From assembly GCF_007830055.1 (NCBI RefSeq), contig NZ_VLLE01000003.1, positions 1,054,001 through 1,118,000 on the forward strand: 64,000 nucleotides of DNA, written 5' to 3'. The translations under genes and the position numbers were made by a program. The notes below the pieces were generated by a model. The model searched no databases. It was not told the DNA's origin and worked only from the letters and a program-made list of their open reading frames with translations. The DNA is from Lacibacter cauensis (GTDB lineage Bacteria > Bacteroidota > Bacteroidia > Chitinophagales > Chitinophagaceae). Positions 1 through 64,000 of this stretch are shown here, piece after piece; the stretch's first letter is position 1; each line of letters opens with the position of its first letter.

Positions 1-2
1 CA

Positions 3-176
3 GAGTTCAAACGGTTTCTTTCGATTGCAAACAGATCGGCTTTAGAAGTAGTTGGATGTTTGTATTTAGCAAAACGTAGAGGTTATGTAAAAGATGAACT
101 GTTTTCAAAATTGTATAGCCAGATAGAAAGCTTAGTAAAAATGATTCAGGCCCTTATTAATTCATTGAATGATTAA
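3..176 (+). CDS. Four-helix bundle protein, C-terminal part (partial at left edge)
   Basis: An open frame runs from base 3 to a TAA at 174-176 and gives the last 57 residues of a protein whose start lies outside the window. It is helical, with an A-N-R-S-A-L-E segment, an AKRRGY turn, and a C-terminal helix ending SLND. This matches the end of the short four-helix bundle family known from 23S rRNA intervening sequences and found as stand-alone genes across Bacteroidota. The molecular role of the family is not settled. Family assignment is from the sequence pattern only. Confidence 0.7.
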   Translation, partial: EFKRFLSIANRSALEVVGCLYLAKRRGYVKDELFSKLYSQIESLVKMIQALINSLND

Positions 177-180
177 TTTA

Positions 181-224
181 AAACGTTCGGCTGTGGTCCG
201 TAAACAGTCGACTGTAGACTAAAC
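181..224. repeat. Intergenic GTCGACTGT-type simple repeat
   Basis: The leader before pssA has the low-complexity pattern GGTCCGTAAACAGTCGACTGTAG, built from CTGT/GTCGACTGT units and including the palindrome ACAGTCGACTGT. A related CTGTTGTCC/GTCTGTCGTCTGT string precedes tgt at 8219-8247. Such strings are typical intergenic filler in this family. Confidence 0.45.
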
Positions 225-986
225 ATGAAACAAATTCCCAATCTCTTTACATTACTCAACCTCGTTTGTGGTTGTATCGCCATCATACTTATTCTGCAGC
301 CGGGAGAGTCGATCATTGCAACAGAAGCTGGTAGCTTTCAAATAAATATGCCAGAGAAATTGGCCTATGCTTCCTTCTTCATTTTTGCAGCAGGCATCAT
401 CGATTTTCTCGATGGCTTTCTTGCACGACTGATGAAGGCCTCTTCCGAAATGGGCAAGCAGCTCGATTCGTTGAGCGATGCGGTAACCTTTGGTGTGGCT
501 CCTGCCATGATTATGTACCAGCTTTTGCGCATGAGTTATTTAAAGGAAGAGTCGGCTTTAGATACTTCTATCTGGATGCTGTTACCTGCGTTGCTCATAG
601 CCTGCTGTGCTGTTTGGCGGTTGGCCAAATTTAATATCGACGAGCGCCAGAGCATTTCTTTCCGGGGGGTGCCAACGCCGATAACCGGTTTTGCAGTGGC
701 AGCATTGCCGCTGGTCATATGGTATAACAGCTGGAACCTTACAGATGTTATCCTTAACCGCTGGGTATTGTACAGTTTTACAGTTTTGATCAGCTACCTG
801 ATGGTAAGCGATTTACCCATCATGAGCCTGAAGTTTAAAGATTACAGCTTCAAAAACAATCAGCCGAAAGTAATTCTGTTGGTTCTGGCTGTTGTGCTGG
901 CAATTGTTTTTCAATGGGCGGCTATTCCACTCATTTATTTAACCTACGTTGTTTTATCTTTGCTGCTTCGTAAACAAATCTCATAA
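225..986 (+). CDS. pssA: CDP-diacylglycerol--serine O-phosphatidyltransferase
   Basis: Makes phosphatidylserine from CDP-diacylglycerol and serine, the first step towards phosphatidylethanolamine, in the inner membrane. The CDP-alcohol phosphotransferase signature is complete: D60, D63-G64, A67-R68, G77, D81 and D85 in the order D-x2-D-G-x2-A-R-x8-G-x3-D-x3-D. Several hydrophobic membrane segments follow, which is normal for the family, and 253 aa is a normal length. purS starts 15 bases after the stop, so the two are probably co-transcribed although the pathways are unrelated. Confidence 0.93.
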   Translation: MKQIPNLFTLLNLVCGCIAIILILQPGESIIATEAGSFQINMPEKLAYASFFIFAAGIIDFLDGFLARLMKASSEMGKQLDSLSDAVTFGVAPAMIMYQLLRMSYLKEESALDTSIWMLLPALLIACCAVWRLAKFNIDERQSISFRGVPTPITGFAVAALPLVIWYNSWNLTDVILNRWVLYSFTVLISYLMVSDLPIMSLKFKDYSFKNNQPKVILLVLAVVLAIVFQWAAIPLIYLTYVVLSLLLRKQIS

Positions 987-1001
987 TTTAATTATACTAC
1001 A

Positions 1002-1247
1002 ATGACGTACACAGTTCAGGTAAAAGTAATGCCGCTGAAAGATTTATTAGATCCTCAAGGGAAAGCCGTTATGGGCGGATTGAGCAATTTAGGCTTACAA
1101 GGTGTGGCAGATGTACGCATTGGTAAAAACATCAGCATGCAGATTGATGCTGCTACTGCAGATGAAGCAAAAGCCATTGCTGAAGAAGCGGCTAAAAAAC
1201 TCCTTGCCAATCCGGTAATGGAGCAATACGAAATTTCTGTGAACTAA
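1002..1247 (+). CDS. purS: Phosphoribosylformylglycinamidine synthase subunit PurS
   Basis: An 81-residue protein starting MTYTVQVKVMPLKDLLDPQG, the usual N-terminus of PurS, and containing the V-R-I-G-K turn. PurS is the small bridging subunit of the three-part FGAM synthase (PurS, PurL, PurQ) in de novo purine synthesis. purL and purQ are not in this window. It lies 15 bases after pssA, and the space downstream holds an inverted repeat rather than a clear terminator. Confidence 0.92.
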   Translation: MTYTVQVKVMPLKDLLDPQGKAVMGGLSNLGLQGVADVRIGKNISMQIDAATADEAKAIAEEAAKKLLANPVMEQYEISVN

Positions 1248-1258
1248 ACACGATACAA

Positions 1259-1315
1259 GAGGTAAGAAGCAGCAAGTAGAACCTGAACACTTCGTACCTC
1301 GTACTTCTTACCTCA
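1259..1315. repeat. Intergenic inverted repeat (GAGGTAAGAAG...CTTCTTACCTC)
   Basis: The 11-base arms GAGGTAAGAAG and CTTCTTACCTC bracket about 34 bases, with further TACCTCGTACTTC repetition in the right arm. There is no U-tract, so it looks like an intergenic repeat element rather than an intrinsic terminator. It occupies nearly all of the purS-rsmI gap. Confidence 0.55.
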
Positions 1316-1325
1316 TACTTGTTTC

Positions 1326-1991
1326 ATGTTGATTCTTGTTCCAACTCCCATCGGTAACCTCAAGGATATTACACTTCGTGCATTGGAAGTATTGCAGGAG
1401 GTGGATGTTATTCTTGCAGAAGATACACGTACCAGTTCGGTTTTACTGAATCACTACAATATACAAAAGCCACTTTCGCCTTACCACCAGCACAACGAAC
1501 ATAAAATTGTGCAACACCTCATCGATCAGTTAAAGGAAGGGAAGAAGATTGCTTTAATAACCGATGCCGGAACGCCGGGCATCAGCGATCCCGCTTTTTT
1601 ATTAGTACGTGCGTGTGTACAAAACGAAATACCGGTAGAGACCTTACCGGGTGCAACAGCATTTGTTCCTGCGCTGGTTAACAGCGGCCTGCCCACCAAC
1701 CGTTTTGTATTTGAAGGATTTCTTCCGCAAAAGAAAGGACGCATGACGGCCCTGAAACAATTAGCCGAAGAAGAACGCACGATGATTTTTTACGAATCGC
1801 CTTATCGTCTTGTAAAAACATTAGCCGACCTGATGCAGTATTTTGGCGAAGAGCGTTTGTGTTCAGTAAGTCGTGAACTCACCAAAAAGTTCGAAGAAAA
1901 CAAACGTGGTACATTAAAAGAAGTACACGATTATTTCGCAGCAAAAACGGTGAAAGGCGAAATTGTTATGGTTGTTGCCGGCAAAGAATAG
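1326..1991 (+). CDS. rsmI: 16S rRNA (cytidine(1402)-2'-O)-methyltransferase
   Basis: Methylates the 2'-OH of C1402 in the decoding centre of 16S rRNA using SAM. The N-terminus LVPTPIGNLKDIT, followed by the AEDTRTS segment, is the signature of this tetrapyrrole-methylase-fold family. Also present are the D-A-G-T-P-G-I-S-D-P motif, the L-P-G-A-T-A loop and the F-Y-E-S-P-Y-R motif. At 221 aa it is the core form, without the C-terminal extension of the E. coli protein. It stands alone between an intergenic repeat and a PepSY-like gene. Confidence 0.93.
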   Translation: MLILVPTPIGNLKDITLRALEVLQEVDVILAEDTRTSSVLLNHYNIQKPLSPYHQHNEHKIVQHLIDQLKEGKKIALITDAGTPGISDPAFLLVRACVQNEIPVETLPGATAFVPALVNSGLPTNRFVFEGFLPQKKGRMTALKQLAEEERTMIFYESPYRLVKTLADLMQYFGEERLCSVSRELTKKFEENKRGTLKEVHDYFAAKTVKGEIVMVVAGKE

Positions 1992-2080
1992 CCGTCTTTA
2001 TTTTCTCTCACTACATTCAACGTACTCTTAACAATTTGCGGCAAAATAGCTGCGTAACTTGCAGCATAAAATGTTGAATT

Positions 2081-2530
2081 ATGAAATTGATTTTTTCATT
2101 GCTGCTTTCCTTTATGCTGATCAATTTTACTGTTGACGCACAGCAATTATTTTCTGTTCCTGATATTGTAAAGCAAACCTTCGACAAGCAATATCCCGAT
2201 GCACAGGATTTGAAATGGACAAACGGGTTGGATAATCATTCTGTACGGTTTACGTTAGGCGATCGAAAACTGAAAGCAAACTATGCACCTAAGGGTGATT
2301 GGGTGAGTACAGAAGAACAGGTAAAAATGGAAGCTTTGCCCGAAGTTGTACAGGAAGGCTTTAATAAAAGCAAGTATAAGGACTGGCCGGTGAAAGATGT
2401 AGTTGCTGTTACAAAGCCAAGAGAAAATGCCAACGAGTATTTTATCATCGTACAAAAATCAGCACTCAATAAAAAGAAATTAGTGTTTGATGTTAAGGGC
2501 AGGTTATATGAAGAGTTGCTAAGCCTATAA
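2081..2530 (+). CDS. Secreted PepSY-like protein
   Basis: A 149-residue exported protein. The signal peptide MKLIFSLLLSFMLINFTVDA is followed by two similar halves, each with a helix (V-P-x-x-V-K-Q-T-F, then L-P-E-V-V-Q-E-G-F) leading into a strand. This is the layout of the PepSY-like, putative beta-lactamase-inhibitor-like family (DUF2874) that is abundant in Bacteroidota. The function is unknown; a periplasmic binding or inhibitory role is only inferred from the fold. No operon partner is evident. Confidence 0.72.
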   Translation: MKLIFSLLLSFMLINFTVDAQQLFSVPDIVKQTFDKQYPDAQDLKWTNGLDNHSVRFTLGDRKLKANYAPKGDWVSTEEQVKMEALPEVVQEGFNKSKYKDWPVKDVVAVTKPRENANEYFIIVQKSALNKKKLVFDVKGRLYEELLSL

Positions 2531-2599
2531 ACAAAATAGCCTATTCTCCTCCGCTCATCATTTAAGCTTTTCCAAACAGGATTTTTCAGGATATTTACG

Positions 2600-2616
2600 G
2601 CTCAAATTTTTTGAGC
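2600..2616 (+). other. Hairpin abutting a start codon
   Basis: GCTCAAA (2600-2606), a TTT loop, and TTTGAGC (2610-2616) form a perfect 7-bp stem ending at the base before the ATG at 2617. If the leader is transcribed, this stem could limit ribosome access to the M1 peptidase start. Confidence 0.45.
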
Positions 2617-4503
2617 ATGAAGAAAACTGTTTGGACGCTGGCCGCTTTCCTGGCCATGTTTACAACCTTTGCACAAACCAACCGTTGGCAGCAGCGTGTA
2701 AAGTATGTAATGGATATTGACATGGATGTAACCACGAACCGTTACACCGGAAAGCAAAAACTTGAGTACACCAATAACTCCCCCGACACCTTAGATAAAG
2801 TGTTTTATCATTTGTACTGGAATGCATTTCAGCCAAACAGTATGATGGATACACGCAGCCGTGAGCTTGGAAAAAAGATGGTAAGCAACCGACCCGATTG
2901 GGATGGTCGTGTACGAGATCGTATTCTTAATCTGAAAGAAAATGAAATCGGTTACCAGAAAGTAAAAGTGCTTAAAATGAACGGTGTAGTGCAACAAACC
3001 ATTGAGCATGAAACTATACTGGAAGTTAAACTAAGTAAACCTATTTTACCAAAGCAAAAGGTGGTACTCGAAATGGAGTGGGAGGCGCAGGTGCCTTTAC
3101 AGGTACGTCGGAGCGGAAGAGATGCAGCCAATGGTGTGAAATTTTCCATGAGTCAATGGTATCCGAAATTATGCGAATACGATAACGACGGCTGGAATCC
3201 CAATCCTTATGTGGCACGTGAGTTTTATGGGGTGTGGGGCGATTTTGATGTAAACATCAGCATCGATAAAAATTTCCTTATTGGCGGTACAGGCTATTTA
3301 ACCAATGCTAATCAGATAGGGTATGGTTATGAAGCTCCGGGTGTTAAAGTAGTTCGTCCGGTAGGTGAAAAACTTACCTGGAAGTTTACAGCACCAAACG
3401 TGCATGATTTTGTGTGGGCTGCAGATGCAGAATACAAGCATATAGCCCGTCAGGTAAGTGGTGGCCGCACTATTCATGTATTGTATAATTACAAACCGAA
3501 CGATGCCAAAAATGATGAGGCCTGGGAAAAAGTGGCAGATGCTGCTGTAACTGTAATGCCGTTTATCGAAAAGAATTTTGGTGCTTATCCTTACAAACAA
3601 TACTCATTTATACAAGGTGGCGATGGTGGTATGGAATACCCGATGGCTACTTTGCTTGCAGGTCCGGGCGTTGGTACAGTGTTTCACGAGTGGATGCATA
3701 CTTGGTACCAGATGCTGATGGGTACCAATGAAAGTTTATATGCATGGATGGACGAAGGTTTTACTGATTATGCTACCGGCCTGGTTGCAGATTATTATTT
3801 TACTGAAATGCCAAAGAAGAATGGTACTACACACAACGATACTAAGTTGCCAAAGTATCATTACGATAATTACAACGCCTACTTTGCCTTGGTAAAAAGT
3901 GGATTGGAAGAACCAATGACTACGCATGCCGATCATTTCAATACCAACTTTGCCTATTCCATTGCATCGTATTCGAAAGGTGCGATATTCCTCAATCAGT
4001 TGGGCTATGTGGTGGGCGATTCTGTACGTAATAAAATTCTGCTGGAGTATTACAAGCAATGGCGTTTTAAACATCCGAATGTAAACGACTTTATGCGTGT
4101 GGCAGAAAAAGTAAGTGGTTTGCAACTCGACTGGTATAAAGAATATTGGGTGAATAGTACCAAAACAATCGACTATAAAATTGACAGTTTGTGGGAAGAA
4201 GGCGGTAAAACAAAAATCAGTATTAAACGCATTAAAGAGATTCCCATGCCGATTGATCTGGTGCTTACGTTTAAAGACGGTACACAGCAACTGCATTACA
4301 TACCTGCTTACTTAATGTTTGGTGCAAAGCCGGCAGAAGACAATACGCCACGTATTGTTCATGATGCTTGGAAATGGACTCACCCAACTTATGTAATTGA
4401 ATTTGATAAACCATTACGTGATTTGAAGGTTGTTGAAATTGATCCTACACAACGGATGGCTGATGTAGATCGTAAAAACAATAAGCTTGAATTAAATTGG
4501 TAA
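2617..4503 (+). CDS. Secreted M1-family zinc metallopeptidase
   Basis: A gluzincin aminopeptidase, probably cleaving N-terminal residues from peptides outside the inner membrane. The zinc site is complete: H357-E358-W-M-H361 and, 18 residues on, E380 within D-E-G-F-T-D-Y. The usual GAMEN exopeptidase motif is replaced by G-G-M-E-Y-P just before HEWMH, as in other bacterial M1 proteins of this type. I chose the ATG at 2617 over an in-frame TTG at 2611 because MKKTVWTLAAFLAMFTTFA is a clean signal peptide. The protein has 628 aa. A strong terminator follows at 4526. Confidence 0.88.
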   Translation: MKKTVWTLAAFLAMFTTFAQTNRWQQRVKYVMDIDMDVTTNRYTGKQKLEYTNNSPDTLDKVFYHLYWNAFQPNSMMDTRSRELGKKMVSNRPDWDGRVRDRILNLKENEIGYQKVKVLKMNGVVQQTIEHETILEVKLSKPILPKQKVVLEMEWEAQVPLQVRRSGRDAANGVKFSMSQWYPKLCEYDNDGWNPNPYVAREFYGVWGDFDVNISIDKNFLIGGTGYLTNANQIGYGYEAPGVKVVRPVGEKLTWKFTAPNVHDFVWAADAEYKHIARQVSGGRTIHVLYNYKPNDAKNDEAWEKVADAAVTVMPFIEKNFGAYPYKQYSFIQGGDGGMEYPMATLLAGPGVGTVFHEWMHTWYQMLMGTNESLYAWMDEGFTDYATGLVADYYFTEMPKKNGTTHNDTKLPKYHYDNYNAYFALVKSGLEEPMTTHADHFNTNFAYSIASYSKGAIFLNQLGYVVGDSVRNKILLEYYKQWRFKHPNVNDFMRVAEKVSGLQLDWYKEYWVNSTKTIDYKIDSLWEEGGKTKISIKRIKEIPMPIDLVLTFKDGTQQLHYIPAYLMFGAKPAEDNTPRIVHDAWKWTHPTYVIEFDKPLRDLKVVEIDPTQRMADVDRKNNKLELNW

Positions 4504-4525
4504 GTTAACTACGGCATTAAAATAG

Positions 4526-4557
4526 GCGGCTGTTCGTTTACGGGCAGCCGCTTTTTA
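4526..4557 (+). terminator. Intrinsic terminator after the M1 peptidase
   Basis: Stem GCGGCTG (4526-4532) pairs with CAGCCGC (4545-4551), followed directly by TTTTTA. Confidence 0.8.
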
Positions 4558-4624
4558 TTGATGGTAAGTAAGAGATGAACTGAAAAACTCTGGGTCTAGG
4601 GTTTGTTTACTATGGTCTGCTTAC

Positions 4625-4649
4625 AAAAAAGGTGCTTAAAAAAGCACCC
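4625..4649 (-). terminator. Intrinsic terminator of the NarL-type regulator
   Basis: On the minus strand GGTGCTT and AAGCACC form a perfect 7-bp stem (plus-strand 4631-4637 and 4642-4648) followed by six T residues (plus-strand A-run 4625-4630). Confidence 0.8.
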
Positions 4650-4674
4650 TGTTTATTTACTCTTGATGTTAGGA

Positions 4675-5328
4675 TTAACGACCATAAAACTTGTTAACGG
4701 CTTCAACACGGTTATTTACATGCAGCTTTTCGTAAATGTGGTACACGTGTTTGCGTACGGTTTCGGGGCTTATATCGAGTTCGTTACCGATTTCTTTATA
4801 AATTAAACCTTGCGCCAGTTTTTCCAGCACGGCTTTTTCCTTCTTTGTCAAAACCGATGTTTCTTCATTATCTCCGCCAGGTACAACTGCTTCAACTACG
4901 GGCATGTCTTTAAATGCATTCACTACTTTCAAAGCAATCTGGCTGCTCATAGGCGCACCGCCATCTACCAGTTCGCCGATTGCATCCAATAATTTCGAAG
5001 GGGAAGATTTTTTAAGAATATAACCGCTTGCACCTGCACGCAGTGCATCGAAGATCTTTTCATCTTCTTCGTATACGGTACACATCATGTACAAAATTTC
5101 CGGATGCTGGGGTTTCAGTTCTTTTACAAGATCAATGCCGTTGGTAGAACCCAGGCCAATATCCATCAACACCACATCAGGTTGAATGATTGGTATTTTA
5201 ATCAAAGCTTCTTCGCCGGAGGAAAAGGAGGCCGCTAGTACGCAGTTGTCGCTTAATTCAATAATTTGCTCCAAAGCCTGACGGATGTCTGTAACATCTT
5301 CTACAATACACACAGCAATTTTATTCAT
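4675..5328 (-). CDS. NarL/LuxR-family response regulator
   Basis: A two-component response regulator of 217 aa. The receiver domain (about 1-120) has the acidic pair E10-D11, the phospho-acceptor D56 in V-L-M-D-I-G and the conserved Lys in Y-I-L-K-K. A C-terminal LuxR-type helix-turn-helix (about 150-212) carries the signature G-L-I-Y-K-E-I-G-N-E-L-x-I-S-P-E-T-V-R-K-H. No histidine kinase is nearby, so it is an orphan whose partner must be elsewhere. A CAACTTTG box lies four bases before the ATG and an inverted repeat at 5364-5378 could be an operator. Confidence 0.9.
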   Translation of the reverse strand: MNKIAVCIVEDVTDIRQALEQIIELSDNCVLAASFSSGEEALIKIPIIQPDVVLMDIGLGSTNGIDLVKELKPQHPEILYMMCTVYEEDEKIFDALRAGASGYILKKSSPSKLLDAIGELVDGGAPMSSQIALKVVNAFKDMPVVEAVVPGGDNEETSVLTKKEKAVLEKLAQGLIYKEIGNELDISPETVRKHVYHIYEKLHVNNRVEAVNKFYGR

Positions 5329-5332
5329 AGTG

Positions 5333-5378
5333 CAAAGTTGTTGATTTAGAACAAAAGAGGAAATACCACAAAGTGGTA
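5333..5378 (-). promoter_or_regulatory. Candidate promoter and operator of the response regulator
   Basis: Minus-strand CAACTTTG (plus 5333-5340) resembles the -7 box TAnnTTTG with one mismatch, four bases before the start codon. Upstream, TACCAC-AAA-GTGGTA (5364-5378) is a perfect 6-bp inverted repeat with a 3-bp spacer, centred roughly 40 bases before the predicted transcription start. Autoregulation is an inference. Confidence 0.4.
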
Positions 5379-5430
5379 GTATTTGCGGTAAACAAGTGCC
5401 GTTTGCTAGGTGAAAACTACTGCTTTTAGC

Positions 5431-6078
5431 TCAACGTTTTACAGCAAGCACGTATTTCTCTTTAAAAAAATCTTCTGTAAAAAGCTGCTCAATTTCCCAA
5501 ATAAGTGGGTGCAAACCACTTTCATGTATTTCCTGCGTAAGATCGCCACCTTTCAAGCAAATCAGTCCACCATACATTGGTTCATCAAATGCGGTAGCTG
5601 CTTTGCCTTGGCCTTTGGCTTTTAAAATGGGTACACTCCATTTCCACAGATCTTTTAATGGCGCTACAGCCCTGCTTACCACGAAATCGAATTTGCGGTC
5701 TTTTATTTCTTCGGTACGGGTATGTTGGGTAGTGACGTTTTTTAAACCTACAGCAGCTGCTACTTCCCGTACCACGTTTAATTTTTTATTGATGCTGTCG
5801 GTTAAATGAAACTGTACTTCCGGGAAAAAGATGGCCAACGGAATACCCGGGAATCCACCTCCTGTTCCGAGATCGCAGATTTGTGTACCGGGCTGAAAAT
5901 TAAAAACAGCGGCGATGCTTAACGAATGCAGTACATGTTTTTCGTAAAGGCTGTCGATGTCTTTGCGGGAAATGACATTGATCTTTTCGTTCCACTCGGT
6001 ATAAACAGCTTTTAACTGTTGTAATTGCTGCAACTGTGCTTCTGAAAAGTCGGCGAAATATTTCGTTACTATTTCCAA
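5431..6078 (-). CDS. rsmG: 16S rRNA (guanine(527)-N7)-methyltransferase
   Basis: Methylates N7 of G527 in 16S rRNA with SAM. The SAM-binding loop C-D-L-G-T-G-G-G-F-P-G-I-P-L-A lies near residue 70, and the N-terminal I-N-V-I-S-R-K-D segment and the V-S-R-A-V-A-P-L motif are typical of RsmG/GidB. The length (215 aa) fits. Its ATG lies 10 bases inside the upstream glycosyltransferase gene, so the two are translationally coupled. Confidence 0.94.
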   Translation of the reverse strand: MEIVTKYFADFSEAQLQQLQQLKAVYTEWNEKINVISRKDIDSLYEKHVLHSLSIAAVFNFQPGTQICDLGTGGGFPGIPLAIFFPEVQFHLTDSINKKLNVVREVAAAVGLKNVTTQHTRTEEIKDRKFDFVVSRAVAPLKDLWKWSVPILKAKGQGKAATAFDEPMYGGLICLKGGDLTQEIHESGLHPLIWEIEQLFTEDFFKEKYVLAVKR

Positions 6079-7187
6079 TTGTTACCCGGTTTTTTAAATA
6101 AAGTATTTGCAAAGAAAAGATAATAAAACCATTGCCAGATATCGAGCAAGGGGTATAGCCAGATAAGATCTTTTTCATTCAGCTTTTGCATACTGCGGCT
6201 GTACACAATACCTTGTACAATTAACCGGAACGCAAATACGCTTAATGCAATCCACCAGCAATAAAAGATGGCAGCAACAACCAGTAAAGGATAAAATAAA
6301 AAATGTGCAGCTGCATACAAACCAAGCCAGAATTTATGTTTGCTTTTGTAATGTTTGCTGGTGCTGTAGTGTCTTGTTTTCTGGCTGCGCCACTGACTCC
6401 AGCTTGTTTTGGGTTCAGAAAACGTAAACGCCTCTTCATCTATAACAATAGCAGTATTTGTTTTTGTAGCTACTTTATTAATGAACAGATCATCATCACC
6501 ACCCGGCAATTGATTGTGCGATGAAAAACCTTTGTTACGAAAGAACAGTTCTTTACGGTAAGCAAGATTACGGCCAACGCCCATGTAAGGCATACCTGCT
6601 AATGCGTACGAGAAATATTGCAGTGCCGATAAAAATGTTTCGAAGCGGATGAGTTTGTTGAGCAGTCCGGGTTTTTTATAGTAAGCCCCATAGCCCAATG
6701 CAATTTCTTTACCATTGCTGAATGCATCCTGCATCAGTTCAATCCACTTGTTACTGGCAGGTTTACAATCGGCATCTGTTAAGAGTAAGAGCTCGTATTT
6801 CGATTCTTTAATACCCATCGACAGTGGAAATTTTTTACCCTGTATTAAACGGGCTTCCTGTTTCAACTCTATAGGTCGCAGGTTGCGGAAAGGTTTCGAT
6901 AAATATTCCAGTACATACTTACTGTCGTCGAACGAATTGTCATTCACCGCAACTACTTCAAACGTGCTTTTATAATCCTGTTGCAGCACATCGGGCAGGT
7001 TATCGGCGAGGTTCTGCGCCTCATCACGGGCACAAACAATTACCGATACCGCATGCTGCATGGAACTTTCACGCTTTGGTTTTTTATAAAACGCAAAACG
7101 ACTGAAGAAGAACAGGTAATAAAAAACCTGTACAGCGGTTATCAAACAAAATACAATGAAGACGATTTCGGGCCAGTGCACACTCAT
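6069..7187 (-). CDS. Membrane glycosyltransferase, family 2
   Basis: An integral membrane GT-A glycosyltransferase of about 372 aa. It has an N-terminal membrane helix, then a GT2 domain starting V-S-V-I-V-C-A-R-D-E-A. The sugar-nucleotide-binding D-A-D motif, a P-G-G-D-D-D segment and the Q-W-R motif near S-Q-W-R-S-Q-K-T-R-H follow, and there are two or three C-terminal helices. The frame is open to 7277, but a TATTTTCG box lies just ahead of the ATG at 7187, so I prefer that start; 7208 is an alternative. The acceptor is not deducible. Overlap with rsmG is 10 bases. Confidence 0.82.
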   Translation of the reverse strand: MSVHWPEIVFIVFCLITAVQVFYYLFFFSRFAFYKKPKRESSMQHAVSVIVCARDEAQNLADNLPDVLQQDYKSTFEVVAVNDNSFDDSKYVLEYLSKPFRNLRPIELKQEARLIQGKKFPLSMGIKESKYELLLLTDADCKPASNKWIELMQDAFSNGKEIALGYGAYYKKPGLLNKLIRFETFLSALQYFSYALAGMPYMGVGRNLAYRKELFFRNKGFSSHNQLPGGDDDLFINKVATKTNTAIVIDEEAFTFSEPKTSWSQWRSQKTRHYSTSKHYKSKHKFWLGLYAAAHFLFYPLLVVAAIFYCWWIALSVFAFRLIVQGIVYSRSMQKLNEKDLIWLYPLLDIWQWFYYLFFANTLFKKPGNNWK

Positions 7188-7426
7188 AAGCAGCTGCGAA
7201 AATAGCATAAAAGTAGATAGCGGTTGTTGGATAGCTGTGGGCGTTGAAATAATGAATGCAGGAGGATATGGTTTCATAGCTGCAAATGCATTGGCTCATT
7301 TTGTTTTTCTAATCTTTATATAGCCTGTGTAAGAATAAGAGACAGAATTTTCCTATTTATTTTAAATATTTATTGTTTTTCAATAAATTTATATTGATAT
7401 TTGTCGAGTCAATAAAAACACAGCTT

Positions 7427-7978
7427 ATGGAAATCAGAATTACAACCAGCCACATTTTAAAAGTATTGGAAATACTTTCCTGGATCATTTTTATCGGTTT
7501 ATGTATCGAGGCGGGGGCGCTCCTATTTAACACAGTGTACGCCATGTACAAACCTATCGTAGCAGAACATTTCTGGAACGGAGCGGATCTTTCACAACTG
7601 TATAGTTATGATAAGGGGCACTTTGTGGCACAGATGAGTTTAGTAGTTACGGTAGCTGTAATGAAGGCGATGATCTTTTACCTGCTTGTAAAAATGTTTT
7701 ACGACAAAAAGTTCAGCCTCGACAAACCATTTAATGCAGCCGTTACACGTGTGGTGTTGAATATTGCTTATCTCTGTTTAGGAGCAGGTTTTTTTTCGAT
7801 GTGGAGTATACGACAAATGAAATGGTTCAGTAAAAAGGGAATAGCCATGCCTCAGGAACACTTACTGAATATTGATGGTGCTGATGTATGGTTGTTTATG
7901 GCTGTGGTGCTGATTGTAATTGCACAGGTGTTTAAAAAAGGAATTGAAATTCAAAACGAAAACGATTTAACCGTATAG
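7427..7978 (+). CDS. DUF2975 membrane protein
   Basis: A 183-residue protein with four predicted membrane segments (around I-L-S-W-I-I-F-I-G-L, V-V-T-V-A-V-M-K-A, I-A-Y-L-C-L-G-A-G and V-W-L-F-M-A-V-V-L-I), matching DUF2975. The ATG at 7427 is preferred over an in-frame ATG at 7373 because the extra residues look like AT-rich leader. The next gene, a small Cro/CI-type regulator, starts 3 bases after the stop. This pairing is common for the family and suggests a membrane protein acting with its DNA-binding partner. Function unknown. Confidence 0.75.
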   Translation: MEIRITTSHILKVLEILSWIIFIGLCIEAGALLFNTVYAMYKPIVAEHFWNGADLSQLYSYDKGHFVAQMSLVVTVAVMKAMIFYLLVKMFYDKKFSLDKPFNAAVTRVVLNIAYLCLGAGFFSMWSIRQMKWFSKKGIAMPQEHLLNIDGADVWLFMAVVLIVIAQVFKKGIEIQNENDLTV

Positions 7979-7981
7979 CCT

Positions 7982-8188
7982 ATGCCCATTGTTGTAAACT
8001 TAGATGTAATGATGGCGAAGCGGAAAATGTCGCTGAATGAGCTATCGGAAAAAGTCGGATTAACGCTTTCCAATCTCTCTATATTAAAAACGGGAAAAGC
8101 AAAAGCCATCCGCTTCAGTACGCTGGAAGCAATCTGTAAAGTACTCGATTGCCAGCCTGCAGATATATTGGAATATGTGGAGTCCTAA
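7982..8188 (+). CDS. Small Cro/CI-family helix-turn-helix regulator
   Basis: A 68-residue protein that is essentially one HTH domain: M-S-L-N-E-L-S-E-K-V-G-L-T, then L-S-I-L-K-T-G-K-A-K-A-I-R-F-S-T-L-E-A-I-C-K-V-L. It is the YozG-like type usually found directly after DUF2975 genes, here with a 3-base gap. It probably represses its own operon. No sensor domain is present, so any signal would come through the membrane partner. Confidence 0.85.
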   Translation: MPIVVNLDVMMAKRKMSLNELSEKVGLTLSNLSILKTGKAKAIRFSTLEAICKVLDCQPADILEYVES

Positions 8189-8224
8189 GTCGTGAATATG
8201 GAATAGCAGTGCAGTTGCAGTCTG

Positions 8225-8256
8225 TTGTCCGTTGTCTGTCGTCTGTACTATCTTTG
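8225..8256 (+). promoter_or_regulatory. Promoter of tgt
   Basis: TTG at 8225-8227 and a perfect -7 box TATCTTTG at 8249-8256, 21 bases apart. The -33 part lies in the CTGTTGTCC-type intergenic repeat. The box ends 7 bases before the ATG at 8264, which predicts a leaderless or nearly leaderless mRNA. Confidence 0.6.
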
Positions 8257-8263
8257 CGCTCTT

Positions 8264-9403
8264 ATGGCCGCATTACAGTTTCAGTTACAACATACCGATC
8301 CGCAATCGAAAGCAAGAGCAGGAGAGATTACTACTGATCACGGAACAATTCAAACACCCATTTTTATGCCGGTGGGTACAGTGGGCAGTGTAAAATCGCT
8401 TACGGTTGAGCAGTTGAAGAGCGAAGTAAAAGCAGAGATTATTTTAGGTAATACGTATCATCTGTATTTACGTCCGGGTACAGAAGTACTGGAAGCAGCA
8501 GGCGGTTTGCATAAATTCAACGGATGGGATCGCCCTATTTTAACAGACAGCGGCGGCTACCAGGTTTTCTCATTAGCCGGTAATCGAAAAATCAAGGAAG
8601 AAGGTGTAGTGTTTCAAAGCCATATTGATGGCAGCAAGCATTTGTTTACACCCGAAAGCGTAATGGATATTCAGCGTAGCATTGGAGCAGATATTGTGAT
8701 GGCCTTTGATGAATGTCCGCCTTACCCGAGCGATTATACCTATGCCAAAAAATCGATGGAGTTAACACACCGCTGGCTTGAGCGTTGCATCAAGCATTTT
8801 CATAACACTCCCGATAAGTACGGCTATACACAAAACCTGTTTCCGATTGTGCAGGGTAGTACGTATAAAGATCTGCGTACAGCATCTTCGCAATTTGTTG
8901 CCAATACTAATTTAACCGGTTGTGCCATTGGTGGTTTAAGTGTTGGCGAGCCCGAAGAAATGATGTACGAGTTTACCGAGTTATGTTGTGATGAATTGCC
9001 AATCCAAAAACCACGTTACCTCATGGGCGTTGGTACACCGTGGAATATTTTAGAGTGTATTGCATTGGGTGTAGATATGTTCGATTGTGTAATGCCAACA
9101 CGCAACGGACGTAATGCCATGTTATTTACAAGCAAAGGTGTTATCAATATCGATAATAAAAAATGGGAGAAAGATTTTTCTCCATTGGATGATGGTATCG
9201 ATTGTCATATCAGCAACTACTACAGTAAAGCATATCTGCGACACCTCATCAAAGCAAAAGAAATTACCGGGCTTACATTAGCAAGTGTGCACAACCTCGC
9301 ATTTTATTTATGGTTGGTAAAAGAAGCACGTAAGCATGTTCTCGCAGGCGACTTTGTAAGCTGGAAGAATGAATTGGTGCCTGTGTTGAAAACAAGGTTG
9401 TAA
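8264..9403 (+). CDS. tgt: tRNA-guanine transglycosylase (queuine tRNA-ribosyltransferase)
   Basis: Exchanges G34 for preQ1 in tRNAs with GUN anticodons, the queuosine pathway. The core motifs are clear: P-I-F-M-P-V-G-T-V-G-S-V-K near the N-terminus, L-T-D-S-G-G-Y-Q-V-F-S-L with the catalytic-pocket Asp, and D-C-V-M-P-T-R-N-G-R-N. The C-terminal zinc site is degraded: the usual C-x-C-x2-C reads I-D-C-H-I-S, so only one of three Cys remains, although the His in S-V-H-N-L is kept. I chose the ATG at 8264 because the promoter overlaps the longer frame. The protein has 379 aa. Confidence 0.93.
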   Translation: MAALQFQLQHTDPQSKARAGEITTDHGTIQTPIFMPVGTVGSVKSLTVEQLKSEVKAEIILGNTYHLYLRPGTEVLEAAGGLHKFNGWDRPILTDSGGYQVFSLAGNRKIKEEGVVFQSHIDGSKHLFTPESVMDIQRSIGADIVMAFDECPPYPSDYTYAKKSMELTHRWLERCIKHFHNTPDKYGYTQNLFPIVQGSTYKDLRTASSQFVANTNLTGCAIGGLSVGEPEEMMYEFTELCCDELPIQKPRYLMGVGTPWNILECIALGVDMFDCVMPTRNGRNAMLFTSKGVINIDNKKWEKDFSPLDDGIDCHISNYYSKAYLRHLIKAKEITGLTLASVHNLAFYLWLVKEARKHVLAGDFVSWKNELVPVLKTRL

Positions 9404-9428
9404 AAAGTATAATTGTGCGAACTGTAAG

Positions 9429-9458
9429 TGCAGAAAATTTAATTTTAAATTTTCTGCA
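9429..9458. repeat. Perfect 12-bp inverted repeat between tgt and the sigma factor
   Basis: TGCAGAAAATTT (9429-9440), a 6-base loop, and AAATTTTCTGCA (9447-9458). There is no long U-tract after it, so it could be a weak terminator of tgt or an operator of the sigma-factor gene at 9507. Confidence 0.5.
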
Positions 9459-9506
9459 GTATTAACAACGCAAAGGTTATACTTTTAGGTACGATTACCT
9501 GCGGTT

Positions 9507-10094
9507 ATGACGGAAACCGAACAAATACAAGAACTGTTTAGTGAAATTGCATTGCAGAACAGCCAGCAGGCTTACCGCAGGTTGTTTATCCGTTTACACA
9601 AACCTTTACTTCGTTTTGCCTACGGCATTTTAAAATCGAACGATGATGCAGAGGAAGTCGTATCGGATGTATTTATCAATCTCTGGCAAAAAAGGCAGGA
9701 GTTAACTGCCATCGAATCGCCTTTGTTATACATCTATACAGCAGTAAAAAACAGGGCATTGAATGTACTGGCCAAACAAAAACGGCAGGAAGCCGCCGAT
9801 GCAAGCCAATGGCTGGTACCGCTGAACAGTGTATCGTTTAATCCTGAGCAATTAATGATTTCGCAGGAAACGATCTTACGCATTCGCAAAGCTGTCGATG
9901 AACTGCCTGCCCGTTGCCGGCTTATTTTCCTGTTAATTAAAGAAGACGGTTTGCGGTACCGGGAAGTTGCTGAGCTACTCAACATTTCTGTAAAAACAGT
10001 AGAAGCGCAAATGGCCATTGCCATGCGACGTATGGCCCAATGCATGCACCTGCAGCTGCCTGTAAAAGAAAGCGCAAATTTTTTTAAAAAATAA
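9507..10094 (+). CDS. ECF RNA polymerase sigma factor (FecI-like)
   Basis: A 195-residue extracytoplasmic-function sigma factor. Region 2 spans about residues 22-95 with N-D-D-A-E-E-V-V-S-D-V-F-I-N-L-W, and region 4 spans about 125-180 with L-P-x-R-C-R-L-I-F-L-L and the HTH Y-R-E-V-A-E-L-L-N-I-S-V-K-T-V-E. It heads the locus with a FecR anti-sigma gene 68 bases downstream and a SusC that carries an N-terminal STN domain. By the Fec-type model, substrate at the outer membrane signals through FecR to release this sigma, which then transcribes the uptake genes. Confidence 0.93.
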   Translation: MTETEQIQELFSEIALQNSQQAYRRLFIRLHKPLLRFAYGILKSNDDAEEVVSDVFINLWQKRQELTAIESPLLYIYTAVKNRALNVLAKQKRQEAADASQWLVPLNSVSFNPEQLMISQETILRIRKAVDELPARCRLIFLLIKEDGLRYREVAELLNISVKTVEAQMAIAMRRMAQCMHLQLPVKESANFFKK

Positions 10095-10162
10095 TTTCAC
10101 CGACTTTAGGGGTAAACGAATAGTTGTGTTGTCTTACTTAGTAAGAAACGACATCTATTTTC

Positions 10163-11260
10163 ATGAGCCAGGAACAGTATTGGATTTTACTTTCAAAAAA
10201 GATTGCAGGCGAAGCCAGCCCGGAAGAGCTGACGGAGCTGGAGCAGTTAATGCAACAACACCCCGAATGGCAGTATGCTGCACAAAATCTTGCTGATATC
10301 TGGGCATCGGAAAAAGATACAAACACAGCTGACGAGGAAGACGCTTATCTCCTGCATGTACAACGCATGAAGGAGCAGGGAGTAGGTTTTGAGGATAATG
10401 TGCTTTACGCTTACCCGCAAGCAGAGCAACCCCGAACTTCTCATTTTGCGGCCTATCGAAAAATTTACATCAGCATAGCCGTTGCTGCCTCTATTTTAAC
10501 TGCTGTGTTTGTATTTTCTTCTCAACTGAAATCCGGCAGTAAAGTCGTTGCCGTTAAAGAACCCAACGAAATAACAACCAACAACGGGTCCCGCACCAAA
10601 GTGCAATTGCCCGACGGTTCTGTGGTATGGTTAAATGCAGGCAGTAAAATTAAATACGATGAAAACTTTGGTACCCAAACCCGTGATGTGATATTGAGTG
10701 GCGAAGCTTTTTTTGATGTGGTGAAGAACAAAGAAAAGCCTTTTGTTATTCACACGCCCACGATTGATATTAAGGTAGTAGGTACTGCCTTTAATGTAAA
10801 AGCCTATCCCAAAGATCCCACTACAGAAACAAGTTTAATTCGTGGGTTGATTGAAGTAACGATCAAGAACCGATCGAACGACAAGATTATTCTTACACCC
10901 AACGAAAAACTGATTGTTGAAAATAATCCTGCCGGTAACAGGGAAAATGCATCAACCGGAAAACCCGAACCGGTAATTTCTATCAACCCCATTAAACCTA
11001 ACCGTAACGACAGTACTATTAACGAAATACAGTGGGTACAAAACAGGTTGGTGTTTGATGATGAACCGTTACAGGAAATTGCACGGAAGATGGAACGTTG
11101 GTACAATGTAACAATCAACATTCAAACAGAAGAGCTGCTGGATAAACGTATTTCGGGCTCGTTCGTAAACGAAAATATCGACCAGGCACTGGAAGCCCTG
11201 AGTATAACGGGGCGTTTCCGGTATAAACGCACTAACAACACGATTACCATAAACCCATAA
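10163..11260 (+). CDS. FecR-family anti-sigma factor
   Basis: A 365-residue inner-membrane anti-sigma protein. An N-terminal cytoplasmic part (about 1-95) binds sigma, a single membrane helix covers roughly residues 95-112 (Y-I-S-I-A-V-A-A-S-I-L), and the periplasmic FecR domain has the classic N-N-G-S-R-T-K-V-Q-L-P-D-G-S-V-V-W-L-N and G-E-A-F-F-D-V motifs. A C-terminal DUF4974 segment (L-V-F-D-D-E-P-L-Q-E-I-A-R-K-M) faces the STN domain of SusC. It lies between the sigma factor and susC, the standard order. Confidence 0.93.
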   Translation: MSQEQYWILLSKKIAGEASPEELTELEQLMQQHPEWQYAAQNLADIWASEKDTNTADEEDAYLLHVQRMKEQGVGFEDNVLYAYPQAEQPRTSHFAAYRKIYISIAVAASILTAVFVFSSQLKSGSKVVAVKEPNEITTNNGSRTKVQLPDGSVVWLNAGSKIKYDENFGTQTRDVILSGEAFFDVVKNKEKPFVIHTPTIDIKVVGTAFNVKAYPKDPTTETSLIRGLIEVTIKNRSNDKIILTPNEKLIVENNPAGNRENASTGKPEPVISINPIKPNRNDSTINEIQWVQNRLVFDDEPLQEIARKMERWYNVTINIQTEELLDKRISGSFVNENIDQALEALSITGRFRYKRTNNTITINP

Positions 11261-11406
11261 CGATTACTGCACAATGCTTTGCCACAACACATCCTGATAA
11301 CAATTAAAAAAGCGGAGCTCTGCTGCAACAGAACCCCGCCGGTAGTAAAAGATTGAAACTGTCTCCCGGGCGGAAGACATCGTTATTCACCTTTCAAATG
11401 GAAATT

Positions 11407-14400
11407 ATGAAAAAAAAAGGAGCAGGGTCTGTTTTTAAAACAGATCAGCTATCAAAAAAGCTGTTATTGATTATGAAACTAACGACACTATTGTTAACGG
11501 TTTTTTGTCTGCATGTATCGGCTCATACGTATTCGCAGGAAAAAATAAGCCTGAAAATGAAAACGGTTGAGTTGAAAAAAGTACTGCAGGCAATTGAAAA
11601 GTCAAGCGATTACCGGTTCCTGTTTGATGAAGTATTGGTAAAAGGAAAACCGAAAGTATCGGTGGAAGTTGAGAATGCCGATATTAACCAGGTGTTATCA
11701 TTGGTACTCAGCAATACCGGTTTAGGTTACCAGATACTTAATACAAATCTTGTAGTGTTAAAAGAAACAGGTTCGCAACAGGAACTGAAAGAAGTAACGG
11801 TATCAGGTAAAGTTACGGCTTCAACAGGCGAACCGCTGGCAGGGGTATCGGTCACATTAAACAACAGTACAATTGGTACTACCACCAATGCCGATGGTAC
11901 TTACAGTTTAACAGTACCCGATGATGCTGTACTTATATTTTCTTCGGTAGGTTATACAACTACAGAAGAAAAAGTGAGTGGCCGTCCGGTTATTAATATT
12001 GTTTTACAGCCTGCCACACAAACCATGAACGAAGTAGTGGTGGTGGGTTATGGTACACAACGCAAGCGTGATTTAACCGGATCGGTTTCTTCTATTAAAG
12101 GCGATGAAGTTTCCAAAATGCCTGCAACCAATCCTATTGCTTCCTTACAGGGAAAAGTGCCCGGTTTAACTATCTCGAACACAGGTAGAGCTGGTGCTGC
12201 ACCGGTGGTACGTATTCGTGGTATCAACAGTACCAACAGTGCAAGTCCGGTATATGTGGTAGATGGTATTTTACACGATAACATCGATTTTCTCAATCCA
12301 GCTGATATTGAAACAATCGACATCCTGCGTGATCCATCGTCTATTGCAATTTATGGTTTGCGTGGTGCTAATGGTGTAATTGCTATTACATCGAAAAAAG
12401 CAGCACGTGGACAAACACGCATCAACCTGCAAAGCTCGGTAGGTATACAAACGGTACAACATAAAATTGCCTTAACCGATGCAGCAGGGTTTAGAAAATT
12501 ATATACTGCACAACTGGCGAATCTTAATGCAGCTCCATTCGATTATACCAACTATACTGCTAATACCAATTGGCAGGACCTGGTGTTACAGGATGCTGTT
12601 ATTACAACACATAACCTCAGCGTATCAAACAACTCAGAAAAAACAACCACTTACCTCAACATTGGTTATACCAACCAGGAAGGTGTGTTAAAGTACGATC
12701 AGTTTGAGCGGTATCTTGTTCGTTTAAATGAAGAGATCCGCATTTCAAAGAATATTAAAGTAGGTGGCGATATCAGCGGTTATCATTACAAAAACAATCC
12801 GCCGGCTGCATCCATTACCAATGCCTTGTGGGCTGCGCCAATTGTACCTGTACAGGCAGATGCCAATACATATTACAGTATGCCATCGTTCCAGCGTGCG
12901 CAGGTTGGTAACCCCATTGCTGCACTTAACAGGAATAACCGCAGTTCTATTGAAAATGGATTTCGTGTAATTGGTAGTTTGTTTGCCGAAGTAAAGTTTT
13001 TGAAAAGCTTTACCTGGAAGTCAGTTGTGTACACCGATCTGAGTTTCTTTACAGGGCGCAGCTTTAACCGCTTGCCTTATCGTTTTATAAATCTTGGAGA
13101 AGGTACAGCGGCAACTACAACTACGGTTGATAACTCCATCCGTACATCGGTATCGCAAGAGCAAAGCGAATCACGCCGTTACCAGCAGGATCATACATTG
13201 AGCTACGATAAGCGTATCGGCAACGGGCATACGATTAATGCAGTAGCTGGTGTAACGACCATCTATAACCGCAGTTCATTTGTAAATGGTTTCCGCAGAG
13301 ATACATCGGTTAACGTTCCTGATAATCCTGATTTCTGGTACCTCGGTGTTATTAATGTAAACAACCCCATTTCCAATGGTGGTGGCGGCGGCGAAAGTGC
13401 AATTGCCGGTGGTTTTGCAAGAGTAAGTTATACGTACAAAGGCAAGTACCTGTTAAATGCAACCATCCGTAGAGATGGCAGCTCGAAGTTTGCTCCTGAA
13501 AACCGTTGGGGTACGTTTGGTAGTGTAGGTGCCGGTTGGGTTGTAAGTGATGAAGACTTTTTCAAAAATGTAAAAGGAATCGACTTTTTGAAAATACGTG
13601 GTGCCTGGGGTTTAACCGGTAATGCCAATGGCTTTGCTGATGATTTGTGGCGCCCCGGTATTCAAAATGCATCTACTGCAATTTTTGGCGATAATATTTA
13701 CACGTCTATCCAGGCAGCTTACATTCCCGATCCGAAACTGCGTTGGGAAACGGTACGTGGTTTAGATGTAGGGTTTGATATACGTGCATTGGATAACAGG
13801 CTCAATACAGAGTTTACATTCTACGATCGTACAACAACAGATATTCTTACCGGTGTAACGTTACCAAACGAAACACGCAGCTACTTCACCAATCTTGGTA
13901 AGATCACCAACAGGGGTGTTGAATTAACTGCAGGATGGAACGATCGTATTGGTAAGGATCTTACTTACGGCGTATCGGCCAACGTCAGTTACAATATGAA
14001 CGTGGTTAACTCTATCGGTAATAATTTCAACTTTACGATTACCGGTAATGGTGGTGTAAACCGCACCAACACGGGTCAGTCGATTGGTTATTTCTATGGT
14101 TATACACAAACAGGTATTTATCAATCAACAGCCGATCTGGCAAAGCAACCTGCTTTTGTAACATCATTACCCGGCGATATTGCTTATCTCGATCGCAATG
14201 GTGATGGGGTATTGAATGATAATGATCGTGGATATATCGGAACTCCATTTCCTCCATACAGCTATGGTGGTTCATTAAGTCTTGGTTACAAAGGCCTCGA
14301 TTTTCAAATAGAAATGCAGGGTGCAGCAGGGCATAGCATTTACACCCAACGCCGCACTTCTACGTTTGCTACATTGAATTTTGAAGCCAACCGTTTAAAT

Positions 14401-14733
14401 GCATGGACAGCTCCGGGCACATCGAACATTGAACCGATTATGGATAACACAAGAGGCAACAACTTCCTCATGAGCACGTATTACCTTGAACCAGGCGATT
14501 ATCTCCGTATCCGTTTGTTACAGATCGGGTACACATTTAATGAATCTGCATTAAGCAAGGTTGGTATTAAAAAAGCGAGAGTATTCCTGAGTGGTCAAAA
14601 CGTTGCTACATGGAGCCGTGTTACAGGTTACTCACCTGAACCATTGATCGGAAGTATTCTTGGCGGCGGTGCCGATAACGGTGCATATCCTGTACCATCC
14701 GTTTATTCACTCGGCATTAATGTAACTTTTTAA
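11407..14733 (+). CDS. SusC/RagA-type TonB-dependent outer-membrane transporter with STN domain
   Basis: An outer-membrane glycan importer of 1,108 aa. After an atypically long N-terminus and signal peptide (ending V-S-A-H-T-Y-S-Q) come a signalling STN domain (about 45-120) and a carboxypeptidase-regulatory-like domain (V-S-G-K-V-T-A-S-T-G-E-P-L-A-G). A TonB box-like M-N-E-V-V-V-V-G-Y-G-T-Q, a plug (R-I-R-G-I-N-S) and the barrel follow. The STN domain is what allows control by the FecR/sigma pair upstream. I use the ATG at 11407; an in-frame start at 11353 adds residues that do not look like a leader peptide. SusD starts 22 bases after the stop. Confidence 0.93.
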   Translation: MKKKGAGSVFKTDQLSKKLLLIMKLTTLLLTVFCLHVSAHTYSQEKISLKMKTVELKKVLQAIEKSSDYRFLFDEVLVKGKPKVSVEVENADINQVLSLVLSNTGLGYQILNTNLVVLKETGSQQELKEVTVSGKVTASTGEPLAGVSVTLNNSTIGTTTNADGTYSLTVPDDAVLIFSSVGYTTTEEKVSGRPVINIVLQPATQTMNEVVVVGYGTQRKRDLTGSVSSIKGDEVSKMPATNPIASLQGKVPGLTISNTGRAGAAPVVRIRGINSTNSASPVYVVDGILHDNIDFLNPADIETIDILRDPSSIAIYGLRGANGVIAITSKKAARGQTRINLQSSVGIQTVQHKIALTDAAGFRKLYTAQLANLNAAPFDYTNYTANTNWQDLVLQDAVITTHNLSVSNNSEKTTTYLNIGYTNQEGVLKYDQFERYLVRLNEEIRISKNIKVGGDISGYHYKNNPPAASITNALWAAPIVPVQADANTYYSMPSFQRAQVGNPIAALNRNNRSSIENGFRVIGSLFAEVKFLKSFTWKSVVYTDLSFFTGRSFNRLPYRFINLGEGTAATTTTVDNSIRTSVSQEQSESRRYQQDHTLSYDKRIGNGHTINAVAGVTTIYNRSSFVNGFRRDTSVNVPDNPDFWYLGVINVNNPISNGGGGGESAIAGGFARVSYTYKGKYLLNATIRRDGSSKFAPENRWGTFGSVGAGWVVSDEDFFKNVKGIDFLKIRGAWGLTGNANGFADDLWRPGIQNASTAIFGDNIYTSIQAAYIPDPKLRWETVRGLDVGFDIRALDNRLNTEFTFYDRTTTDILTGVTLPNETRSYFTNLGKITNRGVELTAGWNDRIGKDLTYGVSANVSYNMNVVNSIGNNFNFTITGNGGVNRTNTGQSIGYFYGYTQTGIYQSTADLAKQPAFVTSLPGDIAYLDRNGDGVLNDNDRGYIGTPFPPYSYGGSLSLGYKGLDFQIEMQGAAGHSIYTQRRTSTFATLNFEANRLNAWTAPGTSNIEPIMDNTRGNNFLMSTYYLEPGDYLRIRLLQIGYTFNESALSKVGIKKARVFLSGQNVATWSRVTGYSPEPLIGSILGGGADNGAYPVPSVYSLGINVTF

Positions 14734-14755
14734 ACGACTTTAAAACATTCGAAAT

Positions 14756-16306
14756 ATGAAATCATTCATGCCTTTAACAAGAAAAATACAGGTAGCTCTG
14801 TTTGCTGCAGTTGTTGTACTTGCAGCAACCGGTTGTAAAGGATTTCTCGATACAAACCGGCAGGGAGCTTATACCGAAGATAATTATCCTTATCCCGGAG
14901 GTTCCGGTCCATACGATCAGTTTATTTTTGGTGCATATAACGAGCTGCGTAGTTTTAACCTGCACAGCCAATCGTTCATAACTGCTACCAGCATCCGCAG
15001 TGATGATGCCGATAAAGGAAGTACACCAACTGATGGTGGTACCAATGCCATTACCATGGATAATTTTCCGGTAGCAGCAAGCAATGGTTTTTGTAATACA
15101 CTCTGGTTGGGTAATTACACACTCATTACACGTTGCAACAGTACCATTAAAGAAATCAATACCAATACAAGCATTATTGCAAGCAACGAAGTAAAACAGC
15201 AAACACTTGGTGAAGCCCGTTTCCTTCGTGCTTATGCGTATTTTAATCTTGTACGTTTCTTTGGTCGTGTGCCATTGATTGATACATTGTTCAGCGATCC
15301 TGCTGCACAAAATAACGTGGCACAAAGTACAGCAGCGCAGATCTATGCGTTTATTGAAAACGATCTCACATTCGCAGCATCGGTATTGCCACTCAGCTGG
15401 GACAGTCGCTTTGTAGGCCGTGCCACCAAAGGAGCAGCAAATGGTTTACTGGCGAAAGTATATCTCACCCAACAGAAATGGGCTTCTGCAATGGCTGCAG
15501 CCAACAGTGTTATGATATCGGGTCAGTACGATCTCTCAACGCCGTATGATCGCATTTTTAGAGAAGAAGGAGAGAACAGCAAAGAATCGGTATTTGAAGT
15601 ACAGGCAACAGCAACTGCTGCCATTCCTTCTAATAACGGTGTACAATATGCGCAGATACAGGGTATACGTGGAGCAGGCATCTGGGATCTTGGCTGGGGC
15701 TGGAACACACCAAGCGATCAGCTGGTAGCGGCATACGAGCCCAACGATCCACGTAAGGCAAGAACGATTTTGTTTACAAGCACATCTACCACGCCGGGCT
15801 TAACTATCTATGGTGAAACAACACCTGTTGGTTTACCTAATCCCCGCTACAACAATAAAGTGTACAGCAATCCATCGTTACGTACATCTATCGGTAACCG
15901 TTTCGGTTACTGGATGAACGTTCGGTTGTTGCGTTATGCCGATGTTGTATTGATGTATGCAGAAGCAGCAAATGAAGTGGGCGGTGCTGCTAATACCACT
16001 GCTGCATTGGCAGCATTAAATTCTGTAAGGGCAAGAGCAAGACAAGGTGCTCCTGCAGGTACATTGCCCGATGTAACAACAACCGATCAGGCATTGTTGC
16101 GTGAAGCTATCCGTAAAGAACGCCGTGTTGAACTGGCAATGGAGCACGATCGTTTCTTTGATCTTGTACGTTGGGGTATTGCGCAAGATGTGTTGCAGGC
16201 TGCAGGTAAAACCAATTTCAGTAACAGTCGTGATGTATTGTTGCCAATTCCGCAAACACAAATCGATTTAAGTGCGGGTAAGCTTACACAGAATCCCGGT
16301 TATTAA
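14756..16306 (+). CDS. SusD/RagB-type surface glycan-binding lipoprotein
   Basis: The lid partner of SusC, 516 aa, held on the outer-membrane surface by a lipid anchor. The signal peptide ends in the lipobox L-A-A-T-G-C, followed by the usual SusD start K-G-F-L-D-T-N. Typical features are the A-R-F-L-R-A-Y-A-Y-F-N-L-V-R-F-F-G helix, the L-M-Y-A-E-A-A-N-E repeat helix, and the C-terminal R-K-E-R-R-V-E-L-A-M-E-H-D-R-F-F-D-L-V-R-W. It is directly downstream of and probably co-transcribed with susC. Ligand specificity cannot be read from the sequence. Confidence 0.93.
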   Translation: MKSFMPLTRKIQVALFAAVVVLAATGCKGFLDTNRQGAYTEDNYPYPGGSGPYDQFIFGAYNELRSFNLHSQSFITATSIRSDDADKGSTPTDGGTNAITMDNFPVAASNGFCNTLWLGNYTLITRCNSTIKEINTNTSIIASNEVKQQTLGEARFLRAYAYFNLVRFFGRVPLIDTLFSDPAAQNNVAQSTAAQIYAFIENDLTFAASVLPLSWDSRFVGRATKGAANGLLAKVYLTQQKWASAMAAANSVMISGQYDLSTPYDRIFREEGENSKESVFEVQATATAAIPSNNGVQYAQIQGIRGAGIWDLGWGWNTPSDQLVAAYEPNDPRKARTILFTSTSTTPGLTIYGETTPVGLPNPRYNNKVYSNPSLRTSIGNRFGYWMNVRLLRYADVVLMYAEAANEVGGAANTTAALAALNSVRARARQGAPAGTLPDVTTTDQALLREAIRKERRVELAMEHDRFFDLVRWGIAQDVLQAAGKTNFSNSRDVLLPIPQTQIDLSAGKLTQNPGY

Positions 16307-16333
16307 TTTGATTGATTCTTAAAAACTGAAACA

Positions 16334-17221
16334 ATGAAACTATTTCAAATAAAACAAACAGTTGCAGGCGCATTGCTACTAACGGTAACAGCATTGTCGT
16401 GCAAACCCGATGGTAATCCGAATAATCTGCCATCGGTAAACCCGGCCGATTATGCCGGTAAGATCGATGGCTTCAACAGTTCGGATGAAATTTTTCCCGA
16501 TAACTTGATTGCATACTGGAGCTTTGATGATACGAAAAATGAATTGAAAAGCGGTACCGCCCCTGGTTCTTCTGCAGGCGACAGTTATGTAACCGATGCT
16601 GTGCGTGGTAAATCGCTAAGTCTTACTGCAGGATATTTATATTTCCCTACGCAGTTCCAGAAATTTAAAACAGATACAATTAAAAGCTGGAGTATCAGTA
16701 CCTGGATCAAGATCCGTAATAACGGAAGCAAACGTACCATGCTGTTTCAGCTGGCACGTCCGGGAGTTTTCACCGGTAACATCAACTTTGCATTAAACAC
16801 GCAAAGCTATAATGCAGCAAACGATTCTGTTCTGCGTATTCAACCCACATTTGCAACCGTAAGTGGCGGTACGCAGGATAACGTCAACAGTGGTGCGGGA
16901 CAGGATAAAGTAAGCCTCAACAGCTGGGTACACGTCATTCTTACATACGAATACACAACAGGTGTATTCAATATCTGGATGAATGGTGTAAAAGTGGGCA
17001 ACTTTCCCAATCGTGGTACAGGTAATAACTCATTTAAATCGTATGAGCCAAGTGAAGTCATTATTGGTTCAAACTACAATGGTATTCCCGGTAAATCGGT
17101 TAGCAGCGATGTTACATTTGCACCAATGACAGGGCAAGTGGATGAGTTGCGAATCTTCAACCGTACTTTACCCGATGCATTTATTAAGGCATTGTATAAT
17201 TTAGGTAAAGCCAATAAGTAA
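16334..17221 (+). CDS. LamG/concanavalin-like surface lipoprotein (SusE/F position)
   Basis: A 295-residue lipoprotein (lipobox T-A-L-S-C near residue 23). After a short linker it shows a LamG-type jelly-roll domain: L-I-A-Y-W-S-F-D-D, then S-W-S-I-S-T-W-I-K, then W-V-H-V-I-L-T-Y-E, then W-M-N-G-V-K-V-G, then Q-V-D-E-L-R-I-F-N-R. In the position after SusD such proteins act as extra surface glycan-binding proteins. No catalytic residues are evident. A strong terminator follows at 17234, so the binding genes may be made in larger amounts than the enzymes downstream. Confidence 0.85.
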   Translation: MKLFQIKQTVAGALLLTVTALSCKPDGNPNNLPSVNPADYAGKIDGFNSSDEIFPDNLIAYWSFDDTKNELKSGTAPGSSAGDSYVTDAVRGKSLSLTAGYLYFPTQFQKFKTDTIKSWSISTWIKIRNNGSKRTMLFQLARPGVFTGNINFALNTQSYNAANDSVLRIQPTFATVSGGTQDNVNSGAGQDKVSLNSWVHVILTYEYTTGVFNIWMNGVKVGNFPNRGTGNNSFKSYEPSEVIIGSNYNGIPGKSVSSDVTFAPMTGQVDELRIFNRTLPDAFIKALYNLGKANK

Positions 17222-17233
17222 TTTATTTCTTAG

Positions 17234-17271
17234 GCGTACACAGTTGCATGCGTTGCTGTGTACGCTTTTTT
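17234..17271 (+). terminator. Intrinsic terminator inside the glycan locus
   Basis: A perfect 10-bp stem GCGTACACAG (17234-17243) / CTGTGTACGC (17256-17265) followed by six T. It separates the SusC/SusD/LamG genes from the glucanase gene and overlaps the longest open frame of the latter, which supports the downstream start at 17299. Confidence 0.85.
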
Positions 17272-17298
17272 ATTTCTGTACGTTCAATAATTTTTCTT

Positions 17299-18654
17299 AT
17301 GCGGTTTTTTTCAGCGGTTATTCTTGTCAGTTTCTTGCTTGCGTGTTCCAATGCAAAAAAAGTTCCTGCAACGCAGACTGTATTTGCATCAAAAGAAGAC
17401 GAAGCCATTTTTACCGACGTGCAGCGTGCAACCTTTCAATACTTCTGGGATGGTGCAGAACCAACCAGCGGTTTGGCCCGTGAACGTTTTCATGTTGATA
17501 ATATCTATCCGCAAAACGATAAAAACGTTGTTACCAGCGGCGGCGGCGGTTTTGGTGTAATGGCTATCCTTGTTGGTATTGAACGTGGATTTATCAGCAG
17601 AGATGAAGGAAGGCAACGACTGGAAAAGATCGTACAGTTTTTAGAAACAGCCGATCGCTTCCATGGTGCATGGCCGCATTGGTGGAATGGCGAAACAGGA
17701 AAAGTTAAACCGTTCAGCCGTTACGATGATGGAGGTGATTTGGTTGAAACATCGTTTATGATCCAGGGCTTGCTTTGTGTGCGGCAGTATTTTCAAAACG
17801 GTTCTGCAACAGAAAAAACATTGGCCACACGTATTGATAAACTCTGGAAAGAAGTAGAGTTTGATTGGTACCGCAATGGAAAAAATGCATTGTACTGGCA
17901 TTGGAGTCCCAACCATGCGTGGCGGATGAATTTTGCAGTGGATGGTTATAATGAATGTTTGATCATGTATGTACTTGCAGCAGCATCGCCCACACATGCT
18001 GTGCCTGCAGAAGTGTATCATGAAGGATGGGCAAAGAACGGTAAGATCAATGAACTGCCTGCGGGTTTTGAGGATATTAAGTTGTCGATGAATCATCATA
18101 ACAAAGAAGGAGCAGCAGGTCCGTTGTTCTGGGCGCATTATTCATATCTCGGTCTTGATCCACGTGGATTGAAAGACAAGTATGCCGATTACTGGAAACA
18201 CAATACCGGTCATACGTTGATTCATTATCGTTGGTGTGTTAACAACCTGAACGGATACAAAGGTTATGGCCCAGACAGTTGGGGTTTAACCTCAAGCTAT
18301 TCGATGAAAGGCTATGCAGGGCATGCACCAACCAAAGACAGAGATCTCGGTGTTATTTCGCCAACAGCAGCTTTATCATCTTTTCCTTACACACCTAAGG
18401 AGTCAATGGCGGCGATGAAAAACTGGTACACAAACAAAAAAGACAAACTGTTTGGCGTGTATGGTTTTTATGATGCTTTCAGTGAAACGGAAAATTGGTA
18501 TCTGCCACGTTACCTTGCAATAGATCAGGGACCAGCAGTAGTAATGATGGAAAATTACAGAAGTGGTTTACTCTGGAATTTATTTATGAGTTGCCCCGAA
18601 ATAAAAGATGGGTTGAAGAAACTTGGATTTGAAAGTCCGCATTTAGCAAAGTAA
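17299..18654 (+). CDS. GH144-like (glucoamylase-family) beta-glucanase, lipoprotein
   Basis: A 451-residue exported hydrolase with lipobox V-S-F-L-L-A-C. The mature part matches the Pfam glycoamylase domain: F-Q-Y-F-W-D-G-A-E-P-T-S-G-L-A-R-E-R near the start, T-S-G-G-G-G-F-G, W-P-H-W-W-N-G, R-Y-D-D-G-G-D-L-V-E-T-S-F, D-G-Y-N-E-C-L-I, W-G-L-T-S-S-Y and Q-G-P-x-V-V-M-M-E-N-Y-R. Characterised members from Chitinophaga and Parabacteroides are GH144 endo-beta-1,2-glucanases. The acidic residues in DDGGD and the Glu in YNE are candidate catalytic residues by analogy. Assignment to GH144 is by resemblance; a related glucoamylase-like activity is possible. Start 17299 follows the terminator. Confidence 0.8.
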   Translation: MRFFSAVILVSFLLACSNAKKVPATQTVFASKEDEAIFTDVQRATFQYFWDGAEPTSGLARERFHVDNIYPQNDKNVVTSGGGGFGVMAILVGIERGFISRDEGRQRLEKIVQFLETADRFHGAWPHWWNGETGKVKPFSRYDDGGDLVETSFMIQGLLCVRQYFQNGSATEKTLATRIDKLWKEVEFDWYRNGKNALYWHWSPNHAWRMNFAVDGYNECLIMYVLAAASPTHAVPAEVYHEGWAKNGKINELPAGFEDIKLSMNHHNKEGAAGPLFWAHYSYLGLDPRGLKDKYADYWKHNTGHTLIHYRWCVNNLNGYKGYGPDSWGLTSSYSMKGYAGHAPTKDRDLGVISPTAALSSFPYTPKESMAAMKNWYTNKKDKLFGVYGFYDAFSETENWYLPRYLAIDQGPAVVMMENYRSGLLWNLFMSCPEIKDGLKKLGFESPHLAK

Positions 18655-18706
18655 AAAAGTGTACAGGCTTCATCATTTGTTAATGATAAAGCTAAACTTC
18701 ACCACA

Positions 18707-18714
18707 TAATTTTG
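18707..18714 (+). promoter_or_regulatory. Candidate -7 box upstream of the secreted esterase
   Basis: TAATTTTG matches TAnnTTTG and ends 4 bases before the ATG at 18719. No TTG lies at the expected upstream spacing, so it may be weak or need an activator. Confidence 0.4.
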
Positions 18715-18718
18715 AAAC

Positions 18719-19510
18719 ATGAAATACAGAAGTATACTTGCTTTTTTATTCGTACTCTTATTTGTTGATGTACAGGCGCAGGATATGAGCCTCTACGAAA
18801 AGCAATGGTTTATTCAATACGGCGATATATTGCCTTACCGTATACTGTTGCCGGAGAATTATGATGCTGCAAAAACCTATCCGCTGATTGTGTTTTTGCA
18901 TGGAAGAGGAGAGAGCGGTAACGATAATGAAAAACAATTAACACACGGTGCCAAACTCTTTTTGCAGGACAGCATCCGTAAAAAATACCCGGCCATTGTT
19001 GTGTTTCCGCAATGTTCGGCAACCAATTACTGGAGCAATGTGCAGGCTGTAACAAGCGGTACAAAAAACGGCAAACGCAGTTTTTATTTTGTAGCCGATG
19101 GTGAACCAACATCGCCATTACGTTTGCTGATGAGTTTGGTTGGTAACCTGCAGGTGCGTTATAGGATTCAGCAAAAGCAGATGTATGTAATGGGTTTATC
19201 CATGGGTGGTATGGGTACATTTGAATTGGTACGACGCATGCCCAATACCTTTGCTGCAGCAGTTCCTATTTGCGGTGGTGCGCATCCGGCAACAGCCACG
19301 CAATTGGTTAAAACAAAATGGTGGGTGTTTCATGGAGGAAAAGATGATGTAGTGCTGCCGGAGTTTTCGCAAAAGATGGTAACCGCATTAAAGCAGCAGA
19401 AAGCTTCGGTGAAGTTTACGCTTTATCCCGATGCCAATCATAACAGCTGGGATGCTGCCTTTGCAGAACCACAATTGTTGCAGTGGTTATTTCAGCAGCG
19501 CAAACAATAA
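18719..19510 (+). CDS. Secreted alpha/beta-hydrolase (carboxylesterase/phospholipase-like)
   Basis: A 263-residue exported serine hydrolase. The signal peptide MKYRSILAFLFVLLFVDVQA is followed by the fold's oxyanion motif L-H-G-R-G-E-S-G, the nucleophile elbow G-L-S-M-G-G-M-G, a candidate Asp in G-G-K-D-D-V-V and the His in D-A-N-H-N-S-W. It resembles the Bacteroidota prolyl-oligopeptidase/esterase-type hydrolases of glycan loci, which remove acyl groups. Its place between a GH144-like enzyme and a glycerophosphodiesterase suggests removal of an ester substituent, for example succinyl, from the glycan; that is inference. Confidence 0.8.
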   Translation: MKYRSILAFLFVLLFVDVQAQDMSLYEKQWFIQYGDILPYRILLPENYDAAKTYPLIVFLHGRGESGNDNEKQLTHGAKLFLQDSIRKKYPAIVVFPQCSATNYWSNVQAVTSGTKNGKRSFYFVADGEPTSPLRLLMSLVGNLQVRYRIQQKQMYVMGLSMGGMGTFELVRRMPNTFAAAVPICGGAHPATATQLVKTKWWVFHGGKDDVVLPEFSQKMVTALKQQKASVKFTLYPDANHNSWDAAFAEPQLLQWLFQQRKQ

Positions 19511-19532
19511 TAGTACAATTAAAAGTAAACAC

Positions 19533-20324
19533 GTGAAACGCTTCAGCTATAGTCTTTGTTTGTTGTTCTGTTTATCCTGTACAGCAACAAAGCAGTCAAC
19601 ACAAAACATAAAATTTGCGGCCAACCCTGTGGTGGCACATCGTGGTGCCTTTAAGCTGAATAAGCTGCCTGAAAATTCGATTGCAGCATTAAAGGAAGCG
19701 ATTCGTTTAAAATGTACAGGATCGGAATTTGATATACGTATGACGGCCGATGATTCACTTGTGATCAACCACGATCCGCATTTCAATAAACTGGAAATTG
19801 AAAAAGTAACATATGCAGAGTTGATGCAGTTTCGTTTGTCCAACAACGAGCCATTACCCACACTCCAGCAATACCTTGAAGCAGGATTAGCCAACAATAC
19901 CTCTACACGTTTAATTCTGGAAATAAAACCTTCAGGCATCAGTAAAGAAAGAGGTAAACGCATTGCTGAAAAAGTAGTACAGCTGGTAAAACGTTTACAT
20001 GCCGAACCGATGGCTGTGTACATCAGCTTTGATTATGATATTCTGCTGAAGATCCGTGAGCTGGATGCAACTGCTGTGCTGCAATATCTCGAAGGCAACA
20101 AATCGCCTGCACAGGTAAAGGCCGATAAGATTAACGGCGTCGATTATCATTACTCTTTCTTTCAAAAAAATCCGCAATGGATTACGGAAGCGAAACAAAA
20201 CGGTATTGCCTTGAATTCATGGACGGTAAACGATAGTACAACCATGAGCTGGTTATTAAAAGAAGGCTTCGATTATATTACTACCAATGAGCCGGAGTTG
20301 TTGTTTCGGCTGCTGAAGAAATAA
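19533..20324 (+). CDS. Glycerophosphodiester phosphodiesterase, lipoprotein
   Basis: Hydrolyses glycerophosphodiesters to glycerol 3-phosphate and an alcohol. The GDPD motifs are complete: V-A-H-R-G-A, L-P-E-N-S-I-A-A, G-S-E-F-D-I-R-M-T-A-D, and I-N-H-D-P. E-I-K-P and the C-terminal N-S-W-T-V-N-D follow. The start is a GTG at 19533, giving a lipoprotein signal (C-L-L-F-C-L-S-C); upstream ATGs in frame lie inside the esterase gene. It begins 22 bases after the esterase stop, so the two are an operon, and a strong terminator follows. A lipid-anchored exported GDPD in a glycan locus is unusual. Confidence 0.85.
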   Translation: MKRFSYSLCLLFCLSCTATKQSTQNIKFAANPVVAHRGAFKLNKLPENSIAALKEAIRLKCTGSEFDIRMTADDSLVINHDPHFNKLEIEKVTYAELMQFRLSNNEPLPTLQQYLEAGLANNTSTRLILEIKPSGISKERGKRIAEKVVQLVKRLHAEPMAVYISFDYDILLKIRELDATAVLQYLEGNKSPAQVKADKINGVDYHYSFFQKNPQWITEAKQNGIALNSWTVNDSTTMSWLLKEGFDYITTNEPELLFRLLKK

Positions 20325-20356
20325 AAGCCAGCTAATCCCAAGGTCGGGGAGTATTA

Positions 20357-20388
20357 CCGGCCGTTTTTCCAGAAAACGGCCGGTTTTT
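20357..20388 (+). terminator. Intrinsic terminator ending the glycan locus
   Basis: CCGGCCGTTTT (20357-20367) pairs perfectly with AAAACGGCCGG (20373-20383), followed by TTTTT. Confidence 0.9.
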
Positions 20389-20436
20389 ATTTCTAACACT
20401 TCTTTTCCAAAATCTGCCCTTACTTTGCAGGCATTC

Positions 20437-21528
20437 ATGAAAATCCTCGATTGGTACATATTAAAGTCGTTTTTGAAGACTTTCTTTTTCCTGCTCCTCA
20501 TCTTTTCGATGATTACATTGGCTATTGATGCCAGTGAAAAAAGCGAAGATTTTGTGCGCAGCGGGCTAACCTTCAACGAAATTGTTACCAAGTATTACTA
20601 TGGGTTTCTGCCACATATCATAGCATTGTTGTTCCCGGTGTTTGTATTGATTGCGGTGGTGTTCTTTACATCCAAACTTGCACTCCGCAGCGAAATTGTA
20701 GCCATGCTGAGTGTGGGCATGAGCCTCAACCGCATTCTTCGTCCGTATTGGGTAGGGGGGATCTTTCTGGCGTTGATGCTTGGACTGGCCAATCACTTTT
20801 TGATTCCGGTTGCTAACATCATCCGCACCAATTTCGAGAACAAGTATGTAGATATGGGCAATATTGCCAAGCAGCAACGCCAGTATCTCAACAATATTCA
20901 TTTCAGGGTTGATACGTACACCTATGCCGGTATGCGTAACTACGATACGACTACCAAAATCGGCAATGGCTTTTTTCTGGAAAAGGTTAAGAATAACCAG
21001 GTGTATTACAACCTGCGTTCCGAATCGATTTTGTGGGATACGGCCAAAAAACAATGGAAGCTGGAAAATGCAGTTGAGCGCAAAATCAACGGGCTTGATG
21101 AGGAAGTAAAAACCTTATCGAACTACTATTTAAAAATGGGATACCTGCCCAGCGATATTTCGGAAGATGACTTTAAAAAAGATAAACTGAAAACACCAGC
21201 GCTCAACCGTTTTATTAAGCAGGAGCAGATCCGTGGATCGGAAGGGGTGAATGCCATTAAGTTTGAACGCTACCGGCGTGATGCCAGTGCTATTTCAGTA
21301 ATTGTAATGACGATGATCGCTGCTATTCTTGCCTGCAGGAAAATAAGAGGGGGCAGTGGCTTTCACCTGGCCCTGGCGTTTATTATTGGCGTAACCTTTA
21401 TTGTGGTTGATAAATTCTCCATGGTGTTTTCTACAAAAGGCAATCTTCCGCCTATTATTGCGGCATGGATACCCAATGTAATTTTCGCTTTCATTGCCTA
21501 CCGGTTGTATAAACGTGCACCTAAATAG
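20437..21528 (+). CDS. LptF/LptG-family permease (lipopolysaccharide export)
   Basis: A YjgP/YjgQ-type inner-membrane subunit of the LPS transport ABC system, 363 aa. The start M-K-I-L-D-W-Y-I-L-K-S-F is the family hallmark; three N-terminal helices follow, then a periplasmic beta-jellyroll region (about 120-260) and three C-terminal helices. A TTACTTTG box at 20420-20427 overlaps the longer frame (TTG at 20425), so the ATG at 20437 is preferred. Whether it is LptF or LptG cannot be settled from this gene alone. Confidence 0.88.
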   Translation: MKILDWYILKSFLKTFFFLLLIFSMITLAIDASEKSEDFVRSGLTFNEIVTKYYYGFLPHIIALLFPVFVLIAVVFFTSKLALRSEIVAMLSVGMSLNRILRPYWVGGIFLALMLGLANHFLIPVANIIRTNFENKYVDMGNIAKQQRQYLNNIHFRVDTYTYAGMRNYDTTTKIGNGFFLEKVKNNQVYYNLRSESILWDTAKKQWKLENAVERKINGLDEEVKTLSNYYLKMGYLPSDISEDDFKKDKLKTPALNRFIKQEQIRGSEGVNAIKFERYRRDASAISVIVMTMIAAILACRKIRGGSGFHLALAFIIGVTFIVVDKFSMVFSTKGNLPPIIAAWIPNVIFAFIAYRLYKRAPK

Positions 21529-21560
21529 CGTTTGTTTCAACAACTTTTAGCATTTGTTAA

Positions 21561-21591
21561 TTGTTATGAAAGTGCTTATTGGTTAACTTTG
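21561..21591 (+). promoter_or_regulatory. Promoter of citrate synthase
   Basis: TTG (21561-21563), 20 bases, TAACTTTG (21584-21591): a near-ideal Bacteroidota housekeeping promoter. Transcription should start near 21597 and leave a leader of about 170 bases before the ATG at 21771. The leader contains no ORF with convincing coding character. Confidence 0.7.
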
Positions 21592-21770
21592 ACGGATTCG
21601 CAAGTAACAACACTTACAAGCGATTATTTCAAGAATAAACTTAAACAGGGATATGCAATAACCACCCAGGAATTAGATCTGCTGTTACCCGGATTCATTC
21701 GTACTGTAGCCGGGCATTGCAGGATGGTTGGTTATACATGTGTTCCATTAAAACCATAATAAATACACAC

Positions 21771-23090
21771 ATGAAAGAACGGTTTAAAGAGAAAGCGGAA
21801 GCGGCCAGTGCCGAGATAAAAAATATACTGAAAGAGCATGGGAATAAGGTGGCCGGAGAGGTTACCCTGTCTCAAATTTATCAGGGTATGCGTGGTATAA
21901 CAGGATTGGTTACCGAAACCTCTTTGCTCGACTCACAGGAAGGTATTCGTTTTCGTGGATTTACGATTCCCGAGTTACAACAAAAGCTGCCGAAATTTCC
22001 AAATGGTGGCGAGCAGCCATTACCCGAAGGCTTGTTTTACCTGATGCTGACCGGCGATTTGCCCGATGATGCAATGGTTAACTCTGTTACCGATAACTGG
22101 ATGCGCCGCAGCCATGTACCCAACCATGTATTTGATGCTATTGATGCATTGCCGTTGCAAACACACCCGATGACGATGTTTGTGGTGGGTGTAATGGCCC
22201 TGCAGACAGAAAGTATTTTTGCCAAACAATATGCAGAGGGTATTAATAAAAAAGATTACTGGGAACCGGTGTTTGATGATGCAATGACGTTAATTGCACG
22301 TTTGCCCCGTATTGCAGCCTACATCTACCGCCGGAAATATAAAAACGGCGATCATATTCATCCGAATGGTTTGCTCGACTGGTCGGGTAACCTGGCACAC
22401 ATGCTCGGTTACGAAGACAAAGGTTTTATGGAACTGATGCGTTTGTACATGACCATCCATGCCGATCATGAAGGTGGTAACGTATCGGCACACACCACAC
22501 ACCTTGTTGGTTCTGCATTGAGCGATCCTTATTTAGCTTACGCTGCAGGTATGAATGGTTTGGCCGGTCCGTTGCACGGTTTGGCTAACCAGGAAGTAAT
22601 TAAGTGGATTTTCGAAATGCAGGAAGCATTAGGCACCGATGCACCGGATAAAGTACAGATTGCAGATTACGTAAAGAAAACATTGGGTGAAGGAAAAGTG
22701 GTGCCAGGTTACGGTCATGCTGTATTGCGCAAAACCGATCCTCGCTTTACAGCACAAATGGAGTTTGGTAAAAAGCATATGCCCGATGATAAACTGGTAA
22801 ACACCGTTTGGAATATTTATGAAGTGGTGCCGCCGATTTTACAATCACTCGGTAAAGTAAAGAACCCATGGCCGAATGTTGATTCGCACAGTGGTGCTTT
22901 GCTGGTACACTACGGTATGGTGGAATATGAATTTTACACCGTGTTGTTTGCTGTAAGCCGTGCATTGGGTGTAATGGCCAGCCTTATCTGGGATCGTGCA
23001 TTGGGCTTCCCGTTAGAGCGTCCAAAATCCATTACAACTGATTTGGTGAAAAAATGGCTCGATGGAAAAGATAATATCTGGGGTGAATAA
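21771..23090 (+). CDS. gltA: Citrate synthase (eukaryotic-type)
   Basis: Condenses acetyl-CoA with oxaloacetate, entering the TCA cycle. The 439-residue sequence has the active-site segments H-A-D-H-E-G-G-N-V-S-A-H-T, G-L-A-G-P-L-H-G-L-A-N-Q-E and V-P-G-Y-G-H-A-V-L-R-K-T-D-P-R, then N-V-D-S-H-S-G. The ordering and wording of these blocks is closer to mitochondrial enzymes than to E. coli GltA, as is common in Bacteroidota. The ATG at 21771 fits the family N-terminus (E-R-F-K-E-K-A). It is monocistronic, with a leader of about 170 bases and a terminator at 23113. Confidence 0.93.
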   Translation: MKERFKEKAEAASAEIKNILKEHGNKVAGEVTLSQIYQGMRGITGLVTETSLLDSQEGIRFRGFTIPELQQKLPKFPNGGEQPLPEGLFYLMLTGDLPDDAMVNSVTDNWMRRSHVPNHVFDAIDALPLQTHPMTMFVVGVMALQTESIFAKQYAEGINKKDYWEPVFDDAMTLIARLPRIAAYIYRRKYKNGDHIHPNGLLDWSGNLAHMLGYEDKGFMELMRLYMTIHADHEGGNVSAHTTHLVGSALSDPYLAYAAGMNGLAGPLHGLANQEVIKWIFEMQEALGTDAPDKVQIADYVKKTLGEGKVVPGYGHAVLRKTDPRFTAQMEFGKKHMPDDKLVNTVWNIYEVVPPILQSLGKVKNPWPNVDSHSGALLVHYGMVEYEFYTVLFAVSRALGVMASLIWDRALGFPLERPKSITTDLVKKWLDGKDNIWGE

Positions 23091-23112
23091 TTTCACTTGA
23101 TAAAATAAGTAA

Positions 23113-23139
23113 AGCCGCTTCGGAAGAAGCGGCTTTTTT
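23113..23139 (+). terminator. Intrinsic terminator of citrate synthase
   Basis: AGCCGCTT (23113-23120) and AAGCGGCT (23127-23134) form a perfect 8-bp stem followed by a T-run. Confidence 0.85.
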
Positions 23140-23151
23140 GTTGAATTGTAT

Positions 23152-23226
23152 GTCATCCCAAGACACGAGGGAACTGTTGATCTTTTGTACAATTGCCCGG
23201 GAGATGATCCTCCTTCGTCGGGATGA
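23152..23226. repeat. REP-like intergenic element (TCATCCC...GGGATGA)
   Basis: Imperfect inverted repeat whose outer ends read TCATCCC (from 23153) and GGGATGA (to 23226). The right arm, read on the minus strand, is the TCATCCCGACGAAGGAGG type of string that recurs between genes in many Bacteroidota genomes. Confidence 0.5.
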
Positions 23227-23231
23227 AAGGT

Positions 23232-23630
23232 TTATTTGGCTTTTTTCTTCTTTGTTTTGATCATTGAAATTTTCAAACGCTTTGCTTCTTCCTGCCAGTT
23301 CGCAGCAGTAAGCAATACTTCATCAATTTGTTTTGTTTGAATTTCCTTTTTGTTACGGATAATAACAGAGGCTACCATCACCCGTTTGCCTTGTTCCAGT
23401 TGTGGTAATACATCAACCAAATCTTTACCACGGCATAAACCAAGATCAATCCCATCCTTTACTTCGTTGAGGTAACAGAACATGCCATGATAATGATAGA
23501 AGGGAATTTTAAAGCTGAGTTTTTCCTGCACATGCGGAATCAGTGTGAGGATCATTTCACGAAGCTGTTCGGCTATTTCCCGTTTCTCATCGGGCAGGCT
23601 TTCGATGTATTCATCCACAAGGCGATTCAT
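23232..23630 (-). CDS. DUF1801 domain protein
   Basis: A 132-residue cytosolic protein with the DUF1801 (YdhG-like) pattern: V-D-E-Y-I-E-S-L-P-D-E-K-R near the N-terminus, then K-I-P-F-Y-H-Y-H-G-M-F-C-Y, then D-L-G-L-C-R-G. The C-terminus is a Lys-rich tail (KTKKKKAK). Members have been compared to frataxin-like iron chaperones by structure, but the role here is unknown. It stands alone between intergenic repeats. Confidence 0.75.
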   Translation of the reverse strand: MNRLVDEYIESLPDEKREIAEQLREMILTLIPHVQEKLSFKIPFYHYHGMFCYLNEVKDGIDLGLCRGKDLVDVLPQLEQGKRVMVASVIIRNKKEIQTKQIDEVLLTAANWQEEAKRLKISMIKTKKKKAK

Positions 23631-23670
23631 TAGTTAAAATAATATTGAGGTTGTTTCAAAGATATTTCTT

Positions 23671-23737
23671 ACCGCAGAGAAAGGAGGAAGAGAGTTTAAC
23701 CTCTGCGCTTGTCTTTGTATTCTTTTTTCTCTGCGGT
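23671..23737. repeat. Intergenic inverted repeat (ACCGCAGAGAAA...TTTCTCTGCGGT)
   Basis: Perfect 12-bp arms at 23671-23682 and 23726-23737 with a CTCTGCG echo at about 23700-23707 in between. It overlaps no gene and lies between the DUF1801 start and the DUF4954 stop. I recognise the CTCTGCGG string as a recurrent intergenic repeat of Bacteroidota. Confidence 0.65.
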
Positions 23738-23754
23738 GAAAAAAAACTTTATCA

Positions 23755-25887
23755 TCAGAGCTTCAACTGCTTCACCATTTTTTGTACAGCAGCTTTTGTT
23801 TGCTTCAACTCTTCCTGCTGTTCAAGGATGAAACTGTTTTCTTTCAGCTTACCGGTTACTGCTTCCAGCTCGGCTTCTGTTTCGTACATCATTTTACGGA
23901 AGGGACTGGTATAATCTTTTGCTCTGGATGATGCAATGCCTTCCACCATCCATGTTTTGGTTGCAAGATAGCTTTGCAGGTATGCTACGAAATTTTCTTT
24001 TGTGAGTTTTGCAGTGCCTGTTAATTCAAACAAACAACTCAATGCATGTTGTAATTTCTGTTGCGGATAGTGTTGTGCCTGCGTAGCATAAAATGCATGC
24101 ACGGCATCCCAGCTTTTTATTTTACCGCTAACAATTTTCTGTTTCAGGCTATTGAGTTCAGTAACGGGAATCAACTGGCCACCCACATTCACCCACTCAC
24201 TGCGTTTTTGTTTTTTCGGCAATTGTGCAAACAGTTCATCGGCGGTTTTGTATTTCACCGTTGATGCAAATTGTAAGGTCTGCTCAACAGCATAATATGT
24301 AATCAGTTCTTTAAAGAGCTGGTAACTTTTTGATGCTTTTAGTACAACAACTTTGCGTTTACTGTTTTCTACAATGCCCGCCGGTATTTCAAGTGTATCT
24401 ATATTTTCATCCAAAGCTTTTTTGCCTGCGTATTGCTCCAGCAGCTGCAATGTTTGCATCACTTCATTCATGCTGTCGGGTGCAAGAAAATCGTATTCGA
24501 GGGTTTGTGTTTTATCGATTCGTTTATCTCTGTCAATATATTTCCAGGCATTACGTGCAAGTGCATACATATTGTACATAAACCAATAGCCCGGCATTAC
24601 AACCAATTGATCATTGGCGGTATCGTTACTTACCAGGGCAAACGGAAAAGGAATAGAAAGTTCTGCAGGATAATCACCTTTTGCTAATAACGTGTACGAT
24701 GCAAAGCGGGAGTTGTGTTTGATACTTACACAAAGCCCCGGCCAGAAACCACGGCCGGCAATCATTTCACCATCGGCACTGCGACTATTGTGATTACTGC
24801 CCAGTGTTGCACCTGCAGCAATATTGCTTTGTCCCATTACCGTTGCTGCACACAAGAATGAGTTGTTGTGGTGTTGTTCATGCGCAGGGAAAATGAGTGA
24901 GTTCAAAACTTCGCAGCAGGAGATAGTAGCATTGTTGCCAAGATAAGAGTTGATGAGTCGTGCGCCGTATTTCAACTGCGAATGTGATGCCATGTAAAAA
25001 CGCACTGCCTTTACACCATAGAAAATACGACAGCCTTCACCAATAATTCCATTTACCAGTTCGCAGCCTTCGCCAATTTGTGAACTTGCTTCGGGTGCTG
25101 AATTGATAGTGAGATTTTTCAGTTTGTTGGCACCTTTCAAATACGCATCACTGCCAATCCAAACGTCTTTGATGATATCGCAACTTTTAATAACAGTACG
25201 GTCGCCCACTTTGCCATAATAACCACGAAGCTTATCGAATTTACTTTCTGTAAACTCTTTGAATTTCTGTTGCAGCTGATCGTTATCTCTGTTGCGGCTC
25301 CATAACCAGGCATCGCCTGGTAACATGCCATTGAAGGGAATAATTTTTCGTCCTGCATTTTCATTGCACACTTCCAGCCAGATGCGGATCTTTTCATCTT
25401 CCCCTTCTTTTAAAATACCGTTACCAAACTTGGCATAGTTGGTGGTACCCATTTCGTGCACATTGGTAATGATTACTTCATTGCCAATGATGTAGTGGGA
25501 GAGGTAATGCACATTATCGATGACCACATTTTCACCAAAATCGCAGCTGATGATGGTGCTGTTGTATAAACCAACCTGTAATTTGATGGAGTGAAACTCG
25601 AGATAGTAAGGTTCCAGTTTTCCAATACGCACCAGCCCGAAGAACTTACAGTTTTTTACCAGCTCTGGATTGAATGCATCGGATACCAAAATGTTATTCC
25701 AGTTGTCGGAGGCATTGCGGTTACGCACCAGCACTTCAATTTCGAGTGCAGAAAGTTTACGGTAGTTGATACCGCTGCGGTTTTGTTTATTGCGCAGATA
25801 GTATTCGTCTTTTCCTTTTGGCAGAAACTGCTTCGGAATAAATTCGTAACCAATGCCGGCAATCGGTTGTTTGGTGATCTGGTTCAT
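23755..25887 (-). CDS. DUF4954 protein with hexapeptide-like beta-helix
   Basis: A 710-residue cytosolic protein of the Bacteroidota family DUF4954. The first two thirds contain irregular left-handed beta-helix turns (for example I-I-S-C-D-F-G-E-N-V-V-I-D-N-V, then I-G-E-G-C-E-L-V-N-G-I-I-G-E-G-C, then N-I-A-A-G-A-T-L-G-S-N-H-N-S-R). These resemble the sugar-nucleotidyl/acyltransferase hexapeptide fold. The last 200 residues are helical. No catalytic site is known. It sits just downstream of glmS on the same strand, so a role in amino-sugar or nucleotide-sugar metabolism is possible but unproven. Confidence 0.8.
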   Translation of the reverse strand: MNQITKQPIAGIGYEFIPKQFLPKGKDEYYLRNKQNRSGINYRKLSALEIEVLVRNRNASDNWNNILVSDAFNPELVKNCKFFGLVRIGKLEPYYLEFHSIKLQVGLYNSTIISCDFGENVVIDNVHYLSHYIIGNEVIITNVHEMGTTNYAKFGNGILKEGEDEKIRIWLEVCNENAGRKIIPFNGMLPGDAWLWSRNRDNDQLQQKFKEFTESKFDKLRGYYGKVGDRTVIKSCDIIKDVWIGSDAYLKGANKLKNLTINSAPEASSQIGEGCELVNGIIGEGCRIFYGVKAVRFYMASHSQLKYGARLINSYLGNNATISCCEVLNSLIFPAHEQHHNNSFLCAATVMGQSNIAAGATLGSNHNSRSADGEMIAGRGFWPGLCVSIKHNSRFASYTLLAKGDYPAELSIPFPFALVSNDTANDQLVVMPGYWFMYNMYALARNAWKYIDRDKRIDKTQTLEYDFLAPDSMNEVMQTLQLLEQYAGKKALDENIDTLEIPAGIVENSKRKVVVLKASKSYQLFKELITYYAVEQTLQFASTVKYKTADELFAQLPKKQKRSEWVNVGGQLIPVTELNSLKQKIVSGKIKSWDAVHAFYATQAQHYPQQKLQHALSCLFELTGTAKLTKENFVAYLQSYLATKTWMVEGIASSRAKDYTSPFRKMMYETEAELEAVTGKLKENSFILEQQEELKQTKAAVQKMVKQLKL

Positions 25888-25895
25888 AAAGAATG

Positions 25896-25982
25896 GTTGC
25901 AGGTTACAGGTTGCTTGTTTCAGGTAATATAATTTAAATTACATGTTTCCTGACCTGTAACAGGAAACATGTAACCTGCAAC
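25896..25982. repeat. Nested intergenic inverted repeats
   Basis: Outer perfect 13-bp arms GTTGCAGGTTACA (25896-25908) and TGTAACCTGCAAC (25970-25982). Inside lies a second pair, ACATGTTTCCTG (25941-25952) and CAGGAAACATGT (25961-25972), which overlaps the right outer arm, so the two foldings exclude each other. It fills the glmS-DUF4954 gap. Confidence 0.7.
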
Positions 25983-25985
25983 AAA

Positions 25986-27821
25986 CTATTCAACCGTTAC
26001 ACTCTTTGCAAGATTTCTCGGTTTATCTACATCAAATCCTTTGGCTACACCAATGTAATAAGAGAGTAGCTGTAGCGGAATTACACTCAGCATCGGCGCT
26101 ACAATTTCATCAGCTTCCGGCACATACATCATGTCGTTACTCATCGAAGGAATCACTTCATCATTTTCTGTTACCACTGCAATTACCTGTCCTTTACGTG
26201 CTTTAATTTCCTGGATATTGCTCACTACTTTTTCATAGTACGCATCTTTTGTTGCGACAAATACAACAGGCAGTTTTTCATCCACTAATGCAATCGGTCC
26301 GTGTTTCATTTCTGCAGCCGGGTAACCTTCGGCATGGATGTACGAAATTTCTTTCAGCTTCAATGCGCCTTCCAATGCTACCGGGAAATTGTATCCACGA
26401 CCAAGATATAAGAAGTCGCTGGCGTCTTTATACTTCAAACCAATCGCTTTCACCTCGTCTGCTCTTTCAAGTAAGGTTTTTACTTTTTCAGGTACGGCAT
26501 GCAGTTCGTTTAAGAGTTGCATGTAACGTTCGTGTGTAATGGTTCCTTTTTCAATGGCAATCTTCAACGCTACCATTGTTAATACTGCTAACTGAGCCGT
26601 AAATGCTTTGGTACTGGCCACACCAATTTCCGGTCCTGCATGTGTGTAAGCACCTGCATGCGATAAACGTGCAATGGAACTGCCCACCACATTCACCACA
26701 CCAAAAATAAACGCACCTTGTTCTTTTGCTTTGTCAATCGCCACAATGGTATCTGCTGTTTCGCCGCTTTGCGAAATAGCAATGATCACATCTCCTTTGT
26801 TGATAACAGGATTACGGTAGCGGAACTCGCTTGCATATTCCACTTCAACAGGAATACGACAGAGCTCTTCAAAAATATATTCTGCTACAAGACCTGCATG
26901 CCAGCTGGTGCCGCAAGCAATCATCACAATGCGTTGTGCGTTTTTCAACTGCTCAATATTGTTCTCTACACCGGCCATGGTAATGCGGCCGCTTTGTGCA
27001 TCTAAACGGCCACGTAAACAATCCTCAATGGTATGTGGTTGCTCATTAATTTCTTTGATCATGAAATGATCGTAACCGCCTTTTTCAATGGCAGCTAATT
27101 CAAGATCGAGCTTTTGAATATAGGGTGTAATTTTTTCGTTGCCGAGATTCTTCAGAATCAGTTCATCGGCTTTTACAATCGCCAGTTCGTAATCGTTTAC
27201 ATACACTACTTCTTTGGTGTATTCAATAATGGGCGATGCATCACTGGCCAGAAAATGTTCGTTCTTACCAATACCAATTACCAACGGACTTCCTTTACGG
27301 GCAGCAATAATGGTATCAGGATCATCTTCATCAATTAATAAAATAACATACGCACCCACCACACGACGTAAAGCAATACGTACAGCTTCTTCGAGCGGGC
27401 ATTCGTTGTTTGTTTTGATGTCTTCAATAAAGTTGAGGAGAACTTCGGTATCAGTATCGCTTTTGAACGTGTATCCTTTTTTCAATAATTCGTTTTTGAT
27501 AGATACATAGTTTTCAATGATGCCATTGTGGATCATGGCCAGCTTGCCGCTTTTTGATTGATGAGGGTGCGCATTGCGGTCGCTGGGTTCGCCATGTGTT
27601 GCCCAACGTGTGTGACCAATGCCAATATTCGATTGAATGTCTTTACCAATAACTTCTTCTTCGAGCTGGGCAACCTTGCCTTTCTTTTTATAGACGTTTA
27701 ATCCGTGGTTTAACAACGCTACACCGGCACTGTCGTAACCCCGGTATTCCAGTCGTTTCAAACCTTTTAATACAATAGGATAGGCCTCTCTTGACCCTAT
27801 ATAGCCAACGATTCCGCACAT
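25986..27821 (-). CDS. glmS: Glutamine--fructose-6-phosphate aminotransferase
   Basis: Makes glucosamine 6-phosphate from fructose 6-phosphate and glutamine, the first step to peptidoglycan and LPS amino sugars. Cys2 of M-C-G-I-V-G-Y is the glutaminase nucleophile, with the R-G-Y-D-S-A-G and T-R-W-A-T-H-G-E-P motifs. Two SIS isomerase domains follow (A-C-G-T-S-W-H-A-G and S-Q-S-G-E-T-A-D-T), ending A-K-S-V-T-V-E. The length, 611 aa, is standard. A TATTTTTG box on the minus strand lies about 32 bases before the ATG. No glmS ribozyme is present in the short leader. Confidence 0.96.
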   Translation of the reverse strand: MCGIVGYIGSREAYPIVLKGLKRLEYRGYDSAGVALLNHGLNVYKKKGKVAQLEEEVIGKDIQSNIGIGHTRWATHGEPSDRNAHPHQSKSGKLAMIHNGIIENYVSIKNELLKKGYTFKSDTDTEVLLNFIEDIKTNNECPLEEAVRIALRRVVGAYVILLIDEDDPDTIIAARKGSPLVIGIGKNEHFLASDASPIIEYTKEVVYVNDYELAIVKADELILKNLGNEKITPYIQKLDLELAAIEKGGYDHFMIKEINEQPHTIEDCLRGRLDAQSGRITMAGVENNIEQLKNAQRIVMIACGTSWHAGLVAEYIFEELCRIPVEVEYASEFRYRNPVINKGDVIIAISQSGETADTIVAIDKAKEQGAFIFGVVNVVGSSIARLSHAGAYTHAGPEIGVASTKAFTAQLAVLTMVALKIAIEKGTITHERYMQLLNELHAVPEKVKTLLERADEVKAIGLKYKDASDFLYLGRGYNFPVALEGALKLKEISYIHAEGYPAAEMKHGPIALVDEKLPVVFVATKDAYYEKVVSNIQEIKARKGQVIAVVTENDEVIPSMSNDMMYVPEADEIVAPMLSVIPLQLLSYYIGVAKGFDVDKPRNLAKSVTVE

Positions 27822-27852
27822 GTTAATCAGTAGTTTGTTTGTTGCAAAGATG

Positions 27853-27860
27853 CAAAAATA
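27853..27860 (-). promoter_or_regulatory. -7 box of glmS
   Basis: The minus strand reads TATTTTTG (plus CAAAAATA), matching TAnnTTTG, 31 bases before the ATG. No TTG at ideal spacing was found. Confidence 0.4.
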
Positions 27861-28013
27861 TAGCTATGGATGGGGGATAAATTTCTCACTTGGAAAAGCA
27901 GCTTTTTACAGCTTTCACATTTCTTTATTAATCGTACAAGCGGTTGCTGCATCATATACGTGAAGAGAGGTAACAATTGAGGCGATTGGTTGATCTGCTA
28001 AAAAGAAAGGATC

Positions 28014-28304
28014 ATGAACAACAACATTCACATTGCCGCTACACTCGACAGTCTGGAACTGTTAGAAAACCTGGTTGAACAATTGGCTTACCGCCGTTTC
28101 GATCTTGGGTATGGTTTACAACGTGTACCTGTTGACAGCGAAGCGTTGGAAACATCTTCTTCCACTATTTATCTCAGCGGTACCATTTTGCTGAACAATG
28201 AGCAGGAGCAGTTTCATATTCCTTTTATCACCAGTTTTTTGTTTACCTGTGTAAAGGGTGGGGATGGTATTTATAAACTGGCATGGAGCACATCATTGTC
28301 ATAA
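28014..28304 (+). CDS. Small hypothetical protein
   Basis: A 96-residue protein of unknown function, without signal peptide or membrane segment. It has a helical N-terminus (L-D-S-L-E-L-L-E-N-L-V-E-Q-L-A) and a strand-rich second half. Evidence that it is real is an isolated frame, a purine-rich AAAGAAAGGATC stretch ahead of the ATG, and a strong terminator just after the stop. Codon use resembles its neighbours. No domain recognised. Confidence 0.55.
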   Translation: MNNNIHIAATLDSLELLENLVEQLAYRRFDLGYGLQRVPVDSEALETSSSTIYLSGTILLNNEQEQFHIPFITSFLFTCVKGGDGIYKLAWSTSLS

Positions 28305-28306
28305 AA

Positions 28307-28337
28307 AAAATGCCCCGGTTAACCGGGGCATTTTTTT
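28307..28337. terminator. Bidirectional intrinsic terminator
   Basis: TGCCCCGGTT (28311-28320) and AACCGGGGCA (28321-28330) form a perfect palindrome flanked by an A-run on the left and a T-run on the right. It serves the small plus-strand gene and the convergent PBP1A gene. Confidence 0.9.
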
Positions 28338-28338
28338 A

Positions 28339-30711
28339 TCAGTTATTTTTTTTGCGGAAGGGCCACCACTTTTTCTTTGTTGTATCCGCAGCACGTTTGT
28401 TTTTATCTGTTGCTGCATCTTTCTTCGGCTCTTGTTTTTTATCGTCTTGCTTTTTTGCTTCCTGTAACACTTTGTTTTCTTCGTTGATCTGCGATTCCGG
28501 TCCAAGCGTTGGATCGGGTGTTAACTGCAGATCGTTATAGTCTGATGATGTTCCATTACCTGCATCCGGATTTTCTGCATCGGGTTCGTTACGGTATTTA
28601 TCGGCAAAGTTTTCAAAGTCCATAAAGGTTTCCACCTTCATACTTTCCGGTTGTACAAACTTTGCATCTCTGGATATGCCCAATGTTTTATCGCTTTGTA
28701 CACGATCCATAAAGTAACCCCAGATAGGCAGTGCTGTACGGTTACCTTCGCCCACCATTTTCAGGAAAGGATCATCGCAACCAACCCAGCCGCCGGCTAA
28801 TAACTGTGGCGTGTAACCGATAAACCAGGTATCGGTATTATCGTTGGTTGTACCTGTTTTACCCGCAATTTCTCCGGTTAAACCCATACCACGCAAACGT
28901 CGGCCGGTACCAATATCAATTACACCCTGCATCATTTTCACCATTGTAAATGCAGCCGATTCGCTCAGCACCACTTTTTGTTCGGGTGCGTATGATTGTA
29001 AGATATTACCGTTACGATCTTCAATGCGTGTGATAAAGATGGGTTGCGTGGTCATGCCATTCGTGGGGAACATGGTATAAGCCTGCATCATTTCAAACAC
29101 ACTTATTTCTGCAGCACCTAATGCAATGGAAGGATAGGGAGGCATTTCACTGGTAATACCTGTGCTTTTGGCAAACGTAATAACCGGTTTTACACCAAAC
29201 TGATTCATCAAGTAAGCCGCACCGGGGTTTTTCGAAAACGCTAAACAGATAGCCATTGGTCCGCCGGTTCCTGTAATGATTTTTCCACCAAGATTAATCG
29301 GTCCGCTTGGTAAGGGCGTTTCAGGTGTAAAACCATTTTCAACTGCATACGCATACAGGATCGGTTTAAAGGTTGAACCTACCTGGCGTTTGGTATTAGG
29401 ATTAACGTGATCGTATTTAAAGTTTTTAAAGTTTACACCGCCAACCCATGCTTTTACTTCGCCGGTAAACGGATCCATTGCCATAAAACCGGTTTGAATG
29501 ATCATACGGTGATAACGAATGGAATCAAACGGTGTCATGATCGTATCTGTTTCACGTTTGCTGTTCCAGGCAAATACCTTCATCTTCGTTTTTGTTTCGA
29601 ACGCTTTGCGGATCTCCTCTTCGCTTGCGCCTGCCTGTTCCATCTTGCGCCAGCGATCACTTTCCTTCATGGCACGTTCCAGAATTTTTTCGTGTCCTTT
29701 CCAGATGCTGTTGGTTTTTATCCAGGGTAAGGTCCAGTAGTTTTTCTGCAATGCACTCATGTGCTTCGATACTGCTTCTTCGGCATACAACTGCATACGT
29801 GGATTGATGGTGGTATAAATTTTTAAACCATCCCTGTAAATATTATAGTTGTCTCCGTTTGGCTTGGTATGTTCTTTCGCCCACTTCTTCATAAAATCAC
29901 GCAACACATCACGGAAGTAGGGGGCAAGACCTGTACTTTCATCGAGCTTTTTATATTTTAAGTTGATGGGTTTGCTCTTCAACGATTCACCGTCACTCTC
30001 CGAAACAAATTTATTCCGCACCATATCGTTAATTACAGCATTGCGTTTTTGCATAGCACGTGGAGGAAACAAACGAGGATTGTAAGCATACGGTGCGTTT
30101 ACCATACCAATGAGCAATGCTGCTTCATCAACTGTAACAAGCGCCGGTTCTTTCTGGAAAAATGTTTTGGATGCGTTGCGGATACCAAACACGTTGTCGC
30201 TATACTCAACCGTGTTGAGGTAGAGTGCTATAATTTCATCTTTGGTAAAGTTGCGTTCCAGCTTTACAGCAATAATCCACTCCTGAATTTTTTGAAACAG
30301 CCGGCGTACTTTATTTTTTGCACGACCACCAAACAGGTTCAATGCCAACTGTTGGGTAATAGTACTGCCACCACCATCACTACCAAGCTTTACGACAGCT
30401 CTTGCCAGTGAACGGCCATCAATACCGGAGTGATCATAAAAGCGTTCATCCTCGGCCGCAACCAACGCTTTTACAATGTTGGGCGAAATGTCTTTGTACT
30501 CTACATTGGTTCTGTCTTCAAGATAAAACTTACCCATCATGGTTCCATCGGAAGCAATCACCTCACTGGCAAGTGAAGCCGAAGGATTTTCGAGTTCCTC
30601 CAGCGATGGCATTTTACCTAACAAACCAAAATTGGCTCCAACTACAATTACCACAAATAAGCCAATGCAGATAAAAAATGCACGCCAGAGATATTTGATG
30701 GGTGTACGCAT
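28339..30711 (-). CDS. Penicillin-binding protein 1A (bifunctional transglycosylase/transpeptidase)
   Basis: Polymerises and cross-links peptidoglycan. One N-terminal membrane helix (about 10-28) is followed by the GT51 transglycosylase domain with E-D-E-R-F-Y-D-H-S-G-I-D, G-G-S-T-I-T-Q-Q-L and Y-L-N-T-V-E-Y. The transpeptidase domain has V-G-S-T-F-K (active Ser and Lys) and a late G-K-T-G-T-T motif. The C-terminal 70 residues are low-complexity and very rich in Lys, Asp and Gln, ending W-W-P-F-R-K-K-N-N. The length (790 aa) is normal for class A PBPs. It is convergent with the small gene upstream and shares its terminator. Confidence 0.93.
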   Translation of the reverse strand: MRTPIKYLWRAFFICIGLFVVIVVGANFGLLGKMPSLEELENPSASLASEVIASDGTMMGKFYLEDRTNVEYKDISPNIVKALVAAEDERFYDHSGIDGRSLARAVVKLGSDGGGSTITQQLALNLFGGRAKNKVRRLFQKIQEWIIAVKLERNFTKDEIIALYLNTVEYSDNVFGIRNASKTFFQKEPALVTVDEAALLIGMVNAPYAYNPRLFPPRAMQKRNAVINDMVRNKFVSESDGESLKSKPINLKYKKLDESTGLAPYFRDVLRDFMKKWAKEHTKPNGDNYNIYRDGLKIYTTINPRMQLYAEEAVSKHMSALQKNYWTLPWIKTNSIWKGHEKILERAMKESDRWRKMEQAGASEEEIRKAFETKTKMKVFAWNSKRETDTIMTPFDSIRYHRMIIQTGFMAMDPFTGEVKAWVGGVNFKNFKYDHVNPNTKRQVGSTFKPILYAYAVENGFTPETPLPSGPINLGGKIITGTGGPMAICLAFSKNPGAAYLMNQFGVKPVITFAKSTGITSEMPPYPSIALGAAEISVFEMMQAYTMFPTNGMTTQPIFITRIEDRNGNILQSYAPEQKVVLSESAAFTMVKMMQGVIDIGTGRRLRGMGLTGEIAGKTGTTNDNTDTWFIGYTPQLLAGGWVGCDDPFLKMVGEGNRTALPIWGYFMDRVQSDKTLGISRDAKFVQPESMKVETFMDFENFADKYRNEPDAENPDAGNGTSSDYNDLQLTPDPTLGPESQINEENKVLQEAKKQDDKKQEPKKDAATDKNKRAADTTKKKWWPFRKKNN

Positions 30712-30796
30712 ATTCGAATTTTAAAAGCTGAATTATTGCAAATTCAGTACCAGACAAATCTATAACAATTAAAGGAGTGCAACTGTCGTAAAAAAA

Positions 30797-33700
30797 CTAA
30801 AATTTATCTTTGATGTGCTGCTGCAGGAAGAGCCTGTATTCTTCCATATTCTTCCTGGTTTTGAGTAGTTCGAGGTTCCGTTCTGATATAACGATAAACT
30901 TATATTTCGACTCGGTCAACCAGGGAATAATCTGCCTTGCATTCTTCTTCCATTCGTCCATATAACCCATGGCGATGGTTACATCGGAGAACATGCCCAT
31001 TTCCATCCACAGGGTTTCTTTATCGGCATCGTTTACTTTCAAGCCAATTGTTTCGCCACTGTGCGAAGCGTTGTTATACCGCTGAAACGCATTCTTTGCT
31101 TCGCTGATGTACACAGGGTCTACCTGGTCGAAATAAATTAGCACCGTATAAGGTTCGTTGGAATTATAGATATAGGCGGTTTCAACTTTCACCTCTTTCA
31201 TAGGTTTAAGCGTAGTGGTATCTTTTGCTGTTTTTGGATTGATGCCGATTTTACTTGCATTATTCCGGTCGGTTTTTTCTACTTCCGTTTTTTGTACGGG
31301 TGCTGCCGGTCGTGTAATGTTGGCGTTGTTTTGTGTTGGCTGATTACCGGTTACAATCTTATTATCCTGTTGTTTTTTATCCTGAACGATCTTGTTCACC
31401 TTCGGGCCCTCATCGAACGGAATAACAATACTGTCTTCTGTTTGGCGAACAATATTGGTGCGTGTAAGATAATCTTCAATTTCAGCTCTTCTGCTCACCA
31501 CATCCTTCATTACGGCTGCTTTGTCGGCCATGGGCGAACCGGGGAAATTGCGTTCGAGATTGGTGAGTGTTACAATAGCAACACTATCGTTTTTTTGTTT
31601 GATGTGGTACAACGCTTCAATGTAGAGCAACTGCGGCGTCCAGTATGAATTGCCATAAACAGAATCGGCAAGTTTTTTCTGTTGTGCTGCTTCATCGAAC
31701 TTACCGGAGATGAAGAGATCGTATACTCGTTCGTACACAATTGTTTTTTCATCTTTTCCCGGCTTCACAGGATTGTTGGCGGCAGTTATTTTCTGCACAG
31801 GATCGCCATTGGGATATTTCTTTTTCAACTCCTGTTGAAAGTAGGCAGCCCGTTGTTTATCGCCCAGCTTATTGTAGCAATAGAATAATTCAAACAACAC
31901 TTCTTCTTCCTTTTCGTAATTGCCGAAACGCTTCCACAGTTCTTCAAACACCGCAGCAGCCTGGGCATAATCTTCCAGTTGATTTTTGTAGATCTGTCCC
32001 TGTTCAAATAAGGATTCAGCAATTTTTTTATTCGATGCCAACACCTGTTCTTCGGTGAGCGGCAAACGGGATTTCAGACCATCAACTGTTAATTCATCCG
32101 ATGGAATAGTATTAGGATCGATGCTGTTTTCATCACCAGGTCTCACATCGGCCTGCGGTTTATTGTTGTTGGCGAAAGAGGCTGTGGCATCAACAGCACT
32201 TTGCCTGCGCCAGTTATCGATATTCGGACGATTGCCCCATTTCGCTTTAAACTCATTAAATCCTTTTGCCTTTTGTGATGCATTATAAAAATACCAGCTG
32301 TTACCACTGCCGGCGTTGGTAAACAAAGGCGTATTGACATCCTGCGGATTACCTGTAAGCACAGCAGGTGTGTAGGCCATTTCTTCTTTCAGCCCTCTTT
32401 CCCGGCGCAGCTTTCTTGCAAGGGAACGCAGGTAACTGTCCATTTCTTTCTCTGGCATTTTTGCTACAGTCTGCAAACTGTCCTGCTGTTTTACAACGGT
32501 AATTAATTGCACCAGTTGTTTCAACAGTTGTTGTTTGTTTTGCAGCTGCACACTCTGTTCGGCAAATGCAGGGTCGTTCAAATTAGCACTGTCGAGCGAT
32601 GAGGAGGCGAGTATATAATCTCTGCGGCGATACGCCAGTTCGGATAACTGTACAAACGCCTGATTTTTTACGGAGGGGTTTTCAGTTTGGTAAGTAACAC
32701 TGCGCTTCAGCAAATTCATGGCTTGTGTGGTATCGCCTTTTTGCAATGCTGCGTTGGCAGCAGCATAAAACAATACATCTTCATATCCATCAAAACGTTC
32801 TTTCTTCGATAGTTTCAACAGGTCAGCCAATGTTTCATCCATTGTTGCAGTTGCGCCTTCTTTCTTTACCAGCTGCGCTTCGTAAATGCGTGCATGGATG
32901 TACAATACAGGATCAGTTGTATGCGCTTTTGCTTTGTTGAAATAGTCTGATGCAAGATCGGGTTGATTGGTTTTTGCATACAGCTGCGCCAGCAAATATT
33001 CCCAACGGGCTAATTCTGTTTTATCGGCTGCTTCGCTCAATGCGTTCTTTAAGTAAAAAGCGGTACTGTCCCATTGCTCTTGCTTGTAAAAAGAATAGGC
33101 CTGTACTTCGTTTAATTTGCCGTGCAAGCGTTTCGGAAAGGTGGGATCTTTTTTCAGCAGATTCACTAAGCTGTACGTTTCCGGAAAAAGATTATCCTCT
33201 GCATACGTACGGGCCAGCCACAGCAAGGCATCGTTTCGGCTGGGTGCTTTGGTAAAGGCTCGGTGCAGCAAACTGTTTTTTTCTTTGGTGGCAATGTTGA
33301 GATCGCCTTTGGTAGAGCGATCGTTGGCACCAACTACAATAATGTATTCGTCTTTTCCTTTCGGGAAAAAGTTATAATTAATGAACTGAAAGATGCGGTA
33401 AGCCGAATCGTATTTCTGCCAGTAGTAATAACTTTTACCAATCAGCAGGTACATATCGTCGATATAGCTGTTGCGCAAATCGTGCAGTACAATACCGGCA
33501 GTGGCTTTGTAAATCACCGAATCCAGTTCGGCCGAATCGGCAGCGGTAATGTTGGTTGAATAATTATAGAAAGGAAGCAGCTGCGTATAATCATCCCTGT
33601 GACTTGCCTTTGCCCTTTCAAGGATGGCATTTATTTTATTGGTAGCGTTATAATAAAAGTTATAATGCGTTACCGTGCTCTGGTAAATTTTACGGGGTAG

Positions 33701-33865
33701 TGTAAACTTTTTTTCATCGGTTTTTTCCGAACCCAATGTTTTGTTCTCGTATTTTTTGGGTTTTACCAGCGGCAATGTAAAATCGGGTTGTGCCGATGCA
33801 GAAAAGCAGCCCAGCAGGAACAAGAAGAAGAACAGTCGGAATTTTGGTACAAGAATTGGCTGCAT
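30797..33865 (-). CDS. Large TPR protein, SprE/PorW-like (type IX secretion/gliding accessory)
   Basis: An exported TPR-rich protein of 1,022 aa. The start at 33865 gives the signal sequence M-Q-P-I-L-V-P-K-F-R-L-F-F-F-L-F-L-L-G-C; the Cys could be lipidated. A longer frame begins with a TTG at 33907 that overlaps a TATTTTTG box and is rejected. After S-T-V-T-H-Y-N-F-Y-Y-N-A come many tetratricopeptide helices, a low-complexity linker (about 870-920) and a C-terminal SPOR-like domain (D-V-T-I-A-M-G-Y-M-D-E-W, then F-I-V-I-S-E-R-N-L). This order resembles SprE/PorW of the type IX secretion system. Homology is by pattern and should be treated as probable. Confidence 0.62.
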   Translation of the reverse strand: MQPILVPKFRLFFFLFLLGCFSASAQPDFTLPLVKPKKYENKTLGSEKTDEKKFTLPRKIYQSTVTHYNFYYNATNKINAILERAKASHRDDYTQLLPFYNYSTNITAADSAELDSVIYKATAGIVLHDLRNSYIDDMYLLIGKSYYYWQKYDSAYRIFQFINYNFFPKGKDEYIIVVGANDRSTKGDLNIATKEKNSLLHRAFTKAPSRNDALLWLARTYAEDNLFPETYSLVNLLKKDPTFPKRLHGKLNEVQAYSFYKQEQWDSTAFYLKNALSEAADKTELARWEYLLAQLYAKTNQPDLASDYFNKAKAHTTDPVLYIHARIYEAQLVKKEGATATMDETLADLLKLSKKERFDGYEDVLFYAAANAALQKGDTTQAMNLLKRSVTYQTENPSVKNQAFVQLSELAYRRRDYILASSSLDSANLNDPAFAEQSVQLQNKQQLLKQLVQLITVVKQQDSLQTVAKMPEKEMDSYLRSLARKLRRERGLKEEMAYTPAVLTGNPQDVNTPLFTNAGSGNSWYFYNASQKAKGFNEFKAKWGNRPNIDNWRRQSAVDATASFANNNKPQADVRPGDENSIDPNTIPSDELTVDGLKSRLPLTEEQVLASNKKIAESLFEQGQIYKNQLEDYAQAAAVFEELWKRFGNYEKEEEVLFELFYCYNKLGDKQRAAYFQQELKKKYPNGDPVQKITAANNPVKPGKDEKTIVYERVYDLFISGKFDEAAQQKKLADSVYGNSYWTPQLLYIEALYHIKQKNDSVAIVTLTNLERNFPGSPMADKAAVMKDVVSRRAEIEDYLTRTNIVRQTEDSIVIPFDEGPKVNKIVQDKKQQDNKIVTGNQPTQNNANITRPAAPVQKTEVEKTDRNNASKIGINPKTAKDTTTLKPMKEVKVETAYIYNSNEPYTVLIYFDQVDPVYISEAKNAFQRYNNASHSGETIGLKVNDADKETLWMEMGMFSDVTIAMGYMDEWKKNARQIIPWLTESKYKFIVISERNLELLKTRKNMEEYRLFLQQHIKDKF

Positions 33866-33904
33866 GCAGGCGTTTACTTGTTTTTTTTTATAACTCAATA
33901 CGGT

Positions 33905-33912
33905 CAAAAATA
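33905..33912 (-). promoter_or_regulatory. -7 box of the SprE/PorW-like gene
   Basis: The minus strand reads TATTTTTG, matching TAnnTTTG, about 40 bases before the ATG at 33865, and covers the upstream TTG that begins the longest frame. Confidence 0.4.
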
Positions 33913-33989
33913 TTTTAATTCGGGGTAAAATAGGGAAGAAATTCTTTTTTTACCCTTGGTAAACAGTAAATTTAGCCCTCATTTACGCT

Positions 33990-34391
33990 ATGGCAAAACG
34001 AATTGATGCAGAAAGTACGTTGAAACGATTACGAAACCGTTACCGTTTGGTGGTGATGAACGATGATACGTACGAGGAAGTGGTGACGTTTAAATTATCC
34101 AGGTTGAGCGTTTATATTACTCTTAGCACCATTTTTGTATTATTAGTGGGGCTTACGGTAGCGCTGATTACGTTTACCAACCTCAAATATTATTTACCGG
34201 GGTATGGTTCGCAAAGTCAGCGGAAGGAGTTGATCTTTTATAAAACCAAAATTGATTCGTTAGAGAAATCGATGTTGTATAAAGATCAGTATCTTGAAAA
34301 CCTGAAAAAAGTGTTATCGGGCGATGTGAAAACAACTGTGTTAGATACTGCTACCTTAAAAATACCGGAAGTAGAACGATCAACGCAATAA
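33990..34391 (+). CDS. M23-peptidase-like membrane stalk lacking the peptidase domain
   Basis: A 133-residue bitopic protein: a cytoplasmic head (R-Y-R-L-V-V-M-N-D-D-T-Y-E-E-V-V-T-F-K-L), one membrane helix (about 40-63), the motif L-K-Y-Y-L-P-G-Y-G, and a short coiled coil ending in a V-L-S-G-D-V segment. This is the N-terminal part of the common Bacteroidota M23 endopeptidases of about 300 aa, but here the frame stops before any LytM domain. It lies 12 bases before a bactofilin gene. M23 proteins next to bactofilins are a known pairing, so it probably anchors the bactofilin rather than cutting murein. Confidence 0.72.
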   Translation: MAKRIDAESTLKRLRNRYRLVVMNDDTYEEVVTFKLSRLSVYITLSTIFVLLVGLTVALITFTNLKYYLPGYGSQSQRKELIFYKTKIDSLEKSMLYKDQYLENLKKVLSGDVKTTVLDTATLKIPEVERSTQ

Positions 34392-34403
34392 AAACCAACG
34401 CAT

Positions 34404-34841
34404 ATGTTCAACAGCAAATCCAGTTCCTCGGAAAAAGAGTACGCAACAGGTGTGGCTACCATAGTGGCACAGGGTACCGAAATTAAAGGTAACATCAGCG
34501 CTAAAGGCGATATTCGGGTTGATGGCACATTGGTGGGCAACCTCACCACTTCTTCCAAAGTATTAGTAGGCCCTTCGGGCAAAATTACCGGCGATGTAAT
34601 TGCACAACAAGCCGATGTGTTGGGTGCAATTACCGGCACTATTAAAGTTACCGAGCTGTTGTACCTGAAAGGCAGCTGCCAGATTAATGGAAATATTTAT
34701 GCCGGTCAGTTACAGGTAGATGCAACTGCTTCCTTTAACGGCGAATGCCACATGGGAGCAGAAGCTGTATCGAAAGCACCACTGGCAAACGTGGTAGATA
34801 TTGCGAAAGACCAGGTACATGCAGCAGCAAACGACCAATAA
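34404..34841 (+). CDS. Bactofilin (polymer-forming cytoskeletal protein)
   Basis: A 145-residue bactofilin. The central beta-helix domain (about 20-115) has the repeated pattern V-A-Q-G-T-E-I-K-G-N-I-S-A-K-G-D-I-R-V-D-G, then L-V-G-P-S-G-K-I-T-G-D-V, then A-G-Q-L-Q-V-D-A-T-A, flanked by unstructured tails. Bactofilins form nucleotide-free filaments at the membrane that position cell-wall enzymes. It is 12 bases downstream of the M23-like stalk, and the atpZ start codon lies inside its 3' end. Confidence 0.92.
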   Translation: MFNSKSSSSEKEYATGVATIVAQGTEIKGNISAKGDIRVDGTLVGNLTTSSKVLVGPSGKITGDVIAQQADVLGAITGTIKVTELLYLKGSCQINGNIYAGQLQVDATASFNGECHMGAEAVSKAPLANVVDIAKDQVHAAANDQ

Positions 34842-35058
34842 GGATCCTAAAAAATATAAAAGCACTTCGGCTTATTTGCTGGAGTATTCAGGTTTAGCTA
34901 TGCAGATTATGGCGGCGCTTGGTATTGCCGTTTTTCTTGGAATAAAAACAGATGGCTGGCTGAACCTGAATTTTCATTTATTTGCATTTGTGTTGCCCGT
35001 GCTGGTTATAACAGGTTTGCTTGTGCGGGTAGTTAAAGACACATCGAAGAAGAAATGA
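34819..35058 (+). CDS. atpZ: AtpZ/AtpI-family F1Fo ATP synthase accessory protein
   Basis: A 79-residue membrane protein with two helices (L-A-M-Q-I-M-A-A-L-G-I-A-V-F-L-G and F-A-F-V-L-P-V-L-V-I-T-G-L-L) separated by the K-T-D-G-W-L-N loop, matching AtpZ. In other bacteria it assists ATP synthase assembly or ion supply. The start at 34819 lies 23 bases inside the bactofilin gene, implying translational coupling. No atpB or other synthase gene follows, which is odd since atpZ usually heads the atp cluster. Confidence 0.78.
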   Translation: MQQQTTNKDPKKYKSTSAYLLEYSGLAMQIMAALGIAVFLGIKTDGWLNLNFHLFAFVLPVLVITGLLVRVVKDTSKKK

Positions 35059-35453
35059 ATGCACAAAAAAGTAAGTTGATCGTTCCTATTCTTGGTTTAT
35101 TTGCAGCGGTAAGCTGCATCAGTTTATTAAGCAGAAACTGGCTTGCAACTAACAATATCGATCTTAATGTACTCATGACAGGCAACCTGATTGTGTTTGC
35201 CGTTACATTGGTTTCTCTTCTTTTTCATATCAAAGGATTTACTACCAACAATGCACAGGTGTTTCTGCGTGGCGTATATGCATCGTTGATGATTAAAATG
35301 ATTGTTGTTGCAGCAGCTGTATTGATTTATGCATCTACTGCCACAAAAATTAACCGCACAGCTGTATATATTTCCATGGGTTTGTATTTCATTTACTCTT
35401 TTATTGAAGTGCGGACCATTTTCCGTATGATGAAACAGCAGAAAGGCAAATGA
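35055..35453 (+). CDS. Four-helix membrane protein, ATP synthase subunit I-like position
   Basis: A 132-residue protein with four membrane helices (about 8-25, 42-58, 72-92, 105-122) and short Lys/Arg-rich ends. Its ATG overlaps the atpZ stop by 4 bases (ATGA), so translation is coupled. Layout and position match the AtpI-type protein that lies between atpZ and atpB in Bacteroidota, but no signature proves it. The stop overlaps the next gene's start by 4 bases. Confidence 0.55.
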   Translation: MNAQKSKLIVPILGLFAAVSCISLLSRNWLATNNIDLNVLMTGNLIVFAVTLVSLLFHIKGFTTNNAQVFLRGVYASLMIKMIVVAAAVLIYASTATKINRTAVYISMGLYFIYSFIEVRTIFRMMKQQKGK

Positions 35454-36076
35454 GTAAAAAGGAAGTTCCTTTACATGCATTAGCTGCGTATGTTCCCGAA
35501 GGTTCGTTGGAACCTGTGCTGGAATACCTGCACCGGTACAAAATTCACTTAACCATTACCAAAGAACGCAACAGTATACTCGGCGATTACCGTCATGCCA
35601 TCAACCAGAAAAATCACCGCATCAGTGTAAATGGTAATCTTAACAAGTATGCTTTTCTTGTAACACTACTGCACGAAATTGCGCACTTACTTGCCTTTGA
35701 ATTTTACGGACACCGCATTGCTGCACATGGTAAAGAATGGAAACATGAATACGGAAAAATTCTTGCCCAGTTTTTACTGAAGAAAATCTTTCCCTCTGAT
35801 ATTGAAAAGGCGTTGATGAAGTCGCTGCAAAATCCATCGGCTACCAGTTGCGGTGAAGAGCATTTGATGCGTGTGTTACGTAACTACGATGCACGGAAGG
35901 ATGGAGTAGTGCTGGTGGAAGAATTACAACACGATCAATTATTCAAAACAAAAGACGGACGTATTTTTCAAAAGAAAGAAAAGCTGCGTAAACGGCATAA
36001 GGCTGTTGATGTAAAAAGCGGTGCGGTTTATTTGTTCAGCGGGGTGTATGAGGTGGAGGTGATAGGTAATGAATGA
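35450..36076 (+). CDS. SprT-like zinc metalloprotease domain protein
   Basis: A 208-residue cytosolic protein with a SprT-like domain. The zinc motif H75-E76-I-A-H79 is followed by the third ligand in A-A-H-G-K-E-W (about H94). The family includes proteins acting on DNA-protein crosslinks (SPRTN), but the bacterial role is not established. The C-terminal part (R-I-F-Q-K-K-E-K-L-R-K-R-H-K) has a basic region in place of a full zinc ribbon. It is the last gene of the bactofilin-atpZ operon, starting at an ATGA overlap. Confidence 0.82.
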   Translation: MSKKEVPLHALAAYVPEGSLEPVLEYLHRYKIHLTITKERNSILGDYRHAINQKNHRISVNGNLNKYAFLVTLLHEIAHLLAFEFYGHRIAAHGKEWKHEYGKILAQFLLKKIFPSDIEKALMKSLQNPSATSCGEEHLMRVLRNYDARKDGVVLVEELQHDQLFKTKDGRIFQKKEKLRKRHKAVDVKSGAVYLFSGVYEVEVIGNE

Positions 36077-36136
36077 CACACTTATTCTTTAAGATAACAC
36101 ATTTATAAAAATTATAATAAAAATTTTGAAGTTTCA

Positions 36137-36148
36137 TTTTTTTTTTTT
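36137..36148. repeat. Poly-T tract (12 T) upstream of a small secreted protein
   Basis: A 12-base T homopolymer inside a very AT-rich 115-base leader, 46 bases before the ATG at 36194. Such tracts are prone to slippage and can change promoter spacing. Confidence 0.5.
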
Positions 36149-36193
36149 GTTATTGAGAGTGTTAATCGTATTTATAACACAAAACAAGCTAAA

Positions 36194-36463
36194 ATGAAAA
36201 AAGCATTTTTAATTGGTTGTCTTTTTATGGCTGCATTTGAGTCCTTTGCAGCTGAAAAACGTATGAGAAAAGACGAGCCACAAATTTCATTACCAAAAAC
36301 TGCCAGTATTAAGCAAATGCAAGAGTGTGCAACTGCAACAACTACTTATCAGGGGGAAACCATTGTCTGTTATCGTTGTGCAGAGACAATGGATGGACCA
36401 AATGGTGCTCAAGCTAAAGCCCATGACTGTCTGATGGACGCCATGATGGAATTCGAGCCTTAA
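36194..36463 (+). CDS. Small exported Cys-containing protein
   Basis: An 89-residue protein with a clear signal peptide (M-K-K-A-F-L-I-G-C-L-F-M-A-A-F-E-S-F-A). The mature part of about 70 residues has four cysteines, three in the pattern C-Y-R-C-A plus a later H-D-C, and no recognised domain. The Cys spacing suggests disulfides or metal binding. A terminator follows at 36485. AT-rich flanks and an isolated position may mean recent arrival or a lineage-specific gene. Confidence 0.6.
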   Translation: MKKAFLIGCLFMAAFESFAAEKRMRKDEPQISLPKTASIKQMQECATATTTYQGETIVCYRCAETMDGPNGAQAKAHDCLMDAMMEFEP

Positions 36464-36484
36464 ACTAAAGGAATTTTCAAAACC

Positions 36485-36513
36485 AAGGGACTGAAAACGT
36501 CCCTTTAATTTTA
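36485..36513 (+). terminator. Intrinsic terminator of the small Cys protein gene
   Basis: AAGGGAC (36485-36491) pairs with GTCCCTT (36499-36505), followed by a TTAATTTT tract that ends just before the next ATG at 36519. Confidence 0.65.
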
Positions 36514-36518
36514 CTGAC

Positions 36519-37304
36519 ATGAAAACACTTTTTAAATTGGTTGTCTTTCTTTATTCGTTTTCTACGTTTGCTCAGGATAATAAGTTGTATCGAATAACCT
36601 ACTATAATTTCAACGATACATTGATGCCTGAAGACAAGAAGTATAGTGCAATACTTCTTAGTAGCGAAACTCAATCTGTTTCATATAAACTGCCCTATCG
36701 TTTTGAAAATGCAGGAATGAAAAAAGTTTCTTCCAGTCAAGGCGCCACCAAATACGAATATTATTCTGAAAAAGATACAATTAAAGTTTATTGCTATAAA
36801 GAACTTGCTCACAACAGGCTTGTATTTGAATCTGAATTTAGCTTTGTCATTAGGGCTAGCAAACCTTATACTGATTCTCTACACCCGTTTGATTGGGTAA
36901 TCCATGAATCACAAAAGGAAATAGGTGGTTTAGTTTGTAAAAAAGCGACTATGTCGTTTCGCGGCAGAAAATATGTTGCTTGGTTTGCAGAAACAGTTCC
37001 ATTAAATAACGGACCATGGAAATTTGGTGGCTTACCTGGGCTAATTACCGAAATTCATGATGAAACATTCACGGTTTACTGGACGCTGCATAAAATTGAA
37101 AAGACGAATGATGTGCTGCCGTTAGTACCTACTAAAATTGAAGGCGACTATGCCGACTTCAAAAAGTTATACAAGGAAAGATTTTTAAAAGTGAAACGAG
37201 CGATCGAGTCTCATGGTAATGTAGAAGATCCTAATTGTAGTGATTGCAAAGGTTCTACTACCTTTACGTCAAACACAATTGAAGATTTACTTACAGACAA
37301 CTGA
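36519..37304 (+). CDS. GLPGLI-family secreted protein
   Basis: A 261-residue exported protein with signal peptide M-K-T-L-F-K-L-V-V-F-L-Y-S-F-S-T-F-A. The family-naming motif is exact: W-K-F-G-G-L-P-G-L-I-T-E-I-H-D (about residues 167-181). In the family this sits in a LolA-like barrel, and the genes typically stand next to a TonB-dependent receptor, as here. The function is unknown. The C-terminus has C-S-D-C, a possible disulfide pair. Confidence 0.9.
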   Translation: MKTLFKLVVFLYSFSTFAQDNKLYRITYYNFNDTLMPEDKKYSAILLSSETQSVSYKLPYRFENAGMKKVSSSQGATKYEYYSEKDTIKVYCYKELAHNRLVFESEFSFVIRASKPYTDSLHPFDWVIHESQKEIGGLVCKKATMSFRGRKYVAWFAETVPLNNGPWKFGGLPGLITEIHDETFTVYWTLHKIEKTNDVLPLVPTKIEGDYADFKKLYKERFLKVKRAIESHGNVEDPNCSDCKGSTTFTSNTIEDLLTDN

Positions 37305-37350
37305 GAAGAAGTGAGATAGCCGTAAATAGTTTATTGCATTGGTTTGTTTG

Positions 37351-37358
37351 TACATTTG
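37351..37358 (+). promoter_or_regulatory. -7 box of the GLPGLI-partner receptor
   Basis: TACATTTG fits TAnnTTTG exactly and lies 18 bases before the preferred ATG at 37377, inside the longest frame. A TTG at good -33 spacing is not present. Confidence 0.45.
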
Positions 37359-37376
37359 AAATGTAAGTATAGATTC

Positions 37377-40076
37377 ATGTGGGTAGAACAATTTATAAAA
37401 AGGTCCTTCTTCTTTTTCTTTTTTGTGGGTATTGTGCCATATTCGTTTGCGCAACATAAAATAGAAATTCGAGGTAAAGTACTTTCAGAAGGTGATATAA
37501 CTACTACAATATCTCAATCCACGATCGTAATAAAGCAAAAAAATCAAGGCGATCAGGAAAAAACAGTTGCCTTTGGGTTTTCAAAGGTAAATGGAACATA
37601 TTCCCTGATGGTAGAGTTGAATGATACAGTAGAATATTTTATTGTAGTGTCACATATTGGTTTTGAATCCCAAAAAAAGCAAATTCAATTTAAGCGTCAG
37701 GATACATTCCTTGTTGTTGATTTTTCCCTCCTACGTTCTAGAAATCAGTTAAAAGAAATTATCATTGAGAATAAGGAGCCAGTCAGAATCAGAAAGGATA
37801 CGATTGAGTATACGGCTGATAGCTTCCAGACGCCACAAACACGTAAAGTTGAAGATTTAATAAGAAACATTGAAGGATTCAAAGTGGAGTCTGACGGACG
37901 AATTACTTACCGAGGTAAAGAAGTAAAAGCGTTGTTGCTGGATGGTGATGATCTAACACAAGATCAATATCAATTGCTAACCCGCAACTTAAATGCAGAA
38001 ATGGTGGACAAACTGCAGGTAATTGATAACTACAACAAGAACAGGATCATGGGCGGTTTGCTTGAAAGCAACCAAGCGGCTATTAACCTCAAGTTGAAAA
38101 AAGGAATGGAGGGTAAACTGAACGGGAGTGTTTCTGCATCAGGTTCTGTTGAAGGAAGATACGAAGCGGATGCTACGCTTGTTTGGTTAAAAAGCCGGTT
38201 CAAAATGGTATATCTGGCGAATACGAATAACATTGCAAAAGATGCTACAGGTTTGTTGCGGTATCAGGAAGAAGGTAACGCCTCTGCTTTACAACAAAGA
38301 GAAGAACTCTCAAAGAAAATAGTGAACGGGTTAGGGCTGGTGAATAGCGGAACTGTATCGGCGCCGGATATAGCCAAGGAGTACGTACTTAATAACAAAA
38401 ACTATTTTACGTCGCCTTTATTACATTTCAGAATCAATAAATCAATTAAGCTGGCTGGAAGAATGTATGCAGTTGAAAATGCGCTGTTTTTTAACGGGCA
38501 AAGAAGTTCGGAAACGTTTCTTAATGAGCAGAATAAATGGAATGTGCAGAATGAATTGTCAAGTGAAAAGAAACGGCAAAATGTAGCTGGTAATGTTGAG
38601 CTGGCACATGATAACCTGAAGCGGTTTGCAGGAAGCTTAAATGCACAATGGGGATGGGCCAATACAACTGATCTTTACAGGAATAAAACGTCGGGCTTTT
38701 TTTCTGATACACTAAACGAGCGTGTAAGCGCAAACAGAAATGGCTATGCCACAACCTACAATGGTGCTTTAAAACTTAATGAGTTTAGTGTGCTGAATTT
38801 GCAAAGTAGTTTCAGCGTAATTCCTGAGAGGCAGCTCTTTAATACGAATACCAACAGGCTTCAGTTGGTTTATGGTATCGGTAATCAATACCGGTTATTT
38901 GAACAGACAACCAATGGTACAATCACTAACCAGCAAAATAATATTTCATTTCTGCACAAAAAAGGAAAGCTTACATACAGGGTTGGTTATGAAACAAACT
39001 GGCAGAAATTAGCAATGGAAAATTCTGTGTTGAGTAACGATTCTTTACTTTCAATTTCTGACAATAGTGTTTCATTTTTTGAAAATCGTTTAAGCTTTCT
39101 TACAGTTTATCAATTAAATGGAAAAAGCTCCGTAAAATTTCTTTTGAATAGTGGTGTTGGTTCTGGTAAAAATGCAATGCATGGGAAAGATCAATTTTTC
39201 CTTTGGCGGGCAAATGCAGAATATGTTTATAAGCTGAAAGTCTTTGCAGGTTTACGCCTTTCGTTATTATCTGCAAGAGAGTTGCCTTCAATTATGTATT
39301 TTCATTCGCAAAATATGATTACCGCCAATGCCTCAGTCATCAGCGGAGCAACAAGAGTTTTACCACAAGAGTATTACACGGCAGCATTATCTTTCTCAAA
39401 CTTCAAAATTGTATCTAAGTTTTCATTGTTAGCAGGCATAAATATTCGGTATGGAAAAACTGATTACACTGGTAACAGCATTTTACAGCCGCAATATACT
39501 CTCAGGGAATGGGCGCTTGTTACAAATAACAGACAGGCTGGCGTAAATTTTGATATAGGATCGTTTATATTTCCGCTTAATTCAACCTTCAGGTTAAGCA
39601 GTAATGCAAACTTCAGTATCAATAATCAGTTGTTGAATAGTAAGGCAGTTGAAAACAGGATGTTTTTTGGCCGTTTCACACTTACGTGGGTTCCATCTTT
39701 CAAAATACCTGTTAGCTGGCAGGTCGATTTTTCGAAAGATTTCTTTGAAAACAAACAATTCAATGAATCACAAACCCTTTTTAATAAGAATAATACCACT
39801 GATGTTTTAGTTAAACTCCGTACTGCATTCAAAGGCAATTATTACATTGGAACGCAATATAATTATCTAAGTCTGTCGGAAAACCAGGAATTTCATTTGT
39901 GGGGTGTTTTCCAGAATTTAACGCTTACAAAGAAATTAAATGTTGATTTGGTTGCGCATAATTTGCTAAACAATAAGCGTTTTGTTCAACGGGTAAATTC
40001 GCCTAACACAAAATCAGAGAATACATTTATGGGAGTAGGTCGATATTTCTTGTTAAGGGTTAACTATAGTTTCTGA
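37377..40076 (+). CDS. TonB-dependent outer-membrane receptor of the GLPGLI-partner type
   Basis: An 899-residue outer-membrane protein. The signal peptide ends P-Y-S-F-A-Q; a carboxypeptidase-regulatory-like domain (I-R-G-K-V-L-S-E-G-D) is followed by a plug-like region with D-T-I-E-Y-T-A-D-S-F, V-E-D-L-I-R-N-I-E-G-F and L-L-L-D-G-D-D-L, then a long barrel. This is the Bacteroidota outer-membrane beta-barrel family that accompanies GLPGLI proteins. Its stop at 40074-40076 directly abuts the convergent GNAT gene stop. Substrate unknown. Confidence 0.85.
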   Translation: MWVEQFIKRSFFFFFFVGIVPYSFAQHKIEIRGKVLSEGDITTTISQSTIVIKQKNQGDQEKTVAFGFSKVNGTYSLMVELNDTVEYFIVVSHIGFESQKKQIQFKRQDTFLVVDFSLLRSRNQLKEIIIENKEPVRIRKDTIEYTADSFQTPQTRKVEDLIRNIEGFKVESDGRITYRGKEVKALLLDGDDLTQDQYQLLTRNLNAEMVDKLQVIDNYNKNRIMGGLLESNQAAINLKLKKGMEGKLNGSVSASGSVEGRYEADATLVWLKSRFKMVYLANTNNIAKDATGLLRYQEEGNASALQQREELSKKIVNGLGLVNSGTVSAPDIAKEYVLNNKNYFTSPLLHFRINKSIKLAGRMYAVENALFFNGQRSSETFLNEQNKWNVQNELSSEKKRQNVAGNVELAHDNLKRFAGSLNAQWGWANTTDLYRNKTSGFFSDTLNERVSANRNGYATTYNGALKLNEFSVLNLQSSFSVIPERQLFNTNTNRLQLVYGIGNQYRLFEQTTNGTITNQQNNISFLHKKGKLTYRVGYETNWQKLAMENSVLSNDSLLSISDNSVSFFENRLSFLTVYQLNGKSSVKFLLNSGVGSGKNAMHGKDQFFLWRANAEYVYKLKVFAGLRLSLLSARELPSIMYFHSQNMITANASVISGATRVLPQEYYTAALSFSNFKIVSKFSLLAGINIRYGKTDYTGNSILQPQYTLREWALVTNNRQAGVNFDIGSFIFPLNSTFRLSSNANFSINNQLLNSKAVENRMFFGRFTLTWVPSFKIPVSWQVDFSKDFFENKQFNESQTLFNKNNTTDVLVKLRTAFKGNYYIGTQYNYLSLSENQEFHLWGVFQNLTLTKKLNVDLVAHNLLNNKRFVQRVNSPNTKSENTFMGVGRYFLLRVNYSF

Positions 40077-40562
40077 TCACAACTCCTTCAACATCCACCG
40101 GTCGCAACCAAAATGTCCGCTGTTGCCCAACGGTCCGTTTAAATATTCAAAGCCAAACAACTCATATACTTTCAGCGCCTGTTTTAATTCGGGCATGGTT
40201 TCGAGGTAAACCTGTTCGTAGCCGTTCGCTTTCGCCCAATGCAAACATTCTTCTATCATGCGTTTGCCTAAGCCTTTGCCACGGGCATCTTTGTGCAGAT
40301 ACATTTTTACTAACTCACATGTTTTGTTTGGCAAACCTTCGGTTGGAAAAATACCGCCGCCACCCAACAGTTTTCCTTCTTCCTCGGCAATAAAATAAAC
40401 ACTACCGGGTGTTTGAAACAGTTCGTACAAAGCATCGGTTGTTGGATCGAAGAATACTGTGCCGGGCTTATTGGCACCAAACTCTGCGAGTGAATTGCGT
40501 ATGATAACTGCCAGTGCAGCATTATCGCCGGGTTGTATATTGCGGATAGTAATTGTTGACAT
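40077..40562 (-). CDS. GNAT-family N-acetyltransferase
   Basis: A 161-residue acetyltransferase with the acetyl-CoA loop K-D-A-R-G-K-G-L-G-K-R-M-I-E (the R/Q-x2-G-x-G/A signature) and the C-terminal Y-E-L-F-G-F-E-Y-L strand. The longest frame begins at 40667, but the ATG at 40562 gives the family N-terminus M-S-T-I-T-I-R-N-I and follows a TATTTTTG box by 5 bases. Substrate unknown. The gene is convergent with the receptor gene with no bases between the stop codons. Confidence 0.88.
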   Translation of the reverse strand: MSTITIRNIQPGDNAALAVIIRNSLAEFGANKPGTVFFDPTTDALYELFQTPGSVYFIAEEEGKLLGGGGIFPTEGLPNKTCELVKMYLHKDARGKGLGKRMIEECLHWAKANGYEQVYLETMPELKQALKVYELFGFEYLNGPLGNSGHFGCDRWMLKEL

Positions 40563-40567
40563 GGTTG

Positions 40568-40575
40568 CAAAAATA
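40568..40575 (-). promoter_or_regulatory. -7 box of the GNAT gene
   Basis: The minus strand reads TATTTTTG, ending 5 bases before the ATG; predicts a leaderless or nearly leaderless mRNA. Confidence 0.45.
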
Positions 40576-40604
40576 AAGGAGGAATGGCACAAGGCACTCG
40601 GTGG

Positions 40605-40752
40605 AGAAAAATCCAAAATCCAAAAAAGCAAAATCCAAGGGAAAGGAACAGGTTCAAGAAAATCCAATCCTCCAATTCCTAAATTCCAATTCCCAACACC
40701 TCTGTCATGTTCGGATTCAACTAAATCCTACATCAGCAATCCTAAATCAGAC
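40605..40752. repeat. AATCC/AAATCC simple-repeat stretch
   Basis: AATCCAAAATCC, AAAATCCAAG, AATCCAATCCTCCAATTCC, AAATTCCAATTCCC and AATCCT units recur over about 150 bases. There is no coding signal on either strand. It separates GNAT from the outer-membrane protein gene. Confidence 0.45.
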
Positions 40753-40757
40753 ATGGC

Positions 40758-41375
40758 TTAGTATTCACCTTTGTACTCATCATACAAACCACCACCAAGT
40801 GTAATGCCGAGTTTAATACCAAGATAGTTGTTGTTGATGTTGTTGGTTTTGCCAACAAGGTTGTATTCGAATGCGGCACGCAGGTGCCATATTTCAATAC
40901 CGGCACGGGCAAAGCCACCGAAACGGGTAGAGGTAGGAATTTGTACGGTACCGCCATTGTCGCTGTTGGCTTCAATGCTCATAAAATTATAAATACCTGC
41001 ACCGCCGCCAATAAACGGACGAACAAGACGGTTGGTAAAATAATATTCAACAGTAGGTGTAAAGTGTAAACCTAATCCTGCTTCGCCATTACCATTGGGC
41101 GTGGTACCGTTTACACCAACATAGCCACGGGCCATAGCTGTTGCTTCCATGCGCAAGCCAATCGAAACTTTATCAACCACATTCAACCGAGGTTCCATGC
41201 CTAACAGAAAACCTACTTTCGCTCCTTTGCCTTGCGGTCTTGCATAACCTGCATTTAATTCCACTTCAAATGGTTTGTAGTGATGTACTACTTCAAAACG
41301 GTCTTGTGCAATAAGTGAAGAAGAGATAAAAAGAAGCAGAGTAAAAAGGAATTGCTTACGGATCTGTATAGTCAT
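40758..41375 (-). CDS. Outer-membrane beta-barrel protein
   Basis: A 205-residue small barrel. The start at 41375 gives the signal peptide M-T-I-Q-I-R-K-Q-F-L-F-T-L-L-L-F-I-S-S-S-L-I-A-Q; the longer frame (from 41477) adds residues that overlap the sucC terminator. Alternating strands such as P-F-E-V-E-L-N-A-G-Y-A-R, V-S-I-G-L-R-M-E-A-T and L-R-A-A-F-E-Y-N-L-V-G fit an OmpW/OmpA-like 8-strand barrel. Function unknown; probably porin-like or structural. Confidence 0.72.
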   Translation of the reverse strand: MTIQIRKQFLFTLLLFISSSLIAQDRFEVVHHYKPFEVELNAGYARPQGKGAKVGFLLGMEPRLNVVDKVSIGLRMEATAMARGYVGVNGTTPNGNGEAGLGLHFTPTVEYYFTNRLVRPFIGGGAGIYNFMSIEANSDNGGTVQIPTSTRFGGFARAGIEIWHLRAAFEYNLVGKTNNINNNYLGIKLGITLGGGLYDEYKGEY

Positions 41376-41461
41376 ACGATTTTGGTTGATGGTGAATGGC
41401 TGTAACTGTTTCAAAAATATCGCCACATGCTGTTGCAATATGCTAAAAGAAACACAAGAAT

Positions 41462-41497
41462 AAAAAACGAACGCCATACAATTATCGTATGGCGTTC
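41462..41497 (-). terminator. Intrinsic terminator of sucC
   Basis: GAACGCCATAC (41469-41479) and GTATGGCGTTC (41487-41497) form a perfect 11-bp stem. The minus-strand T-run is the plus-strand A-run at 41462-41467. Confidence 0.85.
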
Positions 41498-41522
41498 GGG
41501 AAGTTTATTTTTTGTCATGTCG

Positions 41523-42734
41523 TTACGCTACAGCCTGCTTCACCAGTTCTGCTGCTTCGCTCAACTGGATTGCACTTTGTACTTTCAGTCCGCTTTCGTC
41601 GATGAGCTTTTTCGCTTCTTCAGCATTGGTACCTTGCAAACGAACAATGATGGGAACAGGAATATCGCCGATTGTTTTGTAGGCTTCAATTACACCTGCC
41701 GCCACACGATCGCAACGAACAATACCACCAAAGATGTTGATGAGGATTGCTTTTACGTTCGGATCTTTTAAAATGATTTTGAAACCGGCTTCAACTGTTT
41801 GTGCATTGGCAGTACCACCTACGTCGAGGAAGTTGGCCGGCTGACCACCGCTCAACTGGATCATATCCATGGTAGCCATTGCCAAACCTGCACCGTTTAC
41901 CATACAACCCACGTTACCATCTAACTTAATAAAGTTGAGGTTGTGGTTACCTGCTTCTACTTCTGTTGGGTCTTCTTCTGTTGTATCACGCATTGCAGCA
42001 ACATCTGCATGACGCATCAAGGCATTATCATCAATGTTCATTTTACAGTCAACGGCAATAATCTTGTCATCAGCTGCTTTGAACAATGGATTAATTTCAA
42101 GCATACCGCAATCCAAACCAACATAAGCGTTGTACAGATTGGTTACAAACTTTACGCAGTTCTTAAATGCTTCACCGCTTAAACCGAGGTTAAATGCGAT
42201 TTTACGTGCCTGGAAACCTTGTAACGGACCACCGGGGTGTACCCACTCTTTAAAGATTTTTTCAGGTGTATCGTGTGCAACGTCTTCAATGTTCATACCA
42301 CCTTCGGTAGAGTACATGATTACGTTTTGCTTTTTTGTACGGTCTAATAAAATAGAGAGGTAAAATTCTTTGCGCTCGCTTGGTCCATCGTAATACATAT
42401 CCTGCGCAACAAGAATTTTATTTACCACTTTACCTGCAGGACCTGTTTGAATGGTCACCAAGGTACCACCCAGGATGCCTTTTGCAAATTCAGTAATCTG
42501 GTCGATGTTTTTTGCAACCTTCACACCATTGATACCGCTTTCTTTTACAGTACCCTTACCACGGCCACCTGCATGAATTTGTGCCTTAACAACTGCAAAA
42601 CTGCTTCCGCTCTGGTTTTTGATCTGGCGGTAAGCTTCTTCAGCTTCGTGTACAGTACTGCAGGCAAATCCTTCCTGCACGGGAACATTGTATTTCTTCA
42701 ATAATTCCTTCGCTTGATATTCGTGGAGGTTCAT
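41523..42734 (-). CDS. sucC: Succinyl-CoA ligase (ADP-forming) subunit beta
   Basis: The beta subunit of the TCA-cycle enzyme that couples succinyl-CoA cleavage to ATP. The ATG at 42734 gives the invariant M-N-L-H-E-Y-Q-A-K-E-L-L; the frame to 42869 is a run-on. The ATP-grasp region has H-A-G-G-R-G-K and E-I-N-P-L-F; near the C-terminus are F-L-D-V-G-G-T-A and I-N-I-F-G-G-I-V-R-C-D, with V-R-L-Q-G-T-N after them. The length, 403 aa, is normal. sucD is not adjacent. The gene diverges from the purine nucleoside phosphorylase gene. Confidence 0.95.
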   Translation of the reverse strand: MNLHEYQAKELLKKYNVPVQEGFACSTVHEAEEAYRQIKNQSGSSFAVVKAQIHAGGRGKGTVKESGINGVKVAKNIDQITEFAKGILGGTLVTIQTGPAGKVVNKILVAQDMYYDGPSERKEFYLSILLDRTKKQNVIMYSTEGGMNIEDVAHDTPEKIFKEWVHPGGPLQGFQARKIAFNLGLSGEAFKNCVKFVTNLYNAYVGLDCGMLEINPLFKAADDKIIAVDCKMNIDDNALMRHADVAAMRDTTEEDPTEVEAGNHNLNFIKLDGNVGCMVNGAGLAMATMDMIQLSGGQPANFLDVGGTANAQTVEAGFKIILKDPNVKAILINIFGGIVRCDRVAAGVIEAYKTIGDIPVPIIVRLQGTNAEEAKKLIDESGLKVQSAIQLSEAAELVKQAVA

Positions 42735-42919
42735 ACGTAAAAAAAATTTTGGCGAAGATAAGGAAAGAACGAATGGAGAAAACCGAAAAACATAAGCTAA
42801 CAGATATAAGGCAATACAGAAAAACCAGTGAAAAAAATACTGAAATCCAAAGCCCCGATTTGCTGGCATAAACGAGTTATAAAGAGAACGTTCGTACTGT
42901 CTTCCTCGTTCTTCTTGCT

Positions 42920-42927
42920 TATATTTG
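42920..42927 (+). promoter_or_regulatory. -7 box of purine nucleoside phosphorylase
   Basis: TATATTTG matches TAnnTTTG exactly and lies 23 bases before the ATG at 42951, inside the longest frame. This supports the shorter protein. Confidence 0.55.
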
Positions 42928-42950
42928 CCGCCTTACAAAAATTTGAAACG

Positions 42951-43772
42951 ATGGGCGAATTACTCAACAAGATCAATGAAACGGTAGCCTTTATCCGCAG
43001 TAAGTATGCTGATGCTTCTACAGTAGGTGTGGTATTGGGCAGCGGACTTGGACATTTTACCGATGAACTGCAGGTTGAAACAGAAATCAGTTATAATGAA
43101 ATTCCGCATTTTCCGGTATCGACTGTAGAAGGACACAAAGGCAAACTGGTATTTGGTACGTTGGGCGATAAGAAAGTGGTGGTAATGGCCGGTCGTTTTC
43201 ATTATTACGAAGGATACTCTATCCAGGAAGTGGTGTATCCCATTCGTGTCATGAAGTTTTTGGGTGTGCAGCAACTCGTCATCAGTAATGCGGCCGGAGG
43301 TGTTAATACATCGTTCAAGGTTGGCGATCTGATGATTATTAACGATCACATCAGCCAATTAACAGTAAACCCGTTGATTGGTAAAAACGAAAGCGAATTT
43401 GGTCCACGTTTCCCCGATATGAGTGAACCCTATAAAAAGGAGTTCATCCAAAAAGCAAAAGCCATTGCAGCGAAGATGGATATTGAGGTGAAGGAAGGGG
43501 TGTATTGCGGCGTAACCGGTCCAACATTTGAAACACGTAGCGAATACAAAATGATTCATACACTGGGAGGTGATGCGGTAGGTATGAGTACAGTACCTGA
43601 AGTAATTGTTGCGGTACACATGAGTATTCCTGTTTTTGCCATGAGTGTTATTACAGATATCGGTATTCGTGAAGAAGAGAATGTAATTACGCATGAAGAA
43701 GTGCTGGAAGCTGCAAAGGCTGCCGAACCAAAAATGACGGCAATCGTAAAACAGCTTATTCTTGAACTTTAA
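42951..43772 (+). CDS. Purine nucleoside phosphorylase (trimeric type)
   Basis: Phosphorolyses inosine/guanosine to base plus ribose 1-phosphate for purine salvage. The 273-residue protein has G-S-G-L-G-H-F, G-R-F-H-Y-Y-E-G-Y, V-I-S-N-A-A-G-G-V-N and, near the C-terminus, M-S-V-I-T-D-I-G, all typical of the PNP/MTAP family. The frame is open from 42828, but the promoter box and the family N-terminus favour 42951. A hairpin with a U-tract follows at 43816. Confidence 0.92.
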   Translation: MGELLNKINETVAFIRSKYADASTVGVVLGSGLGHFTDELQVETEISYNEIPHFPVSTVEGHKGKLVFGTLGDKKVVVMAGRFHYYEGYSIQEVVYPIRVMKFLGVQQLVISNAAGGVNTSFKVGDLMIINDHISQLTVNPLIGKNESEFGPRFPDMSEPYKKEFIQKAKAIAAKMDIEVKEGVYCGVTGPTFETRSEYKMIHTLGGDAVGMSTVPEVIVAVHMSIPVFAMSVITDIGIREEENVITHEEVLEAAKAAEPKMTAIVKQLILEL

Positions 43773-43815
43773 GTTGCTTTTAGTAAAGCACAAATTCAAT
43801 TCAACTATTTTTGCA

Positions 43816-43837
43816 CGGGCTTTAACAGCCCGTTTTT
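43816..43837 (+). terminator. Hairpin with U-tract between PNP and the porin gene
   Basis: CGGGCT (43816-43821) and AGCCCG (43827-43832), then TTTTT. A TATTTTTG box (43806-43813) lies just ahead and the next ATG (43843) just after. It can be read as the PNP terminator or as a leader hairpin of the porin transcript. Confidence 0.6.
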
Positions 43838-43842
43838 CTTAT

Positions 43843-45849
43843 ATGGTCCGGATATTTTTTGTTTTACTCTTTATGGTTTCTGTTGCAGCTGTACAGGCAC
43901 AGCGACCGGGCATGTTACAACGTTTTCCAGGTGGAGGCGGTGGTGGCGGTCAAACAAGCGGACCATTTAAAGACACTTTGCTGCATCGCACCGGGCTCGA
44001 AGATTCAGTTACAATCGTGTTTCGCTATCTTGATACAGCCCGTTTTTCAACCTTGGATTCATCGGTGAATGATTTCAGCAAGCGTTGGCATTTACCTTGG
44101 ACGCATATTTTCCTGGGCAATACCGGCAGTGCTTCCCGTTCGTTGCTGTTTTCGCCAAACATGAAGCCCGGCTGGGATCATGGTATGCATGCATACGATG
44201 CGTACATACCTAAAATTGAAGAAACGAAGTTTTATAATACCACCCGTCCTTACTCGGAGTTGAGTTATGTGCTGGGTGCACAGCAGGAGCAGAGCATAGG
44301 TGTGTTACATACACAAAACATCCGCTATAACTGGAACTTTGCATTCAACTTCCGGTTAATTAATGCGCCGGGTATTTTCCGAAACCAGAAAACCAACCAC
44401 AGCAATCTCAATTTTAACACCTGGTACACATCGCCTAAAAAGCGTTACAGTATTTATTTTATAGCAGCAAGTAATAAAATTGGTGCAACGGAGAACGGTG
44501 GTATTAAAAGCACTGCATTTCTTGATAGTCTGCCTTATTTCCGTGAGCGTTTTAGTATACCCACAAATCTTGGTGGTACAGATGCAGTACAATCGGGTTT
44601 GCTCAGCAATACCATCAACACCGGCAACCGTTATACAGTCAATAGTTTTTTAGTTCGTCAGCATTACGATTTAGGTAAAAAGGATTCTGTTATTGTAAAT
44701 GATTCTACAACCAACTATCTCTTTTATCCACGGTTCCGTTTTCAGCATACAGCACAGTTAAGCCGTTATACCTTTCAGTACAACGATGCAAGAGTTGATG
44801 CCGAAGGTTATCAGAAGCTGTACGGGTTAACAAATCTTCCCTCCACCTTTGGATTAAAAGATTTCTGGCAGGTGCTTACTAATGAAGCTGCCATTTACAC
44901 CTTTCCCGATATTAAAAATCCGCTGCAGTTTTTTAAAGCCGCAGCTGGTCATCAGCAATTGAATGCCGATTTTGGAACCAATGAGCCGGGCTTTACCAAC
45001 ATTTTTCTTAATGGTGAATACCGCAACAAAACCCGCAACAAGAAATGGGATATGGAACTGGCGGGTACGTTTTATTTAGCCGGTTTCAATGGCGGCGATT
45101 ACAATGTGCAGGCATCATTAAAACGATTGATCGGACAGAAGCTGGGCTACTTAACACTCGGATTCCAGAATGTTAACCGTACGCCTTCGTTTATACACGA
45201 CGACAGAAGTAATTTTAAAAAGTTCAACCTCGGGGCAACCAACTTTGGAAAAGAAAACACAACCATTGCATCAGCAATGTATGAGTTGCCGCAGTTTCAG
45301 TTAAAGATTGGTGCAAAGTATTTCCTTGCATCGAACTATATCTATTTTAAAAATTATACGCAGGCCGAACAGGAAGCTACGTTGTTTAATCTTCTGCAGC
45401 TGCAGCTGGAAAAGCAGTTTCACGTAGGTAAACACTGGAACTGGTACCTCGAAGCTTACGTGCAACAAACAACAGCCAACGCACCCATAAATGTACCGTT
45501 GGTATTTGCACGAAGCCGGTTTGCCTTTGAAGGAAAATTTTTCCGAACGCTCAACATCAGCACAGGTATTGAAGCCCGTTACCATACGCCTTACAAGGCC
45601 GATGGTTTTTCGCCGGTGCTTGGTCAGTTCTTTCTGCAAAACGATACAACCATTAATAACCTGCCCGACGTGGCGGCTTATCTGCAGTTCCGCATCCGCA
45701 GCCTTAGTATTTTTATGCGGGCCGAAAATCTCAACACCTTTCAGGTGGGCAGCTCAACAGGCTTCTTAAACAATAATTTAGCCACGCCTTTGCAGCCAAC
45801 ACCCGGTTATTTTCTGCGGGTGGGTATTTATTGGGGTTTCGTTAACTGA
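43843..45849 (+). CDS. Putative porin (Porin_10 family)
   Basis: A 668-residue outer-membrane protein of the Bacteroidota Porin_10 type. The signal peptide ends V-A-A-V-Q-A-Q; early motifs are W-T-H-I-F-L-G-N-T-G-S-A-S-R and the Y-N-T-T-R-P-Y-S-E-L-S-Y block, followed by many amphipathic strands. The ATG at 43843 is used, since residues of the longer frame (from 43762) would come from the terminator region. Function is inferred from family only. Its stop overlaps a 16-bp palindrome. Confidence 0.8.
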   Translation: MVRIFFVLLFMVSVAAVQAQRPGMLQRFPGGGGGGGQTSGPFKDTLLHRTGLEDSVTIVFRYLDTARFSTLDSSVNDFSKRWHLPWTHIFLGNTGSASRSLLFSPNMKPGWDHGMHAYDAYIPKIEETKFYNTTRPYSELSYVLGAQQEQSIGVLHTQNIRYNWNFAFNFRLINAPGIFRNQKTNHSNLNFNTWYTSPKKRYSIYFIAASNKIGATENGGIKSTAFLDSLPYFRERFSIPTNLGGTDAVQSGLLSNTINTGNRYTVNSFLVRQHYDLGKKDSVIVNDSTTNYLFYPRFRFQHTAQLSRYTFQYNDARVDAEGYQKLYGLTNLPSTFGLKDFWQVLTNEAAIYTFPDIKNPLQFFKAAAGHQQLNADFGTNEPGFTNIFLNGEYRNKTRNKKWDMELAGTFYLAGFNGGDYNVQASLKRLIGQKLGYLTLGFQNVNRTPSFIHDDRSNFKKFNLGATNFGKENTTIASAMYELPQFQLKIGAKYFLASNYIYFKNYTQAEQEATLFNLLQLQLEKQFHVGKHWNWYLEAYVQQTTANAPINVPLVFARSRFAFEGKFFRTLNISTGIEARYHTPYKADGFSPVLGQFFLQNDTTINNLPDVAAYLQFRIRSLSIFMRAENLNTFQVGSSTGFLNNNLATPLQPTPGYFLRVGIYWGFVN

Positions 45850-45860
45850 TCCGGATCAGT
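45845..45860. promoter_or_regulatory. 16-bp perfect palindrome, candidate operator of the metal cluster
   Basis: ACTGATCCGGATCAGT is self-complementary and includes the porin stop codon. It ends 20 bases before the TATCTTTG box, where the -33 element would be, and no TTG is present there. An activator site is therefore plausible. Confidence 0.5.
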
Positions 45861-45880
45861 ATATTCTTACGTACTTTGTT

Positions 45881-45888
45881 TATCTTTG
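45881..45888 (+). promoter_or_regulatory. -7 box of the HYC_CC_PP gene
   Basis: TATCTTTG is an exact TAnnTTTG match ending 5 bases before the ATG at 45894, so the mRNA would be leaderless or nearly so. Confidence 0.55.
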
Positions 45889-45893
45889 TATTG

Positions 45894-46292
45894 ATGTTGA
45901 AGAAATTAATCATAGCAACGATGGCTTTTTTCTACCTTACTGTTTCCAGTGGTATGGTGGTGAATGTACATTACTGCATGGGTAAGTTTTCTTCTGTATC
46001 CTTTGGTCACGAACAGGATCATAACGATGGTGCCTGCGATAAATGCGGCATGGCCAAAACCGAAAACCATTGCTGTAAAGATGAAGTAACGAAAGTGAAG
46101 CTGAGCGATTCGCACCAGTTTTCTACGTTTGCTTTTGAACTCGCCGGCATCAGTGCCGTACTACCGGAAAAAACAATTGTACTCAGCGATCCTGAACAGG
46201 GTGTATCACCTGTTCCGTTCCTTGCTTATACCTCTCCGCCTCCGAATACACATAACAAAGTGTATCTCGCTGTACAAACATTCCTGATTTAG
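45894..46292 (+). CDS. HYC_CC_PP family protein
   Basis: A 132-residue exported or membrane-anchored protein with the three features that name the family: N-V-H-Y-C-M-G-K-F, a Cys pair in E-N-H-C-C-K-D preceded by C-D-K-C, and a late Pro-Pro-Pro segment (Y-T-S-P-P-P-N-T). An N-terminal hydrophobic helix (M-L-K-K-L-I-I-A-T-M-A-F-F-Y) is a signal or anchor. The family is recurrent near HMA-domain and TonB-receptor genes in Bacteroidota, which suggests metal handling, probably copper; not proven. The ATG at 45894 is set by the promoter box. Confidence 0.8.
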   Translation: MLKKLIIATMAFFYLTVSSGMVVNVHYCMGKFSSVSFGHEQDHNDGACDKCGMAKTENHCCKDEVTKVKLSDSHQFSTFAFELAGISAVLPEKTIVLSDPEQGVSPVPFLAYTSPPPNTHNKVYLAVQTFLI

Positions 46293-46314
46293 TTTAGATT
46301 GATTTATCTCCATG

Positions 46315-46355
46315 AATACTGTTGTATATGCAACAGGTTCTCTTTATTCAGTATT
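46315..46355 (+). other. Two mutually exclusive hairpins in the leader of the HMA/Cys-rich gene
   Basis: CTGTTG (46319-46324) can pair with CAACAG (46331-46336), or AATACTG (46315-46321) with CAGTATT (46349-46355). The two share CTG at 46319-46321, so only one can form. The pair ends 24 bases before the ATG. Confidence 0.4.
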
Positions 46356-46378
46356 ATCAATCCAACAACTTAATCAAA

Positions 46379-46975
46379 ATGAAATCAATTAATATTATTG
46401 CCGTATTCATCTTTTTGTTTGCAGGCATTTCTGCAACAGCACAGTCTAAAACAAGTGGTAAACAAGCTGCCGTAAAAACTTCTGTATTTAAAGTATGGGG
46501 TAACTGCGGTATGTGTAAAGAAACCATTGAAGCTGCTGCAAAATCAAGCGGTGCAACGTTTGCACAATGGAATAAAGACAGCAAAATGCTGACTGTTAAA
46601 TATGCTGCTGCAAAAACATCTGACGATAAAATTCAGAAATCAATTGCAGATGCAGGTTATGATAATGAAAAGTACACTGCTCCTGCAGAAGCTTATAACG
46701 GTTTACACGAGTGCTGCAAATACGATCGTAAAACAACAACCGCTGCAAAAGAAGCAGGTGCTTGTTGCATGAAAGATGGTAAATGTACTGGCAACATGGA
46801 TTGCTGTAAGAAAGTAGCCGGCAAAAGCGATTGTTGTACAAATGGCACTTGCGCTAAAGAAGGTGGCTGCTGCGCAGATATGAAATGCGAAAAAGGTGCA
46901 GACTGCTGCAAAAAAGAAGGCGCTACAGCTAAGGCTGATTGTTGCAAAGATGGTAAATGTGCCAAGCACAGTTAA
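46379..46975 (+). CDS. HMA-domain protein with metallothionein-like Cys-rich tail
   Basis: A 198-residue exported protein: signal peptide (ending G-I-S-A-T-A-Q), a heavy-metal-associated domain (about 35-100) with the metal site G-N-C-G-M-C-K, and a tail of some 80 residues with 18 cysteines. The tail is built from repeated Cys-Cys units such as A-C-C-M-K-D-G-K-C, D-C-C-K-K, D-C-C-T-N-G-T-C and D-C-C-K-D-G-K-C. The HMA part probably passes a soft metal such as Cu(I) to the tail, which would act as an extracytoplasmic store; this is inference. The ATG at 46379 follows from the signal peptide. Confidence 0.82.
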   Translation: MKSINIIAVFIFLFAGISATAQSKTSGKQAAVKTSVFKVWGNCGMCKETIEAAAKSSGATFAQWNKDSKMLTVKYAAAKTSDDKIQKSIADAGYDNEKYTAPAEAYNGLHECCKYDRKTTTAAKEAGACCMKDGKCTGNMDCCKKVAGKSDCCTNGTCAKEGGCCADMKCEKGADCCKKEGATAKADCCKDGKCAKHS

Positions 46976-47000
46976 TTAAACTAGTTGAATCGTTTATTTA

Positions 47001-47031
47001 CTGCTGATGGTAAACACCATCAGCAGTTTTT
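47001..47031 (+). terminator. Intrinsic terminator between the two HMA genes
   Basis: CTGCTGATGG (47001-47010) and CCATCAGCAG (47017-47026) form a perfect 10-bp stem followed by TTTTT. Confidence 0.85.
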
Positions 47032-47053
47032 CTCAATCACCAAATTATTTCCG

Positions 47054-47569
47054 ATGAAAAAGTTTCTTGTATTTATGTGTGTACTGTTGGCTGTAACTGC
47101 TGCATCGGCTCAATTTAAATCGGCCAGCTTGCAGGCAAGTGGGTTAACCTGTGCTATGTGCAGCAATGCAATCAATAAATCGTTGAAAACACTTTCGTTT
47201 GTTGAAAGCGTAGAGTCTGATATTAAAACTTCCTCTTTTGCTATTACATTCAAAGAAGGTGCTGATATAAATTTTGATCAGTTGCGTAAGAAAGTGGAAG
47301 ATGCCGGTTTTTCTGTAGCAAAGCTGCAGGTAAAAGCTGTGTTTAACAATGTTGCCGTACAAAACGATCAGCAGGTAACTGTAGATGGAAAAGTATTACA
47401 CTTTCTTGCAGTGAAAAATCAACAGCTGAGTGGCGAGCAAACCTTCACCATTATTGATAAGAATTTTTTACCTGCCAAAGAGTATAAAAAATACGCAGGT
47501 CTTACCAAAGCAGAAAGCTATAAAAGCGGACAGGCCAACGGTATGCGTGTTTATCATGTAACTATTTAA
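47054..47569 (+). CDS. Exported HMA-domain (MerP-like) metal-binding protein
   Basis: A 171-residue protein with signal peptide M-K-K-F-L-V-F-M-C-V-L-L-A-V-T-A-A-S-A-Q and an HMA domain whose metal site reads G-L-T-C-A-M-C-S-N-A-I-N-K-S-L. A second half of about 90 residues (K-V-L-H-F-L-A-V-K-N-Q and later) is not part of the HMA fold and has no recognised domain. It follows the Cys-rich HMA gene with a terminator between them, so it may have its own promoter. The ATG at 47054 avoids the terminator that lies in the longer frame. Confidence 0.85.
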   Translation: MKKFLVFMCVLLAVTAASAQFKSASLQASGLTCAMCSNAINKSLKTLSFVESVESDIKTSSFAITFKEGADINFDQLRKKVEDAGFSVAKLQVKAVFNNVAVQNDQQVTVDGKVLHFLAVKNQQLSGEQTFTIIDKNFLPAKEYKKYAGLTKAESYKSGQANGMRVYHVTI

Positions 47570-47575
47570 ACAAAC

Positions 47576-47599
47576 GGGAAGCGTTCTGCTTCCCTTTTT
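47576..47599 (+). terminator. Intrinsic terminator immediately before the next start codon
   Basis: GGGAAGC (47576-47582) and GCTTCCC (47588-47594), then TTTTT; the next ATG is at 47604, only 4 bases after the T-run. Confidence 0.7.
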
Positions 47600-47603
47600 C
47601 TTT

Positions 47604-48419
47604 ATGCGCTATTTATTTACTTGTTTATTGCTTGCAACAATGGTTGCAGCAAAAGCACAGGAGCTCTATATTTTTTCAAACCCGGCATCGAATATTCCGG
47701 CAAAGGCATTGGTTGCAAAAGTGAGTACTAAAACCATGCGTTCGTACCACAACAACGAACGGGAATTTCGTTTTATGCCCGAGCTGCAGTTAGGGTTAAG
47801 TAAAAACTGGATGGTTACAGGTAATATGAGTTTTTCAAACATGTTCTTTCAATCGAAACAACAGTTCGAAAGTGCACGGCTTTATACCAAGTACCGGTTT
47901 TACAGTAACGATGAAGTGCACAAACATTTTCGTGCAGCTGTATATGCAGCTGGCGCATGGAGCAATAATCCATTAGTTTACCAGGAACTGAACCTCGAAG
48001 GTGATAACAGCGGTTTGCAGCTGGGTGTTGTCGCCACGCAGCTGGTAAATAAATTTGCAGCATCAGCAGGTGTATCGTATGTACGGCAGTTGGAAACAAA
48101 GGATAAATTAAATTTAGGATTGCAATTTTCAAATCATGCATTGCAGTATAATTTATCAATGGGCTATTTGTTATTTCCGTTGAAGTACGAGAACTATAAA
48201 CAAACGAATCTCAATTTATATTGTGAGTTCCTGGCACAGCAAAACACCGATGTAAAAGTTGGGTTTATTGATATTGCACCTGCTGTACAATTGATCTTCA
48301 ACAGTTCTACCAGGTTTAATGTGGGTGCACGTTACCAGTTAACGGGCAATGCACATCGTATGGCAAACCGTTCGGTGTTCATCAGTCTCGAACATTATTT
48401 TTTAAATGCATTAAAATGA
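47604..48419 (+). CDS. Exported barrel-like protein of the metal cluster
   Basis: A 271-residue exported protein with signal peptide M-R-Y-L-F-T-C-L-L-L-A-T-M-V-A-A-K-A. The mature part has long alternating strands (F-R-F-M-P-E-L-Q-L-G-L, Y-N-L-S-M-G-Y-L-L-F-P, R-F-N-V-G-A-R-Y-Q-L) and ends F-I-S-L-E-H-Y-F, which fits a small outer-membrane barrel. It has no recognised domain. It is the fourth gene of the cluster, and its stop overlaps the ATG of a 22-codon frame. Confidence 0.65.
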   Translation: MRYLFTCLLLATMVAAKAQELYIFSNPASNIPAKALVAKVSTKTMRSYHNNEREFRFMPELQLGLSKNWMVTGNMSFSNMFFQSKQQFESARLYTKYRFYSNDEVHKHFRAAVYAAGAWSNNPLVYQELNLEGDNSGLQLGVVATQLVNKFAASAGVSYVRQLETKDKLNLGLQFSNHALQYNLSMGYLLFPLKYENYKQTNLNLYCEFLAQQNTDVKVGFIDIAPAVQLIFNSSTRFNVGARYQLTGNAHRMANRSVFISLEHYFLNALK

Positions 48420-48484
48420 AACGGATAAAACCAATCTTACTTTTTATTCTTTCACTCTTTCGCAAGAAAGATTGTTGCAGATAA
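48416..48484 (+). CDS. Candidate 22-residue Cys-Cys micropeptide
   Basis: A frame too short for standard gene callers. ATG at 48416 overlaps the upstream stop (ATGA), a classic coupling arrangement, and the frame ends at a TAA at 48482-48484, four bases before a terminator. The peptide has a basic start (M-K-R-I-K-P), a hydrophobic middle (I-L-L-F-I-L-S-L-F) and the tail R-K-K-D-C-C-R. The tail echoes the D-C-C-K units of the HMA protein in the same cluster. A metal-linked membrane peptide is an inference; chance cannot be excluded. Confidence 0.45.
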   Translation: MKRIKPILLFILSLFRKKDCCR

Positions 48485-48487
48485 TAC

Positions 48488-48511
48488 AGCCCCGCATTTG
48501 CGGGGCTTTTT
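48488..48511 (+). terminator. Intrinsic terminator ending the metal cluster
   Basis: AGCCCCGC (48488-48495) and GCGGGGCT (48500-48507) form a perfect 8-bp stem with an ATTT loop and a T-tract (through 48511). Confidence 0.9.
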
Positions 48512-48543
48512 GTTTACAATAACTGTTGTTACTTTTAGTAAGC

Positions 48544-49719
48544 ATGAAGATGTTTAAAGGAATAACACGAACGATCTGGTTTATTTCGCTGGTGAGCCTG
48601 TTTACCGATATGGCCAGCGAAATGTTGTACCCGGTTATGCCGTTGTATTTAAAAAGCATTGGCTACTCAGTGTTGGTAATTGGTATACTGGAGGGTTTTG
48701 CAGAAGCGGTTGCAGGCTTGGGTAAAAGTTATTTCGGACGGTTGAGTGATGTAAGCGGTAAGCGATTACCATTTGTACAGCTGGGCTATTTGTTCAGTGC
48801 CGTATCGAAACCCATGCTTGCTTTCAGCACACAGTTGTGGTGGATCTTTGTTGCACGATTTACCGACAGGGCAGGTAAGGGCTTACGAACTGCTCCACGT
48901 GATGCTATGTTGAATGCAGAAGCAACTGCAGCAAATAAAGCAACTGTGTTTGGCTTTCATCGTTCAATGGATACGTTGGGTGCAGTGCTGGGTCCATTAC
49001 TGGCGCTTGGTTTTCTTTATCTGTATCCCGGTAATTATCAACGCTTGTTTTTAATAGCTGCAATACCGGGCATAGTTGCAGTATTATTTACTTTATTGCT
49101 GAAAGAAAAGAAAACAGTTACTGCGGGTAAGAAAGCAATTCCTTTTCATCAAACATTCAGTTACTGGAAACAATCGCCTCAGCAATACCGGAAGCTGGTG
49201 ATTGGTTTGTTGCTGTTTGCTTTATTCAACAGTTCGGATGTATTTCTGTTATTGAAGATGAAGGAAGCCGGTTTACAGGATACAGTATTAATCGGCGTGT
49301 ACATCTTTTACAATCTTGTGTATGCATTATTTGCCTTTCCTGCAGGTAAACTGGCCGATCGGGTTGGGATGCAAAAAGTATTTCTTGCAGGGCTTTTCTT
49401 TTTTATACTTACATACATGGGGTTTGCTTTTGTAAACAATACCTGGCTGTTTATCTTATTTTTTACCTGTTATGGGATGTATGCGGCAGCTACAGAGTCG
49501 GTTGCCAAAGCGTGGATCAGTACCCTTGTACCTGTAAATGAAAATGCATCGGCCATTGGGTTATTTACAGGTTTTCAAAGTATTGCCGCCTTGTTAGCCA
49601 GCAGTTTAGCCGGTTTTCTTTGGTTTCGTTTTGGTGCAGTTGCGGTGTTTTCAGCCGCTGCGGCCGTAACCGCCTTTGTACTGCTTTGGTTGTGGAAGCA
49701 GGCCGGAACTCAAAAATAA
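48544..49719 (+). CDS. Major facilitator superfamily transporter
   Basis: A 391-residue MFS protein with twelve hydrophobic segments. The loop after helix 2 carries the family motif as S-Y-F-G-R-L-S-D-V-S-G-K-R, and the helix 4-5 loop has D-R-A-G-K-G-L-R-T-A-P-R-D-A. That form is typical of a Bacteroidota group of unknown substrate. A near-consensus TACTTTTA box lies 6 bases before the ATG at 48544. Its place between the metal cluster and a metal-type receptor makes a link to metal or siderophore export possible, but nothing in the sequence shows it. Confidence 0.85.
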   Translation: MKMFKGITRTIWFISLVSLFTDMASEMLYPVMPLYLKSIGYSVLVIGILEGFAEAVAGLGKSYFGRLSDVSGKRLPFVQLGYLFSAVSKPMLAFSTQLWWIFVARFTDRAGKGLRTAPRDAMLNAEATAANKATVFGFHRSMDTLGAVLGPLLALGFLYLYPGNYQRLFLIAAIPGIVAVLFTLLLKEKKTVTAGKKAIPFHQTFSYWKQSPQQYRKLVIGLLLFALFNSSDVFLLLKMKEAGLQDTVLIGVYIFYNLVYALFAFPAGKLADRVGMQKVFLAGLFFFILTYMGFAFVNNTWLFILFFTCYGMYAAATESVAKAWISTLVPVNENASAIGLFTGFQSIAALLASSLAGFLWFRFGAVAVFSAAAAVTAFVLLWLWKQAGTQK

Positions 49720-49720
49720 G

Positions 49721-49751
49721 TTTGACTCCTTTCAACTATTTTCTATATTTG
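49721..49751 (+). promoter_or_regulatory. Consensus promoter of the TonB receptor
   Basis: TTTG (49721-49724), 19 bases, TATATTTG (49744-49751): both elements are perfect. Confidence 0.75.
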
Positions 49752-49779
49752 TCTAAACATAAATTTAGACAAGTCTAAA
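49751..49779. promoter_or_regulatory. Metalloregulator-type operator (GTCTAAA/TTTAGAC half-sites)
   Basis: Three 7-bp half-sites: GTCTAAA (49751-49757), TTTAGAC (49764-49770) and GTCTAAA (49773-49779). The last two form the palindrome TTTAGAC-AA-GTCTAAA. They start at the last base of the -7 box, so a bound repressor would block initiation. The pattern is like operators of DtxR/MntR-type regulators. Confidence 0.55.
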
Positions 49780-49781
49780 AA

Positions 49782-52031
49782 ATGAAACGGAAAAACATCT
49801 TTTTTGTGGGGTTGATGCTGTTGTCGGTAACAGCTTTGGGGCAAACATTTACCTTATCGGGCGAGGTAACCGACTTGCGGACGGAAGAACAACTGAAGCA
49901 TGCAACCGTGAAAAATCTGAAGAGCGGCTTATCGGTATTAACCGATCATGCAGGTGGGTTTAAGTTAGCAGCAACAGAAGGAGATTCGTTGTTTGTTTCA
50001 GCAATTGGTTATGCAGCTGATACGCTTGTTGTTGCTGCCGCACAAAAATTTGTACTGATTCAACTGAAGCCTGTAACCAAATCTTTGGGTGAAGTAGTGA
50101 TCAGCGGAACGTTGAAAGAAATCAAAAAGTCGAACAGCCCTATTGCAGTTGAAACGTATTCTCCCAAGTTTTTTAAAAAGAATGTTACGGCTTCTGTATT
50201 TGAAGCCTTATCCATTGTGAACGGCGTTCAGCCACAGTTGAATTGTAATGTGTGTAATACAGGCGATATTCATATTAATGGCATGGAAGGTCCGTACACG
50301 ATGGTGCTCATTGATGGTATGCCGGTGGTAAGTAATCTTGCGACGGTGTATGGTTTTTCCGGTATTCCTGCAAGTTTAATCAAGCGTGTGGAGATTGTGA
50401 AAGGTCCTTCCTCTACTCTGTACGGAAGCGAAGCTGTTGCAGGATTGATCAATATTATCACCAAAGATCCCGGCTCTGCATCGCAATTGAATGTCGATAT
50501 CAATTATACTTCGTACGATGAGTTGAATGCAGATGTAAGTGCAAAATTCAAAGCAGGAAAAGCACATTCATTGCTTGGAGTTAATGTGTTTCACTTTGAT
50601 AAGCGATACGATATCAATAACGATAACTTCACTGATGTAACGTTACAAAAGCGTATTTCTTTATTCAATAAATGGAGTTTCGATCGGAAAAATAAATTAC
50701 CATTCCAGGTTGCGGTGCGTTTATTAACTGAAGATCGTTGGGGTGGTGAACTGCAATGGAATAAAACATGGCGTGGCAGCGATAGTATTTATGGCGAAAG
50801 TATTTATACCAAACGGCTTGAACTGATTGGCAACTATGGAATAAAAGCGGGTAAAGAACAGGTGCTGTTAGAATATTCGTACAACCTGCACGATCAGAAT
50901 TCGTATTATGGGGTTACTCCTTACAATGCCAGGCAACATGCAGGTTTTGCACAGCTGCGTTGGAATAAAGATGTAGCAAAACATAGTTTGTCTGCCGGAT
51001 TGCCTTATCGGTTTACGTGGTATGATGATAATACAATAGCCACTATGAAACCCGATGGTACAACCAATCATCCCTCCGTACAGCAAATGAAAGGTTTGTT
51101 TGTACAGGATGAGTGGAAGTTTCATCCGAACTGGACATTACTTGCAGGTATACGTTATGAATTAACGAATATGCAGGGCAGCATTTTCTCTCCACGTGTT
51201 GCAATGAAGTTCAGCAGCAACAATAACCAGGTGTTTCGTTTCAGTGCAGGTAACGGATTTCGGATTGTGAATTTATTTACAGAAGATCATGCTGCATTAA
51301 GCGGCGCAAGAGAAGTGATTATTGCGGAATCGCTCAACCCCGAACGCAGCTGGAATGGTAATGTAAATTATACAGGCACATTTACTCCTTCGTTTGGCTA
51401 TGTTACGATTGATGCGACATTATTCTATACATACTTTACCAACAAGATTATTCCTGACTACGATACCGATCCGCAAAAAATCATTTATAAAAATATTGAT
51501 GGGTATGCTGTATCGAAAGGTTTTACATTGAACACCGACATTTCATTTAAGAAGCATTTTAAAGTGTTGGCGGGTATTACCTTGATGGATGTGTTTACAA
51601 AAGAACCCAATGCACAAGCTGTTATCGAAAAGCAACAACAATTATTTGCACCAAGGTTTTCGGGTAACTATGCCATTACGTATAGCGTGCCTAAGTGGAA
51701 ATTCACTTTAGATCTTACAGGAAAAATATTCGGTCCGCAGCGTTTACCCATTGTACCGAACGATTTTCGTCCCGAGTATTCACCTTGGTTTACTTTGGCC
51801 AATCTGCAGTTGACACAACGTATCGGTAAACAGGTAGAACTTTATCTTGGAGTAAAAAATCTGTTGAATTTTATACCACAGAATCCCATTCTTCGTCCGG
51901 AAGATCCGTTTGATAAACGGGTGAATGATCCGTTGAATAATCCGAATGGATATACTTTCGATCCGTCGTACAACTATGCACCGGTGATGGGAAGGAGGGT
52001 GATGGTTGGAATGCGATTTAATCTTGATTGA
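49782..52031 (+). CDS. TonB-dependent receptor, probable metal or metallophore uptake
   Basis: A 749-residue outer-membrane receptor. The signal peptide ends A-L-G-Q; a carboxypeptidase-regulatory-like domain is followed by a TonB-box region (L-G-E-V-V-I-S-G-T) and a plug with G-P-Y-T-M-V-L-I-D-G-M-P-V and V-E-I-V-K-G-P-S-S-T-L-Y-G-S-E-A-V-A-G. The plug contains L-N-C-N-V-C-N-T, an exposed CxxC that is rare in receptors. The barrel ends G-M-R-F-N-L-D. The operator overlapping its promoter points to repression by a metal-sensing regulator. The metal is not identified. Confidence 0.87.
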   Translation: MKRKNIFFVGLMLLSVTALGQTFTLSGEVTDLRTEEQLKHATVKNLKSGLSVLTDHAGGFKLAATEGDSLFVSAIGYAADTLVVAAAQKFVLIQLKPVTKSLGEVVISGTLKEIKKSNSPIAVETYSPKFFKKNVTASVFEALSIVNGVQPQLNCNVCNTGDIHINGMEGPYTMVLIDGMPVVSNLATVYGFSGIPASLIKRVEIVKGPSSTLYGSEAVAGLINIITKDPGSASQLNVDINYTSYDELNADVSAKFKAGKAHSLLGVNVFHFDKRYDINNDNFTDVTLQKRISLFNKWSFDRKNKLPFQVAVRLLTEDRWGGELQWNKTWRGSDSIYGESIYTKRLELIGNYGIKAGKEQVLLEYSYNLHDQNSYYGVTPYNARQHAGFAQLRWNKDVAKHSLSAGLPYRFTWYDDNTIATMKPDGTTNHPSVQQMKGLFVQDEWKFHPNWTLLAGIRYELTNMQGSIFSPRVAMKFSSNNNQVFRFSAGNGFRIVNLFTEDHAALSGAREVIIAESLNPERSWNGNVNYTGTFTPSFGYVTIDATLFYTYFTNKIIPDYDTDPQKIIYKNIDGYAVSKGFTLNTDISFKKHFKVLAGITLMDVFTKEPNAQAVIEKQQQLFAPRFSGNYAITYSVPKWKFTLDLTGKIFGPQRLPIVPNDFRPEYSPWFTLANLQLTQRIGKQVELYLGVKNLLNFIPQNPILRPEDPFDKRVNDPLNNPNGYTFDPSYNYAPVMGRRVMVGMRFNLD

Positions 52032-52038
52032 TGATCAT

Positions 52039-52076
52039 AAAACAAAGCGGCCGAAATTTTCGGCCGCTTTGTTTTA
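52039..52076. terminator. Bidirectional intrinsic terminator (receptor and argS)
   Basis: AAAACAAAGCGGCCGAAA (52039-52056) pairs with the following TTTCGGCCGCTTTGTTTT; runs of A and T flank the GC core, so it works for both convergent genes. Confidence 0.85.
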
Positions 52077-52099
52077 TATGAATGGATTGAATGCGTCGT

Positions 52100-53878
52100 T
52101 TACATTCTTTCAGGGACATTGATGCCCAGCAACTGCATACCACTTGCAATAACATTGGCTGTTAATTCACATATAAACAAACGTAGTTGCTTTTTCTCTT
52201 CTGTTTCTGCATTCATCACCGAATGTTCGGTGTAGAATGAATTGAAGGTTTTTGCAATGTTGTAAATATAGTTGGCCAGGTGCGAAGGATCGTGTTCGTT
52301 ACCTGCCTGTGCAATAACGGTTGGATAATTTTCCAGTTCAATCAATAATTCTTTTTCTAACGGAAGCAATACCGTTTGCTGAATACTGTTTGTATCGCTG
52401 GCTTTTTGTTTACGCAGAATGGATTTGATCCGTGCATGTGTATATTGAATAAACGGCCCGGTGTAACCATGAAAGTCGATGGACTCTTCCGGGTTAAAAA
52501 TCATTTTCTTTTTCGGATCAACACGCAACAGGTAAAACTTTAACGCACCTAAGCTGAGTGTGCGGTACAATTCTTTTAATTCTTCTGCTGTAAAATCTTT
52601 CACCTTGCCCAGCTCTTCCGTTTTTTGCTGTGCCACACGCTCCATTTCATCCAACAGATCATCGGCATCAACAACCGTTCCTTCACGGCTCTTCATTTTA
52701 CCGGTTGGTAACTCCACCATGCCATAACTCAAATGATAAATACCATCGGCGTACGGTAAGCCCAGCTTTTTGCAAATAAGCTGCAGTACTTTCATGTGGT
52801 AGTTCTGCTCATCGCCAATAACATAAATGCTCTGGTCAATTTTATATTCATCGTATTTCTGTTGGGCCAAACCAATATCCTGTGTGATGTAAACCGAAGT
52901 GCCATCTTTCCGTTGTACAATCTTTTCATCGAGGCCATCGGCTGTTAAATCAATCCACACACTACCATCTTCCTTCTGAATAAATACATTTTTTGCTAAA
53001 CCTTCCTGAACGGTTTTCTTGCCCAGTAAATACGTATTGCTTTCGTAATACACTTTATCGAAATCGCTGCCGATGCGCTTGTAGGTTTCATCAAAACCTG
53101 CATACACCCAGCTGTTCATTTCTTTCCACAGCTCCATTACTTCGGGTTTGCCGGCTTCCCAATCTAACAACATCTGCTGTGTTGCTTTCATAATGGGAGC
53201 TTCTTTTTCGGCATCTTCTTTTTTCATGCCACGGGCAATCAGCTCTTCAACCTGCTTTTTATATTCATCGTTAAACTTTACATAGTAATCGCCCACAAAA
53301 TGATCGCCTTTGGTTTGGGTACTTTGCGGTGTAGCGCCATCACCAAACAGCTGCCAGGCGATCATACTTTTACATATATGAATACCACGGTCGTTTACAA
53401 TACAAGTCTTAACTGTGTCATATCCATTTGCTTTAATAATTTCTGCTGTACTCCAGCCTAAAAAGTTATTCCGTAAATGACCAAGGTGTAAAGGCTTGTT
53501 GGTGTTGGGTGAAGAATACTCGACCATCACCTTCTGATTTTTTACTGCGCCTTTACCAAAGCATACATCTTTGTAGTTTTTTGAAAGAATCTGCAGCCAA
53601 TAAGTATCAGCAACTGTAAGATTTAAAAAACCTTTGATTATGTTGTAAGAGGTAAACAGTTCTGCATTGTTTTCAACCAAGTGTTTGCCTAATTCGTTGC
53701 CCAATGCATCCGGACTTTTGCCCAATGGTTTCAGCAAAGAGAATAACACAATCGTATAATCGCCTTCAAACTCCGGTTTCGTTTTGTTGATTTGAAAATC
53801 TTTTGCTGTAAACGTTTTGCTGTAAAGTTGTTCCAGACTTTTAATTGCTGCCTCTTGTATCTCTTGCTGAATTGCCAT
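52100..53878 (-). CDS. argS: Arginyl-tRNA synthetase
   Basis: Charges tRNA-Arg; class I synthetase of 592 aa. The HIGH motif reads H-L-G-H in N-T-N-K-P-L-H-L-G-H-L-R-N-N, and the KMSKS loop is replaced by G-K-M-K-S-R-E-G-T-V-V. The N-terminal Arg-S domain and the C-terminal DALR anticodon-binding domain (ending S-G-M-Q-L-L-G-I-N-V-P-E-R-M) are intact. A TATTTTTG box precedes the ATG by 17 bases. Convergent with the TonB receptor. Confidence 0.95.
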   Translation of the reverse strand: MAIQQEIQEAAIKSLEQLYSKTFTAKDFQINKTKPEFEGDYTIVLFSLLKPLGKSPDALGNELGKHLVENNAELFTSYNIIKGFLNLTVADTYWLQILSKNYKDVCFGKGAVKNQKVMVEYSSPNTNKPLHLGHLRNNFLGWSTAEIIKANGYDTVKTCIVNDRGIHICKSMIAWQLFGDGATPQSTQTKGDHFVGDYYVKFNDEYKKQVEELIARGMKKEDAEKEAPIMKATQQMLLDWEAGKPEVMELWKEMNSWVYAGFDETYKRIGSDFDKVYYESNTYLLGKKTVQEGLAKNVFIQKEDGSVWIDLTADGLDEKIVQRKDGTSVYITQDIGLAQQKYDEYKIDQSIYVIGDEQNYHMKVLQLICKKLGLPYADGIYHLSYGMVELPTGKMKSREGTVVDADDLLDEMERVAQQKTEELGKVKDFTAEELKELYRTLSLGALKFYLLRVDPKKKMIFNPEESIDFHGYTGPFIQYTHARIKSILRKQKASDTNSIQQTVLLPLEKELLIELENYPTVIAQAGNEHDPSHLANYIYNIAKTFNSFYTEHSVMNAETEEKKQLRLFICELTANVIASGMQLLGINVPERM

Positions 53879-53895
53879 GCTGTTTAGTTGAGCCG

Positions 53896-53903
53896 CAAAA
53901 ATA
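53896..53903 (-). promoter_or_regulatory. -7 box of argS
   Basis: The minus strand reads TATTTTTG, 17 bases before the start codon. Confidence 0.45.
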
Positions 53904-53942
53904 AATGAATTGGGGCTAGGGCAGGAGCGGCTGTTGCAAAAA

Positions 53943-53968
53943 TAAAAAACCTCCTGTCTCAGGAGGTT
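53943..53968 (-). terminator. Intrinsic terminator of the DUF4412-like gene
   Basis: AACCTCCTG (53948-53956), loop TCT, CAGGAGGTT (53960-53968), with an A-run to the left that is a T-run on the minus strand. Confidence 0.8.
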
Positions 53969-53991
53969 TAAAAAGAGTTGTTGTGTGATTT

Positions 53992-54810
53992 TTATTGGCC
54001 ACCGCCGCCCATACGGAACTGGAAATTGCCGCCACGGCTGCCTTGGTTCATTTCGCTCATGGGTTTTACATCGTAATCTTTAGGAACCACAAAAGTTTTA
54101 TCATCAACTTTCGCTGTAAGATCTACTTTGGTAACCTGGTAATGCACTTTTGCACCATTTTGTCTTGTCAGTTCAAATTCCATGGGAAAACCTTTCAGCT
54201 TTTCCAAACCGGGAACGTTGGCCATGCGCATTACATCACGGATGCGGAATCCTTCGCCCATAACAAACTCCGGACTGTACCAAACCTCCTGCTGAACCTC
54301 CTGTCCACGACGGTCTTTATAACGGATGAGTGCTTTTTTGCATTCCATACCTGCAATCTTTTTTGTGTCGCTGAGGTACTCAATAAACACTTCAGGTGTA
54401 AACGGCTGGGGCATACGTTGCTGACGGGTAGAATCGCCACCAGTACCGCCAGCCATCATTCTTTGCATATCAGCATCGGTTGTATAAAAACCCATTTTGC
54501 GACCCATTGCTTCAAACAGGGTAGTAGTTTTCTTTTCTTTGCTGTCGATGATAACCTGGTTAGTACCCATACCCAGATCGCTTTCGATCTTGGTCATGCC
54601 ATTTTTGAAATACATTTTCGACTTTACTTCACCATCACCCATCCGTATCATCACTCTTCCTTCACCATCGCTGTTCACTGCATTTCCATTGTCGTTATTC
54701 GGATTGGTCGTTTCGATCTTCATTTGAAGAGCGGCTTCGTTTACTACCTGTTGGGCATTTGCAAGCGTTGCCATAAAAAGCATTGCAATCGCCGGGATAA
54801 TCACTTTCAT
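53992..54810 (-). CDS. Secreted DUF4412/GLPGLI-like protein
   Basis: A 272-residue exported protein with signal peptide M-K-V-I-I-P-A-I-A-M-L-F-M-A-T-L-A-N-A. Strand-rich blocks such as S-K-M-Y-F-K-N-G-M-T-K-I-E-S-D, I-A-G-M-E-C-K-K-A-L-I-R-Y-K and V-W-Y-S-P-E-F resemble DUF4412 and the related GLPGLI proteins, which share a LolA/LolB-like fold. A Gly-rich tail ends the protein. Possible lipid or protein carrier; function unknown. Own terminator. Confidence 0.68.
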   Translation of the reverse strand: MKVIIPAIAMLFMATLANAQQVVNEAALQMKIETTNPNNDNGNAVNSDGEGRVMIRMGDGEVKSKMYFKNGMTKIESDLGMGTNQVIIDSKEKKTTTLFEAMGRKMGFYTTDADMQRMMAGGTGGDSTRQQRMPQPFTPEVFIEYLSDTKKIAGMECKKALIRYKDRRGQEVQQEVWYSPEFVMGEGFRIRDVMRMANVPGLEKLKGFPMEFELTRQNGAKVHYQVTKVDLTAKVDDKTFVVPKDYDVKPMSEMNQGSRGGNFQFRMGGGGQ

Positions 54811-54959
54811 TTTGTAAATTTTGAGAGAGCTAATTTACGAGGCTATTCGTAAAATTCAGTTGCCGCTGCTGTAATTAGAAAAAGTTTAAGAAAAAAAGAA
54901 GGGTTGATGGAAATCAACCCCGAAACCTAAACCAACTGCATGTAGAAAACATGAAATTA

Positions 54960-55769
54960 TCATTTTGACTTGAGCAGTGCGTCGATGTTGCTGTCTGCAG
55001 CTGTTGCATCAGCAGGACGAACTGTTTTGAATGTACTTTTATACATTGCTGCGTCAATATTTTTGTCAGCATCTGATGTGCTGAAGCTTGTTGTTTTTTC
55101 AATTGCTGCGCCGTAAAGCATCAGGTCAACCAATTCATCAGCCTGGGTGCTGGTGGTGGTAACCGCTTTTGTAAAGGCAGCTGCTTTTGCTTTGTTGTCT
55201 GCATCTTCACCAGCCAATTTATCGGTAGCCGCATCAGTAGCTGCAATCTCAGACTGAAGCATTTTTCCAAAGAGGGGAGCAGCTACGGTTTTATCGAACG
55301 CATTGTTCAAGGCATTGTCAGCATTTTCTCCTTCAGCCTGCATGTTTCTACTGTAGTTTGCTGCCATTGTTTTGTTTAATGCTTCAGCCAATGCAAATGA
55401 ACCATCAATTTTTTGGTCTGCGTAACCAATCATGTTGTAGTTGAACTTTTTGAAAGAGTAAGCTTTCAGGCTGTTCACCCATGTATTCAGGTCCATATTG
55501 TTAATACGAACTTCAGCAGCGCCAAATGCGTTTGCATTTTTAACCATTATTTGCTGGTTGCCGTAAACAAAAGTTACAGTGCAGCAGCTGTCGGCATTTT
55601 GAAAGCCATCTTCAGCATACTTGGTGGTGTCGTCTTGGGTAAAAGACATTGTAGCAAATGCTACCACAGTCAGTACAAACGATGCTGTCAGTCGCATCAT
55701 CCTGGTTACTAAGCTGTTGTTCTGTTTAAGTGTTCCGTTTGCGGAATTCACTGTTAATGTTGTTGTCAT
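54960..55769 (-). CDS. Hypothetical exported protein
   Basis: A 269-residue protein of unknown function. The ATG at 55769 begins M-T-T-T-L-T-V-N-S-A-N-G, then a signal-like hydrophobic stretch (L-T-A-S-F-V-L-T-V-V-A-F-A-T-M-S-F). The mature part has a Cys-Cys near S-C-C-T-V-T-F-V-Y-G and long Ala-rich helices with N-A-L-N-N-A-F-D-K. The frame is open back to 55988, but a complete promoter (55839-55870) sits within that extension, so the short form is preferred. It could be a cell-envelope protein; nothing firmer can be said. Confidence 0.6.
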   Translation of the reverse strand: MTTTLTVNSANGTLKQNNSLVTRMMRLTASFVLTVVAFATMSFTQDDTTKYAEDGFQNADSCCTVTFVYGNQQIMVKNANAFGAAEVRINNMDLNTWVNSLKAYSFKKFNYNMIGYADQKIDGSFALAEALNKTMAANYSRNMQAEGENADNALNNAFDKTVAAPLFGKMLQSEIAATDAATDKLAGEDADNKAKAAAFTKAVTTTSTQADELVDLMLYGAAIEKTTSFSTSDADKNIDAAMYKSTFKTVRPADATAADSNIDALLKSK

Positions 55770-55838
55770 CTGGTTTTTGATGTTTAAGGTTCTTTTTATT
55801 TTATCCCTTTCGGGTTTTCTTTTCTTTCGATTGTATAA

Positions 55839-55870
55839 CAAAGATACTCTCAAAAACTGGTACTTTGCAA
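55839..55870 (-). promoter_or_regulatory. Promoter of the hypothetical exported protein
   Basis: On the minus strand TTG (plus CAA 55868-55870), 21 bases, TATCTTTG (plus 55839-55846). Gives a leader of about 60 bases to the ATG at 55769. Confidence 0.55.
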
Positions 55871-56080
55871 TACATAATACCTTGTTTGGCTCATTAAGCT
55901 GATGAATGGTCATTTTTTCTTGTTGACCGGCCATCAAGGCAATTTGTTTGGTTTTGTTTGCGATCGTTGTTCGTTGGTACCTGTTCAAAATGCAGTTTAG
56001 CAGGGATGTTTTTCGAAGTAAACTGTCAAAGGCGGTGTTTCTATATTAACCGGAGCTTTGGGTACCTTAACTTGACGCTG

Positions 56081-56111
56081 CAAAGGTATATCAGGTGCTG
56101 CGATCTTCCAA
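56081..56111 (-). promoter_or_regulatory. Second, upstream minus-strand promoter
   Basis: TTG (plus CAA 56109-56111), 20 bases, TACCTTTG (plus 56081-56088). No gene starts within 300 bases downstream, so it makes a long leader or a non-coding RNA. Confidence 0.5.
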
Positions 56112-56114
56112 CTA

Positions 56115-56138
56115 AATTTTCAAAAATTTTTGAAAATT
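56115..56138. repeat. 24-bp perfect AT-rich palindrome
   Basis: AATTTTCAAAAA followed by TTTTTGAAAATT, self-complementary over 24 bases. It abuts the -33 element of the upstream minus-strand promoter. Confidence 0.6.
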
Positions 56139-56409
56139 ATATATTTTTTGAGAGTTCGGTGTTTTTAATAATGTCAGCCAATCAAAGAACTTATATCAAT
56201 GTGACGGGGAATGAGCCTTTTTGTTACATTGACCCTGCAAAATTCTTTTGTTTTTACGGTGTACGGAGCTAAAAGAGGATGGATGGATTGAAGGAAATGT
56301 TAAGACAAAACTATGCTCTGCCAACTGCAGGTATGTGCGGATGAAAGGCCCAAAAACGGGGATGAAACGGACTACCCGAAAGCGGTAATCGGGATAAACG
56401 GTTTTTGAA

Positions 56410-56922
56410 TCAGGCGTTTTGAAGCTTGATGCGTTTGGCCAGCCAGCTATCGCTTACCGGTACTAACCAGTTTTGTTCTAATTCCTGCTTGGTCTGTACC
56501 AGGTTATTAAAATACAGGGTGGTTGCCTGGATGAATTGATTATCTGCAGCATATTGCAGCTGGTTGAGCGGCAGTAACTGGATCTTGTCTTTTACCACAA
56601 AAGCCAGGTTTTGTCTGTCGAACATGGCTACCTTATATAATTGCTCAATTTCTTTAATTAAGCGCACACTGCTGTCGGTGCTGCAACCGCTGACCCCGGT
56701 TGCGTTTTCATCGGCCATCAGAATAATAAACTGGCCGAAGAACAAAGTGCCGAAACCTTTAACAGGTGTACCGTGACTTTTCCAGTTAGCGGTAAAGTGG
56801 TTCAGCAAATCTTCTATCTGTAAAGCTTCGCCCATAGAAAACATACGGCTGCTTTGGTAAATCCAAACACGGGAATCGGGTGCAAAATCGGCAGGTAAAA
56901 GATGGCTGTACGCTAAGTTCAT
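56410..56922 (-). CDS. Conserved Bacteroidota protein of unknown function
   Basis: A 170-residue soluble protein without signal or membrane segment. The sequence (V-W-I-Y-Q-S-S-R, then F-G-T-L-F-F-G-Q-F-I-I-L-M-A-D-E, then V-S-G-C-S-T-D-S-S-V) resembles a small conserved Bacteroidota family sometimes labelled ABC transporter ATPase. No Walker motif is present, so that label looks wrong. A single conserved-looking Cys in G-C-S-T-D-S may be functional. It lies 31 bases downstream of the membrane protein gene on the same strand. Confidence 0.6.
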   Translation of the reverse strand: MNLAYSHLLPADFAPDSRVWIYQSSRMFSMGEALQIEDLLNHFTANWKSHGTPVKGFGTLFFGQFIILMADENATGVSGCSTDSSVRLIKEIEQLYKVAMFDRQNLAFVVKDKIQLLPLNQLQYAADNQFIQATTLYFNNLVQTKQELEQNWLVPVSDSWLAKRIKLQNA

Positions 56923-56953
56923 ACTGCAAAGTTAAAGGCAGGGCGGCTATTTG

Positions 56954-57454
56954 TCAGCGACTCTGTTCTCTTTTCTTAAGCCTATAGTAGTTACGAACAG
57001 CATCATATATTGTAAATGTAATGCTGATGATAAGAATGAGCAGCAGGGAGGGTTTAATTACTTCCGTTATTCGCCCCCTGAGTTCAGAGCCTAGTATATA
57101 TAATATAAAATAGGTGAGCCCGGTAAGCGCTGCAACAAATACAATGCAGATCAGTGCAATGAACACAGCAAACCACAGGTAAAATTTTACAGCACTTGCA
57201 ATACTGTCAAAGGTTTGTGGCTCCGATTCGTCTTTTTCGATTGGTTGCTGTTTTTTCCAGGTTTTCCCATCTGCCAAACCAAAAACTAAGGCAGTAAGCA
57301 ATTTACCGTAAAGGTTTGTGAGGAAAATACTGCGCAATGCATAGTTACCGCCAAACAGCTCGTACAGCAGGTGAACGGCCGTAATGAAGAGAAAGAACAG
57401 AAAAGTTCTTTTCAGGAAATTCTTCCAGTTAAATTGTTGTAGAGGTTTTTTCAT
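56954..57454 (-). CDS. Hypothetical membrane protein
   Basis: A 166-residue protein with about four hydrophobic segments (L-F-F-L-F-I-T-A-V-H-L-L, L-T-A-L-V-F-G-L, Y-L-W-F-A-V-F-I-A-L-I-C-I-V, S-L-L-L-I-L-I-I-S-I-T-F) and a polar loop around residue 75. The C-terminus is basic (R-L-K-K-R-E-Q-S-R). No domain recognised. It begins 18 bases after the stop of the Fe-S protein gene upstream and is probably in one transcript with it. Confidence 0.5.
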   Translation of the reverse strand: MKKPLQQFNWKNFLKRTFLFFLFITAVHLLYELFGGNYALRSIFLTNLYGKLLTALVFGLADGKTWKKQQPIEKDESEPQTFDSIASAVKFYLWFAVFIALICIVFVAALTGLTYFILYILGSELRGRITEVIKPSLLLILIISITFTIYDAVRNYYRLKKREQSR

Positions 57455-57472
57455 CCAGTTTGTTTTTGCAAA

Positions 57473-58252
57473 CTATTGCATGCTTGCAGCAACCAGCTCG
57501 GCAACATCCATCACTTTAACTGCGTCTTCTTTTTCGGCAACTTTTACGCCATCCGTCATCATTGTATTACAGAAAGGACAGGCCGCTGCAACAATTGAAG
57601 CACCAGTTTCAACCGCTTCGGCAGAGCGTTCCCAGTTAACACGGGTAGTTCCTTTCTCTTCTTCTTTAAACATTTGTGCACCACCGGCCCCACAGCACAA
57701 ACCATTGCTGCGGCAACGTTTCATTTCAACCAATTCTGCATCTAAAGCTTCCAGCACTTTGCGGGGGGCTTCGTAAATATGATTGGTACGTCCTAAATAA
57801 CAACTGTCGTGATACGTAATTTTTTTGCCTTTGAACGATCCTTCTTCTTTCATCTTTACTTTTCCTTCGTCAATCAGTTGCTGCAATAAAGTGGTATGAT
57901 GAATGACTTCATACTCGCCGCCCAAAGCAGGGTATTCGTTCTTTAATGTGTTGAAGCAATGCGGACAGGTAGTTACAATTTTTTTGATGCCGTATCCGTT
58001 CAGCAATTGAATATTGTTGTACGCCATCATCTGAAACAGAAATTCGTTACCGGCACGGCGGGCAGGATCACCTGTACACATTTCTTCTTTGCCAAGTATT
58101 GCAAACTTAATTCCTGCTTTATCTAGAATTGCGGCAAATGCCTTGGTAATTTTCTGCGCACGCTGATCGAAACTGCCTGCACAACCAACCCAAAACAGCA
58201 CGTCGGGCGTTTCATTATTCGCCATCATTTCAGCCATGGAAGGAATACGCAT
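57473..58252 (-). CDS. (Fe-S)-binding protein with two CCG domains (GlpC/HdrB-like)
   Basis: A 259-residue cytosolic protein with two cysteine-rich CCG domains. The first has G-C-A-G-S-F and C-P-H-C-F-N-T-L; the second has S-C-Y-L-G-R, L-C-C-G-A-G-G and C-P-F-C-N-T-M-M. These bind Fe-S clusters and occur in GlpC, LutA and HdrB subunits of electron-transfer complexes. The usual partner with two 4Fe-4S motifs should lie upstream on this strand, but the next gene upstream is divergent, so the partner is elsewhere. Confidence 0.85.
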   Translation of the reverse strand: MRIPSMAEMMANNETPDVLFWVGCAGSFDQRAQKITKAFAAILDKAGIKFAILGKEEMCTGDPARRAGNEFLFQMMAYNNIQLLNGYGIKKIVTTCPHCFNTLKNEYPALGGEYEVIHHTTLLQQLIDEGKVKMKEEGSFKGKKITYHDSCYLGRTNHIYEAPRKVLEALDAELVEMKRCRSNGLCCGAGGAQMFKEEEKGTTRVNWERSAEAVETGASIVAAACPFCNTMMTDGVKVAEKEDAVKVMDVAELVAASMQ

Positions 58253-58306
58253 ATTGGTTTAATTTGTTTCAAAACTAAGAGAAAACAAATGAAAAGCAAT
58301 CAATCG

Positions 58307-58340
58307 TTTGTCTGTATATGACACTGCTCGGTTATCTTTG
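58307..58340 (+). promoter_or_regulatory. Promoter of the first ATP-grasp gene
   Basis: TTTG (58307-58310), 22 bases, TATCTTTG (58333-58340). The box ends 6 bases before the ATG at 58347: a leaderless or nearly leaderless mRNA is predicted. Confidence 0.6.
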
Positions 58341-58346
58341 AATTTC

Positions 58347-59387
58347 ATGGTGAAGAAATTTTTTGAACGATTGACAAATTGGGAACTGTGGCCTTTTGCA
58401 GTAATCTATTTCCCCATCAGTTTTGTGTGGCTCTGGTACATTGCACGAAGCAGAGCTGTCTGGTTTTTTACGCCATCGAATCCTACCATCGATTTTGGTG
58501 GTTTTGAAGGCGAGGGAAAAAAAGAAATGTACGATCAGCTGCCACCGCATACCATACCACGTACCATTTATATTATGCACGATCTGCCGTTTGATGAAGT
58601 GCGTGAGCGGATTGCTGCAGCCGGCTTTCAATATCCGTTTATTGTAAAGCCCGATGTGGGAATGAAAGGTATCCTGTTTCGTAAAATTGATACGGAAGAG
58701 CAGTTGCGTAAATATCACGAACGTATACCCGTTGAGTACATTGTGCAGGATTTAATTGAGCTGCCTGTTGAAGTGAGTGTGTTTTATTACCGCCATCCTG
58801 CGCAAACCAAAGGAACGGTGAGTGGATTCATACACAAAGAACTGTTGCATGTAGTTGGTAATGGTGAGGACACGCTTCAACAGCTGGTGCAGAAACATCC
58901 GAGGGCGAAACATCGTATGGAAGAAATGGAGCACCGGCATGCACACCGTTTCGATCGTGTAATTGAAAAGGATCATATTTTTTATCTGTCTTATGCGGGT
59001 AACCATAACCGGGGTGCACATTTTACCAACCTGCATGCGGAAATAGATGAACAGCTGCACAAAGTATTTGATGAGCTGAGTGCGTACTCCAAACATTTTT
59101 ATTACGGCCGCTACGATATTAAAACAACCAGCATTGAAGATTTAAAGGCCGGAAAGAATTTCATGATACTGGAATACAACGGCAGTGGTGCAGAACCCAA
59201 CCATATTTACGATTGTAACATGCGTTTATTCGATGCGTACAGAGAAATACTGAAACACTGGAAAGCTTTGTACGAAATAAGTAAGTACAACCATAACAAC
59301 GGCCACCCTTACTGGAGTTTTGCAAAGGGTTACCGTTTTATTAAACAATCGCAGAAACACTTTAAGCTGCTGCAGAAATATGATTAA
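58347..59387 (+). CDS. Membrane-anchored ATP-grasp protein (copy 1)
   Basis: A 346-residue protein: N-terminal membrane segment (about 15-37, F-A-V-I-Y-F-P-I-S-F-V-W-L-W), a conserved S-N-P-T-I-D-F-G-G-F loop, then an ATP-grasp domain with F-I-V-K-P-D-V-G-M-K-G (nucleotide-binding lysine) and, near the end, M-I-L-E-Y-N-G-S-G-A-E-P-N-H-I-Y-D (metal-binding Glu/Asn). It resembles D-Ala-D-Ala ligase-like enzymes but has no clear family name. The promoter fixes the start. crp follows at 21 bases. A paralog starts at 62937. Confidence 0.75.
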   Translation: MVKKFFERLTNWELWPFAVIYFPISFVWLWYIARSRAVWFFTPSNPTIDFGGFEGEGKKEMYDQLPPHTIPRTIYIMHDLPFDEVRERIAAAGFQYPFIVKPDVGMKGILFRKIDTEEQLRKYHERIPVEYIVQDLIELPVEVSVFYYRHPAQTKGTVSGFIHKELLHVVGNGEDTLQQLVQKHPRAKHRMEEMEHRHAHRFDRVIEKDHIFYLSYAGNHNRGAHFTNLHAEIDEQLHKVFDELSAYSKHFYYGRYDIKTTSIEDLKAGKNFMILEYNGSGAEPNHIYDCNMRLFDAYREILKHWKALYEISKYNHNNGHPYWSFAKGYRFIKQSQKHFKLLQKYD

Positions 59388-59407
59388 TTTCATAACCGAA
59401 TGTTGTT

Positions 59408-60109
59408 ATGGGCAGCGATGAGAAATTTTTATTGATTCGTAATTACGACCTTTTTGCACATGTAACGGATGAAGAGTACGAAGAACTACGGCTCGATCAT
59501 CATTTTATTGAAGCAGCAAAGGGGGAGTATATTTATTTCGATTCAGCCTATCATAATAAATTATACTTTCTTAAAGGCGGCACCATTAAAATTGGTTATG
59601 TTGATGAGGATGGCAAAGAAGTGATTAAAGAAATCATCCGGCAAGGCGAAGTGTTTGGCCAGTTTACATTGGAGCGCAATAACCTCAACGGTGAGTTTGC
59701 ACAGGCCTATAAAGCCGATGTATCATTATGTGCTTTTAACATAGAAGATTTTGAAAAGCTGTTGAAAACAAAACCTGCCATTGGTTTTCATTTTACCAAA
59801 CAGGTTGGACAAAAATTACGAAAGCTTGAAAACCGGCTGTTGAATCTGTTGAACAAAGATGTAAAAACAAGGCTTGTGAATTTCCTTCTGATGCTTGCAC
59901 AGGAGCATGGTAACAATACTATGGGCGATGAACAAACCGTTCAGAATTTTCTTACCCATGAAGACATTGCGCAACTCATTGGCAGCAGCAGACAAACTGT
60001 TACTACTTTACTGAACGAACTCGAAGCTGCAGGCCTGGTGCAGGTAACCAGGCAGCAGATAAAAATTCCGTCCGTTAAAAATCTGCAAAAGCGCTTAGCT
60101 GTCAGTTAA
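59408..60109 (+). CDS. Crp/Fnr-family transcriptional regulator
   Basis: A 233-residue regulator. The N-terminal cyclic-nucleotide-binding-fold domain (about 20-135) has L-Y-F-L-K-G-G-T-I-K-I-G and G-E-V-F-G-Q-F; the effector is unknown. The C-terminal HTH (about 165-225) has F-L-T-H-E-D-I-A-Q-L-I-G-S-S-R-Q-T-V-T-T-L-L-N-E-L. No Fe-S-binding Cys set is evident, so oxygen sensing is unlikely. Its stop lies in a near-palindrome that sits ahead of the YHS genes. Confidence 0.9.
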   Translation: MGSDEKFLLIRNYDLFAHVTDEEYEELRLDHHFIEAAKGEYIYFDSAYHNKLYFLKGGTIKIGYVDEDGKEVIKEIIRQGEVFGQFTLERNNLNGEFAQAYKADVSLCAFNIEDFEKLLKTKPAIGFHFTKQVGQKLRKLENRLLNLLNKDVKTRLVNFLLMLAQEHGNNTMGDEQTVQNFLTHEDIAQLIGSSRQTVTTLLNELEAAGLVQVTRQQIKIPSVKNLQKRLAVS

Positions 60110-60114
60110 CCGAC
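60101..60114. promoter_or_regulatory. Candidate Crp/Fnr operator upstream of the YHS genes
   Basis: GTCAGTTAACCGAC is a 14-bp palindrome with one mismatched pair, overlapping the regulator's stop codon. It is centred about 42 bases before the predicted start of the YHS transcript, the position of class II Crp sites. Confidence 0.45.
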
Positions 60115-60136
60115 AAAACCTGCACAGACAGGCATC

Positions 60137-60144
60137 TACTTTTG
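60137..60144 (+). promoter_or_regulatory. -7 box of the YHS operon
   Basis: TACTTTTG matches TAnnTTTG exactly, 18 bases before the ATG at 60163; no TTG at -33. Confidence 0.55.
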
Positions 60145-60162
60145 TTTCATAAATTAAAACAG

Positions 60163-60621
60163 ATGAAACAGGTACTTCTTCTTTTATTTCTATGTTACGG
60201 ATTTGGTCCGTTGCAGGCGCAGGATCAGCAACGACAAAAAGACTTTAATCTGGAAAACGGAATAGCCGTAAAAGGCTACGATGTAGTGGCTTATTTTAAG
60301 CAAGGCAAGGCGGTAAAGGGCTCTTCTTCATTTGCCGTAATGCACCAGGGTATTAAGTATCATTTTTCTTCGGCGGCCAATAAAGAAACATTTAAAAATA
60401 ATGCAGTTGCCTACGAACCGCAATACGGTGGATGGTGCGCCTATGCCATGGGGGCAAGCGGCGAAAAAGTAGATTTTGATCCTGAAACATTCAAGATTGT
60501 AAACGGGAAACTCTATCTTTTTTACAATCGTTTTTTCAACAATACATTGCCTAAATGGAATAAAGACGAAGCGAACCTGAAAGCAAAAGCGGATATTAAC
60601 TGGAAAAAAATCAGCAATTAA
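60163..60621 (+). CDS. Exported YHS-domain protein (copy 1)
   Basis: A 152-residue exported protein: signal peptide (ending F-G-P-L-Q-A), then a YHS-like domain with G-I-A-V-K-G-Y-D-V-V-A-Y-F, G-I-K-Y-H-F-S-S-A and A-Y-E-P-Q-Y-G-G-W-C-A-Y-A-M-G. The Cys in G-W-C-A-Y may bind a metal; the YHS fold is linked to metal binding in heavy-metal ATPases. It heads a three-gene set with a second YHS protein 10 bases on and a DoxX gene. Start at 60163 by signal peptide. Confidence 0.83.
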   Translation: MKQVLLLLFLCYGFGPLQAQDQQRQKDFNLENGIAVKGYDVVAYFKQGKAVKGSSSFAVMHQGIKYHFSSAANKETFKNNAVAYEPQYGGWCAYAMGASGEKVDFDPETFKIVNGKLYLFYNRFFNNTLPKWNKDEANLKAKADINWKKISN

Positions 60622-60631
60622 ACACAAACTT

Positions 60632-61066
60632 ATGAAACAATATATTTTGCTTGTGCTGCTGTTTGTAACGCTGCAGACGAAAGCACAAACTTCTGAAATT
60701 TTTGCTCCCGATAGTATTGCATTGCGTGGTTACGATGTTGTTGCATTTTACACCGAAGGCAAGGCAATAACCGGCTCCGATAAGTTTATGTACAACTGGA
60801 AAAACGTAAAATGGCTGTTTGCTTCGGCCGAACATCTTGCTTTATTCAAAGCTAACCCTGCCAACTACGAGCCGCAGTACGGAGGCTATTGCGCATACGG
60901 TTTGGCAAGAGGATATAAAGCGCCAACCATGGCAGATACCTGGCATATTCAGGAGAACAAACTTTACTTCAACTATAATCAAAAAGTAAAAACCACCTGG
61001 CAAAAAGAGCAACAACGGTTTATCGATTCGGCCAACCGTAAGTGGCCAGAAGTTAAATTTCAATAA
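60632..61066 (+). CDS. Exported YHS-domain protein (copy 2)
   Basis: A 144-residue paralog of the preceding protein: same signal-peptide layout (M-K-Q-Y-I-L-L-V-L-L-F-V-T-L-Q-T-K-A), then S-I-A-L-R-G-Y-D-V-V-A-F-Y, K-W-L-F-A-S-A and N-Y-E-P-Q-Y-G-G-Y-C-A-Y-G-L-A. Similarity over the whole length points to an old tandem duplication. The DoxX gene follows after 11 bases. Confidence 0.83.
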   Translation: MKQYILLVLLFVTLQTKAQTSEIFAPDSIALRGYDVVAFYTEGKAITGSDKFMYNWKNVKWLFASAEHLALFKANPANYEPQYGGYCAYGLARGYKAPTMADTWHIQENKLYFNYNQKVKTTWQKEQQRFIDSANRKWPEVKFQ

Positions 61067-61077
61067 ACAAATCAAGT

Positions 61078-61479
61078 ATGAACATTACAACTGTTTTTAA
61101 TTGGGTGCTGCGTGTAGTTGCCGCACTCATTATGCTGCAGACCTTGTTCTTTAAATTTTCTGCAAGCGAAGAATCGGTTTATATTTTTTCAACAATCGGG
61201 ATTGAGCCGTGGGGGCGAATTGCAACCGGAGTGATGGAGCTGATTGCTTCGTTATTATTGCTGTACCCACGAACAACCGTCTTCGGTGCTTTATTGGGAG
61301 CCGGCATTATGGGCGGAGCAATTGTTTCACATCTTACCATACTCGGTACAGAAGTAAAAGGCGATGGCGGTCTGTTATTTACTTATGCTGTTATTGTAAT
61401 GGTTGCTTGTCTGTTGCTGCTTTATTTTAACCGCAGAACCATACAGGAGTTGATTTCCAAAATGCAAGCAAAGCAATGA
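61078..61479 (+). CDS. DoxX-family membrane protein
   Basis: A 133-residue inner-membrane protein with four helices (about 10-28, 48-66, 72-92, 98-118), the DoxX layout. The segment L-F-F-K-F-S-A-S-E and the G-R-I-A-T-G-V-M-E-L loop are typical. DoxX proteins are linked to thiosulfate or quinone redox chemistry and oxidative-stress resistance elsewhere. With the two exported YHS proteins it may form an envelope redox or metal module; the link is inferred from operon order. Confidence 0.82.
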   Translation: MNITTVFNWVLRVVAALIMLQTLFFKFSASEESVYIFSTIGIEPWGRIATGVMELIASLLLLYPRTTVFGALLGAGIMGGAIVSHLTILGTEVKGDGGLLFTYAVIVMVACLLLLYFNRRTIQELISKMQAKQ

Positions 61480-61727
61480 CTTTGTTGCAGGCTCGTTGCT
61501 GTAAAAACATCATAAATAAAACTTTCTATTGAGCTGCTACGTATCTTCTAAGGGATTGCTGATGGTGAAGTAAACAGGTCGCTTGACTATTGTTTCGCAA
61601 CGGCAACAACCATTGAAAGAGCAGAAATCGCCCTTTGTAGAAAAAATAAACCTGTTGTTGATTTAAACAGGAAATTGAATGGGCTTGCCGGAAAATGGCT
61701 ATTTTTAAAAAAGATCGTGTTCACTAT

Positions 61728-62228
61728 ATGCACTTATTTACTGCAGTAAAAAACGCTATGCAACAATTGACTGCGTTGCTCGACCAATTAACAGCAGAAC
61801 AATACCAGCAACCGTCTGCTTATTTGTCGGGTTCAACAATCGGTCAGCACACCCGTCATATTATTGAACTGTATCAATGCCTGTTAAACGGATACGATCA
61901 GCAATCTGTTTGTTACGACGACCGTAAGCGGGATGTACGTATTGAAACAGATATTTTATTGGCGAAGGATTTTTTGCATGATATTTCCTGTAACATCAGC
62001 AAAGAAAATATTGATCTGCAGCTTACCGGTACGTACGATCAAACAGCAAAAGAGCAACTGCATATTGCAACAAATTATTACCGTGAGTTGTTGTACAATT
62101 ACGAACACAGCATTCATCACATGGCATTGATACGTGTGGGAATAAAAGAAGTGAGTACTGCTGTTGTAGCTGATGATTTTGGTATCGCATCGTCCACCAT
62201 CCGCCACAGAGAACAATGTGCACAGTAA
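61728..62228 (+). CDS. DinB/YfiT-like metal-dependent protein
   Basis: A 166-residue four-helix bundle protein of the DinB superfamily. Metal-binding histidines are visible in I-G-Q-H-T-R-H-I-I-E and H-S-I-H-H-M-A-L-I-R. Members are often thiol transferases of bacillithiol or other low-molecular thiols, or unknown. An in-frame ATG at 61695 would add 11 residues. The NRDE gene overlaps its 3' end by 13 bases, indicating coupling. Confidence 0.75.
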   Translation: MHLFTAVKNAMQQLTALLDQLTAEQYQQPSAYLSGSTIGQHTRHIIELYQCLLNGYDQQSVCYDDRKRDVRIETDILLAKDFLHDISCNISKENIDLQLTGTYDQTAKEQLHIATNYYRELLYNYEHSIHHMALIRVGIKEVSTAVVADDFGIASSTIRHREQCAQ

Positions 62229-62950
62229 CATACATACCGGTTCAGTCATCGTTTTATCTTACTTCCAACAGAGATGAGAAGCAGGTGCGCCTGCGTGCAG
62301 AAGAGCCTAAGTGGCAAAAGTTTGCAAGTGGTCATCTCTTGTTTCCGAAAGATGGTAATGCCGGTGGTACCTGGATAGCCCTGCACGAAAACGGCAACGC
62401 CATGGTGCTGCTCAACGGTGGTTTTGTCAATCATGTTTCGATACCGCCTTACCGCAAAAGCCGTGGATTAATCTTTTTAGATGTATTTGATCATCCCCGT
62501 CCGGTTGAAGCATTTACACAAATTCACCTGCAGAAAATAGAACCCTTTACACTGGTTATACGACAGGCTGAACAGTTGTTTGAAGCAAGATGGGATGGAC
62601 AGGAGAAAGCAATAACAGAACTCGATGTTGCTTCAGCTCACATCTGGTCGTCGGTTACATTGTACAGCAGTGAAGTAATTGAAAAACGGAAAGCATGGTT
62701 CGATGCATTTCAACAAGAATACAGTGAAACAGGCTCAAAAGAAATTCTGCATTTTCACCGTTTTGCAGGCGATGGCGACGGAACAAATGATGTGTTGATG
62801 AACCGCAACAATGAAATGCTCACTGTGAGTATTACGCAAATTCACCGGCAGGATGAACTTTCTTTTATGCATTACCACGATTTAGCAGAAGGCAAGGTAT
62901 ATTCGCAGGAATTCAACCATTCCATTTCACAACTGCATGCGTCTACCTAA
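62216..62950 (+). CDS. NRDE/TANGO2-family protein
   Basis: A 244-residue protein of the NRDE family, named for the motif here written T-S-N-R-D-E near residues 16-21. Cys2 in M-C-T-V-T-Y may be an N-terminal nucleophile, as in Ntn-like hydrolases. Typical blocks are G-G-T-W-I-A-L-H-E-N-G and V-L-L-N-G-G-F. The eukaryotic relative TANGO2 has been tied to haem or lipid handling; the bacterial role is unknown. Overlaps dinB by 13 bases and the next gene by 14 bases, so the three are co-translated. Confidence 0.85.
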   Translation: MCTVTYIPVQSSFYLTSNRDEKQVRLRAEEPKWQKFASGHLLFPKDGNAGGTWIALHENGNAMVLLNGGFVNHVSIPPYRKSRGLIFLDVFDHPRPVEAFTQIHLQKIEPFTLVIRQAEQLFEARWDGQEKAITELDVASAHIWSSVTLYSSEVIEKRKAWFDAFQQEYSETGSKEILHFHRFAGDGDGTNDVLMNRNNEMLTVSITQIHRQDELSFMHYHDLAEGKVYSQEFNHSISQLHAST

Positions 62951-64000
62951 GCTGTTTACACACCACCCGTTTTTCATTCGTTTATTACATTGGGAATATT
63001 GGAGTTTTACAGCAGTATACGGCTGGATCTATCCGGTGTTTGCCTTGTTGTGCGTACGTGCAGGAGGTAAGTTTTTCTTTACGGCAGCCAACCCAACAAT
63101 ACAATACGGTGGTTTTTTAATGGAGCCCAAGCAGGAAATTTATCCGCTGTTACCTGCAGGTTATTATCCTTTATTTTTTCATGTACCGGTGCATACGCCG
63201 TTTGTGCAAATTGAACAAATGCTGCAACAGCATCAGTTCAACTTTCCGCTCATTGCCAAACCTGTAATTGGTATGCAGGGTAAAGCTGTAAAGAAAATTA
63301 ATACAAAAGAGGAATTGCAAAGCTATGCTTCCATTTGTACGGTTGATTTTATGATACAGGAATTATCGCCCTACACAAAAGAGGTTGGTATCTTTTATTA
63401 TCGTATTCCGGGAGAAGCGAAGGGACATATTACCGGTATTGTAGCGAAAGAACCAATGACAGTGGTAGGTGATGGTGTATCGAGTTTGTACGAATTGATA
63501 CTGAATGTGCCCAGATATATTTTACAGATGGATGCATTGAAGCACATGTATGGCAGCGATATTCTGCAGGTGTTGAAGAAGGGAGAAGTAAAAGTATTGG
63601 CACCTTACGGTAATCATGCACGGGGTTCGAAGTTTGTTGACTGGACAGTGAAAGTCGATGCAACATTTGTGGCAAGCATTGATGCTGTTTGTCAGCAGAT
63701 TGATGGATTTTATTACGGAAGACTGGATGTGATGTATAATGATTGGGATGATCTGCGCCAGGGCAATAACTTTCATATCATCGAACTCAATGGTGCCGGA
63801 AGTGATCCAACACATATGTACGATCCTAAACACAGCCTCTTTTTTGCCTGGAAAGAAATCATCCGGCATTGGTTTATTTTATGGCGCATCAGCAAAAGAA
63901 ATCATGCAAAAGGCCATGGGTATATGACGTTGAAAGAAGGTGTTGCCATGTTTAAGCGCAATGCTGCACACGTACAAAAACTCGATGCGCTTGCACTGAA
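62937..64000 (+). CDS. Membrane-anchored ATP-grasp protein (copy 2, partial at right edge)
   Basis: An open frame of 354 complete codons from the ATG at 62937, with no stop before the window ends. It is a paralog of the protein at 58347: same N-terminal membrane segment after H-W-E-Y-W-S-F, the same N-P-T-I-Q-Y-G-G-F loop and nucleotide-binding P-L-I-A-K-P-V-I-G-M-Q-G-K. I-I-E-L-N-G-A-G-S-D-P-T-H-M-Y-D completes the ATP-grasp site. The region between the two is diverged (for example E-V-G-I-F-Y-Y-R versus E-V-S-V-F-Y-Y-R). It overlaps the NRDE gene by 14 bases. Confidence 0.75.
   Translation, partial: MRLPKLFTHHPFFIRLLHWEYWSFTAVYGWIYPVFALLCVRAGGKFFFTAANPTIQYGGFLMEPKQEIYPLLPAGYYPLFFHVPVHTPFVQIEQMLQQHQFNFPLIAKPVIGMQGKAVKKINTKEELQSYASICTVDFMIQELSPYTKEVGIFYYRIPGEAKGHITGIVAKEPMTVVGDGVSSLYELILNVPRYILQMDALKHMYGSDILQVLKKGEVKVLAPYGNHARGSKFVDWTVKVDATFVASIDAVCQQIDGFYYGRLDVMYNDWDDLRQGNNFHIIELNGAGSDPTHMYDPKHSLFFAWKEIIRHWFILWRISKRNHAKGHGYMTLKEGVAMFKRNAAHVQKLDALAL

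Follow-up and report, generated by a model that had tools for sequence, protein, structure and literature searches.

The 64,000-nucleotide stretch of Lacibacter cauensis DNA analyzed here (the window) raises the question of what a GDPD phosphodiesterase and an esterase do beside a GH144 hydrolase in a Sus-type locus. The first-pass annotation had claimed a run of eight genes with a terminator at its end, and Pfam and TIGR profiles recovered all eight in that place on one strand:

9507..10094, + strand, ECF sigma factor of the Bacteroidetes type (TIGR02985; Pfam sigma-70 regions 2 and 4)
10163..11260, + strand, FecR-type anti-sigma factor (Pfam FecR and FecR_C)
11398..14733 (ORF open from 11353), + strand, SusC/RagA TonB-dependent transporter with STN (Pfam STN, CarboxypepD_reg and plug; TIGR04056, 794 bits)
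14756..16306, + strand, SusD-type protein (Pfam SusD_RagB and SusD-like_3)
16334..17221, + strand, LamG lipoprotein, presumed surface glycan-binding protein (Pfam Laminin_G_3)
17248..18654 (likely start 17299), + strand, GH144-type endo-beta-1,2-glucanase with lipoprotein-like signal (PF10091)
18719..19510, + strand, secreted alpha/beta-hydrolase esterase, presumed acyl-removing (Pfam alpha/beta-hydrolase)
19533..20324 (GTG start), + strand, GDPD phosphodiesterase with lipoprotein-like signal, presumed phosphoglycerol-removing (Pfam GDPD)
20356..20384, + strand, intrinsic terminator closing the unit (hairpin and T run)

Adjacent SusC and SusD genes thus stand in a single unit with glycan-degrading enzymes, as in a Sus-type polysaccharide utilization locus; an exo-enzyme was absent from 9507-20324. 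The run goes beyond chance, since the order from sigma factor to GH144 recurs in other genera. The terminator stem has 13 pairs, 7 of them GC, ahead of the T run, and lptF/G follows. The GDPD start in the ORF list (19431) would overlap the esterase; the GTG at 19533, 22 bases past the esterase stop, is the likelier start, and with it the protein has a lipoprotein-like signal (LSC/T). A promoter motif splitting the unit was considered and rejected, as the Bacteroidetes-type pattern TTTG-N17-23-TAnnTTTG showed no excess over the whole window (4 matches against 5.1 expected).

Many Gram-negative bacteria make osmoregulated periplasmic glucans (OPGs), to which phosphoglycerol, succinyl or acetyl groups can be attached (PMC10514313, PMC11842490). 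We consider it probable that the unit is a compact Sus-type locus for substituent-bearing beta-1,2-glucans, most likely the OPGs of Proteobacteria.

Family placement of the hydrolase

The window hydrolase matched PF10091 with 263.6 bits (Pfam cut-off, 27). Its best match among solved structures was 5gzk (1.3e-216), followed by 5gzh, titled "Endo-beta-1,2-glucanase" (1.7e-216), at 723 bits over residues 37-466, about 430 residues. The aligned acidic residues E211 and D400, which we take to be the catalytic residues of GH144, are both kept. The two structures are presumably those of the Chitinophaga pinensis endo-beta-1,2-glucanase that founded the family; this likeness is to a single enzyme, and the comparison covers the enzyme sequence alone. 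The GH144 placement, on which the first-pass annotation had staked its reading in advance, was borne out by these matches, and the window hydrolase is, as judged by sequence, a GH144-type endo-beta-1,2-glucanase.

GH144 alone is no proof of a glucan substrate, because a GH144 locus of Bacteroides xylanisolvens contains a beta-1,2-galactosidase, according to PMC11739564. That locus lends some weight to the view that the target is a phosphodiester-bearing polymer other than OPG, such as an exopolysaccharide or capsule containing a run of beta-1,2 linkages, as do the GH97, GH43, Melibiase_2, GMC, GDSL and PhoD-like genes that some larger relatives have close to the GDPD and two genomes whose LamG-core loci read SusC-SusD-LamG-GDPD, with GH144 absent from the stretch examined. 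We nevertheless judge such a polymer improbable, given how near the window hydrolase is to a characterized beta-1,2-glucanase and that OPGs are themselves described as beta-1,2-glucans bearing phosphoglycerol and succinyl groups (PMC10514313, PMC11842490).

Features of the GDPD and LamG proteins

The GDPD domain (PF03009) was found in the window protein with 102.8 bits (Pfam cut-off, 23.6). Residues HRG, PENS, E65, D67, H80, E130 and K132 were invariant in all nine aligned sequences, and the conserved H-R, E-x-D, H and E-x-K residues together with the Pfam match place the protein in the GDPD family. Its closest solved relative was residues 5-237 of 7ww4/7wwc (255 bits), titled "beta-1,3(4)-glucanase". 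That 480-residue chain carries a further half and is named a glucanase, whereas the window GDPD stands alone and adjoins GH144. GDPDs of the same type were also fused to GH16, as Pfam confirmed in all three proteins scanned. No publication on 7ww4 was found in the literature searched, which left subscription journals largely outside, so that this absence is weak evidence, and a search of the literature on laminarinase, glycerophosphodiester and GH16 gave no match. E. coli OPG carries sn-1-phosphoglycerol, whereas GlpQ prefers sn-3 diesters, a discrepancy that we counted against the phosphoglycerol reading.

In the LamG protein, the lipobox cysteine was invariant in 10 of 10 aligned sequences. 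The AlphaFold model of the window protein had a mean pLDDT of 52.9, and no solved relative was found by sequence up to an E value of 0.01.

Gene neighborhoods in relatives

At the same site in Lacibacter luteus, GH144, esterase and GDPD were kept and the Sus half was gone; in G395 the site read GH144-esterase-GDPD-lptF/G as far as the contig end. In G369 (same genus) the locus adjoins lptF/G without esterase and GDPD, and in G083 (same genus) the GDPD sits elsewhere in the genome. The idea that the GDPD is a fixed neighbor of lptF/G was discarded, as it was not beside lptF/G in G083, G160, G292 or G369. A Flavobacterium arrangement placed GH144-esterase-GH3-GDPD-GH43 behind SusC/SusD.

We then have to weigh whether this is an ordinary beta-1,2-glucan Sus locus to which a general glycerophosphodiesterase and an unspecialized esterase became joined by happenstance, with no role on the glucan. 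The LamG core was present in 36 of 394 family (Chitinophagaceae) genomes. Among the 34 LamG-core loci examined, 8, from six genera, had the GDPD in the locus (in one of these, G146, it comes five genes after the first GH144) and 7 had a strong esterase match, while both occurred together in the window only (1/34). In the named set, one of nine LamG-core rows (L189) had both. This rarity favors bystanders, as do the lack of both genes beside lptF/G in G369 and the family sample, which was not chosen by context and in which 29 of 42 loci of the GDPD clade lay away from the beta-glucan genes tested. The clade is not found mainly with beta-1,2-glucan genes (8/42 in the family sample; 47/80 among the nearest named relatives).

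Those 80 GDPD loci were sorted by context, with class 1 covering loci at most 8 kb from GH144, GH3b or the LamG core. This gave 47 class 1 loci (beta-1,2-glucan genes), 18 GH16 fusions and 15 others, with the esterase near the GDPD in 33/47, 4/18 and 0/15, respectively. Of the Flavobacterium-titled rows, 23 of 24 belonged to class 1, and the esterase type was near the GDPD in 21. On a tree of 118 sequences, the context label needed 10 changes, at least 7 of them forced by well-supported branches. Among the matches listed for the family sample, 4 of 39 strong GDPD rows were within 15 kb of GH144, as against 0 of 84 weaker GDPD relatives, a control that argues against chance adjacency. Among relatives, the GDPD shows genetic linkage to genes for beta-1,2-glucan. 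The synteny proposed across Chitinophagaceae held in several genera, and in Flavobacterium besides, yet in a minority of the loci examined (8/34 LamG-core loci and 4/39 listed strong rows).

Happenstance accords poorly with a pairing that recurs in differing gene orders and in Flavobacterium with repeated forced changes on the tree, with a triad that L. luteus has with the Sus half missing, with the empty control and with fusion of the same GDPD to GH16; we consider it rather unlikely, though less so than a non-OPG target. Linkage of the GDPD and the esterase type to beta-1,2-glucan genes is recurring though not universal.

In a phylum sample (n = 395), 38 of the 43 genomes that have this GDPD also have GH144, compared with 82 of the 352 that lack it; among the matches listed, the two were within 5 kb of each other in 11 of the 43, 9 from one genus. 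Presence of both genes may follow genome size and lineage.

A second GH144 locus

A further locus on contig C4 of the genome holds SusC/SusD, LamG, two GH30, two GH144, GMC, GFO/IDH/MocA oxidoreductases, GH43, GDSL, PhoD-like and GH3 genes. A second SusC/SusD pair, read from gene length, was ruled out, as Pfam revealed an FG-GAP/ASPIC-UnbV protein and the two GH30 enzymes. The first GH30 was closest to 5ngk (263 bits), the beta-1,6-glucanase BT3312 (PMC5481569); the second was closest to 2wnw and glucosylceramidases, not 5ngk. In group 1 OPGs the beta-1,2 backbone bears beta-1,6 branches (PMC10514313), and the GH30 pair, one member being nearest a beta-1,6-glucanase, appears consistent with OPGs of this kind. 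In weighing the OPG reading, we counted the C4 GH30 genes for it and the rarity of esterase and GDPD together in LamG-core loci against it.

Proposed function and relation to known systems

In the OPG reading that we prefer, SusD and the LamG protein would bind the glucan at the surface, and SusC would import it, with the signal relayed via STN, FecR and the ECF sigma factor. We infer that the GDPD takes off phosphoglycerol, hydrolyzing phosphodiester-linked glycerol on the glucan, and that the esterase takes off acyl groups (succinyl or acetyl). Removal of these substituents would free the GH144 glucanase to cut the backbone, and the C4 locus would complete degradation, its GH30 enzymes perhaps removing beta-1,6 branches.

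The first-pass annotation knew of no dedicated Sus-type system for decorated OPG, which proved too wide a statement. In PMC6499787, GH144 polysaccharide utilization loci are described as abundant in Bacteroidetes, and marine ones with a sulfatase are read as aimed at a decorated polymer. These loci share SusC/SusD and a GH144 enzyme with the window, which instead of a sulfatase has the GDPD and the alpha/beta-hydrolase esterase, with no exo-enzyme. No description of the pairing of GDPD with GH144 was found in the literature searched (subscription journals were largely outside, and the absence is weak evidence). Literature matches to GH144 with "glycerophosph" were unrelated by title, a search for periplasmic glucan with phosphoglycerol, phosphodiesterase and glucanase gave no match, and no enzyme stripping phosphoglycerol, succinyl or acetyl from OPG during scavenging was found. 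GH144 Sus loci as such are already known.

More tentatively, and as a possibility that we rate below the reading of the locus itself, the GDPD, often with the esterase, may uncap substituted bacterial glucans across Bacteroidota. Where it adjoins GH144/GH3, the targets would be beta-1,2 OPGs, with GH30 acting on the beta-1,6 branches; where it is fused to GH16, in some cases next to GH30, they would be cyclic beta-1,3/beta-1,6 OPGs. Bacteroidota would then have put together, on several occasions, a dedicated route for feeding on proteobacterial periplasmic glucans. The locus points to two candidate OPG-trimming enzymes, the GDPD and the esterase, which, if the reading is true, would provide tools for editing OPG substituents and point to a nutritional connection of Bacteroidota with Proteobacteria.

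Gene content of the window locus

The window is part of contig C2 in a genome of 4.95 Mb. As the first-pass annotation had described, a Sus-type run of eight same-strand genes ending in a terminator was present between tgt and lptF/G, encoding an ECF sigma factor, FecR, SusC with an STN domain, SusD, a LamG lipoprotein, a PF10091 hydrolase, an alpha/beta-hydrolase (the esterase) and a GDPD whose start is most likely GTG 19533.

Boundaries of the eight-gene run (window positions)
8225-9403, tgt, the gene before the run (named from its sequence)
20356-20384, terminator closing the unit, 13-pair stem and T run
20425-21528, lptF/G, the gene after the run

The PF10091 hydrolase was closest to the solved structures 5gzk and 5gzh (723 bits, about 430 residues), the latter carrying the name endo-beta-1,2-glucanase, with BDI_3064 (5z06) lower among the solved relatives at 415 bits. 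By its PF10091 domain and these relatives it is a GH144-type enzyme, bearing out the original "GH144-like" assignment, and is predicted to act as a glucanase.

Related loci in Chitinophagaceae

In Lacibacter luteus, of the same genus (genome G213, locus L148), the stretch from tgt to lptF/G contained GH144, esterase and GDPD only, and the LamG core was not found in that genome at E 1e-30. The order GH144-esterase-GDPD-lptF/G was also observed in G395 (L169), as far as the contig end. In G369, FecR-SusC-SusD-LamG-GH144 adjoined lptF/G without esterase and GDPD (the examined stretch ends within FecR), and these two genes were both absent next to lptF/G in G083, G160 and G292. Given these arrangements, the triad GH144-esterase-GDPD occurs without the Sus half of the locus, and the Sus half without esterase and GDPD.

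The LamG core was present in 36 of 394 family genomes, and 34 such loci were examined, the window among them. GH144 was found in 28, GDPD in 8 (genera g1, g22, g24, g67 and g87 and three species of g91) and a strong esterase match in 7, leaving out one extra match of only 24 bits; esterase and GDPD occurred together in the window alone. The GDPD lay several genes past GH144 in G146 and immediately after LamG in G021 and G023, where the fetched stretch held no GH144. Other GDPDs were in bigger beta-1,2-glucan clusters with GH3, some also with GH43, GDSL, PhoD-like or GH97 genes. SusC-SusD-LamG-GDPD units were seen in L086 and L093, with no GH144 within the fetched stretch. A gene with an FGE-sulfatase (formylglycine-generating-like) domain (L034:14589-15719) recurred in LamG-core loci, also in L125, L126, L127, L130 and L137.

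Association of GDPD with beta-1,2-glucan genes

GDPD loci were labelled beta-1,2 (near GH144, GH3b or the LamG core), fusion (GDPD-GH16) or other. Among the best 80 of 415 confirmed loci from named genomes (the named set), 47 had GH144, GH3b or the LamG core no more than 8 kb away, 18 were GH16 fusions and 15 were other; the esterase type was near the GDPD in 33/47, 4/18 and 0/15, respectively. Flavobacterium-titled entries accounted for 24 of the 80, 23 of them in the beta-1,2 class; of all 24, GH144 was near in 23, GH3b in 23 and the esterase type in 21. Their prevailing order was SusC-SusD-GH144-esterase-GH3b-GDPD-GH43, and their esterase is distant from that of the window (33% identity, one aligned).

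Because the search alignment behind these 80 was made mostly of locus-type GDPDs, context-free samples were also used. Strong GDPD matches were found in 45 family genomes, and the 42 loci examined comprised 8 beta-1,2, 5 fusion and 29 other. The GH144-GDPD synteny that had been put forward for checking in Chitinophagaceae was observed in several genera of the family and in Flavobacterium, but in a minority of the family loci examined. GH144 was present in 40 of the 45 genomes versus 85 of 150 others (Fisher p 4e-5, kinship ignored). In the phylum sample (Bacteroidota, n=395), 38 genomes had both genes, 5 GDPD alone, 82 GH144 alone and 270 neither (p 5e-17, kinship ignored); among the matches listed, the two genes were at most 5 kb apart in 11 of 43 GDPD genomes, 9 of them from one genus. 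The chance figure computed for comparison assumes 1.5 clusters per 4.5 Mb. As a control in family genomes, distances to the listed GH144 genes were compared, and were 15 kb or less for 0 of 84 weaker GDPD relatives and for 4 of 39 members of the window GDPD clade. In a phylogeny of 118 GDPD domains, 10 changes of the beta-1,2 label were required, which may be gains or losses; well-supported branches force at least 7 of them. The association of GDPD with beta-1,2-glucan genes is recurrent, and the GDPD clade is not exclusive to it. Genomic support for this link is good; the chemistry proposed for it is putative.

GDPD-GH16 fusions

All 18 fusions matched the GH16 query at >60 bits, and Pfam confirmed GDPD and GH16 in the 3 of 3 proteins scanned.

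GDPD-GH16 fusions of about 510 residues (locus-internal coordinates)
L091:7995-9524
L108:7257-8816
L153:7998-9536

Their substrate may be OPG (osmoregulated periplasmic glucans) of the beta-1,3/1,6 type. A GH30 match occurred in 6 of the best 80 of 415 named loci, five being GH16 fusions. In four Niabella loci (L191, L194, L195, L198) a relative of the window esterase follows the fusion, and for other fusions GH30 genes were seen close by (L203, L206, L210, L221, L225, L091, L108 and L113). GH97 genes accompanied GDPD and GH3 in L084 (2628-3788) and L187; among the 47 named beta-1,2 loci this arrangement was seen in 6. As a guess, GH97 might open cyclised OPG at its alpha-1,6 link.

A second predicted beta-1,2-glucan locus on contig C4

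A larger locus was found on contig C4 of the window's own genome (G000).

Parts of the C4 locus (locus-internal coordinates)
L260:11100-16601
L069:1-19909
L259:1-2656

It encodes sigma, FecR, SusC, SusD, LamG, an FG-GAP/ASPIC-UnbV protein, two GH30, two GH144, GFO/IDH/MocA, DoxX, a GMC oxidoreductase, GH43, GDSL, a PhoD-like protein and GH3. For a relative of this GH3 in L084, the closest solved structures were 3u48, 5tf0, 9urf and 5xxl, the last of which we take to act on beta-1,2-gluco-oligosaccharides. The best solved match of the first GH30 was 5ngk (263 bits), the endo-beta-1,6-glucanase BT3312 (PMC5481569); the second GH30 was closest to 2wnw and glucosylceramidases. GH30 matches were present in 14 of 40 GH144 loci (L034-L073). 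The FG-GAP/ASPIC-UnbV protein (L069:3325-6636, 1103 residues) also recurs in 14 of these 40. The PhoD-like gene may encode a further phosphodiester remover.

Proposed function of the window locus

We propose that surface lipoproteins would bind the glucan, SusC would serve in import and signalling, GDPD and esterase would remove the caps, and GH144 would then cleave the glucan. Weak points of this putative uncapping of OPG are that E. coli OPG phosphoglycerol is sn-1 while GlpQ prefers sn-3 diesters, and that most family relatives of the window GDPD lie elsewhere. According to PMC10514313 and PMC11842490, OPG of group 1 consists of a beta-1,2 backbone bearing beta-1,6 branches; phosphoglycerol, succinate and phosphoethanolamine are found on E. 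coli OPG, and succinyl or acetyl groups on cyclic OPG; group 4 is a cyclic beta-1,3-beta-1,6-glucan. The GH144 and GH30 set fits group 1; for group 4, the GDPD-GH16 fusions that have GH30 nearby would be a match.

The first-pass annotation knew of no Sus-type system for decorated OPG. That view is too wide, as GH144 Sus loci are already described, and called abundant, in PMC6499787 and PMC8072126, where a sulfatase in marine species is taken as a sign of a decorated polymer. Since a beta-1,2-galactosidase is present in one known GH144 locus (PMC11739564), the polymer is not to be inferred from GH144 alone. The window locus is of a known kind; neither the GDPD-GH144 link nor the GDPD-bearing variant was found described in the open-licence literature searched. 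In L. cauensis, it would act as a companion locus for phosphodiester and acyl groups, alongside the PhoD-like and GDSL genes of the C4 locus.
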